DNA from: Croceibacterium sp. TMG7-5b_MA50
GTDB lineage: Bacteria; Pseudomonadota; Alphaproteobacteria; Sphingomonadales; Sphingomonadaceae
Assembly: GCF_039830145.1 (NCBI RefSeq)
Contig: NZ_CP156082.1
Location: 452,001 to 516,000, forward strand
Direction: 5' to 3'
Length of the DNA stretch: 64,000 nucleotides
Made by a program: the position numbers and the translations under genes. Below, one piece after another: positions 1-64,000 of the stretch. The first letter of the stretch is position 1. Each line of letters opens with the position of its first letter. The notes below the pieces were generated by a model. The model did no database searches, was not told the origin of the DNA, and saw nothing but the letters and a program-made list of their open reading frames with translations.

Positions 1-1603
1 GGCCGAACCAGAACAGATTGTCGGCCGCCTGGCTGGGCAGCAGACCGGCGCCGCGCCGGACGCTGGGTGCCTCCTCCGGCGCGGAGACGGTCATAGGCGG
101 ACTGGGTGCGGCAGCCGCCGCGGGATCGACGATGCACACGTCGGCGGACAGGTCGCCCTGGCCCATAAGCCAGGTGCGCAGTTCGCCGCTCTGCGAAATA
201 CGGCCCAGTCCGCCGGGCAGCACGGTCCACGCGCCCGCCGCATCCCGCGCCAGGAAAGCACGCAGGGTGAAGCCGCGCGGCTCCAGTCGATTGCCAACGA
301 GACACGGCGTGGTGGAAACCTGAATGATCTCCTGCGCGGTGTAGTCCATCGCGCGCCTGCGCATCGCTTCGGCCAGCTGGGCGCGCTCCTCCACCGTCAG
401 GCTGCTCCCCTGGCGGGTGGCTCCTTCCGGCAGCAGCGCGACCGGCGTGCGGAAGGAGGAGGACAGGACCAGTTCGTCCAGATGCTCCAGAACGTAATCC
501 CGTTCTGCCGGGCCGCCGCACCACCAGGTGGCGGCATTGGGCAGCAGCAGCGGTTCGCCCCGCAGTTCGTGGCACAGACGCGGGATGAAGGCGGACATGG
601 CGCGCGATTCCACCACGCCGCCACCCATCCAGTTGGCCACGGCGAGCTGCCCGCTCTCGCAGGCGGACAGGAGGCCAGGGACGCCGATGCCACTACGAGT
701 GTCGAAGTTCAGCGGATCGATCGAATGCGTGTTGATCCAGCGCCACAGCGCATCGATCCGCTTCAGTCCGGCGATGGTGCGGACAAACAGCTGCCCGTCG
801 CGCACCACCAGGTCGCGCCCTTCCACCAGGGAGAAGCCCAGATGCCGGGCGAGGTAGGCCTGTTCCGGGTAAGACTGGCTGAACCGGCCGGGCGTCAGCA
901 GCGCGACCCGCGGCTCGCTCCGCTGGCAATCGGCGGCGATGCCGGCGCGCAGCGCGGTGAAGAAGTCGTTCTGCCGGCGGGTGGCCATGCGGGCGAGGGC
1001 ACCGCCGGTCGCCCGGCTCATGGCCAGGCGGTTCTCCAGCGCGTAGCCGACGCCGATGGCGAAGCGGACCCGGTCCGCCAACACCCGCCATTCGCCGGTC
1101 GGCCCACGCGCGAGGTCGATCGCCACCACCTGCAGGTGATGGCGCGGCGGCGCGATGCCGACCATGCGACGCGCGAAGTGGGGGGAGCCGGAGACCATCG
1201 CGGCCGGCAGGTGCCCCTCGCGCACCAATCGCTGCGGGCCGTAGATGTCGGCAACGATCGTTTCCAGCAGCTCGGCCCGTTGGACGAGGCCGGCGGCAAT
1301 GCCGCGCCATTCCGCGGCGCCGATCACGATCGGCACCGGGCCGAGCGGCCAGGACCGTTCCTGCTCATCCCCGGTCAGGCGGAAGGCGATACCCAATTCC
1401 GCGACATGGCGGTCGATCTGCGCCTGTGCCGCGGCAAGATCGCCGTCACCCTGTTGCGCCAGGGTGCTGACGAAGCCGCGCCACGCCTCCGCCACCGACA
1501 ACGGCGAGGCGGCGAACAGGTCGCTTTGCTGGTTGCCGGAATACCAGGCGAGCGGATCGGTGCCGGGTTCCTGACCGAACAGATCGACACCCAGGCTGGC
1601 CAT
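1..1603 (-). CDS. Circularly permuted ATP-grasp / alpha-E protein (3' end outside window)
   Basis: About 534 residues are visible, running off the window's left edge without a stop. The body matches the circularly permuted ATP-grasp family (DUF404/DUF407 type), with motifs such as DRVRFAIGVGYALENR, NWMGGGVVESRAM and TTPCLVGNRLEPRGF. The last visible residues (GLLPSQAADNLFWFG) look like the opening of an alpha-E (DUF403) domain, so this is probably a fused protein of about 800 residues. The ATG at 1603 is chosen because the frame begins with family-like sequence (MASLGVDLFGQEPG) after a GGGAG about 12 bases upstream. ATP-grasp proteins of this group are predicted, not proven, to ligate carboxyl and amine groups. 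It lies downstream of the transglutaminase-like gene on the same strand, its usual partner. Confidence 0.85.
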   Translation of the reverse strand, partial: MASLGVDLFGQEPGTDPLAWYSGNQQSDLFAASPLSVAEAWRGFVSTLAQQGDGDLAAAQAQIDRHVAELGIAFRLTGDEQERSWPLGPVPIVIGAAEWRGIAAGLVQRAELLETIVADIYGPQRLVREGHLPAAMVSGSPHFARRMVGIAPPRHHLQVVAIDLARGPTGEWRVLADRVRFAIGVGYALENRLAMSRATGGALARMATRRQNDFFTALRAGIAADCQRSEPRVALLTPGRFSQSYPEQAYLARHLGFSLVEGRDLVVRDGQLFVRTIAGLKRIDALWRWINTHSIDPLNFDTRSGIGVPGLLSACESGQLAVANWMGGGVVESRAMSAFIPRLCHELRGEPLLLPNAATWWCGGPAERDYVLEHLDELVLSSSFRTPVALLPEGATRQGSSLTVEERAQLAEAMRRRAMDYTAQEIIQVSTTPCLVGNRLEPRGFTLRAFLARDAAGAWTVLPGGLGRISQSGELRTWLMGQGDLSADVCIVDPAAAAAPSPPMTVSAPEEAPSVRRGAGLLPSQAADNLFWFG

Positions 1604-1639
1604 GCGCTTCCCAAACTCCCGTTGTTGAAGCCGGCAGGC

Positions 1640-2767
1640 TTACCGGGGCTGGCCTAACGCTTCCGTTTCGGGGTGACTACGCAATTCTGGCCGCTCGGTG
1701 CCCTGCGGGTACGGCACCCGGGCCTTCAGCCGCAGCATCGGCTGTTCCAGCCAGCGCCACGACAAGGCGGCGAGGGCAATGCTGGCGCCACCGACGACCA
1801 GCAGGACGATCCAGCCGCGCCCGTGGCCGGTCAGCCAGATGCAGGCGAGCAGCAGGTAGATATGGTACAGGTAGATGCCATAGCTGCGCCGCCCCACCCA
1901 GACGAGCAGCCGGTTGCCAAGCAGCCGTTCCGCCAACCCGAAAGGAGCGTGGCGGGCGAACAGCAGCACCGCGACGTAAAAGGCGGCGGACAGCGGCTGG
2001 ATCACCGCCACGCCGACGGCGTCGATCAGGATGCCGACCAGCGGCCAGCCCCAGTCGAGCCCGATCGTAAGCGGCGACAGCGCGATGCCGACGATGCAGA
2101 CAGGCACCAGCCACCAGGCTGACATGCGGCCATGCCGTTCGGCAAAGGCGAGCAGCGCCCCGGCGCCGAGCACGTCGAACTGCGCCGGCAGCAGGATCAT
2201 CGGCCCCGGTTCCTGAAATATCTCGGCCGGCGTGAGGCTGGCCATGTAGGCCATGCAGAGCAGCGGCAGGCTGGCGATCGCCCAGCCGATGGCCCACCGG
2301 GGCAGCAGCAGGATCAGCAGCGGCCAGACAAGATAGAATTGCTCCTCCACCGCCAGCGTCCAGAGATGGCCGACCGCCTCCGGCTCCCACACGCCGAACA
2401 TGGCGAGCTGGAAATTGGTGGCGAACACCAGATGCCACAGCGCCGTCTCGCGCACACCCTGCGCACCGACGAGCATCGCCGCCAGCAGCGCCGCATAATA
2501 GGCGGGCCAGATGCGCAGGATCCGCCGGGCATAGAACGCCTTCAGGATGGCGGGCAAGCTGCCGCCCCGCTCGCGCGCGGACAGCAGGATGTGTGTGATC
2601 AGGTAGCCGCTGATGCAGAAGAACAGCCGGACACCTGCATTGGAGAAGCCGGGGACGGGTGTGACCATGTGCCCGTAGAGCACCGACAGGACGGCGAGGG
2701 CGCGCAGCCCGTCGATCGCCGGGCTGTAGGCAATGCCGGTCTGTGGCTGCGCTGCGCCTGCCCCCAA
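1640..2767 (-). CDS. Acyltransferase family 3 (OafA/YrhL-like) membrane protein
   Basis: This 375-residue integral membrane protein has many hydrophobic segments. Its N-terminus (SPAIDGLRALAVLSVLYGH) carries the conserved His and the DGLRALAV signature of acyltransferase family 3, and FFCISGYLIT follows near residue 55. Members O-acylate sugars, lipopolysaccharide, peptidoglycan or small metabolites at the inner membrane; the substrate here cannot be read from sequence. The start is TTG, with AAGG a few bases upstream. It sits between the transglutaminase/DUF2126 gene (31 bases upstream) and the ATP-grasp gene (36 bases downstream), all co-directional, so it is probably co-transcribed with them. 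That placement is unusual for this cluster. The C-terminal tail of about 30 residues is polar and presumably cytoplasmic. Confidence 0.85.
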   Translation of the reverse strand: MGAGAAQPQTGIAYSPAIDGLRALAVLSVLYGHMVTPVPGFSNAGVRLFFCISGYLITHILLSARERGGSLPAILKAFYARRILRIWPAYYAALLAAMLVGAQGVRETALWHLVFATNFQLAMFGVWEPEAVGHLWTLAVEEQFYLVWPLLILLLPRWAIGWAIASLPLLCMAYMASLTPAEIFQEPGPMILLPAQFDVLGAGALLAFAERHGRMSAWWLVPVCIVGIALSPLTIGLDWGWPLVGILIDAVGVAVIQPLSAAFYVAVLLFARHAPFGLAERLLGNRLLVWVGRRSYGIYLYHIYLLLACIWLTGHGRGWIVLLVVGGASIALAALSWRWLEQPMLRLKARVPYPQGTERPELRSHPETEALGQPR

Positions 2768-2798
2768 AAGCCTTGCACCCCCGTGCCGAAAACCTGCT

Positions 2799-5700
2799 TT
2801 ACCCCCGGCGAGCCCGGCGCCGGAGGTCCAGCGTCATCGGGAACTCGCCGCCAGATTCTGCGGCGGGGATCTCCACCGGGCCGGGCGTGTGGCCATGTCC
2901 CTGGAAGCGCGCCTTGCGCCGGCTCTCAGCCTCGTAGTCGTTGACCGGCACGTCGTCATACGACCGCCCGCCGGGATGCGCGACATGGTAGACGCAGCCA
3001 CCCAGGCTGCGCCCATTCCAGCTGTCCAGCACATCGAAGGTCAATGGCGGATCGGCCGGCAGCAGCGGGTGCAGGCAGGAATGCGGCGCCCACGCCTTGT
3101 AGCGGATGCCGCCCACCGCCTCGCCCGGCTGCCCCGTGGGATGCAGCGGCACGCGGCGGCCGTTGCACGCGATCACATGCCGGCCGGGCACCAGCCCCTT
3201 GGCCCGCACCTGCAGTCGTTCGGTGGAGCTGTCGACGTAGCGCACCGTGCCGCCGATCGCGCCGGTTTCGCCCAGCACATTCCATGGTTCGAGGGCGTGG
3301 CTGATCTCCAGCTCCACGCCGCCCGCCTCCACGCTGCCATGCACGGGGAAGCGGAACTGGCGCTGCGCCTCAAACCATTGCGGGTCGAAGTCGTAGCCGG
3401 CGCGGCGCAGGTCGCCCAGCACCTCCTGGAAATCGGCCCAGCAGAAATGCGGCAGCAGGAACCGGTCGTGCAGCGCGGTGCCCCAGCGGACCAGGTCGCC
3501 ATCCTGCGGCTCCCGCCAGAACCAGGCGAACAGCGCCCGCAGCAGCAATTGCTGCGCCACGCTCATCTTCGCGTCCGGCGGCATCTCGAACCCGCGGAAC
3601 TCGACCAAGCCGAGCCGGCCGGTCGGCCCGTCGGGCGAGTAGAGCTTGTCGATGCAGATCTCGGTCCGGTGGGTGTTGCCGGTCACATCGACCAGCATGT
3701 TGCGGAACAGCAGGTCGACGATCCACGGGAATTGGTTCGACTGGTCCGGGCCGGGCACCTGGCCGAGCGCGATCTCCAGCTCGTACAGGCTGTCGTGCCG
3801 CGCCTCGTCGATGCGGGGCGCCTGGCTGGTGGGGCCGATGAACAGGCCGGAGAACAGGTAGGACAGGGAAGGGTGCCGCTGCCAGTATAGCACGAAGCTC
3901 TTCAGCATGTCCGGGCGGCGGATGAAGGCGCTGTCGGGGAAGGTCGCCCCGCCCAGCACGATGTGGTTGCCGCCGCCGGTACCGATGGACCGGCCATCGA
4001 CCATGAACTTGTCCGCCGTCAGCCCGCATTCGCGCGCCGCATCGTAGAGCTGCGTGGTGATGTCGGTCACCTCCGCGAAGCTGGCGGCCGGATGGATGTT
4101 GACCTCGATCACGCCGGGGTCGGGCGTCACCTTCAGCACATGGACGCGCGGATCGGGCGGCGGAGGGTAGCCTTCGATGCGGACGGGCAGGGCCATACGC
4201 TTCGCAGTCGCCTCGATCTCGGCGACGAGTTCGAGGAAGTCCTCCATCGCCTCGACCGGGGGGACGAACACGGACAGGTAGCTGCCGCGCGCCTCGACCG
4301 TCATGGCCGTGCGCACCGCGCCTTCGATGATGCGTTGTTCGACCAGTTCCTGCTGGTTGTTGTCCGGCCCTTCCACGCGCTGGGCGCGCTGGTTGGCAGC
4401 CCGCTCGCGGCTGTCGGTGCCAGGCTCCGCGGCCTGCGCGCGGTAATCCGCCAACGGTGCCGCCGCATCGGTGGTGACGCGCGGGTGGATGTAGGGGTAG
4501 TCGGACTTGCCGACATGCGGCAGGCTGCCAAGCGGCAGGCGATAGCCGAGCGAGGCATCGCCCGGAACGGCGAACAGGGCGTCACGTCGGACGCTCCATT
4601 GCTCGCTCTTCCACTTGCTCGTCTTGGTGGGCTCCGCCTGCCAGCGCTGGATCGGCAGCACGAAGCCGACAGGCTGGCTGAGCCCGCGGCTGAAGGTCCG
4701 CACGATCCGCGCGCGTTCTTCCGGATCGTCGATCTTGGGATCGGCGGCGGTGACGTTGACCGGCAGCTCGCCCTCGCGCTCGATCCAGCGGACCGGGTCC
4801 TCGTAGACCGGCCGAACGTAATCGCCTTCAAGGCCGAGGGCACCGGCGGTCTGTTCCAGGAACGCCTCCGCCTGCGCCGGGCCCAGCGCGCCCTGTTCGA
4901 CCGTGTTGTCGCCGGTCAGTTCGCTGCTGTCGGCAAAGGCGATCAGTCCTTCATCCTGCCACAGCGGCGTGCCGTCCTTGCGCCAGTAGAGCGAAAAGCC
5001 CCAGCGCGGCAGGCTTTCGCCCGGGTACCACTTGCCCTGTCCGTGATGCAGCAACGCCCCGGGCGCGAACCGGCGGCGAAGGTTGCGGATCAGCCGGTCG
5101 GCATAGATCGCCTTGGTCGGTCCGACAGCCTCCCCGTTCCATTCCGCCGCCTCCGGATCATCGGCGGCGACGAAGGTGGGTTCGCCGCCCATGGTCAGCC
5201 GGCAATCGCCCGCTTCCAGATCGGCATCCACCCGCGCGCCGAGATCGAGCAGCGCCTGCCAGCGGGCATCGGTGAACGGCTTGGTGATGCGCACCGCCTC
5301 GTGCACGCGGTCCACCCGCATGGCGAATTCGAAGTCGGTATGCGCCGCCTCCAGCAGCACGCCCGACACCGGCGCGGCGGAGCGGAAATGCGGCGTCGCG
5401 GCGAGCGGGATGTGCCCTTCGCCCGCGAACAGGCCGCTAGTGGGGTCGAGCCCGATCCACCCCGCGCCGGGCACGTAGACCTCCGCCCAGGCGTGCAGGT
5501 CGGTGAAATCCTCCGCCGGACCCTTGGGTCCTTCCACCGGCTCCACATCGGCCTTCATCTGGATGAGATAGCCGGAGACGAAGCGCGCGGCATAGCCGAG
5601 CCTGCGCAACACATTGACCAGCAGCCAGCCCGAATCCCGACAGCTGCCGGTGGCCATCTGCAGCGTCTGCTCCGGCGTCTGCACGCCGGCCTCCATCCGC

Positions 5701-6176
5701 ACGGTGTACCCGATCCGCTGCTCCACCGCGCGGTTCAGCGCCACCAGGAAGTCGATCGTGCGGCCCGTCCAGCCGCGGAATTCAGCCACCAGCGCACCGA
5801 ACAAAGGCCCATCGCCCTCGTCGGCGAAATAGGCGGTCAGCTCCTCGCGCAGGTCAGGCGCATAGGTGAAGGGCACCTGCTCGGCGCTCTCCTCCACGAA
5901 GAAGTCGAACGGGTTGATGACGGCGAGGTCCGCCAGCAAGTCCACGGAGATGGACATGTGGCTGACCGGCTCCGGAAAGACGATCCGCGCCAGCCAGTTG
6001 CCGTGCGGGTCCTGCTGCCAATTCAGGAAGTGGTTCGCCGGCTCGATCTTGAGCGAATAGTTCGGCACCGGGGTGCGGGTATGCGGGGCGGGACGCAGGC
6101 GGATGACCTGCGGACCGAGGCGGACGGGCCGGTCGTAGCGATACGACGTGGCATGGTGCAGTGCAGCGCGGATCAC
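2799..6176 (-). CDS. Transglutaminase-like / DUF2126 protein
   Basis: This 1125-residue protein has two parts. Residues 1-270 are a bacterial transglutaminase-like region with a readable triad: Cys179 in GSCRDSG, His228 in DLHAWAE and Asp244 in GLDPTSG. The remainder, starting around MGGEPTFV, is the DUF2126 (COG4196) module, which is assigned only by comparative genomics to peptide or amide metabolism. The start is GTG at 6176 and gives the expected N-terminus ([14 protein letters not shown]). It is the first gene of a minus-strand group with the acyltransferase and the ATP-grasp/alpha-E gene. Such clusters have been predicted to synthesise or attach small peptides; no product is known. The protein has no signal peptide and is probably cytoplasmic. 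Confidence 0.9.
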
Positions 6177-6561
6177 GGGACGGTTCTAGTCCCGCCATCA
6201 GCCATGGCAAGGGCGGCTGCCGCACGGTGGGCCATACCGCTGCGCAGCCAGGGGGCTGGGCCGCCCTCCTTTGACCTTCGCGGCCAGCTGCGCTATATCC
6301 CGTACCGCGCTGGCGGGTCGCGCAGCGACCATCGAAGGCAGGCCGTTTACGGCATGTTGACGCGCGCGGCGAATCGCCGTAAGCGCGCATTTCATTCGCT
6401 TAATCGGGGACGTTCAACTGACAGGCAGCGATGATGCATGCCGGTCGGTTGTCTTGTTCGTTTCGGGCACTTGCCCTCTCCCGTGCCGGCGGATGCAACC
6501 GCGATGAGATGGGGTCCCGCGCCGTCAGGCCGGCTACCCTGTGGAGCATGGAGAACAAGTT
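6177..6561. other. Divergent intergenic region (DUF2126 gene / rpsM)
   Basis: No gene is convincing in these 385 bases. It must hold the divergent promoters of the transglutaminase-like gene and of the alpha operon. A possible -35/-10 pair on the plus strand is TTGACG (6357-6362) and TAAGCG (6380-6385) with 17 bases between, but the -10 is poor. A small perfect hairpin (GCCGT-tt-ACGGC, 6342-6353) lies just before it. Open frames crossing the region are continuations of antisense frames and show no family resemblance. Confidence 0.5.
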
Positions 6562-6930
6562 TTGGCTCGTATTGCCGGGGTAAACATCCCCACCAACAAG
6601 CGCGTAATCATCGCGCTGACCTACATCCACGGTATCGGTCCCGCCACGGCGAAGGAAATCGCCGCTAAGCTGGGCATTGACGAAGCCCGCCGCGTGCAGG
6701 ACCTGTCCGATGCCGAGGTGCTGCAGATCCGTGAAGCGATCGATGCGGACTACACGGTGGAAGGCGACCTGCGCCGCAACACCGCCATGAACATCAAGCG
6801 CCTGATGGACCTCGCCTGCTATCGCGGCCTGCGTCACCGCAAGGGCCTGCCCGTCCGTGGCCAGCGCACGCACACCAATGCCCGCACCCGCAAGGGCAAG
6901 GCCAAGCCGATCGCCGGCAAGAAGAAGTAA
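6562..6930 (+). CDS. rpsM: 30S ribosomal protein S13
   Basis: This is small-subunit ribosomal protein S13 (122 residues), located in the head of the 30S subunit and contacting the P-site tRNA and S19. The sequence opens [13 protein letters not shown] and ends in the typical basic tail ([14 protein letters not shown]). The start is TTG at 6562: it gives the canonical N-terminus and has GGAG about nine bases upstream. An in-frame GTG at 6541 would add seven residues absent from the family. It leads the rpsM-rpsK-rpoA-rplQ operon. The secY and adk genes that often precede it in alphaproteobacteria are not here; instead a divergent transglutaminase-like gene lies upstream. Confidence 0.97.
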
Positions 6931-6939
6931 GCCGTCGCG

Positions 6940-6960
6940 GGCCCGCGCAACTCGCGGGCC
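6940..6960 (+). promoter_or_regulatory. Intercistronic hairpin, rpsM|rpsK
   Basis: A perfect 8-bp stem (GGCCCGCG / CGCGGGCC) with a 5-base loop lies between S13 and S11 and is followed by a short pyrimidine stretch (CTTTCTT). It is too weakly tailed for full termination and rpsK must be read through. It could slow polymerase or protect mRNA ends. Confidence 0.5.
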
Positions 6961-6998
6961 GCGCGCTTTCTTGACGAGACAGACAGGACACCCAATCT

Positions 6999-7388
6999 AT
7001 GGCACGCGAACCTCAGCGCCTTCGTCGGCGGGAACGCAAGAACATCTCTTCCGGCGTCGCTCACGTGAACGCCAGCTTCAACAATACCATGATCACCATC
7101 ACCGACGCGCAGGGCAATGCGATCAGCTGGTCTTCGGCCGGCATGATGGGCTTCAAGGGCAGCCGCAAGTCGACGCCCTACGCCGCGCAGGTCGCTGCCG
7201 ACGATGCCGGCAAGAAGGCCGCCGAACATGGCGTCCGCACGCTGGAAGTGGAGATCAAGGGACCGGGTTCGGGCCGCGAAAGCGCCCTGCGCGCGCTGCA
7301 GGCGGTGGGTTTCACCATCACCTCAATCCGCGACGTGACCCCGATCCCGCACAACGGCGTGCGCCCGTCCAAGCGTCGCCGCGTCTGA
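6999..7388 (+). CDS. rpsK: 30S ribosomal protein S11
   Basis: This is small-subunit ribosomal protein S11 (129 residues), found on the platform of the 30S subunit near the mRNA exit. Conserved stretches are visible: [19 protein letters not shown] near residues 21-39, and the C-terminal [16 protein letters not shown]. Length and both termini match the family, so the ATG at 6999 is secure. It is the second gene of the alpha operon, 68 bases after rpsM, with a hairpin in the gap. Transcription continues to rpoA after 115 bases. Confidence 0.98.
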
Positions 7389-7436
7389 TCGTGTTGTCCG
7401 GTCGGCCGTTCGCCGGTCGCCGGGCACACCCTTTGC

Positions 7437-7470
7437 ACGGCCGCGACGCTTTCCCGGCGTCTGCGGCCGT
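7437..7470 (+). promoter_or_regulatory. Intercistronic hairpin, rpsK|rpoA
   Basis: A 13-bp stem interrupted by one bulged T: ACGGCCGCGACGC (7437-7449), a 7-base loop, then GCGTC (7457-7461) and GCGGCCGT (7463-7470). It ends 33 bases before the rpoA start codon and has no T-run, so it is unlikely to be a terminator. Confidence 0.55.
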
Positions 7471-7503
7471 TGCCGCCAGCACCAGATCATTTAGGGGAAG
7501 TCC

Positions 7504-8568
7504 ATGTCCGTCAATGTGAAGAACTGGCAGGAACTGAAGAAGCCCAACAGCCTCGACATCAAGGCCGCCGGCGATGCCCGCCGCCGCGCCACCTTCGTGG
7601 CCGAGCCGCTTGAGCGGGGCTTCGGCCTGACGCTCGGCAATGCGCTGCGTCGGGTGCTCCTGTCCAGCCTTCAGGGCGCCGCCATCACCTCCATCCGCAT
7701 CGAGAACGTGCTGCACGAATTCTCCAGCCTCGCCGGCGTGCGCGAGGATGTGACCGACATCGTGCTGAACGTGAAGCAGATCGCGTTGAAGATGGAGGGC
7801 GAGGGCCCGAAGCGCCTGCAGCTGTCCGCCACCGGTCCGGCCGAGGTGAAGGCCGGCGACATCGCCGTCACCGGCGACATCGAGGTGATGAACAAGGATC
7901 TGGTGATCTGCCATCTGGACGAAGGTGCGACGCTCAACATGGAGCTGACCGCCGACGTGGGCAAGGGCTACGTCCCTGCGGTGCAGAACCGTCCTATCGA
8001 TGCGCCCATCGGCCTGATCCCGGTGGACTCGCTGTATTCGCCGATCCGCCAGGTCAGCTACAAGATCGACAATGCCCGCGTCGGGCAGGAACTCGACTAT
8101 GACAAGTTGAACCTGACGGTCGAGACCGACGGTACGGTGACGCCGGAAGATGCCGTGGCCTACGCCGCGCGCATCCTGCAGGATCAGCTGCAGCTGTTCG
8201 TCCACTTCGAGGAAGGCCTGCCGCAGGCCTCCGCGCCGATGGTCGGCGGCGGCGGCATGATGGTGCCGGCGGAAGAGAGCGACACCAACCAGCTCAACCG
8301 TTACCTGCTGAAGAAGGTGGACGAGCTGGAGCTGTCGGTCCGTTCGGCCAACTGCCTGAAGAACGACAATATCATCTATATCGGCGATCTGGTGCAGAAG
8401 ACCGAGGCGGAGATGCTGCGTACGCCGAATTTCGGCCGCAAGTCGCTGAACGAGATCAAGGAAGTTCTGTCCGGCATGGGCCTGCGTCTCGGCATGGACA
8501 TTCCCGGCTGGCCGCCCGAGAACATCGAGGAAATGGCCAAGAAGCTGGAGCAGGAGCTTCTCGGCTAA
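7504..8568 (+). CDS. rpoA: DNA-directed RNA polymerase subunit alpha
   Basis: This is the RNA polymerase alpha subunit (354 residues). The N-terminal dimerisation and assembly domain (about 1-235) contains [22 protein letters not shown] and the [12 protein letters not shown] stretch. An acidic or glycine-rich linker follows, then the C-terminal DNA- and activator-binding domain (about 265-354) with [26 protein letters not shown]-like and [18 protein letters not shown] sequences. The ATG at 7504 follows AGGGGAAG at good spacing. It is the third gene of the alpha operon, between rpsK and rplQ, and both flanking gaps carry strong inverted repeats. Subunit dose relative to ribosomal proteins could be set by those structures; this is inference. 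Confidence 0.98.
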
Positions 8569-8809
8569 AGCCGCGAAGCGGCCGCGCGCTACCAAGCAAC
8601 GTTCTGCGCAGCAGAACGGTAGCTTGGCAGCGAACAGCGGCCTGCCCGGCCAGCGGCGCGCAAGCGCCGTCTGACTTCACGGGATTTACTCCCGTGACGG
8701 CTGGCTTTGGCAAAGCATCTGAGTAACAGGGTGATAGGCAGCGACCCTTCCAAACCGCTGCCAGGACCGGGCTACCTGAAACGGGCCCCCTACGAACGGA
8801 GTACAAAAC
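8569..8809 (+). promoter_or_regulatory. Highly structured rpoA|rplQ spacer with five hairpins
   Basis: The 241-base gap holds five successive inverted repeats: GCCGC-gaa-GCGGC (8570-8582); CCAAGC...GCTTGG enclosing GTTCTGC-gca-GCAGAAC (8592-8627); CGGCGC-gcaa-GCGCCG with a GNRA loop (8654-8669); TCACGGG-atttact-CCCGTGA (8677-8697); and GCTTT-ggc-AAAGC (8704-8716). None has a T-run. No protein-coding frame is credible. The rplQ ribosome-binding site (GGAG, about 8797) lies downstream and appears free. Confidence 0.6.
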
Positions 8810-9229
8810 ATGCGTCACGGCATTTCCGGCCGCAAGCTGCAGCGCAAGTCCGGCCACCGCGCCGCCCTGCTGCGCAACATGGCCGCCGCGCTGATCAAGC
8901 ACGAGCAGATCACCACCACGGTCCCCAAGGCCAAGGAACTGCGCCCCTATGTCGAGAAGCTGATCACGCTCGCCAAGCGTGGTGGCCTGTCCAACCGTCG
9001 TCTGGCCCATGCCCGCCTGATGGACGAGACGCAGGAGCGCAAGCTGTTCGCCGCTCTGGCAGAGCGTTATGCCGGCCGCGAGGGTGGCTATACCCGCATC
9101 ATCAAGGCCGGCTTCCGCGCCAGCGACGCGGCACCGATGGCGATCATCGAGCTGGTCGACCGCGACGTGGATGCCAAGGGTCAGGACAGCGGCCCGGTGC
9201 AGAATGCCGACGAGTTCGAGGAAGCCTGA
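8810..9229 (+). CDS. rplQ: 50S ribosomal protein L17
   Basis: This is large-subunit ribosomal protein L17 (139 residues), near the peptide exit tunnel. The N-terminus ([25 protein letters not shown]) is diagnostic, followed by the [17 protein letters not shown] motif. The C-terminal tail of about 20 residues ([16 protein letters not shown]) is acidic. The ATG at 8810 is preceded by GGAG at suitable spacing. It is the last gene of the alpha operon, separated from rpoA by an unusually long structured spacer and followed by a strong intrinsic terminator. Confidence 0.97.
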
Positions 9230-9251
9230 GGCTCCCTCCTTCCTTCATCTG

Positions 9252-9283
9252 AAAAGGGGCGCCCGCAACGGCGCCCCTTTTTT
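9252..9283. terminator. Bidirectional intrinsic terminator, rplQ / fhs
   Basis: A perfect 8-bp GC stem GGGGCGCC / GGCGCCCC (9256-9263 and 9270-9277), loop CGCAAC, is flanked by AAAA and TTTTTT. Read on the minus strand it also ends in a T-run, so it can serve the convergent fhs gene (stop at 9305). Confidence 0.9.
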
Positions 9284-9304
9284 GTTCGTGCTGTAAACTG
9301 GCGG

Positions 9305-10969
9305 TCAGAATAGCCCTTCTATCTGGCCATTGTCGTCCAGGTAGATGCCCTCTGCGCTTGGCACCTTCGGCAGGCCGGGCATCGTCATGATCTCGCCGCA
9401 GATCGCCACCACGAAGCCGGCGCCGGCCGACAGGCGCACCTCGCGCACGGCGATCTCGTGCCCGTCCGGCGCACCCATGGCGGTGGGATCGGTGGAGAAG
9501 CTGTACTGGGTCTTCGCCATGCAGATTGGAAACTGGCCATAACCCATCTCCTCCCACTGCCTTAGCTGCGTCCGCGCCGCCTGGGGGATGAACACGCTGC
9601 CCGCGCCGTAGATCTCGGTCGCGATGGTCTCGATCTTGGCGGCGAGCGCCATATCGTCAGAATAGAGCGGCTGAAACGCAGCGGCACCCGCATCTGCCTT
9701 GTCGGCCACGATCCGCGCCAACGCCTCCGCACCCGCGCTGCCATCGGCCCAGTGCCGGCAGATCACCGCCTCCGCACCGTAGGCGCGCGCCATTTCCTCG
9801 ATCGCTGCCAGCTCCTCCGCCGTGTCGGTGTGGAAGTGATTGATGGCGATGGTGGGTGTCAGGCCGAATTTCTGCAGGTTGGCGATGTGCCGCTGCAGGT
9901 TCACCGCACCTGCGCGCACTGCCGCCACATTCGGGGTGGCGAGATCCTTCTTGGCGACGCCGCCATGCATCTTGAGTGCGCGCACCGTGGCGACCAGCAC
10001 CACCGCGTCGGGCGACAGTCCACCCATGCGGCACTTGATGTCCATGAACTTCTCGGCCCCAAGATCCGCGCCGAACCCAGCCTCCGTCACCACGTAATCG
10101 GCGAGTTGCAGCGCGGTGCGAGTGGCGATCAGGCTGTTGCAGCCATGGGCGATATTGGCGAACGGTCCGCCATGCAGCAGTGCCGGGCGGTTCTCCAACG
10201 TCTGCACCAGGTTGGGCAGGATGGCGTCCTTCAGCAGCACCGTCATTGCGCGATCGGCTTTCAGGTCGCGGCAGAACACCGGACTGCGATCCCTGCGATA
10301 GCCGACGATGATCGCCCCCAGCCGCTGCTGCAGATCGGCGAGATCGCTGGCGAGGCACAGGATCGCCATGATCTCCGACGCGACGGTGATGTCGAAGCCG
10401 GTTTCACGCGGGAAGCCGTTGCTGACGCCGCCGAGCGGGCCGACTGTCTGCCGCAACGCCCGGTCGTTCATGTCGAGCACTCGGCGCCAGGTGACCCGGC
10501 GCAGGTCAATCTCCAGCGTGTTGCCCCAGTAGATGTGGTTGTCCAGCATGGCGGACAGCAGGTTGTGCGCGCTGGTGATTGCGTGGAAATCGCCGGTGAA
10601 GTGGAGGTTGATCTCGTCCATCGGCATGACCTGGCTCTTGCCGCCGCCCGCGCCGCCCCCCTTCACGCCGAAGCACGGCCCCAGGCTCGGCTCCCGCAGG
10701 CAGAGCATGGCCCGCTTGCCGATGCGGTGCAACGCATCCGACAGGCCGACGCTGGTGGTGGTCTTGCCTTCGCCCGCTGGCGTCGGATTGATCGCGGTGA
10801 CGAGGATCAGCTTTCCTTCCCCGGATGCCGGCGGCAGGTGCGCGGTGTCGATCTTGCCTTTGAACCGACCATAGGGGATCAGCGCGTCATCGGGCAGCCC
10901 GGCGTCCGCTGCCACCTCCGCAATCGGCTTCAGCGTGGCGGCGCGGGCGATCTCGATATCGGTCGGCAT
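9305..10969 (-). CDS. fhs: Formate-tetrahydrofolate ligase
   Basis: This enzyme (554 residues, usual length) joins formate to tetrahydrofolate using ATP, feeding 10-formyl-THF into one-carbon metabolism. Family signatures are clear: the P-loop [10 protein letters not shown] at residues 63-72, the [20 protein letters not shown] glycine-rich stretch near 92-111, and FHTDT and [13 protein letters not shown] further on. The ATG at 10969 gives the typical N-terminus ([16 protein letters not shown]). It is a single gene, convergent with rplQ and divergent from rmuC, with 157 bases to the rmuC start. It has no membrane segment and is cytoplasmic. Confidence 0.97.
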
Positions 10970-11126
10970 GCTCTTCCCCAGTCCTTATGGCGGCGGCGTT
11001 AGACGCTGAAAGGCAGTTCTTCGCAACCCTGAACCCTTCATGGTTGCGAACGTAACCGCCGGGTGCTTGCGCGCCGGGTCCAACGCAGCTACGTTCACCA
11101 TGTGTTCCAAGGCTGGTGGAGTTTCG

Positions 11127-12530
11127 ATGGACCTTGCAACCTTGCTGCTGATCGCCGTCGCATTGCTGGCCGGACTGGCGCTTGGCTGGTTTGTCGGCGG
11201 GCGACCAGCGGCGGATTGGCGCAAGCGGCATGGTGAACGTGATGCGGAGGCGCGGGCGCTGGAAGAGCGGTTCCGCAAGGCGATCGTCGATCTGGAAGGC
11301 GCCAGTGTGCGCGCGGAGCGGGCGGACGAGTTGTCCGACCTGCTCGATCTTGCGCGCGACGAGCTGGCGACCTTGAAGACGCAGGCCGCCGGCTTTGCGG
11401 AGCAGAAACGGCTGCTGGAGGAATCGCGGGACCGGTTGCTCAAGGAGTTCGAGCATACCGGCGCGCAGGTGCTGACGCGCGCGCAGGAGATGTTCCTGGA
11501 ACGCGCCGCCGAACGCTTCGGCCATGCGGAGAAGTCGAGCGAGGCCCGGATCCGCGCGCTGCTGGAGCCGGTGGGCGAACGGCTGCGCAGCTACGAACAG
11601 CAGGTTGAAGCGCTGGAGCGCAAGCGTGTTGATGCCTTTGGCCAGCTGACCGGCATGATCGATGCGATGCGTGTTGGACAGGAAGCCGTAAGGACGGAGG
11701 CGATGCGGCTCGGCAATGCTCTGACCAACGCGCCCAAGGCACGGGGACGCTGGGGGGAGCAGCAATTGCGCAACCTCCTAGAAAGCTGCGGCCTAGCGCA
11801 GCATACCGACTTTGTGCTGGAGCACTCGGTATCGGCGGACGAAGGTCGGCTGCGCCCTGACGCAATCGTTCGCATCCCTGGCGGCAAGATGCTGGTGATT
11901 GATGCGAAGGTGTCGCTGAACGCCTATCAGGAGGCATTCCACGCCGATAACGAGCCGGCGCGGCTGACGGCGCTGAAGGCGCATGTGGCATCCATGAAGA
12001 ACCACATCCAGGCGCTCGGCACCAAGAGCTACCAGAGCCAGTTCACCGATGCCCCGGACTATGTCGTGATGTTTGTGCCAGGCGAGCATTTCGTGGCCGC
12101 CGCGCTGGAATTCGATCCGGAGCTGTGGGACTACGCCTTCGAACGCCGCGTGCTGCTGGCGACACCGACCAACCTGGTGGCGATTGCGCGCACCGTCGCG
12201 CAGGTCTGGCGGCAGGACGCGCTGGCGCAGGAAGCGCGGGCGATCGGGACCTTGGCTGGCGACCTCTACGACCGGATAGCCACTGCCGGCGAACACCTGA
12301 AGCGGGTCGGCAGCGGGCTGGAAAGCGCCGTCGGCAATTACAACAAGTTCGTCGGCAGCTTCGAGCGTAACGTGCTCTCGTCCGCCCGCAAGCTGCGGGA
12401 CAAGGGGGTGGAGATCGGCAAGCGGGAAGTGGACGAGGTGCCGTTGGTGGAGAGTGCGCCACGCTATACCGCCGCCGATGTACCCGCGGCTTCGGAACCG
12501 GAGCCGGTGCGGTTGGTTGATCCTGCCTGA
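11127..12530 (+). CDS. rmuC: DNA recombination protein RmuC
   Basis: This is an RmuC-family protein of 467 residues, linked in E. coli to limiting recombination between short inverted repeats. One N-terminal membrane helix (about residues 4-24, LLLIAVALLAGLALGWFVGG) is followed by a long charged coiled-coil region (about 30-200). The RmuC core then has GRWGEQQLRNLLE, MLVIDAKVSLNAY and DYVVMFVPGEHF, which resembles a nuclease-like fold. The ATG at 11127 is chosen because it follows GGTGGAG and begins directly before the membrane helix; an upstream ATG at 11040 would add 29 residues without family resemblance. It is divergent from fhs, and the lipoprotein gene follows after 18 bases. Confidence 0.93.
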   Translation: MDLATLLLIAVALLAGLALGWFVGGRPAADWRKRHGERDAEARALEERFRKAIVDLEGASVRAERADELSDLLDLARDELATLKTQAAGFAEQKRLLEESRDRLLKEFEHTGAQVLTRAQEMFLERAAERFGHAEKSSEARIRALLEPVGERLRSYEQQVEALERKRVDAFGQLTGMIDAMRVGQEAVRTEAMRLGNALTNAPKARGRWGEQQLRNLLESCGLAQHTDFVLEHSVSADEGRLRPDAIVRIPGGKMLVIDAKVSLNAYQEAFHADNEPARLTALKAHVASMKNHIQALGTKSYQSQFTDAPDYVVMFVPGEHFVAAALEFDPELWDYAFERRVLLATPTNLVAIARTVAQVWRQDALAQEARAIGTLAGDLYDRIATAGEHLKRVGSGLESAVGNYNKFVGSFERNVLSSARKLRDKGVEIGKREVDEVPLVESAPRYTAADVPAASEPEPVRLVDPA

Positions 12531-12548
12531 TAGCGGGAGTTCGGGTTG

Positions 12549-13250
12549 ATGCGACTGATGCTGGCGACGTTGATTTTGCTGGCAACCAGCGCGTGCCGGC
12601 AGGATGAGGCGCCAGCCGAAAAGATCGAACAGACTGCCGAGCAATTGATCGAGCCTGACGCTAGGCCGACACCGCTTGCCCGTGGGCGCTTCGCGCCTCA
12701 CGACGATTGCGCCGACGTGGCTGGCGCTGCCAACTTTCGTGCTCAGTTGTCCCGCGCTGTCGAGGCACGGGATGCTGCTGCCATGGCGGGGCTGGCGGCA
12801 AGCGACATCAAGCTGGATTTCGGCGGCGGCTCAGGTGTAGCGGAGCTGCAGCGGAGGCTCGCCGATCCTCAGCAGGACTTGTGGGCGGAACTTTCCGCAA
12901 TCCTGCCGCTCGGCTGCGCGGCGGACGAGAGCGGGGGCGTGATGATCCCGTGGATCGCGGCGCAGGATCTGGGTGATCGCGATCCGTTCTATAGCATGCT
13001 GGTGCTGGGTGAGGGCGTTCCGGTGCGTTCCGCTCCTGCGGCTGGTGCGCCCGAGATCGGGAAGATCACCTGGGATCTGGTCCAGATCAGCAGCCTGCAA
13101 CCCGGCGCCGCATTCCAGCAGATCAAATTGCCCGACGAACGTTCCGGGTTCATTGCCAGCGACATGCTGCGCAGCCCGGTCGATTACCGGCTCACCGCTT
13201 CCAGTCGCAATGGCAAGTGGAGCATCACGAGCCTGGTAAGCGGCGACTGA
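12549..13250 (+). CDS. SH3-domain lipoprotein
   Basis: This 233-residue protein begins with a lipoprotein signal (MRLMLATLILLATSAC), the cysteine at residue 16 being the likely lipidation site. The following 40 residues are polar. The middle part shows no family I recognise. The C-terminal 80 residues (VLGEGVPVRSAPAAGAPEIGKI, then FIASDMLRSPVDYR) look like a bacterial SH3 domain, which often binds cell-wall peptides. The ATG at 12549 directly follows a TTG that could also initiate; GGAG lies at 12537. It follows rmuC by 18 bases on the same strand and may be co-transcribed. A role in the envelope is inferred only from its predicted location. Confidence 0.8.
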   Translation: MRLMLATLILLATSACRQDEAPAEKIEQTAEQLIEPDARPTPLARGRFAPHDDCADVAGAANFRAQLSRAVEARDAAAMAGLAASDIKLDFGGGSGVAELQRRLADPQQDLWAELSAILPLGCAADESGGVMIPWIAAQDLGDRDPFYSMLVLGEGVPVRSAPAAGAPEIGKITWDLVQISSLQPGAAFQQIKLPDERSGFIASDMLRSPVDYRLTASSRNGKWSITSLVSGD

Positions 13251-13281
13251 CGCAGCCCGGCATCCCGCCAAAGACGCAGGA

Positions 13282-14103
13282 TCAGTGGCACCCACGCCGG
13301 TGCAGGTCGTCCATGGCTGATGCCAGCATGTCGCCCAAGCGACGCTGCCCGGCCGTCGACAGGTGCAAGTCATCGGCGTTTCGTGGCAGGGATCGGGCCG
13401 ACACTGACGAGGTGCATGGCAAATCTACTCGGCCTTGCTGCTCCTGCACGAGCGACCAATTAGCGAAGCGGGTGCGATTTGCCTCGGCATCGGGGCGGTC
13501 GCTGAGTTGAACCATTACCACGGGCACCGTCGGGTTGGCTGCATCGCTGCGGAATCGGGCGACCAGTTCCCGAAAGCCTCGGCTCCAATCGGCGGCAATC
13601 GCCGTTGGTTTGTCGGCATCAGTTTCGCCCTGGTACCACAATACGCCCGCCAGACGTCCATTCGCCTCCCGCACGCGCGCCAGGCACGAACCGTACAGCG
13701 TGTTCCGGCTGTCGGCAGGGCGCCATTCCGCCATGGATGAGCCACCCTTGGCGCAGGGCACCAACAGGATTGGCCGATCATTCAACCGGTGCAGCGCGCG
13801 TGCGAAAAACAGGCCGGGTCCGACCGCCGCCATTCGATCGGCCGACACCGCATCCAGTTGGCCGGCGGCATCGTCCAGCGGCTCCGTCGCGGGCCGCTCC
13901 TGCCCGTCATTGCCAAACAGCTGGATCGCCGGATCGACTGCGCGTTCACCCGCTGACAGGTCGTCCAACGCGCCACGGCCGGACATGTTGGACTGGCCAG
14001 CCAGGATGTAGATGTCCGGCTGCTCGTCCGCGGCAATCGCGGGTGCCGGACAGGTCAGTGCGACCAAGAGTAACGCGGTGGACAGGCGCAAGGCAGAAAG
14101 CAT
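13282..14103 (-). CDS. Secreted SGNH-type esterase (sialate O-acetylesterase-like)
   Basis: A 273-residue protein with a cleavable signal peptide (MLSALRLSTALLLVALTCPAPAIA, cut about residue 24) followed by DIYILAGQSNMSGRG. GQSNM is the nucleophile block (Ser38) of the DUF303/sialate O-acetylesterase-like SGNH family. VPCAKGGSSMAEW and LWYQGETDA supply the other conserved blocks, and the C-terminal DDLHLSTAGQRRLG holds the catalytic Asp-x-x-His. Such enzymes remove acetyl groups from sugars outside the cytoplasm; the substrate is unknown. The start at 14103 is chosen because it gives the signal peptide; the open frame continues upstream into the neighbouring methyltransferase gene without sense. 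Confidence 0.85.
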   Translation of the reverse strand: MLSALRLSTALLLVALTCPAPAIAADEQPDIYILAGQSNMSGRGALDDLSAGERAVDPAIQLFGNDGQERPATEPLDDAAGQLDAVSADRMAAVGPGLFFARALHRLNDRPILLVPCAKGGSSMAEWRPADSRNTLYGSCLARVREANGRLAGVLWYQGETDADKPTAIAADWSRGFRELVARFRSDAANPTVPVVMVQLSDRPDAEANRTRFANWSLVQEQQGRVDLPCTSSVSARSLPRNADDLHLSTAGQRRLGDMLASAMDDLHRRGCH

Positions 14104-14137
14104 CAGAGTGTTCCTCGTTGCCACGCTGGGCAGCGCC

Positions 14138-14941
14138 TCAAGGCGCCACGCTCGCCAACACCTCATACGCCAGCACGGCCGCTGCGACTGCCGCATTGAG
14201 GCTGTCGGCGGAGCCGCGCATCGGCATCGTGACGTGGAGGTCACATGCCGCCTCGTACTCCGCCGGCAGTCCGCGGGACTCATTGCCAACCAGCACGAAG
14301 CAGGGCCCACGGTACGGGGCGCCACGATATGGTTGCGATCCTGGCGTCAGCGATGCGGCGACCAATTGGCCATCGCCGCTGCGAAGCCAGCCGATGAACT
14401 CCTCCCAGCTCGCCTGTGCGAGTTGTTGCGTGAAGATCGCGCCCATGCTCGCGCGTACCGCCTCCACCCCGAAGGGGTCGGCGCAATCGTCCAGCAGGAT
14501 CAGCCCGCCCGCACCCACCGCATCGCCGGTCCGCAGCATCGTGCCCAGATTGCCGGGATCGCGCAGCGCCTGTGCCACCAGCCAGATCGGCGCTGCGGTC
14601 CGGTCTAGCCGGGCAAGGGTCGTATCCCACTGCCCGAATACACCCGCGACCGCCTGGGTGTTGTCCTTGCCAGTTATTTTGGACAGGATCTCGGCACTCG
14701 TCTCGATCACCTCGCCTCCTGCGGCGAGGACGTCGGCCTCCAACGCCTCGAGCAGCGGGTGATCGGCGCGACCTTCGGCCATCACCAGCATTTCCGGCAG
14801 GCGGCCATGCGTGCGCGCGTCCGTCAGCAGGCGGAGTCCTTCGGCTAGGAAGCGACCGTGCAGGCGGCGCTGCTTCTTGTCGCGCAGCGACCGCAGCAGC
14901 TTGACGGTGGGGTTGGAGAAACCGGTGATTTGGCGGCGCAT
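14138..14941 (-). CDS. TrmH/SpoU-family RNA 2'-O-methyltransferase
   Basis: This 267-residue methyltransferase has the SpoU knot motifs in order: ALRDPGNLGTMLRTGDAVGA (125-144), LVGNESRGLP (217-226) and MPMRGSADSLNAAVA (239-253). The N-terminus (MRRQITGFSNPTVKLLRSL) is the substrate-binding extension typical of rRNA or tRNA ribose methyltransferases (TsnR/RlmB-like). The exact target nucleoside cannot be read. It lies downstream of ptsH on the same strand, 46 bases away. A second SpoU protein, rlmB, occurs at 54.6-55.4 kb with different flanking sequence, so they are not duplicates. Confidence 0.9.
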   Translation of the reverse strand: MRRQITGFSNPTVKLLRSLRDKKQRRLHGRFLAEGLRLLTDARTHGRLPEMLVMAEGRADHPLLEALEADVLAAGGEVIETSAEILSKITGKDNTQAVAGVFGQWDTTLARLDRTAAPIWLVAQALRDPGNLGTMLRTGDAVGAGGLILLDDCADPFGVEAVRASMGAIFTQQLAQASWEEFIGWLRSGDGQLVAASLTPGSQPYRGAPYRGPCFVLVGNESRGLPAEYEAACDLHVTMPMRGSADSLNAAVAAAVLAYEVLASVAP

Positions 14942-14987
14942 GGGGCCAAGCGTCTGTGCGCTGTGGCCCGCCCGGTCAATCCTTGTA

Positions 14988-15266
14988 TCAGTCCTCCCCG
15001 AAGCCGTCCTCGATCATGGCGACGAGTTCGGCCAACCGATCCTCCGCCGCATCGCCGCTGACCTGCAATTGGACATGGTCGCCGCGCGCGGCGCCCAGCA
15101 TCATCAGGCCCAGGATCGATCCGCCCGACGCGCTGCCGCCATCCTTGGTGACGCGCACTTCGCTGCCTTCCATCTGCGCGACGGCCGCGACGAACTTGGC
15201 GCTGGCGCGTGCGTGAAGGCCGCGCTTGTTGACGATGGTGACCTCGGCTCGTGCCTGTTCTGCCAT
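14988..15266 (-). CDS. ptsH: Phosphocarrier protein HPr (regulatory PTS)
   Basis: This 92-residue HPr has the phosphorylatable histidine in RGLHARAS (His18 here, His15 in the standard numbering). The regulatory serine of the GGSILGLMML segment (Ser50, equivalent to Ser46) is the target of HprK, which is encoded in the same cluster. The start at 15266 follows GGGAAGAGGG and gives a family-length protein; longer in-frame starts overlap the upstream EIIA gene. With EIIA, HprK and RapZ but no sugar permease nearby, this fits the regulatory PTS of alphaproteobacteria rather than sugar uptake. Enzyme I (ptsP) is not in the window. Confidence 0.95.
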   Translation of the reverse strand: MAEQARAEVTIVNKRGLHARASAKFVAAVAQMEGSEVRVTKDGGSASGGSILGLMMLGAARGDHVQLQVSGDAAEDRLAELVAMIEDGFGED

Positions 15267-15312
15267 CCTGCCCTCTTCCCTTCGCATCCACCCCCGACTC
15301 CGGGATGGGCGC

Positions 15313-15717
15313 TCAGGCGTCCTGACCCAGGAATTCGGAGGCGATCGTGATATAGTTACGCCCCGCATCGCGTGCTGCCGCGGCGGCGGCACGCAGGCTC
15401 ATATCCTTGCGTGCGCCCGCGAGTCGAATCAACATTGGCAGGTTGATGCCGGCGATCACCTCCGTACTGCCTTTCTGCAGCAGCGAGATCGCGAGGTTGG
15501 AAGGGGTGCCGCCGAACAGGTCGGTCAGCAGCACCACGCCGCCACCGCTGTCCACCTGCCTGATAGCATTGGCGATGTCCTTGCGGCGCTGTTCCATGTC
15601 GTCGCTCGGCCCGATGCAGACGGTCGCGACATCGGCCTGCGGGCCGACGACATGCTCCATCGCGTGGACGAACTCGTCGGCAAGACGGCCATGAGTGACC
15701 AGGATGATCCCGATCAT
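15313..15717 (-). CDS. PTS EIIA, mannose-family type (regulatory)
   Basis: A 134-residue EIIA of the mannose/fructose family. The N-terminal IGIILVTHGRLADEF contains the phosphorylated histidine (His9), and VVLLTDLFGGTPSNLA near residues 62-77 is the conserved core. No IIB, IIC or IID partner is encoded nearby, so the protein probably signals rather than transports, as proposed for the HprK-EIIA-HPr chains of alphaproteobacteria. It lies between rapZ and ptsH, co-directional; its ATG at 15717 follows the rapZ stop by 85 bases. Confidence 0.94.
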   Translation of the reverse strand: MIGIILVTHGRLADEFVHAMEHVVGPQADVATVCIGPSDDMEQRRKDIANAIRQVDSGGGVVLLTDLFGGTPSNLAISLLQKGSTEVIAGINLPMLIRLAGARKDMSLRAAAAAARDAGRNYITIASEFLGQDA

Positions 15718-15802
15718 GTTGCAGTGCGATCCTTTTGTTGTTGCAACCCCGGCCGCGATGACGCGGCGAGCAAACCTTTGTTCTGCAACGATGTGCTCTG
15801 CG

Positions 15803-16723
15803 TCATGCCCCGTCCGGCCTTTCCGGCAGCGCGGCGCTGCGTAACGCCAGGTTGCGGTGCAGCACAGTGGGCGAAAACCCGCGTCTGCGCAAGCCTTCGG
15901 CGATCCGCTCGGCAGTGAAGACCGACCGGTGTTTCCCTCCGGTACACCCTATCGCGATTGCCAGATGGCTCTTGCCGCGGGCCGCATAACGCGGAACGAG
16001 ATCGGCAAGCAGGTCCAGGATCCGCTGCAGGTTGGGGGCGAAGCCGGGATCGTTGCGGATGTGTTCGCCCACGGCCGGGTCCAGCCCGGTCTGCTCGCGC
16101 AGGCCCGGTACCCAGTGCGGATTGTCGAGGAAACGCATGTCGAACACCAGATCGGCGACCGGCGGCATGCCGCGAGAAAATCCGAAGGAGGTGATCGTCA
16201 CTGCCATCCCCTGTGGCGCGGTAGCGCCGAACGATTCGCGGATGCGTTGCTGCAGTTCGTTGCTGTTGAGCGCGGTCGTGTCGATCAGCATGTCGGCCCA
16301 GGCATGCAGCGGGGCGAGCAACTCCCGTTCGGCGGCAATCGCATCGGCGACCGGCCGCTCCTGCGCCAGCGGGTGACGGCGGCGCGTCTCGTTGAACCGC
16401 CGCTCCAGTTCCGCGGCGCCGCAATCCAGGAACAGCGAGGTGAGGGCGAGGCCCGGCCGGTCACCGATGGCGGCAGCGCGCGCGATAACTTCAGCCGGGA
16501 CAAAGCCGCGGGTCCGGCTATCGAAGCCGATCGCCAGCGCCTCCTCCTCATCCTGGGGCGGGGCTGGACTGTCCAGCAGCCGATCGAGCAGGCGGACGGG
16601 AAAATTGTCGATCGCCTCCCACCCCAGATCCTCCAGTTCGCGCAAGGCGGTCGTCTTGCCGGCGCCCAGCATTCCGGTCAGCAGCAGGATGCGGCGCGAT
16701 CGTACGGGCGAGTCGGTAGCCAT
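15803..16723 (-). CDS. rapZ: RapZ-family RNase adapter / nucleotide-binding protein
   Basis: This 306-residue protein belongs to the YvcJ/RapZ (formerly YhbJ) family. The P-loop GMLGAGKT sits at residues 17-24, ALRELEDLGWEAIDNFP follows, and the C-terminal half carries IAIGCTGGKHRSVFTAERI. In E. coli RapZ directs RNase E to the GlmZ small RNA; in alphaproteobacteria the role is less clear. The start at 16723 is chosen because it begins just before the P-loop strand; upstream frames overlap hprK. It follows hprK by 29 bases and belongs to the chvI-chvG-hprK-rapZ-EIIA-ptsH chain. Confidence 0.93.
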   Translation of the reverse strand: MATDSPVRSRRILLLTGMLGAGKTTALRELEDLGWEAIDNFPVRLLDRLLDSPAPPQDEEEALAIGFDSRTRGFVPAEVIARAAAIGDRPGLALTSLFLDCGAAELERRFNETRRRHPLAQERPVADAIAAERELLAPLHAWADMLIDTTALNSNELQQRIRESFGATAPQGMAVTITSFGFSRGMPPVADLVFDMRFLDNPHWVPGLREQTGLDPAVGEHIRNDPGFAPNLQRILDLLADLVPRYAARGKSHLAIAIGCTGGKHRSVFTAERIAEGLRRRGFSPTVLHRNLALRSAALPERPDGA

Positions 16724-16752
16724 GGGTGCGGCTTCCTTGCGCCTCCCGCTCG

Positions 16753-17208
16753 CTATTGTGAAGCGGCGAGACCATGCAGCCGCAGTGCCCATTCGGCCCG
16801 CAGTGGCAATGCGGGCGTGTCCGGCCACAGGCGGATGAGCGGCAGCCGGACGCCCGCTCGCGCGGCGCTCTCGGCCTCCTCGACATAGCGCGGCGCGCCC
16901 GGATCGAGCCGCAGCACCAGTGCGATCCAGGCCGGAACCGAAGGTAGGGTGACGAGGCCGACATTGCGGATTTCCAGCAACCCCGCCGTCGCCGGTACCG
17001 GGTGGGCCCAGAGCGTGTCACCAGCCATCTCAAGCCGCACGCCGTCATCACCCACAAGGGCGGCGCCACGATCGATGAGCGCCAGCGCCAGGCTGGACTT
17101 GCCGCTGCCCGGCGGCCCTTCGATCAGCACGCCCCGACCGGCGATGGCGACGCAGCTCGCCTGCCACAATGCCGCATTTCTGGCAGCGTTCGGGCCGGCT
17201 ACGCTCAC
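16753..17208 (-). CDS. hprK: HPr kinase/phosphorylase, short alphaproteobacterial form
   Basis: This 151-residue protein corresponds to the catalytic domain of HprK. The P-loop GPPGSGKS is at residues 31-38 and LVGDDGV, the conserved metal/catalytic segment, at 51-57. It phosphorylates the regulatory serine of HPr and removes it again. The N-terminal domain of Firmicute HprK is missing, as is normal in alphaproteobacteria. The GTG start at 17208 overlaps the chvG stop by four bases (GTGA), which implies translational coupling of sensor kinase and HprK and fixes the start better than the upstream ATG at 17253. Confidence 0.92.
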   Translation of the reverse strand: MSVAGPNAARNAALWQASCVAIAGRGVLIEGPPGSGKSSLALALIDRGAALVGDDGVRLEMAGDTLWAHPVPATAGLLEIRNVGLVTLPSVPAWIALVLRLDPGAPRYVEEAESAARAGVRLPLIRLWPDTPALPLRAEWALRLHGLAASQ

Positions 17209-18761
17209 GCCGCCGGCAGGTCCAGGACCAGACAGGCGCCGACCAGGCCGCATTCCTCCGGCGCGTCGCAGACCCGCAGCGACCCGTCATGCGCCTCCGC
17301 AATGGTGCGCCCCATGGCGAGGCCCAGGCCGCTGTGATCGCCGAACCCCTCCTCGTCCGGCCGAACGGAGTGGAAACGGGCGAATACCTTCTCGCGCCGT
17401 TCCTCCGGGATCCCGGGTCCCTCGTCGCAGATCGTGGCCGTCACCCGCTCGTCATCGGCATGGATCGTCAGACGAATGCGGCCACCCGGCGGGGAGAACG
17501 ACACCGCATTGTCCAGCAAATTGTCGAGCACGCGCTCCAGCCGCAGCGGCACGCCCATGACGATGGCAGGGCGTCCTTCACGTATCACTTCCACCCGGCA
17601 GTCGCGATCCAGCTCGCGCTCCTGCCGCGCGCGAACGCGATGTTCGGCCAGCGCCGCGAGATCGGTCGCCTCGAAGGTGGCCCGGCTCAGTTCGGCATCG
17701 ATGCGGCTAGCCTCCGCAATCTCCGTCACCAGCCGGTCGATGCGGCGCACGTCATGCGCGGCGATGTCGATCAGCTGGGTACGCAGCGCCGGGTCCTCCA
17801 CCCGCTGCAGGCTGTCGACGGCGCTGCGCAGGGAGGCGAGCGGGTTCTTGATCTCGTGGGCGACGTCTGCGGCGAAGGTCTCAACCGCGTCGATCCTGAG
17901 GCGCAGGGCGGCGGTCATGTCGGATACGGCACGGGCCAACACCCCCAGCTCGTCACCCCGAGCGCCCATGCGCGGCACCTCCACGTCGCGCTCCCGCCCC
18001 AGGCGTACGCGCACGGCGGCGCGGCTGAGCCGGCGCAGCGGATCGATGATGGTGCGCGCAAGATAAAGCGAGAGAAAGAAGGAGATGACCAGCACGATCG
18101 CGATGATCAGCAGCAACTGACTGCGTGCCGCGCGCACCGCCAGCGTGATGTCACGGGCATTGCGGGTGGTCAGCAGCGTCATGCCGCGCCGGCCCACGGG
18201 CGCGGCCGCGGTGATGACAGGTGTGCGGTCCGGCGCTCGGCGCAGTTCGATCTGGGTGAGGCCTTGTTGCCGCGCACGGGCGACTTCCGGCCAGGCGTCG
18301 GCCACCGGCTCTACCGGCTCCACGTAATCGGGGGAGGCACGGGCACCCGTCGCGAAATCGACCGCCGCATCCATCCACCGCGCGACGTCCTCTCCCCAAG
18401 GATCGGCGGCCGGATCGTTGAAGTGGAACGATGGGGGGGCCAAGGCGAAGCTGTCGGCCGCCAGCGTGCCGTCGCGGTGATAGATCCGCAGCCGCATATT
18501 TTGCTCCTTGCCGATCTGCATCAGCAGGGCCTGTTGCCGTTCGGGCGTGGCACCGGAGAGCGCCTCTGCCGTGATCTGCGCCTCGATCCGCGCCAGCTTG
18601 TAGCGCTCGTCCAGCAACTGCCGGCGATAGGAATCGAGCAGGAACAGGCTGCCGCCCAGCGCCACCAGCGGGATCAGGTTTACCGCCAGGATGCGTGTGG
18701 TGAGCGAGACCGAGCGCCCGACCCGTGCCGGTGGACGGACTTCCGCCAGCAGGTCAGCCAT
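17205..18761 (-). CDS. chvG: ChvG-type sensor histidine kinase
   Basis: This 518-residue kinase has two membrane helices (about 23-42 and 215-234) around a periplasmic domain of roughly 170 residues. A HAMP domain (about 235-290) is followed by the HisKA helix with the phosphorylated His302 in [14 protein letters not shown] and an ATPase domain with [13 protein letters not shown]. ChvG senses acid and envelope stress in rhizobia and Agrobacterium. The start at 18761 overlaps the chvI end by eight bases; an open frame extends upstream into chvI but carries no domain. It is coupled to hprK downstream, linking envelope sensing to the regulatory PTS. Confidence 0.92.
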
Positions 18762-19509
18762 CGGCGAAGCTGTAGCCGGCGCCATACAGCGTCTCGATCG
18801 CGCCGAATTCCGGATCGACCACGCGGAACTTGCGCCGCAATCGCTTGATGTGACTATCAACCGTGCGATCGTCCACGAAGACGTCGTCGGGGTAGGCGGC
18901 GTCCATCAGCTGGTTGCGGCTCTTGATGACGCCGGGCCGCTGGGCCAACGCCTCCAGGATCAGGAACTCTGTCACGGTCAGGGATACCGGCCGGCTGCCC
19001 CAGGTGACCCGGTGGCGCGACGGGTCCATCTGCAGTCGACCACGTTCCAGCATGGGGGCGGCTGGCTGGTCATCAACCACCGCAGGCTGGTCGCCGGTCG
19101 GTGCCGGCTCGCTCACAGGCGCCGCGCGGCGCAGGATGGCGCGGACACGGGCGAGCAGCAGGCGTTGGCTGAACGGTTTGGCGATGTAGTCGTCAGCGCC
19201 AAGGGCGAGGCCGGCCTCCTCGTCCTCCTCGTCATCCTTGCTGGTCAGGAAGATAACCGGCAGGTCGGATGTCGCGCGCAGGCGGCGCAGCAATTCCATC
19301 CCGTCCATCCGCGGCATCTTGATGTCGAAAACCGCCAGGTCTGGGGGATTGTCGGTCAGCGCCTTCAGCGCCGCTTCCCCGTCCGAATAGACCCGCGTGG
19401 CGTAACCTTCCGCCTGTAACGCGATCGACAGCGTGGCCAAGATGTTCCGATCATCGTCGACCAGCGCGATGGATCGGCGCAGTTCCGCGGCAGGGGGCAG
19501 CTGGGTCAT
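18754..19509 (-). CDS. chvI: ChvI-type response regulator
   Basis: An OmpR/PhoB-type regulator of 251 residues. The receiver domain has the acidic pocket SIALVDDD, the phosphorylated Asp62 in [12 protein letters not shown] and the Lys of YIAKPFS. The C-terminal winged helix ends in [17 protein letters not shown] and [10 protein letters not shown]. The start at 19509 gives [19 protein letters not shown]; an earlier in-frame ATG adds about 39 unlike residues. It is the first gene of the chvI-chvG-hprK chain and is divergent from pckA across 308 bases, the arrangement known from rhizobia, where ChvI controls envelope, motility and exopolysaccharide genes. Confidence 0.93.
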
Positions 19510-19817
19510 ATAAATTGAACGCTCGTACACAGGGCCAGGTGTCAGACGGGATGTAGCTAGGGGCCACCTGCCGGCATAGCAATCGACGTGTGAAATGCCG
19601 ACGATGTTCAATGATTTATCATACAAGCTCGTCAGCGGGATGTAGCCTTTTCAGGCGTGACTTTCGCCGATGGATCGTTGATGATCCGCCCGGATGTGAC
19701 GGGGACCCCTGCTTACCTGCGGCTCGCTAGCAGGAAGCCGTGGAAGCGGGGCGCACACCAACCGACTGTGGGGCCGAACGGCCGAAGAACGAATAAGCCC
19801 ACAAAGGGAGAGACACG
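19510..19817. promoter_or_regulatory. chvI/pckA divergent regulatory region
   Basis: These 308 bases contain no credible gene and must carry the divergent promoters of chvI and pckA. The clearest element is the palindrome ATGAT-TT-ATCAT at 19611-19622, which lies in the most AT-rich part and could bind a regulator such as ChvI itself; this is a guess. GGGAG before the pckA GTG is its ribosome-binding site. Confidence 0.4.
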
Positions 19818-21428
19818 GTGACTTCTACGTTTTCAACAATGCCCAGGTTCGATGGGATCGCTACCGCCGCGACGGTTCATGCCAATCTCGGCACCGCCGC
19901 GCTGGTGGAGCATGCGATTGCCAATGGGGAAGGGCGGCTTGCTCGGCATGGTCCATTGGTGGTGGAAACCGGGCGGCACACCGGCCGCAGCCCGCGCGAC
20001 AAGTACATCGTCAGGGATGCCGAGACCGCCGACACGATCTGGTGGGGCAACGTCAATCGCGCCATGAGCGAGGAGCATTTCGCCGCACTGAAGGCTGATT
20101 TCCTGACCGCGCTGGCAGGCAAGGAAACGCTATACGTCGCGGACTTGTTCGGCGGGTCGCAGGCCGATTACCGGGTCAATGTGCGGGTCATCAACGAGCT
20201 TGCGTGGCACAACCTGTTCATCCGCACGCTGCTGGTCCGGCCTACCGCGGTCGAGCTGGAAGGTTTCGCGCCGGAATGGACGATCATCGACCTGCCGAGC
20301 TTCCGCGCCAATCCTTCTCGCCACGGCTGCCGTAGTGAGACGGTGATCGCCGTCAGCTTCGCGGAGAAGACCGTTCTGATCGGCGGCACGCAATATGCGG
20401 GCGAGATGAAGAAGAGCGTCTTCGGCATCCTGAATTACCTGCTGCCGGCCCAGGGGGTCATGCCGATGCACTGTTCGGCCAATGTCGGACCGGACGGGCG
20501 CACCGCGGTATTCTTCGGCCTGTCGGGCACGGGCAAGACGACCCTGTCCGCCGATGCCAGCCGGACGCTGATCGGCGATGACGAACATGGCTGGTCCGAC
20601 ACCGCCGTCTTCAATTTCGAAGGGGGCTGCTACGCCAAGATGATCCGCCTGTCGGCGGAGGGTGAGCCCGAGATCTACGCCACCACCCGAATGTTCGGCA
20701 CCGTGCTGGAGAACGTGGTGATGGACGATGCCACCCGCGAACTCGACTTTGACGATGCCAGTCTGGCGGAGAACAGCCGGGGTGCCTACCCGATCGAATA
20801 CATTCCCAATTGCTCGACCGAGAACCTGGGGCCGGTACCGTCCAACGTAGTTATGCTGACCGCGGATGCGTTCGGCGTGCTGCCGCCGATCGCGCGGTTG
20901 ACGCCCGAACAGGCGATGTACCATTTCCTGTCCGGCTACACCGCGAAGGTTGCCGGGACGGAGATCGGCGTGACGGAGCCAGAGGCGACCTTCTCCACCT
21001 GCTTCGGCGCCGCCTTCATGCCCCGCCATCCCAGCGTCTATGGCAACCTGCTGAAGGAGCGGATCGCGCGGGGCGGCGTACAGTGCTGGCTGCTCAACAC
21101 CGGCTGGACGGGCGGTAAGTACGGTGTGGGCAAGCGGATGCCGATCAAGGCCACCCGTGCCCTGCTGAATGCCGCGCTGGACGGGAAGATGGACGAGGTC
21201 GAATTCCGCAAGGATCCCAATTTCGGCTTCGACGTGCCGGTCAGCGTTCCCGCCTTGGCAGAGGCCGGTATTGACCAGACGCTGCTGGACCCCCGCGCCA
21301 CCTGGGCGGACAAGGACCAGTACGACCTGGCCGCGCAGAAGCTGGTGCAACTGTTCGTCGACAATTTCGCCGAGTTCGAGGCGCATGTCGATGAAGGCGT
21401 CCGGCAGGCGGCACCGCAGGTCGCCTGA
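19818..21428 (+). CDS. pckA: Phosphoenolpyruvate carboxykinase (ATP)
   Basis: This 536-residue enzyme converts oxaloacetate to phosphoenolpyruvate with ATP, the first committed step of gluconeogenesis. The kinase-1a P-loop GLSGTGKTT is at residues 234-242. Other family motifs are [10 protein letters not shown] (56-65), MHCSANVG (217-224) and [17 protein letters not shown] near the C-terminus. The start is GTG, following AAAGGGAG. It is divergent from chvI, as in rhizobia, so carbon flow and the ChvG/ChvI-PTS system may share control; that regulatory link is inferred from position only. Confidence 0.97.
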
Positions 21429-21436
21429 CAACGGCA

Positions 21437-21466
21437 GGCCGGGGCGCTGATCGCGGCACCCCGGTC
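21437..21466. terminator. Possible shared terminator, pckA / TPR protein
   Basis: GGCCGGGG (21437-21444) pairs with CCCCGGTC (21459-21466) around a 14-base loop, between the two convergent stop codons. There is no clear T-run on either side, so efficiency is uncertain. Confidence 0.35.
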
Positions 21467-23034
21467 TAGTCGCTGGCGACCGGCTCCCCGCCGCCGTCTG
21501 CCTGCCCAACCGGTCGCTCGTAAAGGTTCGCGGCGGCGTCCGCAATCGACATGGTGGTGCCTTCGGGCTGTGCCTGCAGGAACGCCAGCAGCCGCGCCGC
21601 TGCCTCCGCCCGACCGCCGCCATGCGGATCATAGGCGAGCGGCTGTACGCTCAGCCGCGCCTGTTCCATCCGGCCCTCGCTTGCCTGTTGCAGGACGACC
21701 ATCATCCGCAGCGACTGGTCATAAGGCGCAAGTTCCAGCGCGCGTTCCAGCGCCTGGACCGCCAGGGCATTAGGCTCCTCACCCCGCTCCAGGAAACTGC
21801 GATAATAGTAGATCAGCGGCAGCGGGTGGTCGTTCTCCCGCGCGTTCAGCGCGCGCAGCGGCGCCATCGCCGCGGTGAACGCCGCCGCCTCGTCCTCCGC
21901 CTCGCCCGCTTGGCGGAACAGGGCGTAGCCCTTCTGCACATAGGCGTTCACCTGCGTCGGATCGAGCGCCAGCGCGCGGTCGGCCGCGGCGATCGCCTCC
22001 GCATCATTGCCGGCATCGTACTCCGCCTCCGCCAGTGCGGCGAGGACGGCACCGTCGCCGGCATGCTCGCCTGCCAGCCTGCGGTAATCGGGCAGCAGTT
22101 CCAGCGCCTGCTCGCGATTGACCCCGCGCTTGGACACCATGCGCAGCGGCACCACGGCGGCCTCGCCGGCGGTCAGCGCGCGAATGGCGATGGGAGAGCC
22201 TGCCAGGCTGCCGATCTCCAACTGGTTCATGCGGCGGCCCTTCAGATAATTGTCGACCTCGCGCTGCAGCACCGCCAGGTCCCCAAACGCCTGCCTGCCG
22301 GCCTCCGGACTGGGCGTGCCTTTGGTCAACAGTTCCCAATATTGACCCAGTTGCCCCTGCCTCCCGTCGTTGAAGATCAGGTAATGATACAGCAACCAGG
22401 CGCGGCCATAATAGGCATCGTGGCTGCGTCCGCGCTCCTCCCAGTACAATTTGTCATCGAACAATTGTTCGAGCGGCACGTCCGCCGAATAGAAGAGCTC
22501 TCCCGCCCGGTGGGACGCCGGGCCGCCGAGCAGCACGGTGCCATCCTGCTTGAACTTGGTGGAAGCGTAGAACTCCGCCGATCCCTCGGACAGCCAGCGC
22601 GGCATGGCCTGCAACCCGCTGGAGATCATGAAGTGGTGGGCATATTCATGCAGCAGCACGATCTGCGAGAAATCAGTGGTGCTGCCCCGGTTCACGATGC
22701 GCGGCACAAAGGCCAGGGATCCGGCCGCCCGCGGGATGTAGAAGCCGGCGACGAACGGATTTCCGTCGCCGTTGATTCTGCGGACCTCACGCTGGTCACC
22801 GACGACATAGATGGTCACCCGGGCGGACGGGCTGGGCGTGCCCATCTGAGTGCCGGTGATCCGTTCCATGGCGCTGTGATACAGCTCCAGCTCTTCGGAA
22901 AATTCGCGCAGGGTCGCCTCGCGCGTGTCGGCGTAGATTACGAAATGGTCGCTGGCGGCCTCCAGCCACCGGGCCTCCGCGGCGGATCCGGGCAGGATAA
23001 CAGCCAGCAGGAACAATCCAACCCAACGCATCAT
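21466..23034 (-). CDS. Secreted TPR protein with HExxH metalloprotease-like domain
   Basis: A 522-residue protein with a signal peptide (MMRWVGLFLLAVILPGSAAEA). The N-terminal half looks like a gluzincin-type peptidase: HEYAHH at 129-134 inside VLLHEYAHHFM, followed by PRWLSEGSAEFYAS about 25 residues later, which supplies the third zinc ligand (Glu). The C-terminal half (about 330-500) consists of tetratricopeptide-like helical pairs such as ALALDPTQVNAYVQKGYALF. Substrate and role are unknown; a periplasmic peptidase acting in a protein complex is a reasonable guess. Two adjacent ATGs (23034, 23031) are possible starts. It is convergent with pckA. Confidence 0.75.
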   Translation of the reverse strand: MMRWVGLFLLAVILPGSAAEARWLEAASDHFVIYADTREATLREFSEELELYHSAMERITGTQMGTPSPSARVTIYVVGDQREVRRINGDGNPFVAGFYIPRAAGSLAFVPRIVNRGSTTDFSQIVLLHEYAHHFMISSGLQAMPRWLSEGSAEFYASTKFKQDGTVLLGGPASHRAGELFYSADVPLEQLFDDKLYWEERGRSHDAYYGRAWLLYHYLIFNDGRQGQLGQYWELLTKGTPSPEAGRQAFGDLAVLQREVDNYLKGRRMNQLEIGSLAGSPIAIRALTAGEAAVVPLRMVSKRGVNREQALELLPDYRRLAGEHAGDGAVLAALAEAEYDAGNDAEAIAAADRALALDPTQVNAYVQKGYALFRQAGEAEDEAAAFTAAMAPLRALNARENDHPLPLIYYYRSFLERGEEPNALAVQALERALELAPYDQSLRMMVVLQQASEGRMEQARLSVQPLAYDPHGGGRAEAAARLLAFLQAQPEGTTMSIADAAANLYERPVGQADGGGEPVASD

Positions 23035-23109
23035 GCAAGCCCCAGTCCCGTACACCCGGCCGGATGCTAGGGTGCCGCATGGACCGGGGCAAGCATTGGT
23101 CTGGTAGTA

Positions 23110-23538
23110 TCAGTCGGTCAGGTCTGCGGGTACCTTGCCGCCGTTCTTCGCCAGCTCGCGCATCAGCCGCCGGTGGAGCGCGATGTTCTCCTCCGCGGTG
23201 CCGGAATAGTCGCTGTCGCCCAGCTCTCCCGCCAATTCCTTCCTGTTGGCGAAGGAGGAATCGATGTCGAGCAGCTTCAGCAAATCGACAATGGAGCTGC
23301 GCCAGTTCAGCTTGTCCGCACCGTCCATGGCGGCGAGGCGAGCGGCCACATCCACGTCGTTCAACACCGCCGGTGTTGCCGCCACTGCCGGCGCGGCGGG
23401 CGCCGGACGGGCAGCCTGCGGCGAAGGGGCGGCAACCGGTGCCGGTGCGGCCTTCGGCGCGGCGGCGGGCGCCGGCGGTGCCTTCTTCTCCGGCTTCTTG
23501 CCCAGGATGGCGTCGGTTATCTTCTGGAACAGGCTCAT
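23110..23538 (-). CDS. DUF3597-domain protein
   Basis: A 142-residue protein. The start (MSLFQKITDAILGKK) and the C-terminal segment (VDVAARLAAMDGADKLNWRSSIVDLLKLLDIDSSFANRK...) match the DUF3597 family, which resembles a LysM-associated small domain of unknown function. Between them lies a low-complexity Ala/Pro/Lys stretch of about 50 residues. No signal peptide or membrane segment is visible. The start at 23538 is chosen because it gives the family N-terminus; the open frame upstream has no likeness. It stands alone between the TPR protein and a small membrane protein. Confidence 0.8.
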   Translation of the reverse strand: MSLFQKITDAILGKKPEKKAPPAPAAAPKAAPAPVAAPSPQAARPAPAAPAVAATPAVLNDVDVAARLAAMDGADKLNWRSSIVDLLKLLDIDSSFANRKELAGELGDSDYSGTAEENIALHRRLMRELAKNGGKVPADLTD

Positions 23539-23644
23539 GGAAATCAGCTCCTCAACCGCGCGGAAGGGTTGCGCGTTCAGGGCTGCCAATCGCTCGTAAT
23601 GCAGCGGGGTTCCGACTGAGGCGACAGGCCGCTAGGGTCGGGCG

Positions 23645-23824
23645 ATGAACCTCGCCCTTTCGATCGCCGTACTCGCCGCCCTGGCACTGATCGCCAATGC
23701 CGCGTGGCTCTGGCGGCGGCAGGGCGGCGGCAGGCAGGGCGCGACACAGCAGGTCTGGCTGATGCTGGGGCTGGCGGCGATCATGCTCGCCAACGTGGCG
23801 ATCGTCACGCTGCCCGCCCCCTGA
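23645..23824 (+). CDS. Small two-helix membrane protein
   Basis: A 59-residue frame (MNLALSIAVLAALALIANAAWLW..., then ...VWLMLGLAAIMLANVAIVTLPAP) forms two hydrophobic segments joined by a basic, glycine-rich loop, an ordinary inner-membrane hairpin topology. I recognise no family. GGCG precedes the ATG only weakly. It lies alone on the plus strand between two minus-strand genes, and its composition matches the surroundings. The clear two-helix pattern makes it more likely than a chance frame. Confidence 0.5.
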   Translation: MNLALSIAVLAALALIANAAWLWRRQGGGRQGATQQVWLMLGLAAIMLANVAIVTLPAP

Positions 23825-23841
23825 GCCCCGGTGCTGGTCCG

Positions 23842-24498
23842 TCAGCGGATGGTGCAGGCCGGGTCCAGCCGGAAGTCGAGATACCGGTCCACGGCGCCCA
23901 TCAGTTCCTCCTGCTCGTTTTCGAAGAAGTGGTTGGCGCGCGGGATTTCCTCGTGATGGATGGTGATGTGCTTCTGGGTGCGCAGCTTGTCGACCAGCTT
24001 CTGCACGGAAGACGGCTGCACCACGGTGTCCGCCGTACCCTGGATGAAGATGCCGCTGGCCGGACAGGGCGCCAGGAAGCTGAAATCGTACATGTTGGCG
24101 GGCGGCGCGATGGAGATGAAGCCGCGGATCTCCGGCCGGCGCATCAGCAATTGCATGCCGATCAGCGCGCCGAAGCTGACGCCGGCCACCCAAGTGGTCT
24201 GCGCCTCCGGGTGAACCTGCTGCACCCAGTCGAGCGCGCTGGCCGCATCGCTCAGTTCCCCGATGCCATTGTCGAAGCTGCCCTGGCTGCGGCCCACGCC
24301 GCGGAAGTTGAAGCGCAAGGTGGCAAAACCGCGATCGGTGAAGGTCTTGTACAGCCGCTGCACGATGCGGTCGTTCATGGTTCCGCCGCCCTGCGAATGC
24401 GGATGCAGGATCATCGCCACGGGCGCACGCGGGCGGGTGGCGGGGGCGAAACGGCCTTCGAGGCGGCCTTCGGGACCGGGGAAGATGACGGACGGCAT
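23842..24498 (-). CDS. Alpha/beta hydrolase (YsgA/BAAT-like, COG2945 type)
   Basis: A 218-residue alpha/beta hydrolase. The nucleophile is Ser108 in WVAGVSFGA, the acid is probably the Asp of QGTADTVVQP, and the histidine is in RANHFFEN near the C-terminus. The HPHSQGGGTMN segment at 32-42 and FRGVGRSQG at 65-73 are typical of the COG2945 group. Its substrate is unknown. The start at 24498 gives PSVIFPGPEGRLEGR, the usual N-terminus. It is divergent from the cysteine desulfurase pair, with 90 bases between starts. Confidence 0.85.
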   Translation of the reverse strand: MPSVIFPGPEGRLEGRFAPATRPRAPVAMILHPHSQGGGTMNDRIVQRLYKTFTDRGFATLRFNFRGVGRSQGSFDNGIGELSDAASALDWVQQVHPEAQTTWVAGVSFGALIGMQLLMRRPEIRGFISIAPPANMYDFSFLAPCPASGIFIQGTADTVVQPSSVQKLVDKLRTQKHITIHHEEIPRANHFFENEQEELMGAVDRYLDFRLDPACTIR

Positions 24499-24588
24499 GG
24501 GGCAGATACTCGCAACGGACGGGCGCGGCTGGCGCGCGGAAAGTGCGGCGCTATATAGGATCGCGACCACTTTTCGCAATTGTCACGA

Positions 24589-25665
24589 ATGACCCGCATT
24601 TATCTCGACCACGCGGCCACCACGCCGCTACGTCCCGAAGCGCGTGCCGCGCTGGAGGATGGCTGGCGGCTGTGGGCCAATCCATCCAGCCCGCATGCGG
24701 ACGGCCGCGCAGCCCGCCGCGCGCTGGAGGATGCGCGTGACCGGATCAGGACGGCACTTGGCTGGACGGGCGAGCTGGTGTTTACCAGCGGCGCCAGCGA
24801 GGCGGCGACGCTGGCGCTGAACGGGGCCAAGGCCGGCAGTCGGCTGGTCAGTGCGGTGGAACACGACGCAGTGTTGCAGCAGGCCACCGGTGCCGCGGTG
24901 CTTCCTGTGGGCAACGACGGTACGCTGTGTCTCGCCGCACTGGACCGGGAGTTGCAGGCGGCGGACGATCCGCTGGTGGCGGTGCAATCCATCAACTCCG
25001 AAACGGGCGCGGCGCAAGACATCGCTCCCCTCGCCGCGCAGGTGCAGGAAGCTGGTGGCCTGCTGATGGTCGACCATTCGCAGGGCGCGGGTAAGGTTGC
25101 GCTGCCTGCCGGGGCCGACCTTGCCATCATCGCGGCACACAAGTTCGGCGGGCCGGTGGGTGTGGGCGCCCTGCTCGTGCGCGACTGGGCCATGCTGACG
25201 CCGTCCGGCGGGCAGGAGCGCGGCTATCGCCGGGGAACGGAGAACCTGCCCGGCGCGCTCTCCATGGCTGCCGCGCTTGAAGCGGCCCTGGCGGGGCCGT
25301 TGACGGCGGAGCCGGTGGACGACCTGCTGGCTGATCTTGCGGCCGGGGTGCGCGCCGCGGGCGGCATGTGGCTCGGTGACCGGCTGGCCAAGCCGACCCC
25401 GCTGATCCACGCGCTCGCCACGCCGCACCTTTCCGCCACGGCGCAATTGATGCGACTCGACCTTGCCGGGATCGCGGTGAGCCAGGGCAGTGCATGTTCG
25501 TCAGGATCCATGCGCAGCAGCCATGTGCTGGCCGCGTTGGGCATCGCCGACGACGACGCTGCGCGGTTCATTCGCATCAGCCTGGGCTGGAGCACGACCC
25601 GCGCCGATCTGCAGCGTTTCGGCGATGCCTGGCTCGCCATGGCGCGTCGGGAAGCGGCGGCGTGA
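24589..25665 (+). CDS. Cysteine desulfurase (first of a tandem pair)
   Basis: A 358-residue pyridoxal-phosphate enzyme of the NifS/IscS group that transfers sulfur from cysteine. The PLP lysine is Lys185 in AAHKFGGPVG, and the sulfur-accepting cysteine is Cys303 in QGSACSSGSM. The ATG at 24589 gives the standard start TRIYLDHAATTPL; a TTG nine bases earlier is possible. It overlaps the second desulfurase by four bases (GTGA). The two proteins are clearly paralogous but diverged. Along with the adjoining ferredoxin they suggest iron-sulfur or thio-modification work; the precise acceptor cannot be read. Confidence 0.93.
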   Translation: MTRIYLDHAATTPLRPEARAALEDGWRLWANPSSPHADGRAARRALEDARDRIRTALGWTGELVFTSGASEAATLALNGAKAGSRLVSAVEHDAVLQQATGAAVLPVGNDGTLCLAALDRELQAADDPLVAVQSINSETGAAQDIAPLAAQVQEAGGLLMVDHSQGAGKVALPAGADLAIIAAHKFGGPVGVGALLVRDWAMLTPSGGQERGYRRGTENLPGALSMAAALEAALAGPLTAEPVDDLLADLAAGVRAAGGMWLGDRLAKPTPLIHALATPHLSATAQLMRLDLAGIAVSQGSACSSGSMRSSHVLAALGIADDDAARFIRISLGWSTTRADLQRFGDAWLAMARREAAA

Positions 25666-26750
25666 TCTACCTCGATCATCAGGCGACCACGCCGCTCGCG
25701 CCGGAGGCGCGGGAGGCGATGCTGCGCTGGCTGGGCGGGCCGGACAGCACCACCTTTGGCAATCCGCACTCGCCGCATCGGCTCGGCCGGCAGGCGGAGG
25801 CGGCGGTGGAGGTCGCACGCGAACGCGTGGCGGCGCTGTTCCCGGCGGGCGGCCGGGTGATCTTCACCGGCAGTGCGACGGAGGCGCTGAACCTGGCCCT
25901 GCGCGGCTGTGCGCCTGTGCGTGCCGGCATGGGCGTGGCGATCAGCGGGATCGAGCATGCCGCGGTGGAGGAGACCGCTAGGAGCCTGCCGAATCCGCTC
26001 ACCATCCTGTCGGTCGATGGAGACGGGCTGGTCGATGCCGAAGGGGAGTGGCCCGCCGGCACCGGTCTTGTCAGCGTCATGCAGGTGAATAACGAGATCG
26101 GCACGATCCAGCCGGTCGATCGCCTCTACGAACGCGCCCGCGCCGCCGGGGCTCTGTTCGTGTGCGATGCGGTGCAGGCTGCGGGCAAGCTGCCGATCGC
26201 AGCCGCTGACATGATCGCGATCAGCGCACACAAGTTCTACGGGCCCAAGGGGATCGGGGCGTTGTGGGTGCGCGAAGGGGTGGAGCTGACGCCGCTGCTG
26301 ACCGGCGGGGGGCAGGAAGGGGGCTGCCGCTCCGGCACGCTGAGCCCGGCATTGTGCGCCGGCATGGGCGTTGCCGCCGAGCTGGCGCTTTCCCGCATGG
26401 CAAAAGATGCGGCACATACCGATCGCCTGTTCGCCCGTGCGCTGGACCTGTTCGCTGGGTGGACCCTAAACGGCAGCGCCACGCAACGCTACACGGGCAA
26501 CCTCAATCTGCGGCGGCAGGGCGTAGACGTCGCCCGCCTGATGTCGGATGTCCGGCAGGTGGCCTTCTCCGCCGGCAGCGCATGCGCCAGCGACAGCGGC
26601 AAACCCAGCCGGGTGCTGGCCGTAATCGGGCTGTCAGCGGCGGAGGCGAAAGGCTCGATCCGCCTCGGACTGGGCCGCTATACCGCCGATGCCGATCTGG
26701 AGCAGGCCGCCAGCCTGCTTGAAACCGCCGTGGCGGCACAGGGTCGCTGA
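25662..26750 (+). CDS. Cysteine desulfurase (second of a tandem pair)
   Basis: A 362-residue cysteine desulfurase. The PLP lysine is Lys191 in SAHKFYGPKGIGA and the catalytic cysteine Cys308 in SAGSACASDSG; both are intact. It starts with GTG (IYLDHQATTPL), four bases overlapping the previous gene. HKFYGPKGIG is closer to IscS/NifS proper than the HKFGGPVG of the first copy. The TGA ends in TGATG with the ferredoxin gene, so three proteins are translationally coupled. No IscU or SufB gene follows here. Confidence 0.93.
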   Translation: MIYLDHQATTPLAPEAREAMLRWLGGPDSTTFGNPHSPHRLGRQAEAAVEVARERVAALFPAGGRVIFTGSATEALNLALRGCAPVRAGMGVAISGIEHAAVEETARSLPNPLTILSVDGDGLVDAEGEWPAGTGLVSVMQVNNEIGTIQPVDRLYERARAAGALFVCDAVQAAGKLPIAAADMIAISAHKFYGPKGIGALWVREGVELTPLLTGGGQEGGCRSGTLSPALCAGMGVAAELALSRMAKDAAHTDRLFARALDLFAGWTLNGSATQRYTGNLNLRRQGVDVARLMSDVRQVAFSAGSACASDSGKPSRVLAVIGLSAAEAKGSIRLGLGRYTADADLEQAASLLETAVAAQGR

Positions 26751-27052
26751 TGCAGGTTCATTTCATCGGGCGGAACGGCGATCGGGTTACAGCGTCGCCT
26801 AAGCCGGGCGACCGCCTGCTTGATGCCGCGCAATCCGTCGGCCTGCCGCTGGAAGGTACATGCAACGGTCAGATGGCCTGTTCCACCTGCCACCTCATCC
26901 TGCACCCGGACTGGTTCGCCCGGCTACCACGCGCCAGTATTGAGGAGGAGGACCTCCTCGACCTGGCGCCGGATGCCTGCAGCACCAGCCGGCTGGGATG
27001 CCAGATCGTGCTGCAGGATCATCTCGATGGCCTGCTTGCCAGACTGCCCTGA
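26750..27052 (+). CDS. Adrenodoxin-type 2Fe-2S ferredoxin
   Basis: A 100-residue ferredoxin with ligands Cys38, Cys44, Cys47 and Cys84 (C-x5-C-x2-C ... C in GTCNGQMACSTC and RLGCQIVL), the arrangement of the ISC/adrenodoxin type. It shuttles single electrons, in many bacteria to iron-sulfur assembly. An extra Cys77 precedes the last ligand. The start ATG overlaps the TGA of the second cysteine desulfurase by one base, so it belongs to that operon. An electron donor to the pair is the simplest reading. Confidence 0.93.
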   Translation: MQVHFIGRNGDRVTASPKPGDRLLDAAQSVGLPLEGTCNGQMACSTCHLILHPDWFARLPRASIEEEDLLDLAPDACSTSRLGCQIVLQDHLDGLLARLP

Positions 27053-27055
27053 GGG

Positions 27056-27595
27056 TCAGGCCGGCTCGCCGACCTTCGCCAGCAGGTCCTGCAATGCCTT
27101 GGTGAAGGCGGGGATATCATCCGGCTTGCGACTGGTGACAATGTTGCCATCCACGGCCGCTTCCTGATCCACCACGTTCGCCCCGGCATTCTTCAGGTCG
27201 GTGCGGATGGAGGGCCAGCTCGTCACCGTCTTGCCGCGCACCACGTCGGCCTCCACCAGCAGCCACGGACCGTGACAGATCGCGGCGACCGGCTTTCCGG
27301 CCGCGGCGAAATCCTTCACCAACTGCACGGCCTTGGCCTCCATGCGCAGCTTGTCCGGATTGATCTGCCCGCCGGGCAGCAGCAGGGCGTCGAACTCGTC
27401 GGCGCTCGCCTCGCTGAGCGACAGGTCGACATCGACCTCCTCGCCCCAATCATCTTCGTCCCAGCCCTGGATGCTGCCGTCTTCCGGACTGGCGACCAGC
27501 ACTTCGTGGCCGGCCTCCTCCAGCAGGCGCTTGGGTTCGGTCAGTTCGGACTGCTCGAACCCGTCGGTGGCGAGGATCAGGATGCGGTTGGCCAT
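27056..27595 (-). CDS. DJ-1/PfpI-family protein
   Basis: A 179-residue protein of the DJ-1/PfpI superfamily. The nucleophile elbow is Cys107-His108 in AAICHGPWLL, with DGFEQSEL near residues 11-18 holding the conserved Glu. Members act as glyoxalases, deglycases or chaperones; which activity applies is unknown. The start at 27595 follows AAGGAGAT and gives ANRILILATDGFEQ. The frame is open much further upstream, into parC on the opposite strand, but that is a high-GC artefact. It is convergent with the ferredoxin gene (3 bases apart). Confidence 0.9.
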   Translation of the reverse strand: MANRILILATDGFEQSELTEPKRLLEEAGHEVLVASPEDGSIQGWDEDDWGEEVDVDLSLSEASADEFDALLLPGGQINPDKLRMEAKAVQLVKDFAAAGKPVAAICHGPWLLVEADVVRGKTVTSWPSIRTDLKNAGANVVDQEAAVDGNIVTSRKPDDIPAFTKALQDLLAKVGEPA

Positions 27596-27694
27596 GGGGT
27601 ATCTCCTTGAAAAGATGTTTGCCCGCCAACGGGCGGTGGATGGCCTGCGTTCCACGCTTCCCCCGCCAGCCGTGGCGGTGATAGGGCAGGGCGC

Positions 27695-29980
27695 ATGGCC
27701 ATTCTCGATGACCCCAGCGATCCCGTCGATGCCATCATCGACGCGCCGTTCGACCATGCCCTGTCCGAACGTTACCTCGTCTATGCGCTGTCGACGATCA
27801 CGGCCCGGTCGCTGCCCGACCTGCGTGACGGGCTGAAGCCGGTCCATCGCCGGCTGTTGTGGACCATGCGGCAGTTGCGGCTGAATCCGACGGACGCGCC
27901 CAAGAAGTCGGCCCGCGTGGTGGGCGATGTGATCGGCAAGTACCACCCGCATGGCGACGTCGCGGTTTATGACGCGATGGTCCGCCTGGCGCAGGATTTC
28001 ACCCTGCGCTATCCGCTGGTCGAGGGGCAGGGCAATTTCGGCAACATCGACGGCGATAGCGCCGCCGCCTACCGCTACACCGAATGCCGCCTGACCCGCA
28101 CGGCGCTGCTGCTGATGCAGGGTCTGGACGAAGGTGCGGCCGATTTCGTGCCCACCTACAATAACGAGGAGGAGGAGCCCGCGCTCTTCCCCGGCCTGTT
28201 TCCGAACCTGTTGGCGAACGGCGCCAGCGGCATCGCGGTTGGCATGGCGACGAGCATCCCCAGCCACAACGTGGCGGAGATCCTGGACGCGGCGCTGCTG
28301 CTGGTTGACGATCCCCATGCGGAACATGCCCGGTTGATGGAGGTGTTCCACGGGCCGGACTTTGCCACCGGCGGGGTGATCGTCGACAGTCCGGAGGCGA
28401 TTTCAAAGGCTTACGAGACGGGGCGGGGATCGTTTCGGGTGCGGGCGCGGTTTCGGGCGCCGGAGGCGGCGAGCGACAGCGACCAGGCGGCGGGGATCGA
28501 GCGGCTGGGGGCGGGGCAATGGCAGCTGGTCGTGTCCGAGATCCCGTACCAGGTGCAGAAGGGCAAGCTGATCGAGCAGATCGCCGCGCTGATCGCGGAC
28601 AAGAAGCTGCCGATCCTGGAGGATGTGCGCGACGAGAGCGACGAGCAGGTGCGCATCGTGTTCGTGCCGCGCAGCCGCAATGTCGATCCGGAGCAGCTGA
28701 AGGAGGCGCTGTTCCGCCTCAGCGACCTGGAGGTGCGGTTCGGCCTGAACCTGAACGTGCTGGACGCGACGCGCACGCCCATGGTGATGGGCCTGCATGA
28801 GCTGCTGTCCAACTGGCTGGCGCACCAGATCGACATCCTGCAGCGCCGCGCGCGGCACCGGCTGGCGAAGATCGCCGACCGGCTGGAGCTGGTCGCCGGC
28901 TACATCACCGCGTTCCTGAACCTCGACCGCGTGATCGAGATCATCCGGACGGAGGACGAGCCCAAGCCGGTGATGATCGCCGAGTTCGAGCTGACCGACC
29001 GGCAGGCGGAGGCGATCCTCAACATGCGGCTGCGGTCCCTGCGCAAGCTGGAGGAGTTCGAGCTGCGCAAGGAGCACGACGCGCTGGAGAAGGAGCGCGA
29101 CGAGCTGACCGTGTTGCTGGACAATCCGGCCAAGCAGCGCACCCGGCTGAAGCGTGATCTGCGCGCCCTGCGCAAGGAATATGGCGAGGACACCGCGCTG
29201 GGTCGGCGGCGCACCGCGCTGGTGGAGGCGGCGCCGACCGTCACCTTCAGCCTGGACGCGATGATCGAGAAGGAGCCGATCACCGTCATCCTGTCGCAGC
29301 GCGGCTGGATCCGCGCGGCCAAGGGGCATGTGCCGCTGGACGGCGAGTGGAAGTGGAAGGAGGGTGACGGCCCCGCCTTCGCCATCCACGCGCAGACCAC
29401 GGACAAGCTGCTGATCGCGGGCGATGATGGCCGCTTCTTCACGCTGGGCGCGGACAAGCTGCCCGGCGCGCGTGGTTTCGGGGAGCCGATCCGCACCGTG
29501 CTGGACATGGAGGCGGAGGCGAAGACGGTGGCGCTGCTGGTGCACCGGCCCGGCCGCAGGCTGCTGCTGGCCGCCAGCACCGGCCGCGGCTTCGTGGCGG
29601 AAACCGGCGAGTTGCTGGCGGAGACGCGCAAGGGCCGGCAGGTGGTGAACCTGAAGGACGGCGCGAGGCTGGCGGTGATCCGCGAGATCGCGGCGACCGA
29701 CGACCATGTCGCGGTGATCGGCGACAATCGCAAGCTGGTGGTGTTCCACCTGGACGAGTTGCCGCAGATGGCGCGCGGGCAGGGCGTCGCGCTGCAACGC
29801 TACCGCGATGGCGGCATGGCGGACGCCACCACCTTCCGGCTGGAGGACGGTCTAAGCTGGGCGATGGGGGGTGAGACGGGCCGCACGCGGACGGAGCGGG
29901 AGATCCAGCAATGGAAGGTCGCACGCGGCGGGGCCGGGCGCCTGCCGCCCAACGGATTTCCGCGGGATAACCGCTTCTGA
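27695..29980 (+). CDS. parC: DNA topoisomerase IV subunit A
   Basis: This 761-residue protein is the DNA-cleaving subunit of topoisomerase IV, which separates linked chromosomes. The start [30 protein letters not shown] is diagnostic, and the cleaving tyrosine is Tyr128 in [11 protein letters not shown]. The residue that in E. coli ParC is Ser80 (quinolone contact) is Val89 here, in [12 protein letters not shown], and the Glu84 position is Asp93. The C-terminal third forms the DNA-wrapping beta-pinwheel domain. It is divergent from the PfpI gene, 99 bases apart. Confidence 0.96.
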
Positions 29981-30015
29981 TCATGCGTTAAGCCGGGAAA
30001 GGAGGCGCCCGGCTT

Positions 30016-30213
30016 ATGTTCACCGACTTCCGCGAGGATCAGCCGCTGCCGCCGCCCTGGCAGCCACCGCGCAGGGAACCGGCGCGGCTGACGCGGGAAC
30101 AGGAAAAGCGGCTGGGGCAGGTGTTGCTGGCCAATGTGGTGCTGATCTTCGCCGCAGCCCCATTGGCGGGATCGTCCGTTCTGGTCGGATTGTGGTGGCT
30201 GGTCGGATGGTGA
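30016..30213 (+). CDS. Small single-helix membrane protein
   Basis: A 65-residue protein with a polar, Pro/Arg-rich N-terminal half (FREDQPLPPPWQPPRREPARLTREQEKRLGQ) followed by a hydrophobic C-terminal half (VLLANVVLIFAAAPLAGSSVLVGLWWLVGW). AAAGGAGG about ten bases before the ATG is a strong ribosome-binding site. It follows parC by 35 bases on the same strand and may be read from the same message. No family recognised. Confidence 0.6.
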   Translation: MFTDFREDQPLPPPWQPPRREPARLTREQEKRLGQVLLANVVLIFAAAPLAGSSVLVGLWWLVGW

Positions 30214-30273
30214 GGGCGTTCCATCGCCCGTCCCGACACATCGTTCGCGGACGTCGTGCCCCCTTTCAACCGC

Positions 30274-32361
30274 TCAGATCGTAGGGCCGCCATTCGTATC
30301 CGGCAGGATCGCCTCGATCATGCAGATCAGGCCCTCGGGACGGAAATCCATCGCCACCGGGCTCCCAAGTTCGGCGGCTAGGGCCCGCTCGATCAGGCGG
30401 GAGCCAAAGCCACGGGTCGTCGGCGCGGTGACCGGCGGACCGTCACTTTCGACCCAGGTGAAGCGCAGGCGACCGCCACCCGGCGGCTCCTGCTTCCAGC
30501 GGATGCTGACCCGCCCACGATCGTTGGACAGGGCGCCATACTTCACCGCGTTCGTGCATAGTTCGTGCAGCGCCAAAGCGATGGACACGGCGGTTTGCGG
30601 GGGCAGTTCCATGTCGGGACCACTGATATCGATCCGCCCGCGATCCGCGCCACAGCCGGGGCCCACCACATCCGCCACTAGCGCACTGACGGACACCGCC
30701 ACCCAATCCTGCTGCACCAGCAGCTTGTGCGCGGCGGCCACCGCCATCAGCCGCGCCTCGAACGCCTGCTTCGCGGCAGACGTCGCCATGTCTCCGCGGA
30801 ACGATTGCTGGGCCAGGCTCTGCACCACGGCCAGCGTGTTCTTGACCCGGTGATTCAGCTCGTCGAGCAGCAGCCGCTGCTGCGCCTCCGCCCGCTTGCG
30901 ATCGGTGATCTCCAGCGATGCCGTTGCGAAGCGGGGTGCATCCGGCGCGGAGCCGGCGATGGGGCTGATCGTCGTCGCGAACCAGCGCGTGCCGGCCGCC
31001 GTTTCGAAGCAACGTTCCAGTTGAGCGGGGGCGCCGCTGGCTTCCACCTGCCGCAGCTTGTCGATCAGGGCGCCGTCGGCACGTTCCATGTCGACGTCGT
31101 GCACGCTCACGCCCACAAGGCTCCCCCGGCCGAGCAGGTCGGCCAGCGCGTGGTTCGCCGCGAGATAGCGGATGTCGTCGCCCCGGCGTTCCAGGATTGA
31201 GGCGAACAGCCCGTCCGTCTCGAAAAAGGCGCGCAGCGTCGCCTCGCTTTCCTGCAGGACCTCCGCATCGCGGCGGACAGATACCAGCGTGTCGAGCTGG
31301 GCCGTGCCCCACAGCGCCAGCGCCGCCAGCAGCGCGACGGTGATGGCGGTGGTGAAGGCGAGCTGGAAATCGCGCGGGTAGAGGTCCGCGGCCGACCCCT
31401 TCAAGGCCAGCGTGGCGACAACCACCGGCACCACGACCATGATCGGCAGCAGCCAGCGCGCCGCGGTCGCGCCAATGGAGCGTCCGACCAGCAGGTGGAC
31501 CCAGCCGCCGGCCGGTTTAAGCGCCAGCACCCCGACCGACGCACCGCCCAGTGCCAGCGCCGTTGGCAGGGAAACCTGCGTGAACCCAAGCACGCCGCCC
31601 AGCGGGGCGACCAGATACAGGTGGCTGAGAAGGGCGATCGTGACCAGCAACAGTACGGTCGTCGCCGCCGCCGATGCCACCAGCGCGGCAAGGTTGCTGC
31701 GGATGCCTGCAGCCAGCAGCCCTGTACCGACCAGCAGGAACCCGATGGCGGTCGGTGCCGCCATCCGGCCGGGATGGCGGTAGCCGGACGGCTGGGCATT
31801 CACGGCGTCGGCAAACAGCAGGTGATCCGTGCCGAAATCGATCCCCAGAGCGAATTGCAGCAGCGTTTGCACCGCCAGCGCGATGATCGCCACCGCGAGT
31901 ATGCGGGAGACAACCGGACGCGCATGGCGGATGGAGACGGACACGAGACCGGCCCCTACCAGTATGGCGCACAAGGCGGTCACCGGCTGCATGGCGCTGC
32001 GGGTGGAGAGGAACCGGGTGAGTGCGGGCAAGTCCAGCGCCCATCCGATGACGGCGACGACGCCGATCACGATCGGCACGCAGGCGCTGGTCGCGCTGAC
32101 GCGCCGGAGCCGCGCAAGCGCGGCGTCGTCTATCGTGCGACTGATCGTATCCCCCTGGAACCTGTGCTTGCTGCCCGAGTGCCGATATTGCCATGCCTGA
32201 AAAAAGGCCCACTTTGCAACAACTTTACCTCTCCCGACGCGCGAAGCTGACGCGTGCGGGATCGTCGCGGATGTCGTCTGGCGATCATTGACGGTGCGAA
32301 CCGCGGCGATAGTCTTGGCCACTATGCATCGGCTTTCAACCCTTGGCCTGTTCCTCGCCAT
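30274..32361 (-). CDS. HWE-type sensor histidine kinase with membrane N-terminus
   Basis: The frame of 695 residues has a multi-helix membrane region (about 93-355), a PAS-like domain (about 375-490) and an HWE kinase domain: the phosphorylated His504 in LLLDELNHRVKNTLAVVQS and the ATPase block LHELCTNAVKYGALS. HWE kinases are common in Sphingomonadales and often feed the general stress response; the partner is not in the window. The start is uncertain. The only canonical in-frame starts before the first membrane helix are ATG 32361, which overlaps the divergent gene, and GTG 32322; neither N-terminus looks like a domain. The true start may be non-standard near 32150. Confidence 0.75.
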   Translation of the reverse strand: MARNRPRVESRCIVAKTIAAVRTVNDRQTTSATIPHASASRVGRGKVVAKWAFFQAWQYRHSGSKHRFQGDTISRTIDDAALARLRRVSATSACVPIVIGVVAVIGWALDLPALTRFLSTRSAMQPVTALCAILVGAGLVSVSIRHARPVVSRILAVAIIALAVQTLLQFALGIDFGTDHLLFADAVNAQPSGYRHPGRMAAPTAIGFLLVGTGLLAAGIRSNLAALVASAAATTVLLLVTIALLSHLYLVAPLGGVLGFTQVSLPTALALGGASVGVLALKPAGGWVHLLVGRSIGATAARWLLPIMVVVPVVVATLALKGSAADLYPRDFQLAFTTAITVALLAALALWGTAQLDTLVSVRRDAEVLQESEATLRAFFETDGLFASILERRGDDIRYLAANHALADLLGRGSLVGVSVHDVDMERADGALIDKLRQVEASGAPAQLERCFETAAGTRWFATTISPIAGSAPDAPRFATASLEITDRKRAEAQQRLLLDELNHRVKNTLAVVQSLAQQSFRGDMATSAAKQAFEARLMAVAAAHKLLVQQDWVAVSVSALVADVVGPGCGADRGRIDISGPDMELPPQTAVSIALALHELCTNAVKYGALSNDRGRVSIRWKQEPPGGGRLRFTWVESDGPPVTAPTTRGFGSRLIERALAAELGSPVAMDFRPEGLICMIEAILPDTNGGPTI

Positions 32362-33316
32362 CCTTTCCCAACCGGCTGCCGCGCAGCAGCAGACGGAGGC
32401 GGAGCAACGGGAACAATGGTCGGCGGCGCAGGCCCGTCAGCGTGCCTTCGTCCGCGAATTGTTCGACCGGGCCGGCTTCGCCCCGGTGGCCGAACTTTCC
32501 GCGGAGGGTCGGGAGGTGCGGCGAATGCTGCTGAGGGACCCGTATGGTGGGTTGCCGGTCCCCGGGGTGGAACTGGAACGACGTGCCAGTGGTGAGGTGA
32601 CGTTGCGCCTGCAATACCGCAACTGGTCGACCGATCCGGTCCAAGTAGCAGCGAGCGCCTGGCAGGAGCTTGCTGCGCTGGAGGATGCGGTTCTGACCCA
32701 GGCCGACTTCGTTCCGCTCCCGCCGTCGCCGCCATCCTCTTCATCGCCGCCTTTGCCACCACCGATATGTCACGGCTGGAACGCGCGGTTCGAAGCGGAT
32801 TACCACCGGAATGCAAGCTGGTCGCAATGTGGTGGGGACCGCGGACCGGCCCTGGATTATGCGGTCGCTTTCGCGGAAATCGCCGTCTCTAGCAAGGCAG
32901 GCTGCGCGTTCGACCGCGGCGATCCATTCGGGTCGTACAACAAGTGTTGGGGCGAAACGCTGCAGCTGGATGACCGTGCACTGGATCGGGACTTCGCGGC
33001 GCTGCGGGCGGAGTATGACGCTGCGCATGGCCACGAACAGCTCGGCAAGGCCCGCGTGGCGCTGCGGGTGGAGGGGATGGAGGTGGGCGATCCGCAATGG
33101 GTCGCCGCACGCGACGCGGTGGCGGAGGTGAAGGCGGTGCGGGATGTGCGCTGGGATTGCCTGCGCCGCTTGCAGCAACTGGCCGGGCGCGCCTCCGACG
33201 CCTCGCCCGCAGACCGAGCGAAGATGCGGCAGACGGTCGATCACTGGTCCAGGTGGCTGACGGAGCAGGAGAGGAACTACGCGGAGGTCCTGCAGGGGCT
33301 TGCCTGGCCCGGGTAG
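32324..33316 (+). CDS. Secreted protein of unknown function with proline/serine linker
   Basis: A 330-residue protein with a signal peptide ([20 protein letters not shown], cleavage about residue 20). A Gln/Glu/Arg-rich part is followed by a Pro/Ser linker (about 131-147, [17 protein letters not shown]) and then a region with four cysteines (149, 169, 194, 208) that could form two disulfides in the periplasm. The last 90 residues are helical and charged. I recognise no family. The start at 32324 is preferred over an in-frame GTG upstream because it gives the signal peptide. It is divergent from the HWE kinase, with almost no space between the possible starts. Confidence 0.75.
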
Positions 33317-33396
33317 CGCCGGGCCGGGTGCATGCTGCGTCATTGGTCGCCGCGCCCGCCTTGCACCCGGAACGGGCCGCGAACATATACGCGGCC

Positions 33397-36240
<2,844 letters not shown>

Positions 36241-36290
36241 ATTAGTTTAGCAGCACTGGGGTTTAATTCCAGTAATTTAGTTCCGCTTAT

Positions 36291-38429
36291 CTAAGCTGAA
36301 TCCACATCTACATTCAGTCCTCTCTCCTTGTTATCTGTAAAGTAACCCTCTTCTGCTTCTTTACTGAGTCGGAAAATACGCCGATTCCCGCTGTTCCTGT
36401 CCCGTATCACTAAACGTTGATCAGAAAGCTTCCGTCCTCTCCGTCCGATCAACTGATATGAGCAATCAAGCTCACCCGCCAGCTCAGAGGCCACCATATC
36501 CCTTGCCTCGCTAAATAGAGTTTCTAAAATACCCAGCTCAGTGCGCGGAAGCAACAATTCTTTATCTACTTCTTTTAATTTATCGCTATACTTTTTTGAA
36601 AGATTCGCGACACGACAGGTGCCACTCTTGCACTTCGGGCATAACATATCAAAAAGTTCGAGACTGGGAAGCTGATCCAGTTGGTAAGTTTCAGCACAGC
36701 TATCGCATTTAATTTCCTGATTCCTGTTCAAGAATGCTCGTATTATAGTCGTATAGTTAAAAATTCTTTCCACGAAATACAGCCTGTGCTCGCGAGAGAG
36801 CATCGGTCGACCAAAGCTGATCCCGTACTTTTGGCAAAGGCCGTGATTAAGAGCATAGACGTTTACAGTATGACCATCGCGATCCTTCATAACATAGTAC
36901 AATGTTATAAAAAAGTTTAGCTCTAACGTGTCTAGAATAGACTCAAGTTGAACAGGCACGTGGAAATGACTAGAGGGCGTTCTGCCGCGGACGCCGCGTG
37001 TCACAGCAGACTCTTTATAATCCCTTAGTTCTCTCGCGCGATCTACAATCTCTTCAATGAGTTCTTTTAGGCTGTAGATTGAGGCCCTCTCTGAGAAACT
37101 TACATGAGCAAACTTTTGCAAGCCAAAAAATGGCTCAATCTTATCCGCAAAATATTTGCCGGAAGCTTCCTGGATAGCTCTAATGGTGACAGGCTGCCCA
37201 TATGTTATAAAATTGTCATAGAGGTTAGAAAGAATGTGCCCGAGGCTCCTGGGATTAGCCATCGATGCATAGTATAGTTGCCGATACAGGGTATCTTTCT
37301 CTCCTTCGCAAAAGTTTGAGAAAGATTTTCTGACGAAGGATTGGAACCGAGATTCTAAAAGTCGCTCAGTGAAGTCGATTGCCTTCTGTTCCATCGTGGA
37401 TACATCGGTTTCTCCGTATAGGCGGAAGAGATCCAAAGATATTTGATCAATCTTCTGAGGATCAATTTGCCCTAAATACACCCTATTTGGATAGCAAGCT
37501 ATCTTGAACTTTACGAGTTCATTTGACCAATTATTTAGTGGTGCCAGTACGGAGTCAACAAACACCTCCATTGCTTGTTGGGGAAGTTCGGAAAAATCAT
37601 CGATGAATACGTATAGCTTCTTTATGCCAACAGAAGACAAAACTTCTTGAAGTCTTTCAAGTACACCGGTGATGTTGAGCGTTCGGAGGATGAAAGTTGC
37701 TTCTTCTTCGTCAGCAGATGCAATGGCCTCACTTCGCACGCGAGATCCCTTAGATGCTGACACATTAAGAGCCGCGGAAGAAGAGAGCTTGGCTCCCGCG
37801 GACAGATTCTTTCGCTTTTCGCTTTCTGCTGTATGGCGATTTGCTCGCGTGACCCGCTTTTCCTTGAGAAGACTGAGATCAGTCTCAGAGAACTCGATCC
37901 CTTGAGCAAGTAAATCTGAAATCTCAGCACTAATGTCACTCTTCTTCAAGCCAAGAGCCTTCAGAACTTTCTTGAACGTGTCTTGCTCTAAGCTTTTCTG
38001 TAGTTCACTTTGAATGTCTCGTAGAACTGCTCGTATAAATGCCTGATGCAAAAGTATTTTTTGCACTGTGTCGTCGTCCGCTGCGACCCCGGCTTTGCGG
38101 ATCGCATTCAGCGCCGTAGGATCAACTTCCGCAGCTTCGTACACGGTTTTAATATCAACGTAGGCGGTAACGTTTCCTTGCTTTGCTCGTAATCCATGCT
38201 GCGCACGCAGGAATATTGTCGATTTTCCCGTTCCTTTCCTCCCAACGATAAACGTCGTATTTGGCTTCAAGATAGTCTTCAGTACGCCATCATTTTGCAG
38301 AGGATCTACGTAGAGCTTTTCGATAAGCGACTCATCGCTTTCGTCATCGCGCAGGTCTGCTCTTCTATAGAGCTTCAAGGAGTGAGCGGCGTTGGAACAG
38401 CCAACGAGATCGCGTGACGTGTATGACAT
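36291..38429 (-). CDS. Orphan P-loop ATPase with zinc ribbon and winged helix
   Basis: A 712-residue protein with no clear family assignment from sequence alone. The P-loop is GRKGTGKS (63-70), preceded by PNTTFIV. The Walker B strand is LYVFIDDFSE (272-281), and NPRSL (392-396) resembles the sensor-2 Arg of STAND/Orc-like ATPases. Residues 140-250 are a charged, Ser/Lys-rich insertion. Cys575, Cys578, Cys597 and Cys600 form a zinc ribbon (CDSC...CPKC), and the end (about 630-695) looks like a winged helix. The layout recalls the Sll1717-type and related ATPases found in defence loci, but that is inference. The gene is AT-rich, alone, and begins next to a repeated palindrome. Confidence 0.85.
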   Translation of the reverse strand: MSYTSRDLVGCSNAAHSLKLYRRADLRDDESDESLIEKLYVDPLQNDGVLKTILKPNTTFIVGRKGTGKSTIFLRAQHGLRAKQGNVTAYVDIKTVYEAAEVDPTALNAIRKAGVAADDDTVQKILLHQAFIRAVLRDIQSELQKSLEQDTFKKVLKALGLKKSDISAEISDLLAQGIEFSETDLSLLKEKRVTRANRHTAESEKRKNLSAGAKLSSSAALNVSASKGSRVRSEAIASADEEEATFILRTLNITGVLERLQEVLSSVGIKKLYVFIDDFSELPQQAMEVFVDSVLAPLNNWSNELVKFKIACYPNRVYLGQIDPQKIDQISLDLFRLYGETDVSTMEQKAIDFTERLLESRFQSFVRKSFSNFCEGEKDTLYRQLYYASMANPRSLGHILSNLYDNFITYGQPVTIRAIQEASGKYFADKIEPFFGLQKFAHVSFSERASIYSLKELIEEIVDRARELRDYKESAVTRGVRGRTPSSHFHVPVQLESILDTLELNFFITLYYVMKDRDGHTVNVYALNHGLCQKYGISFGRPMLSREHRLYFVERIFNYTTIIRAFLNRNQEIKCDSCAETYQLDQLPSLELFDMLCPKCKSGTCRVANLSKKYSDKLKEVDKELLLPRTELGILETLFSEARDMVASELAGELDCSYQLIGRRGRKLSDQRLVIRDRNSGNRRIFRLSKEAEEGYFTDNKERGLNVDVDSA

Positions 38430-38452
38430 GGATCCAAGGTACTATGGATCCA
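38428..38452 (-). promoter_or_regulatory. Repeated TGGATCCA palindrome at the ATPase start
   Basis: The 9-base word ATGGATCCA occurs at 38428-38436 and again at 38444-38452, spaced 16 bases. Each contains the 8-bp palindrome TGGATCCA. The first copy overlaps the start codon of the ATPase gene (38427-38429 on the minus strand) and its leader. Two evenly spaced palindromes fit an operator for a dimeric regulator, possibly the winged helix of the ATPase itself; this is inference. Confidence 0.45.
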
Positions 38453-38586
38453 CTCTGCCGGCAACTGCGTGCGGCTTGAACCTGCTCTCACCAGCCACTC
38501 CGCTGACGTTCTGTTTGATGGTTGGATGAGTGAAGCCGAAGCTATCCCGATGTTCTGCTAGCTTCCCGCCGCCGGTGGCGATCACC

Positions 38587-39219
38587 TTACTCCGGCGTCT
38601 TGCCGACCACCTCGCCCTCGGCCTCCGCGCTCAAGCCATGCCGCAGCAGCATCGGCAGCTGGGTGAAGGTGAACAGGAAGCTCAGCGGCATGAACAGCCA
38701 CAGCTTGGCCGCCAGCCACGCCTCGAAGCTCAGCGTATAGGTCAGCGCGGTGTTCAGCGCCGCCAGCACCAGGAAGAACCCGCCCCAATTGCGCGAAAGC
38801 TTCAGCCAGCCTTCGTCGGTGAGGCCGTCGAACGCCGCCTCCAGCAGCACCTTCAGCAGCGGCCGCCCCCTGCGCCAGCCCCACAGCAGCGCGATGCCGA
38901 AGCCCAGATAGATGATCGTCGGCTTCCACTGGATGAAGCGCTGGTCCTGGAACCAGATGGTCAGCGCGCCGAAGCCCACGATCAGCGCGGTGGAGAGGGC
39001 CAGCATGGGGGAGATGCGGCCCAGCCGCCACTTGCTGACGCCCAGCGCCACCAGCGAGGCGGCGATGAAGGCGGCGGTGCTCTTCACCACGGCCAGGATC
39101 TCGCCCGCGGCATCCTGCCCGTCGGGGCGGAAGTGGCGATAGGCGAGGAAGAACACCAGCAGCGGGCCGTAATCGACCAGCACATTGATCCAGCCGCTTT
39201 TCGCTTTGGTGTCGGCCAT
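38587..39219 (-). CDS. yciB: YciB/IspZ-family inner membrane protein
   Basis: This 210-residue protein has about five hydrophobic segments and family motifs: NVLVDYGPLLVFFLAY at the start, TIWFQDQRFIQWKPTIIY near the middle, and WGGFFLVLAALNTALTY. YciB is thought to aid septation and envelope synthesis; the name IspZ (intracellular septation A) is older. Its ATG overlaps the ftsY stop by one base, so it is coupled to ftsY. The C-terminal tail (LSAEAEGEVVGKTPE) is polar. It is the last gene of the mtaB-ftsY-yciB group. Confidence 0.93.
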   Translation of the reverse strand: MADTKAKSGWINVLVDYGPLLVFFLAYRHFRPDGQDAAGEILAVVKSTAAFIAASLVALGVSKWRLGRISPMLALSTALIVGFGALTIWFQDQRFIQWKPTIIYLGFGIALLWGWRRGRPLLKVLLEAAFDGLTDEGWLKLSRNWGGFFLVLAALNTALTYTLSFEAWLAAKLWLFMPLSFLFTFTQLPMLLRHGLSAEAEGEVVGKTPE

Positions 39220-40142
39220 CAGGCGATACCGGCGATGACGCGGGCGACCAGGTCGGGGTCGAACGGGCGCAGGTCGTCCAGCCGTTCGCCCACGCCGATC
39301 GCGTGGATCGGCAGGCCGTATTGTTCCGCGGCCGCAACAAGGACGCCGCCGCGGGCGGTGCCGTCCAGCTTGGTCATGATGAGGCCGGTCACGCCCGCCA
39401 CCTCCCGGAACACGTCGATCTGCGCCAGCGCGTTCTGCCCGTTGGTCGCGTCCAGCACCAGCACCACGTCATGCGGCGCCTCCGGGTTCAGGCGGCCGAG
39501 GACGCGGCGGATCTTGGCCAGCTCGTCCATCAGCTCGCGCCGGTTCTGCAGGCGGCCGGCGGTGTCGACCACCAGCGCGTCGATCCCGGTGTCGGTCGCC
39601 TGCTTCACCGCGTCGAACACCACGCTGGCGGGGTCGCCGCCCTCCGGCCCGCGCACCAGCGGAACGCCGATCCGGTCGGCCCAGACGCCCAGCTGGCCGA
39701 TCGCGGCGGCGCGGAAGGTGTCGCCGGCGGCCAGCAGGACGCCGTAATCCTCCTCCTGGAACAGGTGGGCCAGCTTGGCGATGGTGGTGGTCTTGCCGCT
39801 GCCGTTGACGCCGATCACCAGCACGACCTGCGGGCGGGGGAAGGCGGTCACCTCCAGCGGCTTGGCGACGGGGCGCAGGATGGCGGCGATCTCCTCCGCC
39901 ACCGCCTCCCGCAGTTCGCGCTCCGTCATGGAGAGGCCGAAGCGCTTGTCGGCGAGGCGGCGGCGAATGCGGCCGGCGGCGGCGGGGCCGAGGTCGGAGA
40001 GGATCAGGGCATCCTCCACCTCGTCGAGGGTCGCATCGTCCAGCCGCGCGGTGCTGACCACGCCCGCCAGGTTGCCGCCCAGCCGGTCGGACGTCTTGCG
40101 GAAGGCGCCCAGCAGGCGCTCGCTCCAGCCGGGTTCGCTCAT
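39219..40142 (-). CDS. ftsY: Signal recognition particle receptor FtsY
   Basis: A 307-residue GTPase that docks SRP-ribosome complexes at the membrane. The G1 loop GVNGSGKTTT is at 111-120; DTAGRLQNRRELMDEL (G3) and TKLDGTARGG (G4 region) follow, then LDDLRPFDPDLVARVIAG at the C-terminus. The long acidic N-terminal A domain of E. coli is absent; the protein starts almost directly with the helical N domain, as in other alphaproteobacteria. The ATG overlaps the mtaB stop by four bases. The SRP RNA partner is encoded at 44.3 kb. Confidence 0.96.
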   Translation of the reverse strand: MSEPGWSERLLGAFRKTSDRLGGNLAGVVSTARLDDATLDEVEDALILSDLGPAAAGRIRRRLADKRFGLSMTERELREAVAEEIAAILRPVAKPLEVTAFPRPQVVLVIGVNGSGKTTTIAKLAHLFQEEDYGVLLAAGDTFRAAAIGQLGVWADRIGVPLVRGPEGGDPASVVFDAVKQATDTGIDALVVDTAGRLQNRRELMDELAKIRRVLGRLNPEAPHDVVLVLDATNGQNALAQIDVFREVAGVTGLIMTKLDGTARGGVLVAAAEQYGLPIHAIGVGERLDDLRPFDPDLVARVIAGIA

Positions 40143-41311
40143 CGCAGCAATCCTTCTTCGTATCGGGTGGGCACGATCGTCACCTCCGCGCCCGGCGGGG
40201 TGCCGGCGGGGAGGGCGACGCGTGCGAAACAGGGGGTGTGGCCGGTGCCGTCCCGCTCGGCCAGCACGCGCAAGGGGCGGCCGATCAGGGAAAGGAGCCA
40301 GGCGTCGCGCTGGTGGGCGGTGGCCGCGCGCAAGGCGGCGGCGCGCTGCTTCACCTCCGCCGGCGCGACCTGCGGCATGCGCGCGGCGGGGGTGCCGGGG
40401 CGTGGGGAGTAGGGGAAGACGTGGCCGTGCACGATGCCGAGTTCGGCGATGATGGCGAGGTTCGCTTCGTGCATCGCGGCATCCTCCGTGGGAAAGCCGG
40501 CGATGAGGTCGGCGCCGAGGGCGAGGTCGGAGCGGCGGTCGCGCAGGTGGCGGACCAGGCGAATGGCATCGGCGCGGGTGTGGCGGCGCTTCATCCGCTT
40601 CAGGATCAGGTCGTGCCCGTGCTGCAGCGAGAGGTGGAGGTGCGGCATGATCCGCAGCTCGCCCGCCAGCAGGTCGAGCAGCAGCGGGTCGATCTCCACC
40701 CCGTCAACGGAGGACAGGCGCAGGCGGGCGAGCTGCGGGAAGGCGGCGAGGATGGCGGCGGCCAGCGTGCCGAGGCGGGGCCGGTCCGGCAGGTCGTGGC
40801 CCCAGCTGGTGAGGTCGACGCCGGTCAGCACGATCTCCCCCGCGCCGCGGCTGAGGTCGCGCTCCACCAGGCGCAGCACGTCCGCCACTGGCAGCGATCG
40901 GCTGGGTCCGCGCCCCTGCGGGATGATGCAGAAGGTGCAGGCATGGTCGCAGCCGTTCTGCACCGCGACGAAGCCGCGCGAATGGAGCGGGGCGGTGGGG
41001 GTCGGACCGGGCGGCACGTTCCAGCTGCGCGGGTCGAGCTTGGCGGCGTTGGGCACCAGCCCGTCCACCTCCGGCATGGCGCCGATCGTGTCGCGTTCCA
41101 CCTCCGCCGCGCAGCCGGTGACGAGGAGGCGGGCGGCGGGGTGCGCGCGGCGGGCGCGGCGGATCGCCTGGCGGGTCTGGCGCACCGCCTCCGCCGTGAC
41201 GGCGCAGCTGTTGACCACCACCAGATCGTCGGCGCCCGCCAGCAGGCCGCGCATCCGCTCCGCCTCCGCCAGGTTGAGGCGGCAGCCGAGGTTCACGACC
41301 TCGACACTCAA
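40139..41311 (-). CDS. mtaB: tRNA (N6-threonylcarbamoyladenosine-C2)-methylthiotransferase
   Basis: A 390-residue radical-SAM enzyme that adds a methylthio group to t6A37 of ANN-decoding tRNAs. The N-terminal UPF0004 cysteines are Cys10, Cys36 and Cys67; the radical-SAM cluster is Cys121, Cys125 and Cys128 in NGCDHACTFCIIP, whose spacing (C-x3-C-x2-C) is canonical. The start is TTG (SVEVVNLGCRLN). It lies between dapF (10 bases upstream) and ftsY (4-base overlap), a common alphaproteobacterial grouping. The C-terminal TRAM domain is short but present (LLSLIGRPLRVLAERD). Confidence 0.94.
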   Translation of the reverse strand: MSVEVVNLGCRLNLAEAERMRGLLAGADDLVVVNSCAVTAEAVRQTRQAIRRARRAHPAARLLVTGCAAEVERDTIGAMPEVDGLVPNAAKLDPRSWNVPPGPTPTAPLHSRGFVAVQNGCDHACTFCIIPQGRGPSRSLPVADVLRLVERDLSRGAGEIVLTGVDLTSWGHDLPDRPRLGTLAAAILAAFPQLARLRLSSVDGVEIDPLLLDLLAGELRIMPHLHLSLQHGHDLILKRMKRRHTRADAIRLVRHLRDRRSDLALGADLIAGFPTEDAAMHEANLAIIAELGIVHGHVFPYSPRPGTPAARMPQVAPAEVKQRAAALRAATAHQRDAWLLSLIGRPLRVLAERDGTGHTPCFARVALPAGTPPGAEVTIVPTRYEEGLLR

Positions 41312-41321
41312 AGCTTGAAAC

Positions 41322-42146
41322 TCAAAGGTAGTCGCCCCAGTCGAACGATCCGCTGAAGCTTTCCGCGGCGGGACCGGCCATGCTGATCCGCCCGTCCGCG
41401 CCCCAACTGATGCGCAGGGGGCCGCCGGGAAGGGCGACCTCCACCTCGCGCTCGGTGAGGCCGCGGCGCATCGCGGCGATCGCGGTGGCGCAGGCGCCGG
41501 TGCCGCAGGCGCGGGTCAGCCCGGCGCCGCGCTCCCACACCCGCAGGCGGATGCGGGTGCGGTCGATCACGGAGGCGACGTTGACGTTGACCCGTTCGGG
41601 GAACAGCGGGTCCCGCTCGATCTGCGGGCCGAGGCGGGCGAGCGGCACGGCGTCGCAATCGGGGACGAAGAACACCGCGTGCGGGTTGCCGACATTGACG
41701 CAGACGGGCCGTTCCAGCCCCTCCCACCCGACCGGCAGGGCCAGCGTGTCCATCGGGTAGGCGAGCGGGATCGCGTCCCAGTCAAGCCGGGGTTCGCCCA
41801 TGTCGACCCGGAAGCCGGCGCCGTCCGCTTCCGCCCGGATCACCCCGGCGGCGGTCTCCATCGCCAGCACCTGCGTCCCGCTGTCGCCTGCCGCGCGCAG
41901 GGCGACGGCGCGCATGGCATTCCCACAGGCGGCGACCTCGCTGCCGTCGGCGTTGAAGATGCGGACCTTGAGGTCGGCGATGCTGCTCGGCTCCAGCAAC
42001 AGCAACTGGTCGCAGCCGATCCCGGTGTGCCGGTCGGCGAGGGCGCGGATGGTGCCCGCGTGGAGCGGCGGCAGCAGGCCGTCGCGCGCGTCCAGCACGA
42101 CGAAATCATTGCCGAGGCCATGCATCTTGGTGAAGGAGGCGCGCAT
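41322..42146 (-). CDS. dapF: Diaminopimelate epimerase
   Basis: A 274-residue enzyme that interconverts LL- and meso-diaminopimelate for lysine and peptidoglycan synthesis. Both catalytic cysteines are present: Cys74 in AACGNAMR and Cys214 in RACGTGACA. The start at 42146 yields SFTKMHGLGNDFVV, the family N-terminus; an upstream ATG would add 12 residues. It heads the dapF-mtaB-ftsY-yciB run on the minus strand and is divergent from the EVE-domain gene, 58 bases apart. Confidence 0.96.
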   Translation of the reverse strand: MRASFTKMHGLGNDFVVLDARDGLLPPLHAGTIRALADRHTGIGCDQLLLLEPSSIADLKVRIFNADGSEVAACGNAMRAVALRAAGDSGTQVLAMETAAGVIRAEADGAGFRVDMGEPRLDWDAIPLAYPMDTLALPVGWEGLERPVCVNVGNPHAVFFVPDCDAVPLARLGPQIERDPLFPERVNVNVASVIDRTRIRLRVWERGAGLTRACGTGACATAIAAMRRGLTEREVEVALPGGPLRISWGADGRISMAGPAAESFSGSFDWGDYL

Positions 42147-42204
42147 CGCCTGCCACCTAGTGACCCCAGCGGGGCAGGGCAATCACCAGTGAAGGAGTAC
42201 CGCC

Positions 42205-42621
42205 ATGCCAGACCGCCTGTGGCTGATGAAGTCGGAGCCCGAGGCCTTCGGCTGGGACGATCTGGTGCGTGACGGCACCACCTTGTGGGACGGGGTGCGC
42301 AATCACCGCGCGGCCAACAACATGCGTGCCATGCAGGTCGGCGACCGGGCGTTCTTCTACCATTCGGTGACCGGCAAGGAGATCGTCGGTATCATGAAGG
42401 TGGTCGAGGCGGGCCTGACCGATCCGGCCGATGCCAAGTGGGCCTGCGTACGGCTGGAACCGGTGAAACCGCTGAAGCGGCCGGTCACGCTGGCCGAGAT
42501 CAAGGCCGATCCCGCGTTCGCCGAAATGGAGCTTGTCCGCCTGTCGCGCCTATCGGTGGCGGAGGTGCGGCAGGAGGAATGGGATCGGATCATCGCGCTC
42601 AGCGACGGAACCTCACCTTAG
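42205..42621 (+). CDS. EVE-domain protein
   Basis: A 138-residue EVE-domain protein, with LWLMKSEPEAFGWDDL at the start and DGVRNHRAANNMRAMQVGDRAFFYHS following; these form the PUA-like pocket that reads modified bases in the wider family. AAGGAG precedes the ATG closely. In eukaryotes the related Thy28 fold binds 5-hydroxymethylcytosine; the bacterial standalone form has no proven function. It is divergent from dapF and followed by the CsbD gene after 66 bases. Confidence 0.9.
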   Translation: MPDRLWLMKSEPEAFGWDDLVRDGTTLWDGVRNHRAANNMRAMQVGDRAFFYHSVTGKEIVGIMKVVEAGLTDPADAKWACVRLEPVKPLKRPVTLAEIKADPAFAEMELVRLSRLSVAEVRQEEWDRIIALSDGTSP

Positions 42622-42687
42622 TTAAGCGGTTGATGTGGCAAGAGGGCGGCATCCCCCCGGCCGCCCGCTCAGAAAAGGAGCCACATC

Positions 42688-42858
42688 ATGGGTGAACTGA
42701 CCGACAAGGTGAAGGGCATCGCCAACGAAGCTATCGGTAACGTGAAGCAGGGGTCCAGCAATCCCGCCACCCGCGCCGAAGGAGAGGCGCAGGAGCGCAA
42801 GGGCGAGGCCCAACAGGTCAAGGGCAGTGTCAAGGGCGCGCTGGGCGACAAGGTCTGA
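42688..42858 (+). CDS. CsbD-family stress protein
   Basis: A 56-residue protein opening GELTDKVKGIANEAIGNVKQG and ending AQQVKGSVKGALGDKV, the CsbD pattern of small charged helix-forming repeats. CsbD of Bacillus is under the general stress sigma factor; the biochemical role is unknown. AAAGGAG seven to ten bases before the ATG is a strong ribosome-binding site. It is followed by hairpins, one with a T-run, so it is probably monocistronic or ends the EVE-csbD unit. Confidence 0.85.
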   Translation: MGELTDKVKGIANEAIGNVKQGSSNPATRAEGEAQERKGEAQQVKGSVKGALGDKV

Positions 42859-42876
42859 CCCGGCCCTGATCCGAGT

Positions 42877-42926
42877 TACCGTGTCATCACGGTAGAGGGG
42901 CTGCTCCATTGCGGGGCAGCCCTTTT
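42877..42926 (+). terminator. Terminator after the CsbD gene
   Basis: Two hairpins in a row: TACCGTG-tcat-CACGGTA (about 42877-42894), then GGGCTGC...GCAGCCC (42898-42904 and 42916-42922) directly followed by TTTT. The second is a good intrinsic terminator. Confidence 0.75.
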
Positions 42927-42983
42927 CGTTTGTGCCCTTCAAAGCCGCTTGGGCAATGGTTGATAAAGCGTTAACCTGCCCGG

Positions 42984-43148
42984 ATGCAGACGCATCCCGC
43001 TCGTCACTGGCTGCGCACGCTGGTGCCCGATGACGCATCGTGCCCGGCCGCCGACGCGCCGGAGCCCGTCAAGGCGAGGACGACCTTGCAGCAGGCGATC
43101 GGCGCCTATACCGCGGGATTGACCGCCACCCTGGCCTTCATCGCCTGA
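42984..43148 (+). CDS. Small hypothetical protein (54 residues)
   Basis: The frame (MQTHPARHWLRTLVPDDASC ... LQQAIGAYTAGLTATLAFIA) is 54 codons and ends in a mildly hydrophobic 20-residue stretch. I see no family and no good ribosome-binding site. It lies after the CsbD terminator and 22 bases before the DUF2279 gene. It could be real or chance. Confidence 0.35.
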   Translation: MQTHPARHWLRTLVPDDASCPAADAPEPVKARTTLQQAIGAYTAGLTATLAFIA

Positions 43149-43170
43149 CCCCTGCGGCATCTGCCGGGGC

Positions 43171-44277
43171 ATGGCCGACAAGGAAGTACCGTTGCACCGC
43201 ATCCCCGGCGCCCTGATCGCCGCCACCACGGCCCTGACGCTGGCCTTCCCGGCCGCAGCGTCCGACCTCTCGCCGGGTCCCGACCTGTCCGTCATCACCG
43301 CCGACCTGCCGCGACTGGCCGTGACCGACTGGCGCCTGACGCCGGGGCCCGCGGACCTGTCGCGCATCACCGTCGACACGCTGTCCACCCCGCCCGCCGA
43401 TTCCGCGTCGGTGGCGCTGCTGCCGCAGGTCACGGACACCTACGGCCCGCCGGCGCCCACGCAGGCGCGGCTGGACCGCTGGGCCGATCCGAAGACCGGG
43501 GGGCAACGGCTGAGCTTCGCGTCGCAGGCCGACGCAGTGAAATGGGAATTCGGCGCGGTGATGGCGTACTACACGCTCACCAACGGGGCCAAGCTGTTCG
43601 ACGACCCGCGCTGGCCGCACGGGCAGGTGGAAGGCTGGTTCGGGCGCGACACGAACAATATGGGTGTCGACAAGCTGGCCCACGCCTACAGCTCTTATGT
43701 CATCTCCGAATTGCTGCACCATCGGCTGAGCCGCAAGACGGGCGATGCGCCAGGCATCGAATACACCGCCGCCGCGCTCGGCTTCGGAGCGATGCTGTAC
43801 ACCGAGTTCTGGGATTCGATCGAAAGCAGCGGCGGCTGGTCGTGGGAGGATGTGACCTTCAACGGCCTCGGCGCCGGCTTCTCCGTCCTGCGCAACAGCG
43901 TGCCCGGTCTCGACCAGAAGCTCGATTTCCGACTGATGATCCAGCCGCAGGAAGGCCGCTACCGTTTTTCCGGCAAGAAGCATTTCGAAGCGCAATGGCA
44001 CTTCTTCGCGCTGAAGCTGGCCGGGTTCGAAGGGCTGAGGGACACGCCGCTCCGCTATATCGAGCTCGACCTCGGCTACCGGGCGGAGGATTTCACCAAC
44101 CCTGACCGGGAGGCGGGTATCCGGCCCAAGCGGCACATCTTCGCCGGCGTGTCGCTCAATTTCAGCGAGCTGGTCCGCCGCTTTGCCGGGGGCAATCGCT
44201 ACGGCCGGGCTGCCGCAAGCGCGCTGGAATACATCCAGCCGCCTTATACGATGCTGAGCACCAACCTGACGGAATGA
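43171..44277 (+). CDS. DUF2279 (YfiM-like) exported protein
   Basis: A 368-residue protein with an N-terminal signal (about 1-30, IPGALIAATTALTLAFPAAA). The central part has NMGVDKLAHAYSSYVISELLHHRL, the DUF2279 signature, with WDSIESSGGWSWEDVTFNGLGAGFSVLRN further on. DUF2279 proteins are predicted membrane or periplasmic proteins of unknown job. The C-terminal part has alternating hydrophobic residues (FRLMIQPQEGRYRFS, YIELDLGYRAED) that could be outer-membrane beta-strands. It stands 44 bases upstream of the SRP RNA. Confidence 0.82.
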   Translation: MADKEVPLHRIPGALIAATTALTLAFPAAASDLSPGPDLSVITADLPRLAVTDWRLTPGPADLSRITVDTLSTPPADSASVALLPQVTDTYGPPAPTQARLDRWADPKTGGQRLSFASQADAVKWEFGAVMAYYTLTNGAKLFDDPRWPHGQVEGWFGRDTNNMGVDKLAHAYSSYVISELLHHRLSRKTGDAPGIEYTAAALGFGAMLYTEFWDSIESSGGWSWEDVTFNGLGAGFSVLRNSVPGLDQKLDFRLMIQPQEGRYRFSGKKHFEAQWHFFALKLAGFEGLRDTPLRYIELDLGYRAEDFTNPDREAGIRPKRHIFAGVSLNFSELVRRFAGGNRYGRAAASALEYIQPPYTMLSTNLTE

Positions 44278-44321
44278 TTGCGACCCTTGCGTCCCGCTCG
44301 TCTCCCGTCCATATGCGGCGC

Positions 44322-44409
44322 GGGAGTCGGGTGGACGTTCGCGTCCGCCAACCTGGTCAGGTCCGGAAGGAAGCAGCCACAACGGATGGCAGCGGGTCGC
44401 CCGGCTCCT
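44322..44409 (+). ncRNA. ffs: Small SRP RNA (4.5S)
   Basis: The conserved core CAGGTCCGGAAGGAAGCAGC at 44358-44377 is the SRP domain-IV asymmetric loop. The flanks pair well: GGAGTCGGGTG (from 44323) with CGCCCGGCTCC (to 44408), 11 consecutive pairs including two G-U. This is the RNA scaffold of the signal recognition particle, working with Ffh and FtsY. It precedes dnaX, the usual position in alphaproteobacteria. Confidence 0.95.
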
Positions 44410-44496
44410 ATTTCACTCGCAACTTTTCCCCGGCACGCTCGCCGATGTGACGCCCGCGGGTTCGACAGCGCGGGCCTGCGCCCCTAGATTGCGCGT

Positions 44497-46296
44497 GTGA
44501 ACGACCTTCCTGACATGTTCGGCGATTCTGCCGCCCCGCCTCCCGAACCCGAGGCCGATCGTGCCAGTGCGGCGGAGCTGGAGGCGGCCGGCCAGTCGGC
44601 GATGTTCGGCGATCCCGCCCCGGCGAAGGCCGCGCCGGTGGTTGCCGCGCCCGCACCTGCCGCGTCCCCGCCGCCGACTGCCGATGGCCAACCCTATCGC
44701 GTGCTGGCCCGCAAATACCGCCCGCAGACCTTCAGCCAGCTGATCGGGCAGGAACCGATGGTCCGCACGCTGGCGAACGCCATCGCGCGCGGCCGGTTGG
44801 CCCATGCTTTCCTGATGACGGGTGTGCGCGGGGTGGGGAAGACCAGCACCGCGCGCCTGATCGCCAAGGCGTTGAACTGCATCGGCCCCGACGGGCAGGG
44901 CGGCCCGACGATCGACCCGTGCGGTGTGTGCGAGCCATGCGTCGCCATCGCGGAGGGCCGCCATATCGACGTTATCGAGATGGACGCCGCCAGCCATACC
45001 GGCGTCGACGACGTGCGCGAGATCATCGAGGCGGTGCGCTATGCCGCGGTCAGCGCCCGCTACAAGATCTACATAATCGACGAAGTCCACATGCTGTCCC
45101 GCAATGCGTTCAACGCGCTGCTGAAGACGCTGGAGGAGCCGCCGGCGCATGTGAAGTTCCTGTTCGCCACCACGGAGGTGGACAAGCTGCCGGTCACGGT
45201 ACTGAGCCGGACGCAGCGCTTCGACCTGCGGCGCATCCCCGCCGCCATGCTGCGCGAACATTTCGCCAGCGTCTGCCGGCAGGAAGGCGTCGCGGCGGAG
45301 GAGGAGGCGCTGGCCATGGTCGCCGCCGCCGCCGAAGGATCGGTGCGCGACGGCCTGTCCATCCTGGACCAGGCAATCGCCCATGCCGACAGCGACACCG
45401 ACGGGACCGTCACGGCGGAACGGGTGCGCGACATGCTGGGGCTGGCCGACAAGGGCGCGCGGCGGCGGCTGTTCGCCAGCCTCTTGGGCGGCGAGGCGGC
45501 CGCCATGCTGGAGGAGGTCGGCCGGCAGTACGCGCTGGGCGTCGATCCGCTGGCGTTGATGCGCGCGCTGATGGACGTGGCGCACCAGGTCGCGGTAACG
45601 CAGGTGGGCGGCGGCACCAGCGATGCCCCCACGCTGGAGGAGCGCGCCGATGTGGAAGGCTGGGCCGCGCGCCTGTCGCCCGGGCAGGTCCATCGGCTGT
45701 GGCAATTGCTGCTGAAGGGGCACGAGGAGGTGCGGACCGCGCCCGATCCGCTGGCCTCGGCCCAGATGGCGTTGCTGCGCGTGACCCATGCCGCCGATCT
45801 GCCCGATCCGGGCACGCTCGCCACCCAGTTGACGGATATGCTGTCGCGCGCGCCCGCGGCCGTACCGGCGGGCGAGGACGGAACCGGCGGCCAGGTGCAA
45901 GCCGCCGCGCCGGCGATGGACTGGCGCGACCTGTGCGAGCAGGTGGACGATGCCGGGCAACTGATCGCGGCCAATCTGATGCGGGACTGGCTGCGAGTGA
46001 TCGAGCTGGCGCCCGGTCGGCTGGTGTACCAGCTTGCCCCCGGCCTGCATGAGGATCCTGCGGCGCAGTTGCGCGATGCGTTGCGCATCGCCACCGGGAC
46101 CAAGTGGCAGGTGGAACGCGGCGCCGGGCAGGGCGCCCCCTCCTTGCGCGAGGAAGCGGAGGCCGCGAAGGAGGCGGAACGGGCGCGGGTGCGCGCCGAC
46201 CCGCTGGTGGAGGCGGCATTCGCCGCGTTCCCCGGGGCCGAACTTATCGAGGAAGAGCGCGCCGGTGCCGGCGCCAAGCGGAGAGACGCACGATGA
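44497..46296 (+). CDS. dnaX: DNA polymerase III subunit gamma/tau
   Basis: A 599-residue clamp-loader ATPase. The P-loop GVRGVGKTS is at 109-117, then a zinc-binding cysteine cluster (DPCGVCEPC), the Walker B IYIIDEVHML, and sensor 1 in FLFATTEVDKLPVTVLSR. The start is GTG and the first 66 residues are an Ala/Pro-rich extension that repeats the word MFGD (residues 7-10 and 36-39). A C-terminal DnaX-type domain follows. It lies between ffs and ybaB; the stop overlaps the ybaB start by four bases. Confidence 0.96.
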   Translation: MNDLPDMFGDSAAPPPEPEADRASAAELEAAGQSAMFGDPAPAKAAPVVAAPAPAASPPPTADGQPYRVLARKYRPQTFSQLIGQEPMVRTLANAIARGRLAHAFLMTGVRGVGKTSTARLIAKALNCIGPDGQGGPTIDPCGVCEPCVAIAEGRHIDVIEMDAASHTGVDDVREIIEAVRYAAVSARYKIYIIDEVHMLSRNAFNALLKTLEEPPAHVKFLFATTEVDKLPVTVLSRTQRFDLRRIPAAMLREHFASVCRQEGVAAEEEALAMVAAAAEGSVRDGLSILDQAIAHADSDTDGTVTAERVRDMLGLADKGARRRLFASLLGGEAAAMLEEVGRQYALGVDPLALMRALMDVAHQVAVTQVGGGTSDAPTLEERADVEGWAARLSPGQVHRLWQLLLKGHEEVRTAPDPLASAQMALLRVTHAADLPDPGTLATQLTDMLSRAPAAVPAGEDGTGGQVQAAAPAMDWRDLCEQVDDAGQLIAANLMRDWLRVIELAPGRLVYQLAPGLHEDPAAQLRDALRIATGTKWQVERGAGQGAPSLREEAEAAKEAERARVRADPLVEAAFAAFPGAELIEEERAGAGAKRRDAR

Positions 46297-46634
46297 AGTC
46301 CATGGAAGAGATGATGAAGGCCGCGCAACAGGCGGCCGAGACGATCCAGAAGCAGATGAACGAGGCGCAGGCCAAGCTCGACAATGTCGAGGTGGAAGGC
46401 ACCGCCGGCGGCGGACTGGTGAAGATCCGCTGCACCGCCAAGGGCCGCATCCTGGGCGTGGCGATCGACGACAGCCTGATCGTGCCGGAGGACAAGCAGA
46501 TGCTTGAAGACCTGGTCACCGCCGCGTTCAACGATGCACGGGCCAAGGCCGACCAGGCCGCCAATCAGGAGATGCAGTCCATCCAGTCGGGCATGGGCCT
46601 GCCGCCGGGTCTGAACATCCCCGGTTTCAGCTGA
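46293..46634 (+). CDS. ybaB: YbaB/EbfC nucleoid-associated protein
   Basis: A 113-residue DNA-binding protein of the YbaB/EbfC family: two helices around a beta-sheet, with VEGTAGGGLVKIRCTAKGRILGVAID in the middle and GMGLPPGLNIPGF at the end. It probably binds DNA as a dimer. The ATG overlaps the dnaX stop (ATGA), as in E. coli, so the pair is translationally coupled. Usual length and termini. Confidence 0.95.
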   Translation: MKSMEEMMKAAQQAAETIQKQMNEAQAKLDNVEVEGTAGGGLVKIRCTAKGRILGVAIDDSLIVPEDKQMLEDLVTAAFNDARAKADQAANQEMQSIQSGMGLPPGLNIPGFS

Positions 46635-46642
46635 ACCAAGCA

Positions 46643-46677
46643 GCGCATCTTTTCTGCCTGTGGCAGAGGAGATGCGC
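46643..46677 (+). terminator. Long hairpin after ybaB
   Basis: GCGCATCTTTTCTGCC (46643-46658) pairs over its full 16 bases (two G-U) with GGCAGAGGAGATGCGC (46662-46677) around a TGT loop. There is no T-run, only AATTATCC following, so it may stabilise the dnaX-ybaB message end or act with Rho. Confidence 0.5.
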
Positions 46678-46776
46678 AATTATCCACCACGATTTTGATG
46701 GTGCGATGCAACATTCGCCGTGAACCAACGCCCTGATCCCGCTAGACATCGGCGGGTATTGTGACGGGGGCGAATA

Positions 46777-49251
46777 ATGATGGTGACGGGAAGCAAACTG
46801 CGCGGCGTGCTGCTGGCCGGGGCGGCGCTGCTGCTGGCCGCGGGCGGGCCGGTCGCGCTGACGCAGCCGGCGATGGCGCAGGCCGCGCTGTCCGGGCTGC
46901 AGCGGACCGATGGCTACGTGCCGTTCTGGTTTGATGCCGCCAAGGGCAAGGTGCTGCTGGAAGTGCCTGCCTTTGACGAGGACGTGCTGTATTACGTCTC
47001 CGCCGCGACCAATCCCGGATCGGTGCAGGTCGGCATGGATCGCGGGGTCATCTACACCGCGGTGATCCACTTCGTGCGCTCCGGCGACCAGGTGGTCGTG
47101 AACCAGATCAACCTCGATTACCGCGCGACCCAGGGCAGCGCGGCGACGCAGGCGGGGGTGACGGACAGCTTCCCCAGTTCGGTCCTGGCGGTGCTGCCGG
47201 TGGTGTCCGATGCCAGCGGCCGCGTGGTGGTGGACGGCACTTCGCTGTTCATGCGCGATGCCGGCTATGTCGCCAACCGGCTGAAGCGGTCCGGGCAGGG
47301 CGAGTTCCGGTTCGATGCGGGCAAGAGTGCTTTCTACCCCGACCGGATGAAGGCCTTCCCCGAGAACACGGAGATCGAGACGATCGCCAGCTTCACCAGC
47401 CCCGCGCCCGGCGTGGCGGTGTCGCAGGTGATGCCGTCGCCCGACACCTTCACGATCCGCATCCATCATTCGTTCCTGAAGGCGCCCACCGGCTATGTCC
47501 CGCGGGCGGCAGACCCGCGGATCGGCGTCGGTTCCATCCAGTTCCAGGATTTCAGCAAGCCGATCGACGACAACCCGTTCACCAACTGGGTGCGCCGCTG
47601 GCGGCTGGAGAAGAAGGACCCGGCCGCACCGATGAGCGAGCCGGTGAAGCCGATCGTCTATTACTTCGACCCCGCGATCCCCGATCCCATCCGCCAGGCG
47701 ATGAAGGAAGGGCTGCTGTGGTGGAACAAGGCGTTCGAGGCGGCCGGCTTCATCAACGCGATCGAGGCGCGCGACGCGCCGGCCGACATGGACCCGATGG
47801 ACATCCGCTACGCCTATGTCCTGTGGATCCAGCGCGACGGACGCGGCTTCTCTTCCTCCGGCAATTTCGGCGATCCGCGCACGGGGGAGATCCTGGGCTC
47901 CAAGACCCACATGGATACGTACCGCATGCGTACGGTGGGCAATTACTGGGACATCTACAGCGGCGCACTGCCGGGTGACGGGTCTGGGCTGCTGGTGGCC
48001 GATCCGGCGCTGACCAGCACCGACGCCTTCAACGCCATGCCCGTCGGTCAGCGCGATCTGGCGTTTCAGCGGCAGGCGGTGCTGACCGCGCACGAGCTGG
48101 GGCACACGCTTGGCTTCTCCCATGCGTGGAACTCCAACTTCAACGACCGGTCCAGCGTGATGGAATATCCGGTGCCGAAGGTGACGGTGAAGGATGGCAG
48201 GATCGACCTCAGCGATGCCTACCAGAAGGAGATCGGCACCTACGACACCTGGATGACCCGCTATGCCTACACTCCCTTTGCCGAGGGGCAGGAGCAGGCG
48301 GGGCTGAACGGCGTGGTCGCCGACATGCGGCAGCAGGGTATCGTGTTCACCGGCGGCGATGACCCGCGGTACATGTGGTATGTGAACGGCCCGGGGCCGG
48401 AGGCGGAGCTGCGCAATACCGCCGCCGTGCGCGAAGTGGCGCTGGCGGAGTTCGGGCCGGAAATGCTGAAGGCGGGCGAGCCCTACGGCACGCTGCGCGA
48501 CACACGGTTGTGGATGGCCTACCTCCACGAACGCTACGCGGTGGAGTTCGGCCAACGCTATATCGGCGGGCAGCTGCAAAACATCGCCGTTCGCGGGCAG
48601 GAGGATGCCCTGCCGCCGGTGCAGGAAGTCGCCGGGGCGGAGCAGCGGACCCTGCTGGACCTGATGCTGGACGTGATCGAACCGGCGCACCTGGCGATCC
48701 CCGACACGCTGCTGGCGCAATTGCAGCAGCATCCGGGCGTCAATCGGGAGGATATGTCGGACGATGCGGTGTTCGACCAGTTGCGCGCCGCGCGCATCCT
48801 GGCGGGCATCGTGATCGAACCGCTGTTCGATGCCGACCGCTCGCGCCGGATGGTGGCGCAGGCTGCGCGCCAGCCCGACACGCTGACCTTCCCGCAGATG
48901 GTGGACGCGGTGCTGGCGGCGACTTGGGGCGCGCCGGTGCGCGGCGACGCGGGTGAGCGGGCGTTGCTGCGCCAGACGCAGAACATCGCCATGCTGTCGA
49001 TGATGAAGCTCGGCGCCGCGGACGACGCCGCGCCGGAGGCCCGCTATTATGTGCTCGACCGCCTGGCGACACTGGCGGACGATCTGGCGGGCCGGCGCGA
49101 CGGCGACCCGCTGACCGCTGCGTTCTACCGCCAGTCCGCGCGGGAGATCGAGCGCTTCCTGGAGGAGCCGGTCGCGCCGGAGGAGATCACCCCGCACTGG
49201 GGCGAGCAGCCGCTGTCCCGCTGGCCGCTGTCGCCCGGGCCGCCGCTGTAA
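46777..49251 (+). CDS. Secreted zinc-dependent metalloprotease (DUF5117/DUF4953-like)
   Basis: An 824-residue protein with a signal peptide (LLAGAALLLAAGGPVALTQPAMAQA, cut about residue 30). The metzincin-type zinc site HELGHTLGFSH starts at residue 439 (HELGH 439-443, third His at 449), followed by the Met-turn candidate SSVMEYPVP. The parts before and after match the DUF5117 and DUF4953/DUF5118 pattern of large bacterial metalloproteases. Substrate is unknown. Two adjacent ATGs start the frame. Its C-terminus is convergent with the Kef-type gene, 7 bases apart. Confidence 0.9.
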   Translation: MMVTGSKLRGVLLAGAALLLAAGGPVALTQPAMAQAALSGLQRTDGYVPFWFDAAKGKVLLEVPAFDEDVLYYVSAATNPGSVQVGMDRGVIYTAVIHFVRSGDQVVVNQINLDYRATQGSAATQAGVTDSFPSSVLAVLPVVSDASGRVVVDGTSLFMRDAGYVANRLKRSGQGEFRFDAGKSAFYPDRMKAFPENTEIETIASFTSPAPGVAVSQVMPSPDTFTIRIHHSFLKAPTGYVPRAADPRIGVGSIQFQDFSKPIDDNPFTNWVRRWRLEKKDPAAPMSEPVKPIVYYFDPAIPDPIRQAMKEGLLWWNKAFEAAGFINAIEARDAPADMDPMDIRYAYVLWIQRDGRGFSSSGNFGDPRTGEILGSKTHMDTYRMRTVGNYWDIYSGALPGDGSGLLVADPALTSTDAFNAMPVGQRDLAFQRQAVLTAHELGHTLGFSHAWNSNFNDRSSVMEYPVPKVTVKDGRIDLSDAYQKEIGTYDTWMTRYAYTPFAEGQEQAGLNGVVADMRQQGIVFTGGDDPRYMWYVNGPGPEAELRNTAAVREVALAEFGPEMLKAGEPYGTLRDTRLWMAYLHERYAVEFGQRYIGGQLQNIAVRGQEDALPPVQEVAGAEQRTLLDLMLDVIEPAHLAIPDTLLAQLQQHPGVNREDMSDDAVFDQLRAARILAGIVIEPLFDADRSRRMVAQAARQPDTLTFPQMVDAVLAATWGAPVRGDAGERALLRQTQNIAMLSMMKLGAADDAAPEARYYVLDRLATLADDLAGRRDGDPLTAAFYRQSAREIERFLEEPVAPEEITPHWGEQPLSRWPLSPGPPL

Positions 49252-49258
49252 GGCGCGA

Positions 49259-50920
49259 TCAGCCCGGCGCCTCCCGGCTCCTCGCCAGCATGGCGATGAG
49301 CCGGCGGGCGATCTCCCGCTCCCCCATCACGACGTGGTCGGCGCCGTGACGTTGCAGATGGGCGACCTCCTCGTCCGAATGCGCGCGCGCGAAAATCGTC
49401 AGGTCCGCATTGGCTTTGCGGGCCCGCTGCGCGATCACGCCGGCCTCGTACCCTTCCGGAATGGCGATCACCAGCTTGGCCGCCTCCGCGATGCCGGCTT
49501 CCCGCAGGGTCCTGATCGATGCGGCATTGCCGTGGACGATGGTGAAGCCGTCATTGCGGGCCCGCTCCATCACGTCGGGCTGATCCTCGATGATGACCAG
49601 CGCGCGGCCTGACTGCCGCGCACCTTCGGCAAACAGCCGGCCGACCCGGCCATAGCCGATCAGCACGACATGTTCGCGCCGTTCCCGCTCGCGCTCCCGC
49701 TCGATCGCGTCGGCCTCGTCAATGGCATCCTGCCGCGCGCGGGCGATGCGGCCTGCGGCCGCGGTGAAGACCACCGGGTTGACGAAGATCGACAGGATCG
49801 CCCCCGCCAGGATCAGGTCGCGCCCTGCATCGGGCAGGATACCCAGATCCGTGCCGAGGCCCGCCAGGATGAAAGAGAATTCTCCGATCTGCGCCAGGCT
49901 GGCAGCGATGGTGACAGCGGTGCGGGTCGAATGGCCGAACGCTCGCACGATGGCGAAGGCGGCGGCCGACTTGCCCAGGATGATGATCGCGACCGTCACC
50001 AGCAGCGACAGCGGCTGCTGCGCGATCACCGACGGATCGAACAGCATGCCCACCGACACGAAGAACAGCACGGCGAAGGCATCGCGCAGCGGCAGCGTCT
50101 CTTCCGCGGCGCGGCGGGACAATTGCGTTTCGCCCAGGATCATGCCGGCGAAGAAGGCGCCCAGCGCGAACGACACGTCGAAGACGGAGGCGGCGCCGAA
50201 CGCCACGCCCAGCGCGATCGCCAGCACGGCCAGCCGGAACAGCTCGCGCGATCCGGTATGCGCCACCCAGTGCAGGGCCAGCGGAATGATCCGCCGTCCG
50301 ACGATCAGCATGAAGGCGATGAAGCCGCAGACCTTCAGCAGCGTGACCCCAATGGTCGCGGCGATGTCGCTGCCGCCGGAGGCGCCGCCGCCGTCGATCA
50401 GCTCCGCCAAGGGGGGTAGCAGGACCAGGGCGATGACCATGGCGAGATCCTCCACGATCAGCCAGCCGACGGCGATGCGCCCGCGCTCCGTCTCCAGGAG
50501 GTCGCGCGCCTGCATCGCGCGGAGCAGGACCACGGTGCTCGCGACCGACAAGGCGAGGCCGAACACCAGCCCGGCGGCCAGCGACCAGCCCAGCCACGAG
50601 GTGAGCGCGAGGCCGAGCATCGTCGCCACCGCGATCTGGATCAATGCGCCGGGCACCGCGATGTGGCGGACGGACAACAGATCCCGAAGGGAGAAATGCA
50701 GGCCGACCCCGAACATCAGCAGGATGACGCCAAGCTCCGCCAGCTCGTTGGCCAGCGCCACGTCGGCGACGAAGCCCGGCGTAAACGGGCCGACCAGCAC
50801 GCCCGCCGCCAGATAGCCGGCGATTGGCGCGATGCGCAGGCGGTGGGCGATCGCCCCCATGAAGAAGGCGGCGACGAGACCCGCTACGATCGTGGCGATC
50901 AGCGGTGAATGGTGCAGCAT
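49259..50920 (-). CDS. Kef/YbaL-type cation:proton antiporter with TrkA-N domain
   Basis: A 553-residue protein. Residues 1-390 form about twelve membrane helices of the CPA2 (NhaA/KefB-like) antiporter fold, including GVILLMFGVGLHFS and LVIGFA-type stretches. The cytoplasmic part (about 410-540) starts VVLIGYGRVGRLFAEG, a Rossmann TrkA-N (RCK) domain that binds nucleotides to gate transport. Potassium or proton efflux is the usual job; the ion cannot be read. It is convergent with the metalloprotease gene and is preceded by a 36-residue membrane protein gene. Confidence 0.92.
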   Translation of the reverse strand: MLHHSPLIATIVAGLVAAFFMGAIAHRLRIAPIAGYLAAGVLVGPFTPGFVADVALANELAELGVILLMFGVGLHFSLRDLLSVRHIAVPGALIQIAVATMLGLALTSWLGWSLAAGLVFGLALSVASTVVLLRAMQARDLLETERGRIAVGWLIVEDLAMVIALVLLPPLAELIDGGGASGGSDIAATIGVTLLKVCGFIAFMLIVGRRIIPLALHWVAHTGSRELFRLAVLAIALGVAFGAASVFDVSFALGAFFAGMILGETQLSRRAAEETLPLRDAFAVLFFVSVGMLFDPSVIAQQPLSLLVTVAIIILGKSAAAFAIVRAFGHSTRTAVTIAASLAQIGEFSFILAGLGTDLGILPDAGRDLILAGAILSIFVNPVVFTAAAGRIARARQDAIDEADAIERERERERREHVVLIGYGRVGRLFAEGARQSGRALVIIEDQPDVMERARNDGFTIVHGNAASIRTLREAGIAEAAKLVIAIPEGYEAGVIAQRARKANADLTIFARAHSDEEVAHLQRHGADHVVMGEREIARRLIAMLARSREAPG

Positions 50921-50938
50921 GCGATCGTCCTGCCGAGC

Positions 50939-51049
50939 CTAAGCGAGAAGGGTGAGGACCAGCACCGCCACCGTGCCGCAAGCGGCCATGGCGCCGGCAA
51001 CCAGCGCAGGTGCGAACCATGCGGGCGGCTTGTTACGTCGAAGCTTCAT
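50939..51049 (-). CDS. 36-residue membrane protein with strong RBS
   Basis: The frame (MKLRRNKPPAWFAPALVAGAMAACGTVAVLVLTLLA) is one basic N-terminus plus one membrane helix. It is preceded by AAGGAGGT at ideal spacing, one of the best ribosome-binding sites in the window. The stop is 18 bases upstream of the Kef-type gene, co-directional, so the two are likely co-transcribed. Small single-helix subunits accompany several transporters (KdpF for example); a similar role is a guess. Confidence 0.6.
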   Translation of the reverse strand: MKLRRNKPPAWFAPALVAGAMAACGTVAVLVLTLLA

Positions 51050-51147
51050 CTTGACCTCCTTCCACCCGGTGGGCGGCGGGGAGCATGTCGGGCGTGCAGG
51101 CGCTGCCGCCCATGCGGGAAAGGCGCGCGCGTGGCGCCCCGGCCGGA

Positions 51148-51543
51148 TCAGATGGTGGGAGGGGCCCGGGCAGGTCCGGCGTGGCGGAAGGCCAGCAAGG
51201 GATGATCGGGTGGGCCGCGCGCGGTGACGCGCTGGGGGCTGCCGCGATCGTCGTGCGTACGGGCCACACCGTGCCATGTCGGCGCCGGCACCGCTCCCGG
51301 CAGGTCGGCTAGCGCATCGTCGCGCCGGACGGCCTCCGCCCGCACGATCTCGTCCCGTTCCTGCGGGCGGATGGTGACGGAGAGGGTGGCCGGATCGAAG
51401 GCCGATCCCACAATGCGGGGGGAGGTCTGCGCCCCGCTCGGCGTGGCGGAGAGCAGGACCACCAGCAGGATCGCCCAGCCCCACAGCGCCGGCAGGATGC
51501 GCCTGCCGGTAAGCTGTGTGGAAGGAGGGGCGCCGGTCGTCAC
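51148..51543 (-). CDS. Small exported protein of unknown function
   Basis: A 131-residue frame, beginning with GTG, with a signal-like segment (ILPALWGWAILLVVLLSATPSGAQ) and then a polar part with ATLSVTIRPQERDEIVRAEAVRR. No family recognised. Earlier in-frame starts (upstream into the lon leader) are possible. It is divergent from lon and 98 bases upstream of the 36-residue gene. Its last 40 residues look disordered, and a chance extension there cannot be excluded. Confidence 0.5.
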   Translation of the reverse strand: MTTGAPPSTQLTGRRILPALWGWAILLVVLLSATPSGAQTSPRIVGSAFDPATLSVTIRPQERDEIVRAEAVRRDDALADLPGAVPAPTWHGVARTHDDRGSPQRVTARGPPDHPLLAFRHAGPARAPPTI

Positions 51544-51643
51544 CCCGCCGATGCTACACGATGCGTCGCCAAAGGCGAGTGCGTCGACCCGGCCGCCGAT
51601 CGCCCGGCGCATCGCTATCCTGTTGGCAGCGGTTCCCTGCGCA

Positions 51644-51672
51644 TTGCAGTCAAGGCGGCAGGTGCCCATATT
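51644..51672 (+). promoter_or_regulatory. Candidate promoter of lon
   Basis: TTGCAG (51644-51649), 17 bases, CATATT (51667-51672), about 50 bases before the lon ATG. The pair resembles a housekeeping promoter; no clear heat-shock sequence was seen. Confidence 0.35.
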
Positions 51673-51723
51673 CGGATCAAACGAGGCGCCGCGATGCGCC
51701 CCGCGATTGACGGGATCCGATCT

Positions 51724-54120
51724 ATGACCACTTATCCGCTCCTCCCCTTGCGCGACATCGTCGTGTTCCCCGGCATGGTCGTGCCGCTGTTCGTGGGGCG
51801 CGAACGTTCGGTCGCCGCTCTGGAGGCGGCGATGGAGGGTGACAAGGACATCTTTCTGCTGAGCCAGCTCGACCCCGGCTGCGACGATCCGGGCGCGGAC
51901 GACCTGTATGACGTGGGTGTGATCGCGCAGGTGCTGCAATTGCTGAAGCTGCCCGACGGCACGGTGCGCGTGCTGGTGGAAGGCCAGTCCCGCGCGCGGC
52001 TCGACACGCTGGAGACGACGGACGACCACGTGGTCGCCACCGTGGAGGCGATGGAGGACGAGGTGGAGGAAGGCGACGAGGCCACCGCCATGATGCGCTC
52101 TGCCCTCGAACAGTTCGGCGATTACGCCAAGCACAGCAAGAAGCTGCCCGACGACATCGAGGAGGAGCTGGGTCAGATCGAGGAGGCGGGCAAGCTCGCC
52201 GATGCCATCGCCGCCGCGTTGCAGGCGAAGGTCTCCGTCAAGCAGTCGCTGCTGACCGAACCCAGCGCCACCAAGCGCCTGGAGATGATCCTGTCGATCA
52301 TGGATGGCGAGCTGTCGGTGATGCAGGTGGAGCGCAAGATCCGCGGTCGCGTGAAGCGGCAGATGGAGAAGACGCAGCGCGAATACTACCTCAACGAACA
52401 GCTGAAGGCGATCCAGAACGAGCTGGGTGGCGGTGACGAGGGCGACGGCAACGAGATCGCCGAGCTGCAAGCCAAGATCGAAAGCACAAAGCTGTCGACG
52501 GAGGCGCGTGCCAAGGCGACGGCCGAGCTGAAGAAGCTGCGTTCCATGCAGCCGATGAGCGCGGAGGCGACGGTGGTGCGCAACTACCTCGACGTGCTGC
52601 TGGGCCTGCCATGGGGCAAGAAGTCGCGCCTGAAGAAGGACATCGGCAAGGCGCAGGAGGTGCTCGACCAGGATCACTATGCGCTGGACAAGGTGAAGGA
52701 CCGGATCGTCGAGTACCTGGCGGTGCAGGCGCGGACCAACAAGCTCAAGGGGCCGATCCTGTGCCTCGTCGGCCCGCCGGGCGTGGGCAAGACCAGCCTT
52801 GGCAAGTCGATCGCCAAGGCGACCGGGCGCGAGTTCATCCGCCAGTCGCTGGGCGGTGTGCGCGACGAGGCGGAGATCCGCGGGCACCGGCGCACCTATA
52901 TCGGCAGCCTGCCGGGCAAAATCGTGCAGAACCTGCGCAAGGCGGGGGCAAGCAACCCGCTGTTCCTGCTCGACGAGATCGACAAGCTGGGCCAGGACTT
53001 CCGCGGCGACCCCGCCAGTGCGCTGCTGGAGGTGCTTGACCCCGAACAGAACGCCAAGTTCCAGGACCATTACCTGGAGCTCGACATCGACCTGTCGGAC
53101 ATCATGTTCGTGTGCACCGCGAACAGCCTGAACTTGCCGCAGCCGCTGCTAGACCGGATGGAGATCATCCGGCTGGAAGGCTATACGGAGGACGAGAAGG
53201 TCGAGATCGCGCAGCGCCACCTGATCGAAAAGCAGGTTAGCCAGCACGGCCTGAAGAAGGAGGAGTTCTTCCTGGAGGAGGAGGCCCTGCGCGACCTCAT
53301 CCGTTATTACACGCGGGAGGCCGGCGTGCGCACGCTGGAGCGGGAGATCGCCCGGCTGGCGCGCAAGAGCCTGCGTCGCATCCTGGAAGGCAAGGCGACC
53401 AGCATCAGGGTCACGCCGGAAAACCTCGGCGAGTTCGCGGGCATTCGCAAGTTCCGTCACGGCATGTCGGACGAGGACGCGCAGGTCGGTGCCGTCACCG
53501 GCCTCGCCTGGACGGAGGTGGGCGGCGAGCTGCTCACCATCGAGAGCGTGACCACCCCCGGCAAGGGCGAGGTGCGCACCACCGGCAAGCTGGGCGAGGT
53601 GATGACCGAATCGGTGCAGGCGGCGTTCTCCTTCGTTAAGGCGCGCAGCCCGGCCTACGGCATCAAGCCGTCGCTGTTCGCGCGCAAGAACGTCCACATC
53701 CACCTGCCCGAAGGGGCGGTACCCAAGGACGGCCCGAGCGCGGGCATCGGCATGGTCACGTCGATCGTCTCCACCTTGACGGGCATCGCGGTGCGGCCGG
53801 ACGTCGCCATGACGGGCGAGGTCACCTTGCGCGGCCGCGTGCTGCCGATCGGCGGGCTGAAGGAGAAGCTGCTGGCCGCGCTGCGCGGTGGTATCCGCAC
53901 CGTGCTGATCCCGGCGGAGAACCAGAAGGACCTGGCCGAGATTCCCGCCAATGTGAAGGAAGGGCTGGAGATCATCGCGGTCGAGCATGTGGACGAGGTG
54001 CTGGCGCGCGCGCTGGTGCATCGGCCCGACCCGATCGAATGGTCGGAAGCGGACGATCTCGCCAGCCAGCCGCCGGTTGCCGGTGCCCACGGGTCCACGG
54101 CGCCGTCCACCGCGCACTGA
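51724..54120 (+). CDS. lon: ATP-dependent protease Lon
   Basis: A 798-residue protease of the LonA type. The N-terminal substrate domain starts [25 protein letters not shown]. The AAA+ P-loop [11 protein letters not shown] lies about residue 350, and the protease dyad is Ser672 in [10 protein letters not shown] with Lys715 in [10 protein letters not shown]. It degrades misfolded and regulatory proteins in the cytoplasm. The ATG at 51724 is preferred to an in-frame ATG ten codons earlier because of the family N-terminus. The C-terminal tail (about 25 residues, [18 protein letters not shown]) is low-complexity. hup follows after 201 bases, the common lon-hup order. Confidence 0.97.
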
Positions 54121-54150
54121 CAAAAGTCGGTTCGCCGCAAAAGCTTGCCC

Positions 54151-54178
54151 GGGGGGTGCGGTGGTCGCCGCGCCCCCC
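54151..54178 (+). terminator. Hairpin after lon
   Basis: GGGGGGTGCGG pairs over all 11 bases with CCGCGCCCCCC (one G-U) around a six-base loop. It is followed by only a weak TT, so efficiency is uncertain; it separates lon from the hup promoter. Confidence 0.5.
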
Positions 54179-54237
54179 TTGCAATTGTCCCCCTGCCGGA
54201 CAAAAGCGGGGTATCACGCGATCTGCCGCTTCCTGCT

Positions 54238-54266
54238 TTGACACCGCCGTCAATCCGGAGTGTGAT
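54238..54266 (+). promoter_or_regulatory. Candidate promoter of hup
   Basis: TTGACA (54238-54243), a 17-base spacer and TGTGAT (54261-54266), 56 bases before the hup ATG. The -35 is consensus. This is the best-looking promoter in the window. Confidence 0.5.
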
Positions 54267-54321
54267 GGCAGCTTCGCGCGTTTGCCCGAGTCACGGATTG
54301 GAATGGGGGTTAGTGCCGAAC

Positions 54322-54594
54322 ATGAACAAGAATGAGCTGATCGTCGCGGTTGCCGAAGCCAGTGGCCTGTCTCGCACCGACACGACGAGAGCCGTCGAGA
54401 GCGTGTTCGAGACCATCACCGAAACGCTGAAGAGCGGGAACGAGGTCCGCCTGGTCGGCTTCGGCACCTTCACCGTGTCCAAGCGCAAGGCGTCCACCGG
54501 CCGTAACCCGCGAACCGGCGAGCCGATGACGATCAAGGCGAGCAGCCAGCCCAAGTTCAAGGCCGGCAAGACGCTGAAGGATTCGGTCAACTGA
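54322..54594 (+). CDS. hup: HU-family DNA-binding protein
   Basis: A 90-residue histone-like HU protein. The start MNKNELIVAVAEASGLSR, the DNA arm GFGTFTVSKRKASTGRNPRTGEP and the end PKFKAGKTLKDSVN are canonical. It bends DNA and compacts the nucleoid as a dimer. The ATG at 54322 is canonical, though a GTG three codons earlier is close to the GGGGG run. It follows lon and has its own likely promoter and a following hairpin. Confidence 0.97.
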   Translation: MNKNELIVAVAEASGLSRTDTTRAVESVFETITETLKSGNEVRLVGFGTFTVSKRKASTGRNPRTGEPMTIKASSQPKFKAGKTLKDSVN

Positions 54595-54601
54595 CCCGGC
54601 G

Positions 54602-54624
54602 GGCGGGGCCGGCATGGCCCCGCC
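54602..54624 (+). terminator. Hairpin after hup
   Basis: GGCGGGGCC pairs perfectly with GGCCCCGCC around a five-base loop (GGCAT), eight bases after the hup stop and just before the convergent rlmB stop. The tail is AATTC, without a T-run. Confidence 0.55.
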
Positions 54625-54627
54625 AAT

Positions 54628-55431
54628 TCATCGCGCCGCCGCCGCGTACAGCGCGATCGCCGCGGCGTTGGATACGTTGAGGCTTTCCATCGCGGCGCTG
54701 ATCGGCAGGCGGCACAGCGCATCGCAGTGCGCGGCGATATTGTGCCGCATGCCTTCGCCTTCCGCCCCCAGCACGAATGCCACCCGCCCGGCCGGCAGCG
54801 CCTCGGCCAGGGTGGCGTCCGCCTCCCCCGCCAGGCCCAGCCGCCAGTAGCCGGCCTCCGCCAGGTCCTCCAGCGCGCGGGCGAGGTTCACGACCCGCAC
54901 CCACGGCACGATCTCCAGCGCACCGCTGGCGGACTTGGCCACGACGCCGCTTTCGGGCGGGGCGTGCCGATCCTGCGTGACGATCGCGCAGGCGCCGAAT
55001 GCCGCGGCGGAGCGCAGGATCGCGCCCACATTGTGGGGATCGGTCACTTGGTCCAGGATCACGATGGGGCGGTTCGCCTCCTCCGTATCGCTGTCAGGGG
55101 CGATCACGTCGGCAAGGTGCAGCTCCTCCAGCGGGGCGCATTCGAGCACCAGCCCCTGGTGCGGGGCATCGCGCGCGACCAGCCGGCCGAGATCGGCGAC
55201 ATCGGCATATTCCACCGGGAAGTCGGCCGGCAGTTCCCCATCCAGCGATGCGATGCCTTCGCGCGTGGCCCACAGCTTGCGATGCTGGCGCTGCGGGTTC
55301 TTGAGCGCGGCCTCCACCGCATGCCGGCCCCACAGGCGCACCGCCCCCTGTGATGCTCGGCCGGACCCGCGCCCGCCCTGCATCCGTCCAGCGCGCCCGC
55401 GCAAGGGAGCCTTGTCGTTGCGCCTGGCCAT
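54628..55431 (-). CDS. rlmB: 23S rRNA (guanosine-2'-O)-methyltransferase RlmB
   Basis: A 267-residue SpoU-family enzyme. VRLWGRHAVEAALKNPQRQHRKLW in the N-terminal part is the RlmB substrate-domain pattern, and the knot motifs are ILDQVTDPHNVGAILRSAAAFGA, FVLGAEGEGMRHN and LPISAAMESLNVSNAAAIALY. RlmB methylates G2251 in the peptidyl-transferase loop. The start at 55431 begins a basic, Gly/Arg-rich extension of about 30 residues. The frame continues upstream without likeness. It is convergent with hup and divergent from tRNA-Tyr. Confidence 0.93.
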   Translation of the reverse strand: MARRNDKAPLRGRAGRMQGGRGSGRASQGAVRLWGRHAVEAALKNPQRQHRKLWATREGIASLDGELPADFPVEYADVADLGRLVARDAPHQGLVLECAPLEELHLADVIAPDSDTEEANRPIVILDQVTDPHNVGAILRSAAAFGACAIVTQDRHAPPESGVVAKSASGALEIVPWVRVVNLARALEDLAEAGYWRLGLAGEADATLAEALPAGRVAFVLGAEGEGMRHNIAAHCDALCRLPISAAMESLNVSNAAAIALYAAAAR

Positions 55432-55591
55432 CAATCGTTTCCTGTGTTGTTCATTGCGCGGCCTCCTGCCAGCGTGGCCATTGACAGGCAAGCGCGCCTT
55501 GGGCATGGGCGCGCTTCACTCGGCCGGGCGGCTCTTTTCGAAGGGCTCTCGACAAGGGCGGCAGCGATGCCGTCGTGACCGGCCAACCGGT

Positions 55592-55677
55592 GGACAGGTG
55601 GCCGAGTGGTTAATGGCAGCAGACTGTAAATCTGCCCGCGAGAGCGTACGCTGGTTCGAATCCAGCCCTGTCCACCA
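55592..55677 (+). tRNA. tRNA-Tyr (GTA)
   Basis: The acceptor GGACAGG pairs with CCTGTCC, discriminator A and CCA are encoded (55675-55677). The anticodon loop reads ACTGTAAAT, giving anticodon GTA. A long variable arm (CCCGCGAGAGCGTACGC region) marks a class II tRNA, as expected for bacterial tRNA-Tyr. The T-loop GGTTCGAATCC is canonical. It lies alone between rlmB and psd. Confidence 0.97.
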
Positions 55678-55769
55678 GCCGGCCCTTTCTTCCGATCAGC
55701 CGTTCCCGTACGGCGGCGAGCCGCGCCTGTGGGTTGTGGCGCGTGGGTGATGGTCCTAAGCATCCGCGG

Positions 55770-56522
55770 ATGGCTGGAGAATTGCTGGACAACAAGGGCC
55801 GCGGCACGGCCGCCTGGTCGCTGCCGCCGATCCACCCGGAAGGGCGCAAATTCGGGCTGATCGCGGTCGCGGCGGCTTTATTTTTTCTGTTCGCGCTGGA
55901 TTGGGAGATCATCGGCTGGCCGCTGCTGTGCCTGTCGGCCGGCGTGTTCGCCTTCTTCCGCGATCCCGAACGGGTGGTGCCGCAGGGGGAAGAACTGGTG
56001 GTCGCACCGGCCGACGGGCTGGTCACGATGATCGCCACCGTGCCGCCTCCGGTTGAGCTGCAGATGGCGGATGCCGCCGGCCGGGCTGGGCTGGGCGCCG
56101 CGCCGGTGACGCGCATCTCCATCTTCATGTCGATGTTCGACGTCCACATCAACCGCGCGCCGGTGGCCGGGACGGTTCGCCGGGTGGTGTACATCCCCGG
56201 CAAGTTCGTGAATGCCGACCTCGACAAGGCGAGCGAGGATAACGAGCGGCAGCATTTGCTGATCGAGCGGGCCGATGGCGTGGCGATCGGCTGCACCCAG
56301 ATCGCGGGACTGGTCGCGCGGCGCATCGTGCCGTTCGTGAAGCCGGGCGACATCGTGGCGGCGGGCCAGCGGATCGGCCTCATCCGGTTCGGCAGCCGGG
56401 TCGATGTGTATCTGCCGGCCGGAACCGATGCGCAGGTCGTGCTTGGTCAGAAGACTGTCTGCGGCGAAACCGTGCTGGCGCAGCTGGGCGGGCAGGGCCT
56501 GATCGAAGGAATAAGCCAATGA
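55770..56522 (+). CDS. psd: Phosphatidylserine decarboxylase (short form)
   Basis: A 250-residue pyruvoyl-dependent enzyme making phosphatidylethanolamine. The self-cleavage site is Gly208-Ser209 in [11 protein letters not shown]. Other motifs are [36 protein letters not shown] and DNERQHLLI. It has two N-terminal hydrophobic segments ([16 protein letters not shown]...). It belongs to the short alphaproteobacterial subfamily. The start at 55770 gives [12 protein letters not shown]. The stop overlaps the pssA start by four bases, coupling the two enzymes of PE synthesis. Confidence 0.93.
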
Positions 56523-57433
56523 CCGCCACCATGCCCGATCCCGCCGACAGCGGTGCCTGGCTGGGTCCCAAGGCAAGCGAGGACGATGATCGGGTCGCCT
56601 CGGCGCAGCGGCCGGCGCCGGGCCTGGCGCTGCGGGCGGTCATCCCCAACGCAATCACCGCCGCGGCGCTGTGTTCCGGCCTGACTGGCATCCGCTTCGC
56701 CATCACCGGGGACTGGGAACGCGCGCTGTTCGCCATCATCCTGGCGGGCCTGCTGGATGGCATCGACGGCCGCATCGCCCGGCTGCTGAAGGCGCAGTCG
56801 CGCTTCGGTGCGGAGCTGGACAGCCTGGCCGATTCGCTCAGCTTCGGCATGGCACCCGCATTGGTGCTGTTCCTGTGGTCGCTGCAGGACCTGCCGCGCT
56901 TCGGCTGGTTCGCGGCGCTGGCCTTCGCCATCTGCTGCGCGCTGCGGCTGGCGCGGTTCAATGCCCGCATCGACATGGAGGAGCAGCCGCACAAATCGGC
57001 CGGCTTCCTGACCGGCGTGCCCGCGCCATTGGGTGCGGGCCTCGCCTTCCTACCGATGTATCTATGGCTGGCGAGCGGGGAGCCGGTGTTCCGCGAACCC
57101 GCGCTGGTGGCGGTGTGGACGGTGCTGGTCGCCGGGCTGATGATCTCCAACCTGGCGACGCTCAGCTGGACTTCGTTCCGCCCGCGCTCCAGCGTCAGGC
57201 TGGCGGCAATTGCGCTGGCCGGGCTGACCTTTGCCGCGCTGCTGACCGAACCGTGGGCGACGCTGGCGGTTCTTTCGATCGCCTATCTGGCGCTGCTGCC
57301 GGTCAGCATCGTGCGCTACGCCCGGCTCAGGCGGCAGCGCTCCACGCCGGGCGGGCGCGCGGCAGCGCCTGCCGCCGCGACGGCACCGGCCGCAGCCGTC
57401 GGTCCTGAGGCCGATCCGCCGCTGGCGAAATGA
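56519..57433 (+). CDS. pssA: CDP-diacylglycerol-serine O-phosphatidyltransferase
   Basis: A 304-residue membrane enzyme that makes phosphatidylserine from CDP-diacylglycerol and serine. The CDP-alcohol motif is complete: Asp83-Gly84-x2-Ala87-Arg88, x8, Gly97, x3, Asp101, x3, Asp105. About seven hydrophobic segments follow the short polar N-terminus. The ATG overlaps psd by four bases. The C-terminal 30 residues are Ala/Pro-rich, and a minus-strand small frame overlaps this tail. Confidence 0.94.
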
Positions 57434-57605
57434 CCGGCGCCGCCGTGCGGCGCACCGTCACCATCCGGTAATGCGTCTGCGCGGCGAGCTCTTGCGGGCC
57501 GAGCAGCAGGCGTGCGGCCGGCACCAGCGTGCGGACGGCATCGGCCAGCACGAGCAACGCGCCAAGCGTTGCGGCGACAAACAGCAGGGCAAGCATGTGC
57601 GGCAT
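57327..57605 (-). CDS. Small membrane protein overlapping the pssA 3' end
   Basis: A 92-residue frame starting MPHMLALLFVAATLGALLVLADAVRTLVPAARLLLGPQELAAQ, one strong membrane helix followed by a helical stretch. The last 36 codons run antisense to the pssA tail and look disordered. No family recognised. The non-overlapping half has the hydrophobic pattern of a real membrane protein; the overlap counts against it. Confidence 0.4.
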   Translation of the reverse strand: MPHMLALLFVAATLGALLVLADAVRTLVPAARLLLGPQELAAQTHYRMVTVRRTAAPVISPAADRPQDRRLRPVPSRRQALPRARPAWSAAA

Positions 57606-57861
57606 GGCGTCAAACTCCCGTGCAGGCGGCGATGGCCGACTCACACCGGCAATGTTCCGCATTTGTTCTGCAACGTCAAGCGAACATGCACCGCGGCATT
57701 CCCGCTGGCCTTGCGTCGCCTGATCGCGTATGGGCAGCGCCGTCGGCGGCACCCCGAATCGGGATGGCGCGGGCAAATTCACATGGAAGGCAAACATACC
57801 GGTGCCCGCCGCGACGGCAGGTTCCCCGCTTTCCAGAGGACCAACCGGAAAGGAATTACCC

Positions 57862-58674
57862 ATGGCGGTTCCCACCGTCTCCATGCACCAATTGATCGAA
57901 GCCGGCGCGCATTTCGGGCACCAGACTCACCGCTGGAACCCGCGCATGAAGCCGTACATCTTCGGCGCGCGCAATGGCGTCCACATCATCGACCTGTCGC
58001 AGACCGTGCCGCTGATGGCGCGCGCGCTGGACTTCGTGTCGGCCACCACCCGCGCGGGCGGCAAGGTGCTGTTCGTCGGCACCAAGCGCCAAGCGCAGGA
58101 GCCGATCGCTCAGGCCGCGCGCGCCTGTGGCCAGCACTTCGTCAATCATCGCTGGCTGGGCGGCATGCTGACCAACTGGCGCACCATCAGCCAGTCGATC
58201 AAGCGGCTGAAGACCCTTGAGGAGCAGCTGGCGGGCGACACCGCGGGCCTGACCAAGAAGGAAGTGCTGCAGCTGACGCGTGAGCGTGACAAGCTGGAGC
58301 TGTCGCTGGGCGGTATCCGCGACATGGGCGGCATCCCCGACGTGATGTTCGTGATCGACGCCAACAAGGAAGAGCTGGCGATCAAGGAAGCCAACGTGCT
58401 CGGCATCCCGGTCGTCGCCGTGCTCGACACCAATGTCGATCCCAGCGGCATCGCCTTCCCGATCCCCGGCAATGACGACGCCAGCCGTGCGGTCCGCCTG
58501 TATTGCGAGGCGCTCGCCGCCGCCGCCAGCCAGGGCCGGACGCAGGGCGTGGTGGATTCGGGTGCCGATTTCGGCGCCATGGACCTGCCGCCGGAAGAGG
58601 CTGAGGCCGCTGCAGAGCCCGCGGCTGCCGAGCCGGCCCCGGCTGAAGAGACCGCCGCCCCCGCACAGGCGTAA
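57862..58674 (+). CDS. rpsB: 30S ribosomal protein S2
   Basis: A 270-residue ribosomal protein S2, at the body-head junction of the 30S subunit. The opening [34 protein letters not shown] is diagnostic, followed by [13 protein letters not shown] and [14 protein letters not shown]. The C-terminus is extended by an acidic Ala/Glu/Pro tail of about 30 residues, typical of sphingomonads. GGAAAGGAA precedes the ATG. It heads the rpsB-tsf-pyrH-frr run. Confidence 0.97.
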
Positions 58675-58700
58675 AGCCTGCGTCACATTGGCGGATCAGA

Positions 58701-58742
58701 GCGCCGGCCTGTCGCACCCCATCCAGTGCAGCGGGCCGGCGC
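58701..58742 (+). promoter_or_regulatory. Intercistronic hairpin, rpsB|tsf
   Basis: GCGCCGGCC (58701-58709) pairs perfectly with GGCCGGCGC (58734-58742) around a 24-base loop. It ends 28 bases before the tsf start codon and has no T-run. Both rpsB and tsf must be transcribed through it. Confidence 0.5.
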
Positions 58743-58770
58743 CCCTATTCATTCAAGAGGATTATCGATC

Positions 58771-59697
58771 ATGGCAGCTTACACCGCCGCTGACGTCAAG
58801 AACCTGCGCGAACGGACTGGCGCGGGCATGATGGACTGCAAGAAGGCGCTGTCCGAGACCAATGGCGACGTGGAAGCCGCCGTGGATGCGCTGCGCGCCC
58901 GTGGCCTCGCCGCCGCGCAGAAGAAGTCCAGCCGCACCGCGGCCGAGGGCCTGGTCGGCGTTGCCGTCGAGGGTCTGAAGGGCGTGGCGGTGGAGGTGAA
59001 CTCCGAAACCGACTTCGTCGCCAAGAACGAGCAGTTCCAGGACTTCGTCCGCAAGGTCACCGGCGTAGCGCTGACGCAGGACGGCGATGAGATCGACGCG
59101 CTGAAGGATGCCGGCTACCCCGGCGGCGGCACCGTTGGCGAGAAGCTGACCGACAATGTCGCCACCATCGGCGAGAACCAGCAGCTGCGCCGCATGAAGA
59201 GCGTGCGCGTGAACAGCGGTCTGGTCGTGCCTTACATGCACAATGCGCAGGCGCCGAACCTGGGCAAGATCGGCGTGCTGGTCGCGCTGGAGAGCGAAGC
59301 CGGCGCCGATGTGCTGGAGCCGCTGGGCAAGCAGATCGCGATGCACATCGCCGCCGCGTTCCCGCAGGCGCTGGACGCCGACAGCCTGGATGCCGACGTG
59401 ATCGAGCGTGAGCGCGCGATCGCCCGCGAGAAGGCGGCCGAGAGCGGCAAGCCGGAAGCGGTGCAGGAGAAGATGGTCGATGGCGCGGTGAAGAAGTTCG
59501 CCAAGGAGAACGCCCTCCTCAGCCAGCTGTTCGTGATGGACAACAAGACCCCGATCGCGGACGTGGTCGCGCAGGCTGGCAAGGAAGCCGGCAAGCCGAT
59601 CACCCTGGTGGATTATGTCCGTTACCAGCTGGGTGAGGGCATCGAGAAGGAGCAGACCGACTTCGCTGCCGAGGTCGCTGCCGCCGTTAAGGGCTGA
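58771..59697 (+). CDS. tsf: Elongation factor Ts
   Basis: A 308-residue nucleotide-exchange factor for EF-Tu. The N-terminal [16 protein letters not shown] and the core [18 protein letters not shown] are diagnostic. The start at 58771 gives [15 protein letters not shown]. It follows rpsB by 96 bases with a hairpin between, and is followed by an intrinsic terminator before pyrH, so read-through or a separate pyrH promoter must operate. Confidence 0.97.
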
Positions 59698-59726
59698 TCC
59701 TTCCGCCATTTGCGAGTAATTGGCGG

Positions 59727-59759
59727 CCGCCGGGGCAGGAATGCTCCGGCGGTCGTTTT
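59727..59759 (+). terminator. Intrinsic terminator after tsf
   Basis: CCGCCGGGGCA (59727-59737) pairs with TGCTCCGGCGG (59742-59752), one G-U, loop GGAA, then TCGTTTT. A good terminator that separates rpsB-tsf from pyrH. Confidence 0.8.
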
Positions 59760-59858
59760 CGTAAGTGGTTTCATCTGCTCCGCTGCACCCTTGGCAGCGC
59801 CCCCGCCCGCTCTATAAGGGCGCCTGTCCCCGCCACCGCTGAAGGTTGTTTCCGTTCC

Positions 59859-60581
59859 ATGTCCATGCCGCCCGCCAAACGCGTCCTGCTGAAGCTGTCG
59901 GGCGAGGTGCTGATGGGGGAGAAGCAATTCGGCATCGACCCCGCCTTCGTGGCGGAACTGGCGGCGGAGGTGAAGGCGGCCAAGGAAACCGGACTGGAAC
60001 TGTGCCTGGTAATCGGCGGCGGCAACATCTTTCGCGGCATGGCCGGTGCGGCCCAGGGGATGGAGCGGGCGCAGGCCGATTACATGGGCATGCTGGCGAC
60101 GGTCATGAACGCCCTCGCCATGCAGAGCGCGCTGGAGCAGCTCGGCGTGGAGACGCGGGTGCAATCCGCGATTGACATGGACCAGGTGTGCGAGCCGGTG
60201 ATCCGGCGCCGCGCCGAGCGTCATCTGGCGAAGGGCCGCGTGGTGATCTTCGCCGCGGGCGTGGGTGCACCCTATTTCACCACTGATTCCGGCGCTGCGC
60301 TGCGCGCGGCCGAGATGCAGTGCGATGCGTTGCTGAAGGGCACCAGCGTCGACGGGGTCTACAATGCCGATCCGAAGAAGGATCCGGCAGCCAAGCGTTT
60401 CGACACAGTCACTTACGACAAGGTCTTGGGTGACAATCTGAAGGTGATGGATGCCTCCGCCGTGGCACTGTGCCGCGACAACCGGATCCCGATCGTGGTG
60501 TTCTCCATCCGCGAGAAGGGTAATCTGGCGCGCGTGCTGGCGGGCGAGGGTGTCCAGACGATCGTGCAAGGGGAAGCCTGA
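59859..60581 (+). CDS. pyrH: UMP kinase
   Basis: A 240-residue kinase that phosphorylates UMP in pyrimidine nucleotide synthesis. [14 protein letters not shown], the GGGNIFRG loop near 49-56 and [21 protein letters not shown] are family marks. The first ATG ([14 protein letters not shown]) is taken. Its stop overlaps the frr start by one base (TGATG). It is the first gene after the tsf terminator. Confidence 0.97.
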
Positions 60582-61141
60582 TGGCGCAGAAGTATGACAA
60601 GGCCGACGTCGAGCGGCGGATGACCGGCGCGGTGGAGAGCCTGAAGGGTGATCTGTCGGGCCTGCGTACCGGCCGCGCCAATGTGGCGCTGCTCGATCCG
60701 GTCATGGTGGAGGTCTACGGCGCGCTGATGCCGCTGAACCAGGTCGCCACCGTCTCCGCGCCGGAGCCGCGCATGTTGAGCGTGCAGGTGTGGGACCGGG
60801 CCAATGTGATCCCGGTCGAAAAGGGGATCGCCCGGTCCAATCTGGGCCTCAATCCCAGCATCGATGGGCAGACGCTGCGCCTGCCGCTGCCGGACCTGAC
60901 GGAGGAGCGGCGCAAGGATCTGGCGAAGCTCGCCGGCAAGTATGCCGAAGGGGCCAAGATCGCCATCCGCAATGTCCGCCGCGATGCGATGGAATTGCTG
61001 AAGGATGACGAGAAGAAGAAGCAGATCAGCGAGGACGAGCGCAAGCGGCTGGAGGACGAGGTCCAGACCCTGACCGACCGTTACATCAAGGACGTCGACG
61101 CCGCGACGGAGGCGAAGGAAAAGGAAATCCTGCAGCGGTGA
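60581..61141 (+). CDS. frr: Ribosome recycling factor
   Basis: A 186-residue factor that, with EF-G, splits post-termination ribosomes. [20 protein letters not shown] near residues 25-45 and the C-terminal [17 protein letters not shown] are typical. Start overlaps pyrH by one base and the stop overlaps uppS by four (GTGA), so three genes are coupled. Confidence 0.97.
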
Positions 61142-61878
61142 GCGACCGGGGCGCCCGGACCGGCGCGCTGGACGCTGCCGCGGCGCCCGCCGGTGGGGCG
61201 CGTGCAGGCCATGGTGCGCGCCATGTCGCGATCATCATGGATGGGAATGGACGCTGGGCGCGCCGTTTCCACCTGCCGCGCGCCATGGGGCACCGGCGCG
61301 GTGTGGAGGCGGTGCGTAAGCTGGTGCGCGCGCTGCAGCCGATGGGGATCGACTGCCTGACGCTGTATGCCTTCTCGTCGGAGAACTGGAAGCGGCCGGA
61401 GGACGAGATCAGCGACCTGATGGGGCTGATGCGGCAATTCATCCGGTCCGACCTGCCGGAGTTCATCGCCAACGATGTGCGGCTGAAGATCATCGGCGAT
61501 TACAAGGCGCTGGCGCCGGATATTGTCGACATGCTGGAAGACGCGCTGGCGCGGACCGCCGGCGGCAGCCGTACGCTGGCCGTGGCGTTGAACTATGGCT
61601 CGCAGCAGGAGATCGCGCGGGCGGCGGCGAAGGCCGCGGCCGAAGGTGCGGTGACGGCCGACAGCATCGCCGCGCATCTCGATACCGCCGACCTGCCGCC
61701 ACTGGACCTGCTGATCCGCACCAGCGGGGAAGTGCGCTTGTCGAACTTCCTGCTGTGGCAGGCCGCCTATGCGGAGATGTGGTTCACCGAGGTGCTATGG
61801 CCGGATTTCACGCCCGCGCACCTGGAAGAAGCGCTGGCGAGCTTCGCCAATCGGGAGCGTCGCTTTGGCGGACGTTGA
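61138..61878 (+). CDS. uppS: Isoprenyl (undecaprenyl) diphosphate synthase
   Basis: A 246-residue cis-prenyltransferase that makes the lipid carrier for cell-wall synthesis. [11 protein letters not shown] (catalytic Asp35) and [13 protein letters not shown] begin the enzyme; [11 protein letters not shown] and the SxxR motif [19 protein letters not shown] near the end are conserved. The start is GTG overlapping frr. The first 28 residues are an Ala/Gly-rich extension before the core. Confidence 0.95.
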
Positions 61879-62641
61879 GGGTACGACGCAGCGCAAGCGC
61901 GACCGGTTCAAGGCCCATGCGAAGCGTTATGCCACCGTGCCGCTGGCGGTGCGCACGGGTGACCTGCCGAAACGGCTTGCCTCCGCTATCGTCATGCTGG
62001 TGCTGGCGGGCGCCGCCTTCGCGTTGGGCGGCATCGTGCTCCAGGCGTTCCTGCTGCTGGTCGGCGTGCTGGCCTTTGGCGAGGCGGTGCGGCTGATCCT
62101 GCGAGCGACGCTGCGCTGGCGGCTGCGGCTCGCCGGCCTGCTGGCGGCGGCGGCCTATATCGGCCTCGCCGCGGCGTTCCTGATCGGCATGCCGCGTTTC
62201 GTGCTGGTGGTGGCGGTCGTGGCGGTGATCGCGACCGATACCGGTGCCTATTTCAGTGGGCGCACCATCGGCGGCCCGCGCATCGCGCCGCGGATCAGCC
62301 CGTCCAAGACCTGGGCCGGGCTTGCCGGCGGCATGGTCGCGGCGGCGCTGTGGCTGACCTTGGTCGCTGCAGTGCTGCACCAGGCGCTGAACGCCCTTTC
62401 CCCGAACGAGCCGGTGGCGATCGCGCCCGGACAATGGCTGATGGGCGCGCTGGTCGGCGCCGGGCTGGCGGTGGCGGCGCAGGCTGGCGACTTCCTGGAA
62501 AGCTGGCTGAAGCGCAAGGCGCATGTGAAGGATTCCTCCCGTCTGATCCCCGGCCATGGCGGGGTGCTGGACCGCGTCGACGGGATCATCCCCGTCGCGC
62601 TGATCGTCGGCCTGCTCGGCACCTATGGCAGTGCGTGGTAG
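61865..62641 (+). CDS. cdsA: Phosphatidate cytidylyltransferase
   Basis: A 258-residue membrane enzyme that makes CDP-diacylglycerol, the substrate of pssA in the same window. The family signature is [12 protein letters not shown] in the middle and [25 protein letters not shown] near the C-terminus; about seven hydrophobic segments are visible. The TTG start ([14 protein letters not shown]) overlaps the uppS stop by 14 bases and has GGGAG eight bases upstream. Confidence 0.93.
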
Positions 62642-62654
62642 CTGCGCGGCGCAC

Positions 62655-63809
62655 GTGACCCGTTCCATCTCCATCTTCGGTGCGACCGGCTCGATCGGCG
62701 CCTCGACGCTCGACCTCGTCGGCCGCCAGCCGGAGGAGTGGCGGGTGGAGGCGCTGACCGCCAATTGCCAGGCGGCGGAGCTTGCCCGGTTGGCGCGGCA
62801 GCACGGGGCGCGCATAGCGGTCGTCGCTGACGAGGGGTGCCTGCCCGAACTGCGCGGCCACTTGGCGGGCAGCGGTATCGAGGCGGCTGGCGGTGCGCAG
62901 GCGCTGGTCGATGCGGCGGCAAGAGGGGCCGACCTGACGGTCGCGGCCATTGTCGGCTGCGCGGGGTTGGCACCGACCATGGCGGCGATCCGCGCCGGCA
63001 AGACGGTCGCCCTCGCCAACAAGGAGGCGCTGGTCTCCGCCGGCGAGGTGATGACCGCCGCGGTGAGGCGCCATGGCGCCACGCTGCTGCCGGTCGATTC
63101 AGAGCATAACGCGATCTTCCAGTGCCTGGCCGGCAACGACATCGCCGATGTGGCCGTCATCACATTGACGGCGAGCGGCGGCCCTTTGCGCGACTGGCCG
63201 CTGGAACGGCTGCGCGGTGCGACCGCGGCGGAGGCGGTGGCGCACCCCAATTGGTCGATGGGCGCCAAGATCAGCGTCGATTCCGCCACCATGTTCAACA
63301 AGGGGCTGGAATTCATCGAGGCGTTCCACCTCTTCCCCGTCGGTCATGAACGGCTGCGGATCGTGGTCCATCCGCAAAGCGTCATCCATTCCATGGTGGA
63401 ATACCGCGACGGCTCCACGCTGGCGCAGCTCGGCCCGGCCGACATGCGCGTGCCGATCGCCTCCACCTTGGCATGGCCGCGCCGCATGGACACGCCGTGC
63501 AAGCCGCTGGATCTGCCCGCGATCGGCCAGCTCACCTTCTTCGCGCCTGACGAGGACCGTTTCCCCGCGACCCGCCTGGCGCGGGAGGCGGTGGTGGCGG
63601 GCGGCGGCGCAGCGGCCGTGCTGAACGCCGCGAACGAGGTGGCGGTGGCAGCCTTCCTGTCTGGTCAGATTGCATTCACCCGGATTGCGCAAATTGTGGC
63701 GCAAGTGCTTGAAACCTATTCCCCCGCGCCGCCCATGACTCTTGACGAGGTGCTTGCCGTCGATGGCGAGGCGCGCCGACGCGCCACCACCATGCTGCGG
63801 CCGGCCTGA
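62655..63809 (+). CDS. dxr: 1-deoxy-D-xylulose 5-phosphate reductoisomerase
   Basis: A 384-residue enzyme of the MEP isoprenoid pathway, using NADPH. The nucleotide-binding FGATGSIGASTLDLV follows the N-terminus directly; the metal and substrate region includes LLPVDSEHNAIFQCL and GSIxR-type LTASGGPLRDW. The GTG at 62655 is preferred because it begins a few residues before the Rossmann strand; an in-frame ATG at 62625 lies inside cdsA. It follows cdsA by 13 bases and rseP follows 4 bases after the stop. Confidence 0.94.
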   Translation: MTRSISIFGATGSIGASTLDLVGRQPEEWRVEALTANCQAAELARLARQHGARIAVVADEGCLPELRGHLAGSGIEAAGGAQALVDAAARGADLTVAAIVGCAGLAPTMAAIRAGKTVALANKEALVSAGEVMTAAVRRHGATLLPVDSEHNAIFQCLAGNDIADVAVITLTASGGPLRDWPLERLRGATAAEAVAHPNWSMGAKISVDSATMFNKGLEFIEAFHLFPVGHERLRIVVHPQSVIHSMVEYRDGSTLAQLGPADMRVPIASTLAWPRRMDTPCKPLDLPAIGQLTFFAPDEDRFPATRLAREAVVAGGGAAAVLNAANEVAVAAFLSGQIAFTRIAQIVAQVLETYSPAPPMTLDEVLAVDGEARRRATTMLRPA

Positions 63810-63813
63810 CAGC

Positions 63814-64000
63814 ATGATCGAGAGCCCCCCGCTGTGGATGTGGGTCATCGGCTTCCTGCTGGTGCTGGGGCCGCTGGTGACGCTGCACGAGCTGGGGCAC
63901 TACCTGGTGGGCCGCTGGTTCGGCGTACAGGCGACCGCATTTTCCGTCGGCTTCGGCAAGGAGCTGGCCGGCTACACCGATCGGCGCGGGACCCGCTGGA
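63814..64000 (+). CDS. rseP: Site-2 zinc protease RseP (5' part only)
   Basis: The first 62 residues are visible before the window ends. The hydrophobic segment WVIGFLLVLGPLVTLHELGHYLVG contains the zinc motif HELGH (residues 25-29), followed by SVGFGKEL. This is the intramembrane protease that cleaves anti-sigma factors and signal peptides. It ends the conserved uppS-cdsA-dxr-rseP order. Confidence 0.95.
   Translation, partial: MIESPPLWMWVIGFLLVLGPLVTLHELGHYLVGRWFGVQATAFSVGFGKELAGYTDRRGTRW

Follow-up and report, generated by a model that had tools for sequence, protein, structure and literature searches.

Downstream of uvrA in Croceibacterium sp. TMG7-5b_MA50 lies a single gene, read from the opposite strand, that encodes a P-loop ATPase of 712 residues (Table 1). 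We analyzed it within a window of 64,000 nucleotides (contig NZ_CP156082.1, positions 452,001 to 516,000), and the term window is used here for the whole of this stretch. The gene stands alone in a 2.3-kb insert, with no other gene of a mobile element and no partner antitoxin. The first-pass annotation had marked out an AT-rich segment, and the GC profile agrees, running at 0.43-0.50 across ~36240-38560 against 0.65-0.74 on either side; the gene itself has a GC content of 0.45, compared with 0.67 for neighboring genes. Its codon use, which had been described as unlike that of any neighbor, lies at a synonymous-codon distance of 0.91 from the local average, versus 0.11-0.39 for 17 neighboring ORFs. 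The genome holds no second copy, and none of 59 other genomes of relatives carries the gene, at this locus or elsewhere. Taken together, the foreign GC content and codon use and the sporadic distribution mark the gene, at the level of sequence, as horizontally acquired, as had been proposed.

Table 1. Features of the uvrA 3' region, with coordinates in the window
Feature	Position	Strand	Basis or remark
uvrA ORF as called; 3' end is the hotspot boundary	33097..36240	+	3' flank differs among relatives
AT-rich cargo segment at the uvrA 3' hotspot	36241..38586	.	GC profile; other genes there in relatives
ATPase ORF, 712 aa, ORC/STAND-type P-loop, two winged-helix regions and zinc ribbon	36291..38429	-	ORF list, 10-sequence alignment, AF2
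C-terminal MarR-like winged helix, aa 622-700	36330..36566	-	Lrs14/MarR/TFE profile matches; Foldseek MarR matches
Zinc ribbon CxxC...CPxC, aa 575-600	36630..36707	-	C575, C597 and C600 invariant, C578 almost so
First winged-helix-like region, aa 485-570, invariant SHF and GLC	36720..36977	-	AF2 secondary structure, alignment
NPR motif, aa 392-394, sensor-2-like	37248..37256	-	P393, R394, G397 invariant; sensor role putative
Walker B FIDDFSE, aa 275-281	37587..37607	-	DD and SE the same in all 10 homologues
Walker A GRKGTGKS, aa 63-70	38220..38243	-	core invariant in 10 homologues
Pair of palindromic boxes TGGATCCA-N8-TGGATCCA adjoining the start codon; putative operator for autorepression	38429..38452	-	sole such pair in the genome
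yciB, right-hand neighbor via local rearrangement	38587..39219	-	yciB flanks island-free in 16 relatives

All the motifs named in the first-pass annotation are found in this one minus-strand ORF. In an alignment of 10 homologues the Walker A core, the DD and SE of Walker B, the PR of the NPR motif and the SHF and GLC triplets are invariant. The ribbon cysteines are arranged as CDSC at 575 and CPKC at 597, three of the four being invariant and the fourth nearly so. Such invariance across 10 homologues argues that the motifs are not due to chance, and, as judged from the alignment, they are intact and under selection. An AF2 model built from the same 10 sequences (mean pLDDT 76, pTM 0.76) contains a winged helix at 629-690, where one had been predicted at the end of the protein; a winged-helix-like region at ~485-570, ahead of the ribbon, had not been listed before. 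When folded alone, the C-terminal half resembles TFIIE and MarR-type winged helices. The MarR-type character of the terminal domain is borne out by Lrs14 profile matches (E down to 1.4e-4) and by Foldseek matches to MexR and YusO (E ~1e-3).

The protein combines a Walker A motif, a Walker B acidic pair, a sensor-2-like arginine and a winged helix, and these features place it in the ORC/STAND class of AAA+ ATPases. The best Foldseek matches in the PDB are an ORC subunit (4xgc_D, E 1e-5) and an archaeal Cdc6/Orc1 bound to origin DNA (2qby_B, E 7e-4), in keeping with the STAND/Orc-like core suggested earlier. The likeness consists of an AAA+ core followed by a winged helix; overall TM-scores are nevertheless low (0.24-0.44), and the ATPase differs in having a poorly predicted insertion at ~178-242, a zinc ribbon and a second winged helix. 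Avs3 (E 0.013) and Apaf-1 rank lower and share the same broad ATPase class, but neither the N-terminal effector nor the C-terminal repeat sensor of such STAND proteins is seen here. No effector domain of the nuclease, TIR or membrane kind was recognised, a BFVD fold search with the model returned nothing at E <= 0.001 and the PDB yielded no convincing sequence relative of the core. Based on the profile and fold results, we interpret the architecture as an ORC/STAND AAA+ core followed in turn by a winged-helix-like region, the zinc ribbon and the MarR-like winged helix.

None of the family models tested scores this protein above its curated cut-off, and no characterized housekeeping family claims it. 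The best match is the Sll1717-family P-loop ATPase (NCBIfam NF047389, a model of 454 aa), with an E-value of 5e-14 and 52.2 bits, which falls below the curated 75-bit cut-off; literature searches of partial coverage returned no paper on this family. Next in kinship stands DS-41 (NCBIfam NF053860, DS41_1), an experimentally validated anti-phage defense system (DefensePredictor, PMC13092281). The P-loop core aligns with it over residues 33-283 (model 15-229, E 1.7e-9), but the score of 37.2 bits is far from the 370-bit equivalog cut-off, and the ATPase, at 712 aa against 448 aa for the model, adds the zinc ribbon and the MarR-type winged helix. The kinship may thus reflect a shared ATPase fold alone. 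The Pfam ORC-CDC6-like family (PF24389) scores 15.3 bits (E 0.0083), under its 27-bit gathering cut-off, and a PADLOC scan of the ATPase gave no convincing whole-protein match, only weak partial ones (best E 1.4e-4, to a wHTH).

Where, then, has the gene been inserted? The first-pass annotation placed the insertion between uvrA and yciB. This holds for the genome at hand, but not as a general site: in two genomes of the same genus (G001 and G002), in which blocks are reordered, yciB and uvrA lie 13-22 kb apart. Compared with these two genomes over window positions 9300-38600, the uvrA block is displaced with respect to the blocks that hold yciB and the ribosomal-protein genes. This displacement indicates that a rearrangement has happened. 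The position of argG, the usual flank beyond the slot in relatives, is consistent with it, as argG lies ~0.85 Mb away in this genome. The adjacency of uvrA and yciB is therefore a local feature, and the meaningful insertion site is the 3' end of uvrA. No integrase is found beside the ATPase gene, integrase-family proteins being encoded elsewhere in the genome, and the ends of the insert share no sequence with other loci.

To characterize this site we read the sequence 3' of uvrA at 55 loci of the same family (L039-L053, L088-L127), 53 of these flanks being long enough to score. AT-rich islands are present in 43 of the 53, and in 38 within the first 1.5 kb, versus 0 of 16 yciB flanks on either side (Fisher p 1.6e-7). 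The cassettes measure 1-3 kb and hold one to three genes per locus. The cargo of 43 of the 55 loci, together with the window ATPase, amounts to 75 proteins that fall into 69 clusters, so the contents are nearly all unrelated. When main cargo proteins were scanned singly, 15 of 30 matched PADLOC models of known or candidate defense systems (E <= 1e-5), including a retron RT-Toprim, dCTPase, dGTPase, a Septu-like PDC-M01A, a PD-T4-2-like protein, PDC-S49 and HEC-06. Among local control genes the figure is 1 of 10, the single match being uvrA itself, an ABC-type ATPase, which illustrates that an ordinary ATPase can be picked up by the ATPase models of PADLOC. Scans of pooled cargo add PARIS, DarT, a macro domain, cytosine (C5) methylases, GmrSD, RelA/SpoT and reverse transcriptases. 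Half of the cargo has no defense match, so the slot may hold more than defense genes. The window ATPase fits the pattern of hotspot cargo, being an AT-rich insert right after uvrA that is missing in relatives, where other genes, many of them of defense type, occupy the same spot.

In 12 of the 55 flanks (for example L048, L053, L098, L100, L112 and L113), degraded copies of the uvrA tail separate uvrA from the cargo. None appeared in reversed-sequence controls, and none was found within the window. We take these degraded tails as probable scars of repeated insertion at the 3' end of uvrA.

Homologues of the ATPase are few and scattered. A class-wide sample of 385 genomes contributed two, with 52% and 45% identity, and a phylum-wide sample of 398 genomes none outside the genome itself. 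Further homologues occur in Gluconobacter and Acetobacter (58%), in a Piscirickettsiaceae MAG (33%), in a MAG labelled Pseudonocardiales (51%, partial), at a Sphingomonas contig end and on a 6-kb mobilizable plasmid of Enterobacter (37% identity). At most of the other loci that carry it, the gene is clearly AT-richer than its surroundings. A near-perfect palindrome with 19-bp arms is located ~50 bp upstream of the Piscirickettsiaceae homologue (L005, 9910-9951) and may be a terminator or an operator. In viral collections, six contigs besides the Vibrio filamentous phage KSF-1phi carry homologues, most of them in prophage or phage contigs. KSF-1phi itself has an N-terminal fragment of the ATPase spread over two annotated hypothetical ORFs (L008, 6544-6834), apparently decayed. 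The neighborhoods of several homologues are telling: L131 lies immediately 3' of the mod and res genes of a type III restriction system, L083 and L133 have phage genes adjacent, and L132 adjoins the portal and terminase genes of a P2-like prophage. In P2, the stretch from gpA to the portal gene gpQ has been described as a hotspot of anti-phage genes (PMC9122126), and L132 sits on its Q side; the window copy differs in being chromosomal and in occupying another slot.

These mobile contexts invite two other explanations. The ORC/Cdc6 fold and the presence of homologues on a small plasmid, in prophages and in a filamentous phage would suit a replication or partition factor, akin to an Orc/Cdc6-like initiator, of a mobile element that became stranded on the chromosome. 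However, the 6-kb plasmid and KSF-1phi encode replication initiators of their own, and the chromosomal gene is alone in its insert and intact instead of decayed; we regard this origin as very unlikely. Alternatively, the ATPase might be cargo with another selfish role, such as plasmid or prophage competition, superinfection exclusion or addiction, that gives the host no protection from lytic phage. The predominance of prophage and phage contigs among viral-collection homologues would be explained, and the uvrA slot does house a DarT/macro pair, a cassette of toxin-antitoxin type. As the window copy is chromosomal, with neither a surrounding element nor a partner antitoxin, a selfish role seems unlikely, and its overlap with defense makes the distinction partly semantic.

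The sequence ahead of the gene bears on how it may be controlled. A pair of GGATCC palindromes, spaced 16 bp apart, runs right up to the ATG. The Gluconobacter and Acetobacter gene (L002/L003) has a pair with the same 16-bp spacing in the same place, and the pair before L086 nearly matches it, with GGATCC and GGACCC at a distance of 15 bp. The chance of an exact GGATCC pair within 200 nt is ~3e-5. The pair is confined to close relatives, being absent before six more distant homologues and L006, and a promoter and terminator scan gave nothing above chance. Since the protein has a domain of MarR type, a box pair at the start codon is most readily read as a putative site of autorepression. The same domain and the operator-like boxes could also belong to a transcription regulator of STAND/MalT type that works on its own, controls host or phage genes and is not itself a defense effector. 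Yet the pair occurs once in this genome, at the gene's own start, so that no regulon is visible, and the gene resides in a cassette slot rich in defense genes; a regulator of this kind is, in our judgment, distinctly unlikely.

We propose instead, with moderate confidence, that the ATPase is a candidate one-gene system, acquired horizontally, that interferes with phages or other invaders. The uvrA slot is common to many defense cassettes, and homologues reside on phages, prophages and plasmids. A foreign ATPase gene in a cassette slot so rich in defense probably encodes a one-gene phage-defense protein of a new kind. The guess that it belongs to the single-gene anti-phage type is likewise strengthened by the slot, by the contexts of the homologues and by the sub-threshold kinship with DS-41.

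How might a single protein obstruct an invader? The ATPase would bind the paired boxes at its start codon and repress its own gene, and such self-repression would keep it scarce. Upon infection, invader DNA or a phage factor may contact the protein and trigger its ATP-dependent assembly on the invader DNA, with the winged-helix region, the zinc ribbon and the MarR-type winged helix as putative DNA-reading modules. The resulting DNA-bound assembly would block replication or transcription of the invader. As no effector domain was recognised, we prefer such direct obstruction to cell suicide, albeit with low confidence. Tentatively, and with somewhat less than even confidence, we picture the 3' end of uvrA in this family as a compact slot that usually holds one small defense module, in which turnover proceeds without a resident integrase and leaves uvrA-tail scars, and in which the ATPase represents a new self-repressed single-gene system.

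Both this class of ATPase and the notion of defense hotspots are already known, whereas our literature searches, partial in coverage, returned no description of this architecture or of the uvrA 3' slot. An ORC-like ATPase joined to a zinc ribbon and a MarR winged helix would add a separate architecture to the P-loop defense proteins. As about half of the scanned cargo proteins match no known defense model, the slot may also offer a simple source from which new defense genes can be harvested family-wide. The unmatched main cargo, for example at L048, L091, L109 and L111, could be unknown defense genes.
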